From NCBI GenBank assembly GCA_016928395.1, contig JAFGKV010000034.1, positions 1 through 6,941 of the forward strand: a DNA stretch of 6,941 bases. Direction: 5' to 3'. The position numbers and the translations under genes were made by a program. The stretch is from Candidatus Fermentibacterota bacterium. Lineage in GTDB: Bacteria > JAFGKV01. The notes under the pieces are model-generated. The model was not told the origin of the DNA. It saw nothing but the letters and a program-made list of their open reading frames with translations, and ran no database searches. Each line of letters starts with the position of its first letter. The stretch's first letter is position 1. This document shows positions 1 through 6,941 of the stretch, piece after piece.

Positions 1-57
1 CGGCAGTCGGCAGTCGGCCTTGCGCAGTATTCAGAATCCAGTATTCAGAATTCAGAA
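1..57. repeat. Short tandem repeats (CGGCAGT and CAGTATTCAGAAT types)
   Basis: Positions 1-18 are two and a half copies of the 7-mer CGGCAGT. Positions 25-37 and 39-51 are two perfect 13-bp copies of CAGTATTCAGAAT at a 14-bp period, followed by a further TTCAGAA. The first array is cut by the window edge, so its full length is unknown. The stretch has no coding character. Such short-word mosaics are familiar to me from intergenic DNA of uncultured planctomycete-like genomes, but that is memory, not a search result. Confidence 0.8.
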
Positions 58-60
58 GGT

Positions 61-185
61 CCATCCAACCATTTGTCCAATCATCCATCATTCCATCGTT
101 CCACCATTCCATCCAATCATCCATCGTTCCAGTCTTCCATCATTCCATCATTCCATCCAATCATCCATCGTTCCAGTATTCCATC
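61..185. repeat. TTCCATC-type low-complexity repeat with 44-bp period
   Basis: The stretch is built from variants of ATTCCATC, AATCATCC and GTTCCA. Within it, 105-133 and 149-177 are identical over 29 bp, and the match continues to 37 bp with one mismatch (105-141 against 149-185), giving a 44-bp period. A third, more diverged unit lies at about 77-103. The composition is markedly more A/T- and pyrimidine-rich on the plus strand than the GC-rich surroundings. Open frames through it translate to Pro/Ser/His-rich or Gly/Trp/Asp-rich low-complexity peptides and are not credible genes. Confidence 0.85.
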
Positions 186-295
186 CCGCTGAGCTCCCGC
201 CATCCACGGCGCAGGCGTCAGTCCAGCACCTAGCGGTGGGATTCCAGAACCACCGTCTGCTGTAAGACCACTTCGCCAGCCATGCAAGGTGCTGT

Positions 296-323
296 GGCAC
301 GCCTGCGCACTCCGCAGCGTGCC
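296..323. repeat. Inverted repeat with 11-bp stem and 5-nt loop
   Basis: GGCACGC (296-302) pairs with GCGTGCC (317-323), and after a single bulged C (303), TGCG (304-307) pairs with CGCA (313-316) around the loop CACTC (308-312). This is an 11-bp GC-rich stem with one bulge. It has no T-tract on either side, so a classical intrinsic terminator is not supported. It could be a REP-like palindromic unit or a transcript-end structure. Confidence 0.6.
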
Positions 324-632
324 GGGTTCCAGTTGCCGGAGGAGATCGCGGGGATTCCGAGGGAACGCCCTCACCGGCGAGTCCAGGACATTTCACGCCG
401 GCGTCGACAGTGGCGAAGGCGGTTGGCCTTTCTGGGGCCCCAGCCTCCGCTTCTGGATCATAGTCGGCACCGGTTGCGGGGCATCGAGGGGCGACGTCAG
501 AAGAAGGAGCGGATCTCGTGGATGGGGTACCAGGCTTCAGCGCGGACACGTCAAAGCCAGCGCTTGAGATTCGCTGTCTCATGCCTCAAGCCGATCTGCC
601 CCAAGGTGTTAGGAAGAACAGCATGTGACTCG

Positions 633-648
633 GTGTGGGCGCCCACAC
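633..648 (-). terminator. Perfect 16-bp palindrome, possible operon end
   Basis: GTGTGGGC is followed directly by its reverse complement GCCCACAC. It lies about 30 nt past the TAG stop of the VIT/vWA gene, where a transcript end is expected. On the minus strand the bases that follow are not a T-run, so a Rho-independent terminator of the usual type is not shown. A protein-binding dyad is equally possible. Confidence 0.3.
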
Positions 649-679
649 ACCTCGGCATTCCCCGCAGGAGGTGCCGGGT

Positions 680-2647
680 CTATCCCGCAGTATCGACCGT
701 CAAGAACGAGGTATGGGGAGACAGGAGGCCATGCTCCAGCGCGTGGGCCTGGATGGCGGCATCGATGTCTTCAGCCGAGTCGGCCAGGGCATGGCGGATC
801 AGCTCGGCGAGCCGGCGGCGGGCCCAGACCATCGCCAGGGCGGGATTTGTCGGGTGCATGGGCGGAACCGGCCGATTCACAGACCAGACCCCGCTGGCTC
901 TTCGACCGGTCAGAACCAGGGCCGATGCCATCTGACTGCACCGGGCAATGAGCGTCACGGGGCGGCCAGGATAGAGATCGGGCAGGCGCCGTGGCAGGAG
1001 ATCCGCGGAAGTGCCTTCGAGATCTACGGCGACGTCGGTAAGTGCCGGCCGGCTCAGGCTCTCCAGAAGCCTGCGTGCGACATCGCTGGGAGCGGCCTCG
1101 GCCTTGAGATAGGCGACTCCTCCCCGGCCCTGCACTGCCATGGCTTCAAGCAGGAGACGGTTCACCACAGTGCCCGTTCCGAAACAGAAGACGCGCATTG
1201 CCGGATCCTTGTGCAGGGCCTCGAGAACCGGCCCTGCCGGATCATCGATGTACCCGTCCGTCACCACCAGAAGCACTCTTTGCCTGCTTTGGTCATGGGG
1301 CAGTGCGAGGGCCGCTCGCAGGCCTGTCAGCATTCCTTCGCCCTCGTCCGGCGGCAGGGTGCGCAGGAGCTCGACCGCGCGAGCGATGTTCTTCGACGAC
1401 GCAGGGAGCATCCGATGGCTGAAGACTTGGCCTCCGAAGCTCGCAATGGTGAACGTGTCGGTGGAATCCAGGACGGCGAGGGCTTCCTCCACCAAATGCT
1501 TGGCGGTGTGGAGGTTCATACCGCGCATGCTGGATGAGCAATCCAGGAGGAATCGCACGTCCAGGGGCCTTTGGGCGAGGGACCCCGCATCGGCGGGCGG
1601 GAGCAGCATGATGCCGACATAGTCACCAGTCTGATCACGGTGGGAGAATACGCCGGTTTGGATGTCGTCAGCAGCCACAAAGCACCGGAGCACGAACGGG
1701 TCTTCTCCCGTCGTGATGACCCCCGTGACCCGTACATCGGCCCGATCAGGAGCGGGATGCTCCACGTCTACCTCGTGGGAGGGGCTGGCTATGTCGCGGA
1801 TCGGTACGCCCATGCCCAGCTCGACGGTCATCGTCACAGGGGTATGGTCAGGATGGGAATCGGGCCACCCGACTCCTTCGTCCTCCATGCCGGCGGATCT
1901 GACGGCCATGTTCAGCGGCACCGTAAGCTGGAAGGCCGCATCGACATAGGCGAGATGGCCGCAGTATGAGTAACCGAGGTTCATGGTGTGCCCGGGCGGC
2001 ACATTGTCAATGGCGTGGCGCATGGATTCCGGCTGCTGCTCGATGAGTGATGCCATGAGACCGCGTTGCCGAGCCATGCGGTAGATGGAGAGGGCCTCTT
2101 CCCGGGCGCGGATGACGCCGCGGATGGTGCGGGGGCCGAGGGTAACGGTGAAATCGCGGACCGAGGCATCCTCCGGCAGGGGGAACTCATAGACGAAGTC
2201 GGCCGTGTCGGGCGTGCTGTTCACCAGGGTGTGCCGTAGGTCTACCGTGACAACGAATCCGGTCACTTTGGCACTGATCGAGATGGGTTGGCAGAGGGAT
2301 CGCATCTTGTCCACTGACTTTGTCGCTGCTGCTCCCAGAGCGGCCCCGTGCGGGGGCGCCACGGCTCTGTCACGGCGCACTATGACCCACAGTTCGTCCG
2401 CGGCGGCCCGCGGCTGCAAAACGGCATCTGCCTCATCGACGACTTGGATGTCTGATTCGGGGATCAGATAGAGCGATGGCTCCCATGTCTCCATCGCCTT
2501 CTCACGCGTCTCTTCAGCCGCGAGTCCCTTGGCCGGTGCCCGCGCCGGAGAAGGCTCACGGGCGAAACGCTCATGCCCGCAGCGACACCCCGTTGCCACC
2601 AGGGGAAGAACGAGCAGGATTCCCGCGATCAGCCTTTGTCGTGTCAT
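680..2647 (-). CDS. VIT and von Willebrand factor A domain lipoprotein
   Basis: This 655-residue protein is predicted to be exported and lipid-anchored. The N-terminus has Arg at positions 3 and 5, a hydrophobic core and a lipobox-like VATGC, with Cys21 as the probable lipidated residue. Residues about 115-245 match the VIT domain pattern of inter-alpha-trypsin-inhibitor heavy-chain relatives, including the YEFPLP strand and the later VPPG turn. Residues about 360-530 form a vWA domain with a complete MIDAS metal site: D369-x-S371-x-S373, T441 in TGLRAAL, and D464 in VVTDG. The C-terminus has the helical segment usual after VIT-vWA pairs and ends in a SPHTSFLTVD-type motif. The ATG overlaps the TGA of the upstream cohesin-like gene (ATGA), which suggests translational coupling. 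vWA-MIDAS domains usually bind proteins through Mg2+ or Mn2+; the ligand here is unknown. It is the last gene of the sigma-factor operon. Confidence 0.92.
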   Translation of the reverse strand: MTRQRLIAGILLVLPLVATGCRCGHERFAREPSPARAPAKGLAAEETREKAMETWEPSLYLIPESDIQVVDEADAVLQPRAAADELWVIVRRDRAVAPPHGAALGAAATKSVDKMRSLCQPISISAKVTGFVVTVDLRHTLVNSTPDTADFVYEFPLPEDASVRDFTVTLGPRTIRGVIRAREEALSIYRMARQRGLMASLIEQQPESMRHAIDNVPPGHTMNLGYSYCGHLAYVDAAFQLTVPLNMAVRSAGMEDEGVGWPDSHPDHTPVTMTVELGMGVPIRDIASPSHEVDVEHPAPDRADVRVTGVITTGEDPFVLRCFVAADDIQTGVFSHRDQTGDYVGIMLLPPADAGSLAQRPLDVRFLLDCSSSMRGMNLHTAKHLVEEALAVLDSTDTFTIASFGGQVFSHRMLPASSKNIARAVELLRTLPPDEGEGMLTGLRAALALPHDQSRQRVLLVVTDGYIDDPAGPVLEALHKDPAMRVFCFGTGTVVNRLLLEAMAVQGRGGVAYLKAEAAPSDVARRLLESLSRPALTDVAVDLEGTSADLLPRRLPDLYPGRPVTLIARCSQMASALVLTGRRASGVWSVNRPVPPMHPTNPALAMVWARRRLAELIRHALADSAEDIDAAIQAHALEHGLLSPHTSFLTVDTAG

Positions 2648-3123
2648 TGAGCATCTCCGAATTCACAGCGTACCGATGCCTTGATACGCGTACCGTCACG
2701 TGTTGCGGCCACAGAGAGCACGGGCTCGAACACGGGGGTGATCGCAGCCTTGGCCATAAGGTGAACCGTGGCTACCCGTGATCGAGTTCGGGGAAGATCG
2801 CGTGCCGTGCTGAATGCCGCCAGCGCGATGCGATTCCCCCGGAGCGCCTTCGGATCATGGTAGGGGGGACTTCGAAACGCGGGATGCTCACCCCCCTCGA
2901 TGCCCACGATGATGCTACTGGCGCTGCTATCGGAGAGCTCGACCTGGTATGCGGCCAATGGCTGGCCGCCGGGATCGATGTAGACGTGCAGCGGCATGAA
3001 GATGACCGAATCGGCGAAGGCGGCGGTGTCAGGGCCGGCGGTCTCGCCTCGGCATGGGCCAAGGAACGGTAGCGTCAGCAGGGTGCAGACTACCCAGGCG
3101 CATGCACGCAAGAATGCTCGCAT
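2644..3123 (-). CDS. Exported cohesin-like domain protein
   Basis: This 159-residue protein has a signal peptide (Arg at 2 and 6, hydrophobic stretch at about 8-22, likely cleavage near GPCRGETA). Residues about 39-155 resemble a cohesin-fold beta-sandwich: a strand HVYIDPGG followed by PLAAYQVELSD, then IIVGIEGG, a PPYHDPKAL segment and GNRIALAAFST. This order (v-dpgg-aYq-el, then gv-gg, PPyydpk, gri-laafs) is typical of cohesins and related modules, so the assignment is by pattern, not by search. I chose the inner ATG at 3123 because GAGG lies just upstream and the signal peptide begins there; a start at 3180 would add a tail ahead of the signal peptide and overlap the dockerin gene. It begins 7 nt after the dockerin gene and overlaps the next gene by ATGA. 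No enzyme domain or transmembrane anchor is seen. Confidence 0.78.
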   Translation of the reverse strand: MRAFLRACAWVVCTLLTLPFLGPCRGETAGPDTAAFADSVIFMPLHVYIDPGGQPLAAYQVELSDSSASSIIVGIEGGEHPAFRSPPYHDPKALRGNRIALAAFSTARDLPRTRSRVATVHLMAKAAITPVFEPVLSVAATRDGTRIKASVRCEFGDAQ

Positions 3124-3130
3124 TACATCC

Positions 3131-3550
3131 TCACCACAGAGCCACGGCCACCGCCGCGATGAGGTCGACATCGACCTCATCGACGAGGCCGTCTGCGTTC
3201 ATATCCCACCCCCCCTCTATCTTCTCTGTGGCTTCCATGCGCCGGGCCAGGGCGAAGGCATCGAGAATGTCTACCTCACCGTTGCCATCGATATCGCCGG
3301 GAATTGACTCCCGCGAGAGAGGCAGTATGGCCAAGATCGCCGCAGCCGCAGCCGCGGCTGCCAGCGGGAATAGGTACCGGACTATCCGGGCACGTGGTGT
3401 GGCGGCGAAATGCCGCCACACCGCCCGGCGGATCGTATCATCGACCTCGGCCGGCACTTCCCGAGGGGCACCGTACAGAGACCGGAGATCGGCGAGCAAT
3501 GTGGCCGGGGCCTCGAGATCGGCATCGCGAATGTCGTGGTGATCAGTCAT
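3131..3550 (-). CDS. Membrane-anchored dockerin type I protein, possible sigma-factor regulator
   Basis: This 139-residue protein has three parts. Residues 1-56 are a charged segment, probably cytoplasmic, with the motif DLRSLYGAPREVPAEVDD. Residues about 57-78 are one transmembrane helix containing eight consecutive Ala. Residues about 84-139 are a dockerin type I module with two EF-hand-like calcium loops: D86-D88-N90-G91-V93-D94-D97, and D116-N118-D120-G121-V123-D124-D127. Arg-rich residues before the helix and an acidic tail after it place the dockerin outside the cytoplasm. The ATG at 3550 is preceded by GGGAG with a 6-nt spacer, which is better than the ATG at 3574. The gene follows the ECF sigma gene by 75 nt, the usual place for an anti-sigma factor. 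No zinc-binding HxxxCxxC anti-sigma motif is present, so a regulatory role is inferred from position and topology. Confidence 0.85.
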   Translation of the reverse strand: MTDHHDIRDADLEAPATLLADLRSLYGAPREVPAEVDDTIRRAVWRHFAATPRARIVRYLFPLAAAAAAAAILAILPLSRESIPGDIDGNGEVDILDAFALARRMEATEKIEGGWDMNADGLVDEVDVDLIAAVAVALW

Positions 3551-3563
3551 GGTAGTCTCCCGA

Positions 3564-3596
3564 GTGTACAGCACCGTCAGGGCGCGAAAGGTTCAC
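3564..3596 (-). promoter_or_regulatory. Possible ECF-type promoter before the dockerin gene
   Basis: Reading on the minus strand, GTGAACCTTT (from 3596) resembles the AAC-containing -35 element of many ECF sigma factors. It is followed after 16 nt by TGCTGTAC, a tentative -10. If used, it would give a very short leader before the GGGAG ribosome site (3557-3561) and would let the sigma factor feed its own downstream genes. The -10 match is weak, so this is a suggestion only. Confidence 0.3.
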
Positions 3597-3625
3597 GCCG
3601 AAGGCAGGCACTCCCACGGCATCCT

Positions 3626-4174
3626 TCATTGAAGCTCCTCGAAGTAGCTTCGGGTGGATTCATCCTCGCGAAGCGCCTTGAGGGCATTGTGCAACCGTGA
3701 CTTCACCGTTCCCAAAGGGACGGCGAGCGCCTCGGCGATGTCTTCGAGTTTCATGTCATCGACGAATCGCATGAGAAGTACTTCGCGATGAATGGCGGGC
3801 AGTGTCGTGACTATGTCGGCGAGGCTGCGCTCTGCCCCGCTCTCCTTGGGAGGTTCACCGGCATACAGTACGATGTTCTCATCCAGAACGATGCGCCGGG
3901 TCTTCCGTAACCTGCTCAAGGCGATGTTCTTGATGACCGGGTAGAGGAAGGTTGTGAATGCAGCCGTGAGCCTGAACCCCGGGAATTTCCTCAGCAGGTA
4001 GATGAACGCTTCCTGCATGACATCCATGGCGTCGTCGTGGTTGCCGGTGAAACGATAGGAGAGCTGAGCCGCCCAGGCTTTGTGGCGTTGGTAGAGGGCA
4101 TCGAACGCGCGGGGGTCGCCCCGGTTGGCCGCCTCTACCAGTTGTTCGTCACTACGCCCATTGGATTCTGCCAC
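3626..4174 (-). CDS. ECF-type RNA polymerase sigma factor
   Basis: This 182-residue protein has the two-domain ECF layout. Sigma region 2 spans residues about 9-95: the DEQLVEAANRGD start, then AFDALYQRH, then the core-binding stretch DAMDVMQEAFIYLLRK, then the promoter-melting and -10-reading segment up to LSRLRKTRR. A short linker follows. Region 4 spans residues about 115-172, with LPAIHREVLLMRFVDDM and the helix-turn-helix around LEDIAEALAVPLGTVKSRLH. Length is normal for the family, and region 3 is absent, as expected. Translation appears to start at a GTG (4174) preceded by GAGG at a 5-nt spacing. No in-frame ATG lies near it. It heads the four-gene minus-strand operon and is divergent from the outer-membrane protein gene. 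Its likely role is to direct RNA polymerase to a small regulon in response to an envelope signal. The specific ECF group is not determined. Confidence 0.95.
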   Translation of the reverse strand: MAESNGRSDEQLVEAANRGDPRAFDALYQRHKAWAAQLSYRFTGNHDDAMDVMQEAFIYLLRKFPGFRLTAAFTTFLYPVIKNIALSRLRKTRRIVLDENIVLYAGEPPKESGAERSLADIVTTLPAIHREVLLMRFVDDMKLEDIAEALAVPLGTVKSRLHNALKALREDESTRSYFEELQ

Positions 4175-4398
4175 ACACGCCTCGCGTCAGTGGTGTCTCA
4201 TGCCGGCACAGTCAGGGACTATCTCGTTACGGATCAAGCAGTGAGCGAATAGGCGGCTTCGTCAAGTGCCTTGCTGCGCGAGGAGTTCACGGAGTGTGAG
4301 GCCGGCGGCGGTAGAAGGCGTCGCGAAGAGAAAGGTTGCGTCAGACGGGTCATCCGCCTAGCTGTTGAGGTCTCGAACGGAGAGACGAGGCCCAATTC

Positions 4399-4421
4399 CG
4401 TTGCGCGGGAACTGCGCAACG
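4399..4421. repeat. Hairpin with 8-bp stem abutting a ribosome-binding site
   Basis: CGTTGCGC (4399-4406) and GCGCAACG (4414-4421) are perfect inverted repeats around the 7-nt loop GGGAACT. The last G of the right arm is the first base of GAGG, the ribosome-binding site of the alternative start at 4430. The hairpin sits in the leader of the outer-membrane protein gene, where it could affect mRNA stability or ribosome access, or serve as an operator dyad. Confidence 0.55.
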
Positions 4422-4444
4422 AGGATAGAATGAGGAGCAGAATC

Positions 4445-5149
4445 ATGAGGTTGTTCTCCGCTGCCGCATTGTGTGTGCTCGTCGCGACTACACCAGCCCG
4501 GACCGCCGAGACCACTGCGGGTCTCGATCTGGTTTCCGCGTATGTGTTTCGGGGTGTGACCTACAATGACGGGCCGTGCCTTCAGCCGTACGTAGAGACG
4601 AGCGCCGGGCCATTGGCTTTCAATGTGTGGGCCAACTTCGACCTGAACGACTATGATCTCGTCCAGGCCGGTGATTTTTCTGAGATCGACCTTACTCTCT
4701 CCTGTGGTTTCTTCCTTGGGGAGACTGAACTCACGGCTGGTGTGATGGAGTTCCTCTTTCCTGAAGGCGGACCCGACACAAACACCGGAGAGCTGTTCAT
4801 GTCTGCCGATGTTCCGCTCGTGGGGGGAATCGGCGCGTCGGCATACGTGGGCTACGACTTCGTTCTCGTGAAGGACGTCTATGCCTCGGTGGGGCTGGCG
4901 TACGAGCTTCCTCTGGACGCACTCGCGGTCACCGCTTCAGTGAAGGCAGGCTATGCAGGAGAGGATGCCTCGGCGGGAGGGGCGGCGGGCTTTCACGAGT
5001 ACGAGGTAAAACTGCAAGGCGAATACCCCGTGTCTGAGAGCCTTACGCTGGGAGGATTCTTGATGCACACCAGCGGCATCGACGCGGATGTGCTCCCTGA
5101 GCAGGACGTTGACTTCTTCGGCGGTCTAACCCTTGGTCTTTCGTTCTGA
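4445..5149 (+). CDS. TorF/Gcw_chp-like outer-membrane beta-barrel protein
   Basis: This 234-residue protein has a signal peptide (MRLFSAAALCVLV, predicted cut after about residue 21, ARTA/E). The mature part opens with GLDLVSAYVFRGVTYNDG and LQPYV, matching the start of the TorF/Gcw_chp putative porin family, in which a YvfRG motif precedes a Q-containing strand. Alternating hydrophobic strands with Gly and aromatic residues follow, and the protein ends FFGGLTLGLSF. The terminal Phe with alternating residues is the usual BAM insertion signal. I chose the ATG at 4445 because GAGGAG (4432-4437) precedes it by 7 nt. The ATG at 4430, with GAGG 5 nt upstream, is a close alternative that only adds MRSRI. 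The frame remains open back to 4271, but that part is Arg/Glu-rich and not signal-like. The family is called a porin, but substrate and pore activity are unknown here. Confidence 0.82.
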   Translation: MRLFSAAALCVLVATTPARTAETTAGLDLVSAYVFRGVTYNDGPCLQPYVETSAGPLAFNVWANFDLNDYDLVQAGDFSEIDLTLSCGFFLGETELTAGVMEFLFPEGGPDTNTGELFMSADVPLVGGIGASAYVGYDFVLVKDVYASVGLAYELPLDALAVTASVKAGYAGEDASAGGAAGFHEYEVKLQGEYPVSESLTLGGFLMHTSGIDADVLPEQDVDFFGGLTLGLSF

Positions 5150-5444
5150 CGCGATGCTCAAAATGGCGTATGGGGCGTCGTGGGCCAGGATTCCCGCGAT
5201 TCTCGGCGCAGAAGCTCCCGGGCCGCTCCACGGTACGAGTTGAACCCGCCATGCCCGTCGGGATTCCAGGCCCTCGCCGAGGGCATGCCCGTCACGGGGA
5301 AAGAGAATACGGCCGTCCCGGACACAATGGGTCTCACTGCGCGGATTTCGACATCGTGGGATTGGGTTCAGATGCAGGAGACAAGAAGCGAGGAAAGAAC
5401 GTGCGAGGCATTGTCAAGGTAAAGTCGATGTCGCAGGACCTGAT
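5150..5444. other. Intergenic spacer with small repeats, no gene called
   Basis: Two overlapping plus-strand frames stay open across this 295-bp stretch, but neither has a convincing ribosome site or recognisable domain. It contains the direct repeat CATGCCCGTC at 5250-5259 and 5284-5293, and between the copies a GCCCTCG/CGAGGGC inverted repeat (5270-5276 and 5278-5284). No T-tract follows, so it is not a clear terminator for the upstream gene. The right end becomes A/G-rich (about 5370-5440), which may hold the promoter of the next gene, but I could not define -35 and -10 elements. Confidence 0.5.
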
Positions 5445-5828
5445 ATGAAGGCGTACAACCCGGCCGAAGCGCCACCCCCCGAGGAGTGGCTGGAGCTTAC
5501 CGCCGCTGCCCGTGTTGCGCTGGTGGAGAGGTACCACAAGAAGGCGGGGCCCAAGATGTCGAATCGCCGAGCACACGCGGCGATCCATGCGGCAGTGGAG
5601 AACCACGCCGCCCGGGGTACGACCACGCCGGTGCAGACCACAATCACGCGTCTCATGGCTGAAGGCCTGGATCGCCACGAGGCGGTGCACGCAGTTGGCG
5701 CTGTGCTGGCCCAGGTCATGCGGGCAGCGTTTACCAGTGTGACTGGGACGAAGGGCCTGGGCGCTCGCTACGTTGAGGCGCTGGGCGCCTTGAGGGCGCG
5801 AGATTGGCTCAGAGGGAATCGGTCATGA
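5445..5828 (+). CDS. Small His-rich protein, DUF1841-like
   Basis: This 127-residue protein is soluble, with no signal peptide or membrane segment. Its clearest features are two His clusters: H44-x3-H48-x3-E52-N53-H54, and D76-R77-H78-E79-x2-H82 within a GLDRHEAVHAVGAVL segment. This spacing recalls the DUF1841 family, which has an H-x3-H helix followed by a drHeaeHa motif, but the match is from memory and remote. Clustered His and acidic residues on helices could bind a metal; that is inference. The ATG has AGGA 6 nt upstream. Its TGA overlaps the ATG of the methyltransferase (ATGA), so the two are probably translated together. Function is unknown. Confidence 0.78.
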   Translation: MKAYNPAEAPPPEEWLELTAAARVALVERYHKKAGPKMSNRRAHAAIHAAVENHAARGTTTPVQTTITRLMAEGLDRHEAVHAVGAVLAQVMRAAFTSVTGTKGLGARYVEALGALRARDWLRGNRS

Positions 5829-6637
5829 ACGAGTATGTGCGGTCCAACCGAGACCTGTGGGACGAGTTGACGGTGATCAATGCGGCCAGCGAGTTCTACG
5901 ATGTGCCCGGTTTCATGGGAGGGACCTCGACCTTGCTTCCACTGGAAGTCGAGGAGCTCGGAGACGTCACGGGGAAGTCGCTGCTTCACCTCCAGTGCCA
6001 TTTCGGCCTTGATACCCTTTCGTGGGCCCGCCGCGGCGCCGTGGTGACGGGGGTCGATTTCTCGCACAGAGCGATTGACCTCGCGATTCGCATCGCCCGT
6101 GAGGTGGGCATCGATGCCCGGTTCGTGTGCAGCGACCTGTATGATGCGCCGGCCGTGCTGCAGGGCGCCTTCGATGTTGTGTTCACCTCTGCGGGGGTCT
6201 TGTGCTGGCTTCCGGATCTGGCCGAGTGGGCGAAGGTGGTGGCTCATTTCGTGCGCCCCGGCGGGTTGTTCTACCTCCGGGAGTTTCATCCTCTTGCCGG
6301 GATGTTCGACGATACCATCGGTTCGGGGCCTCCGCAGTTGCGACATCCCTACTTCCCCCAAGACGCGCCGCTGAGATTCGAGCCCGATGGCTCCTATGCC
6401 GATCCCAGTGCCGTCGTGACGGCTCCGAGCCACGAGTGGCCCCACAGTCTTTCGGAGATCGTGAGCTTTCTGATTGACGCCGGGCTCACGGTCGAGTTTC
6501 TGCACGAGTTCCCGTTCACGACCTACCGTTCCCACGGCTTCCTTCAGCAAGACCCAGACGGGTTGTGGCGCTACCCCGGCCTGCCCAGTGGTCTTCCCCT
6601 GATGTTCTCTGTGCGGGGGATCAAAACCTCGAGATAG
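5825..6637 (+). CDS. Class I SAM-dependent methyltransferase
   Basis: This 270-residue soluble protein has a Rossmann-type methyltransferase core. Motif I is LLHLQCHFGLDTLSWA (residues about 53-68), a glycine-poor version of the SAM-binding loop seen in a known subfamily that begins with a YxxxNxxxWD-type segment; here the start is YVRSNRDLWDEL. Motif II is VVTGVDFS (73-80), with D78 the expected ribose-binding acidic residue. A motif III-like segment RFVCSDLYD (99-107) follows, then FDVVFTSAGVLCWLPD (116-131) and RPGGLFYLREFHP (144-156). The last third carries HEWPHSLSEI and a C-terminal FTTYRSHGF region that may help bind the substrate, which is unknown. The ATG at 5825 has AGAGGG 8 nt upstream and overlaps the stop of the upstream gene. 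A TTG at 5804 is less likely. Confidence 0.92.
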   Translation: MNEYVRSNRDLWDELTVINAASEFYDVPGFMGGTSTLLPLEVEELGDVTGKSLLHLQCHFGLDTLSWARRGAVVTGVDFSHRAIDLAIRIAREVGIDARFVCSDLYDAPAVLQGAFDVVFTSAGVLCWLPDLAEWAKVVAHFVRPGGLFYLREFHPLAGMFDDTIGSGPPQLRHPYFPQDAPLRFEPDGSYADPSAVVTAPSHEWPHSLSEIVSFLIDAGLTVEFLHEFPFTTYRSHGFLQQDPDGLWRYPGLPSGLPLMFSVRGIKTSR

Positions 6638-6844
6638 CCTCCCTCTCGTTTCGCTGGCGACCAGACCCGGAAGGATGCACACACCCTCCCACGACTAGCG
6701 TGTCTCGTCGCCAGGGCGTGCACCGCAGCCATTGAGGTTCATCACGAGCCCCGCGCCCAGGGTGTGACTCGTCGGCACGGAGCGATTCTTGCACTACTAT
6801 CTCGTCACGACGAAACTACTTCGTCGACACACAAGGAGTAGTGT
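6638..6844. other. Intergenic leader between methyltransferase and partial gene
   Basis: I see no gene here. CTGGCGAC (6654-6661) and GTCGCCAG (6707-6714) are 8-bp inverted repeats separated by 45 nt. TCGTC occurs several times (about 6705, 6768, 6802 and 6821). No T-tract follows the methyltransferase, so its transcript end is not visible. Confidence 0.5.
6808..6826. promoter_or_regulatory. Leader hairpin/dyad before the partial right-end gene
   Basis: CGACGAA (6808-6814) and TTCGTCG (6820-6826) form a perfect 7-bp stem around ACTAC, 6 nt before the AAGGAG ribosome site. An overlapping dyad, TCGTC-AC-GACGA (6802-6813), shares the left arm. This could be an operator or an mRNA leader structure. 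No matching promoter elements could be defined with confidence. Confidence 0.4.
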
Positions 6845-6941
6845 ATGCGATACATATCCCGGATATTTCATGAGGGGTTGGGATCGGGGGTAAAAGAGGG
6901 GTGGAGCCTGGCCAGACGAGACCGAGCCGCGATCGCCTCTC
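6845..6941 (+). CDS. Partial gene at the right edge, unidentified
   Basis: An ATG at 6845 is preceded by a strong AAGGAG (6833-6838) with a 6-nt spacer and opens a frame that continues off the window for 32 codons. The visible peptide starts MRYISRIFHEGLGSGVKEGW and continues with a basic SLARRDRAAIAS. A short basic, amphipathic N-terminus of this type often precedes the first membrane helix of a cytoplasmic-membrane protein such as a permease subunit, but no hydrophobic segment has yet appeared, so no function is assigned. It may or may not be co-transcribed with the methyltransferase, whose stop is about 200 nt upstream. Confidence 0.65.
   Translation, partial: MRYISRIFHEGLGSGVKEGWSLARRDRAAIAS

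Follow-up and report, generated by a model that had tools for sequence, protein, structure and literature searches.

A Four-gene Cassette in Which a Cohesin-Dockerin Pair Probably Serves as the Outer Lock of an ECF Sigma Factor

Organization of the Locus and the ECF Sigma Factor

The window analyzed here, a 6,941-nucleotide stretch from Candidatus Fermentibacterota bacterium (contig JAFGKV010000034.1), carries four genes arranged head to tail on the minus strand, which encode an ECF sigma factor, a membrane protein with a dockerin (TM-dockerin), a secreted protein with a predicted cohesin fold, and a VIT-VWA lipoprotein. The last three are tightly packed, with a gap of 7 bp between the TM-dockerin and cohesin genes and an overlap of 4 bp between the cohesin stop and the VIT-VWA start, and are one unit. 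The sigma factor (3626–4174, minus strand; 182 amino acids from a GTG start) matches Sigma70_r2 (E = 1.6e-15) and Sigma70_r4_2 (E = 4.6e-14) in Pfam, both above cut-off, and the sigma70-ECF profile TIGR02937 with 84.8 bits (cut-off 42.9). With regions 2 and 4 only, and an ECF profile above its cut-off, it is assigned by its sequence to the ECF sigma factors. The VIT-VWA protein (680–2647, minus strand; 655 amino acids) matches VIT (E = 3.4e-21) and VWA_3 (E = 3.8e-13) in Pfam, and a lipobox-like LVATGC in its translation has counterparts in the other loci that were read.

Two further elements flank the cassette. A porin-like gene with a weak Gcw_chp match (4430–5149, plus strand) adjoins the sigma gene in divergent orientation and is retained in a genome of the same genus (locus L013, 1586–2293); the sigma factor may act on this gene. 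Beyond the other end of the operon, units resembling ATCATTCC form an imperfect tandem array in the non-coding stretch at positions 76–186.

The TM-dockerin Protein

The TM-dockerin protein, in the position expected of an anti-sigma factor, comprises 139 amino acids from its ATG (3131–3550, minus strand), or 147 from an alternative GTG at 3574. It contains one hydrophobic segment at approximately residues 59–78 (3317–3376, minus strand; hydropathy 2.31), with a net charge of +6 on the N-terminal side and −4 on the C-terminal side. From these flanking charges and the positive-inside rule, the N terminus would be cytoplasmic and the dockerin outside the membrane. The dockerin itself (residues 84–131; 3158–3301, minus strand) scores 32.4 bits with Dockerin_1 (PF00404; E = 1e-7), above the cut-off of 22.9, and the corresponding part of the structural model described below (residues 1–60) aligns to the solved dockerin 6kg9 with a Z score of 6.8. 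Dockerin folding needs calcium, and all ten calcium-ligand positions (Asp86, Asp88, Asn90, Asp94, and Asp97 in the first loop; Asp116, Asn118, Asp120, Asp124, and Asp127 in the second) are occupied by Asp or Asn. They are conserved in 16–17 of 17 homologues, more strongly than the rest of the protein, which, with two such calcium-binding loops, is by sequence a type I dockerin protein. The protein is ∼61% identical in the same-genus genome and syntenic in many others, which is far beyond chance.

The initial annotation of this locus had placed, after an ECF sigma gene, a protein of 139 residues that comprises a short cytoplasmic segment, a single membrane-spanning helix, and a dockerin with both calcium loops intact; Pfam, charge, and hydropathy confirm that description, and the ligand positions bear out the integrity of the loops. 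It was also right that the zinc anti-sigma motif is missing, as HxxxCxxC is absent from the window protein and Pfam reports the dockerin alone.

The Secreted Neighbor Has a Predicted Cohesin Fold

Beyond the sigma factor and the TM-dockerin protein, both of which stand, the initial annotation had overlooked the two genes that follow, at 3123–2644 and 2647–680. The first of these (2644–3123, minus strand) encodes a 159-residue protein with a signal peptide and no Pfam match. Homologues of this protein were gathered from a whole-genome collection (16 loci) and aligned, and an artificial fusion was modeled in which the window dockerin is joined to the secreted protein through the native signal peptide of the latter (26 aligned rows). 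The model has a mean pLDDT of 89.5 and a pTM of 0.82, with the cohesin part contributing ∼122 of the 223 residues. In a Foldseek comparison with solved structures, ranks 1–19 are all cohesins, many of them from cohesin-dockerin complexes, the best being 6kgf_A (E = 4.8e-4). VIA-align returned 47 rows of cohesins, including 6kge_A with a Z score of 10.1 and an r.m.s. deviation of 2.8 over 115 residues; RseB is not among the listed fold matches, which argues neither for nor against a relation to it. Residues 38–159 (2647–3012, minus strand) are thus predicted to adopt a cohesin fold.

This fold was detected by structure comparison only. The Pfam Cohesin profile (PF00963) matches neither the window protein nor any of 18 family members, and searches of Pfam and of PDB sequences with the protein and its profile found no cohesin, because identity to solved cohesins is only ∼10%. 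Direct profile comparison (hhalign) of the window family with Pfam-recognized cohesins is likewise weak (9%). A diverged second subgroup of the family scores 99.4% against the window family and 76.6% against the Pfam-recognized cohesins, and so provides a weak sequence-level link between the two. Judged by its model, the window protein is a previously unrecognized cohesin and adds a cohesin family that is invisible to current profiles.

The confidence of the fused model carries a strong hint that the window dockerin docks on its own cohesin, since the cohesin alone could give a pTM of ∼0.55, and the 0.82 of the fusion would require a confident placement of the 60-residue dockerin against it. 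The secreted cohesin should fit the window dockerin, and calcium-dependent binding is predicted. Moreover, the neighbor is the obvious dockerin partner because no Pfam cohesin was found in its own genome (a 94% complete assembly). The same genome yielded only four dockerin matches, three of which share a different contig, and neither a multi-cohesin scaffoldin nor dockerin-bearing glycoside hydrolases of the cellulosomal kind.

These observations also bear on where the cohesin comes from. The initial annotation had suggested cohesin binding outside the cell. In that form, the dockerin would detect, for example, a scaffoldin or a surface protein of another organism, for which clostridial anti-sigma factors that bear extracellular sensor domains offer an analogy (PMC4711584). 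Binding of a cohesin as an event outside the cytoplasm is supported; the cohesin, however, is encoded by the next gene, a dedicated partner in a genome in which no Pfam cohesin was found, and with a Gram-negative layout, in which the cohesins are either secreted or lipoproteins, pairing within the periplasm is likelier. Detection of a foreign cohesin is consequently extremely improbable.

Conservation of the Cassette

Related loci were collected through the cohesin only, and the 39 with a clear member were scanned by tblastn and HMM. As the loci were found through the cohesin alone, their neighboring genes are independent evidence. In 35 of the 36 testable loci, the gene directly upstream of the cohesin, in the same orientation, encodes a dockerin; 28 of 31 have an ECF sigma gene upstream of or near the dockerin-cohesin pair, and 31 of 33 have a VIT-VWA gene after the cohesin. 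The sigma gene shares the strand of the pair in 23 loci; in seven, it is transcribed divergently and does not form the operon head (L024, L026, L032, L033, L035, L076, and L091; these are Planctomycetaceae-like loci, as exemplified by the first five). The recurrence of sigma plus TM-dockerin pairs across genomes, which the initial annotation had proposed to survey, is borne out by these counts, and they argue against the converse, that dockerin homologues are mostly found apart from sigma genes.

The cassette was found in Planctomycetota, in a Verrucomicrobiales and a Myxococcales MAG, in a MAG labeled Proteobacteria, and in a Candidatus Fermentibacteria genome of the same family. The cohesin occurs in ∼9% of 392 sampled Planctomycetota, in two of 145 genomes of the phylum to which the Verrucomicrobiales MAG belongs and, outside its own family, in one of ∼380 genomes sampled across the rest of the domain. 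A reverse search of 294 Planctomycetota with the TM-dockerin profile gave 15 strong matches, every one with a cohesin-like gene adjoining. Fourteen of these are in genomes of the cohesin list, at the same place, and for the fifteenth (G082, locus L129) the adjoining gene encodes a diverged lipoprotein cohesin.

The conservation of the calcium ligands above all other positions of the TM-dockerin protein would suit a calcium sensor, in which periplasmic calcium folds or unfolds the dockerin as the sole control of the sigma factor and the cohesin is auxiliary. That a cohesin-fold gene adjoins nearly without exception, in the diverged second subgroup as well, argues against such an arrangement, which we regard as very improbable.

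The N-terminal Segment and a Putative Anti-sigma Role

The cytoplasmic N-terminal segment (residues 1–57; 3380–3550, minus strand) is the candidate sigma-binding part. In a fused sigma/anti-sigma model built from 13 rows, two short helices are predicted with low confidence at approximately residues 16–26 and 34–50 (pLDDT 64); the model speaks neither for nor against a contact with the sigma factor. The initial annotation had singled out LRSLYGAPREVPAEVDD as a conserved-looking candidate for sigma contact; conservation is limited to a loose VP-x-VD pattern and the helix that follows, and the exact segment is kept only loosely.

Relatives of the window protein are more explicit. Homologues at loci L014, L015, L100, L106, and L129 carry a zinc anti-sigma module at the N-terminal position. 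In the genome of the same family and in the paralogue from the window genome (P0007 and P0008), the N terminus contains HxxxCxxC, with zf-HC2 matches below cut-off, whereas at L100 zf-HC2 (E = 1.7e-9, above cut-off), a membrane helix, and Dockerin_1 (E = 7.2e-9) are found in one protein, which sits beside an ECF sigma factor and a lipoprotein cohesin. As the dockerin protein of these relatives begins with a zinc anti-sigma domain, an anti-sigma role of the TM-dockerin protein is supported. The earlier suggestion that the dockerin is the sensor of an anti-sigma factor draws partial support from this fusion and from the sigma linkage.

Of the features of class I anti-sigma factors, the TM-dockerin protein has the linkage to an ECF sigma factor (28 of 31 loci) and the signs of a single-pass, N-in topology; neither the Hx3Cx2C motif of the zinc class (ASD-I) nor a recognizable four-helix domain was found in the window protein. 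Single groups of class I anti-sigma domains are known to contain zinc and non-zinc members side by side, with most of the predicted contacts made by helix 4 (PMC7406223); consequently, a reduced, zinc-free anti-sigma end appears plausible.

It is also conceivable that the TM-dockerin protein is a structural anchor that merely tethers the cohesin, and via the cohesin a VIT-VWA envelope complex, to the inner membrane, while the sigma factor drives the operon without being held. The N-terminal segment is short, with just 57 cytoplasmic residues and no zinc module, the model of its contact with the sigma factor is of low confidence (pTM 0.31), and at three loci (L027, L034, and L079) the dockerin and cohesin genes have ample upstream sequence and no sigma homologue nearby. 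The segment, the low-confidence model, and the three loci also count against a switch that acts on the sigma factor. However, the same protein bears a zinc anti-sigma domain in related loci, and the sigma linkage persists where transcription is divergent. We therefore consider a purely structural anchor unlikely.

Proposed Mechanism

The domains, the topology signs, the cohesin fold of the model, and the conserved linkage are probably best accommodated by an envelope-sensing cassette of the RpoE-RseA-RseB kind, in which the cohesin-dockerin pair acts as a lock on the outside. The TM-dockerin protein would be the membrane anti-sigma factor, its cytoplasmic end holding the ECF sigma factor and its dockerin facing the periplasm. 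The exported cohesin would bind this dockerin in a calcium-dependent manner, and occupancy of the dockerin would set whether the anti-sigma factor retains or releases the sigma factor, with gating most likely through protease access or a changed oligomeric state. Cohesin binding may favor either retention or release. Within the envelope, the VIT-VWA lipoprotein is the likely partner on the input or output side, and may deliver the cohesin or compete for it.

Two comparisons were counted against such a switch. A search for a common ECF promoter upstream of the sigma genes gave nothing of note above chance, and the distance-matrix partial correlation between dockerin and cohesin was 0.03 (0.54 for sigma-cohesin and 0.36 for sigma-dockerin). 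Species relatedness was left in these matrices and the dockerin is short, for which reasons co-evolution was set aside as evidence.

Comparison with Known Systems

In the RseA-RseB system, an exported partner binds the anti-sigma factor outside the cytoplasm. The window cassette resembles RpoE-RseA-RseB and AlgU-MucA-MucB in its order of sigma factor, single-pass anti-sigma factor, and exported partner, here proposed to act on the periplasmic part. It differs in that this part is a dockerin, the partner is a cohesin, and a VIT-VWA lipoprotein is added; to our knowledge, neither dockerin nor cohesin is a homologue of RseA or RseB. In the Muc system, it is the exported MucB that binds the periplasmic part of MucA (PMC7400510).

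SigI-RsgI shares with the window a membrane anti-sigma factor whose extracytoplasmic binding domain comes from the cellulosome world. The sensors of RsgI in Clostridium thermocellum are, however, carbohydrate-binding modules paired with a SigI-type sigma factor (PMC4711584), whereas the window sensor is a dockerin, which should bind a protein, and the window sigma factor is of the ECF type. Cellulosomal type I cohesin-dockerin complexes (for example, 1ohz and 6kgf) are matched by a dockerin above the Pfam cut-off with both loops and by a partner whose model is cohesin-folded; in contrast to these complexes, the cassette has no scaffoldin or enzyme, its cohesin lies below Pfam Cohesin detection, and its context is regulatory. 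A non-cellulosomal use of cohesin and dockerin in Planctomycetota has a precedent in the proposed planctosome of freshwater Planctomycetes, large extracellular peptidase-complex proteins; a search of that paper found no tie to sigma or anti-sigma factors (PMC6461901).

A search confined to open-licence literature found no earlier description of a dockerin tied to an ECF sigma or anti-sigma factor. The cassette suggests an RseA/RseB-type switch made of parts that are not known in such a role. Few known protein pairs are as tight as those of cohesin and dockerin, which have been viewed as enzyme scaffolds, and the recurrence of the cassette across several phyla suggests that this cellulosomal protein lock is also used for gene switching. 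Whether the proposal extends to a set of phylum-crossing transmembrane switches is in our estimate evenly balanced. In these, the organism's own cohesin would lock or unlock the dockerin of the anti-sigma factor, the signal being calcium or a ligand that the VIT-VWA protein handles; the pairing would then be a signaling receptor and not a means of enzyme assembly. If correct, this would give ECF sigma factors a new type of input from outside the cytoplasm, would account for the lone dockerins of Planctomycetota and related phyla as well as for secreted genes that are unannotated there, and would offer a compact, testable set of sigma factor, anti-sigma factor, and partner for orthogonal signaling.

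Second Cassettes and Other Dockerins

A second cassette (L015), of the HxxxCxxC form, lies on a different contig of the window genome. Loci L100, L102, L104, L106, and L129 make up a second, diverged cassette family, composed of an ECF sigma factor, a zinc or unusual anti-sigma factor with a dockerin, and a cohesin-like lipoprotein. The gene downstream encodes a YfbK-type VWA protein in L106 and a DUF4349 protein in L129. The three further dockerin matches of the window genome (L001, L003, and L004) lie on contig G000:C113, where an ORF of at least 732 amino acids has a dockerin among repeated domains that appear cohesin-like by eye; from its sequence, this contig possibly encodes a second cohesin-dockerin system.
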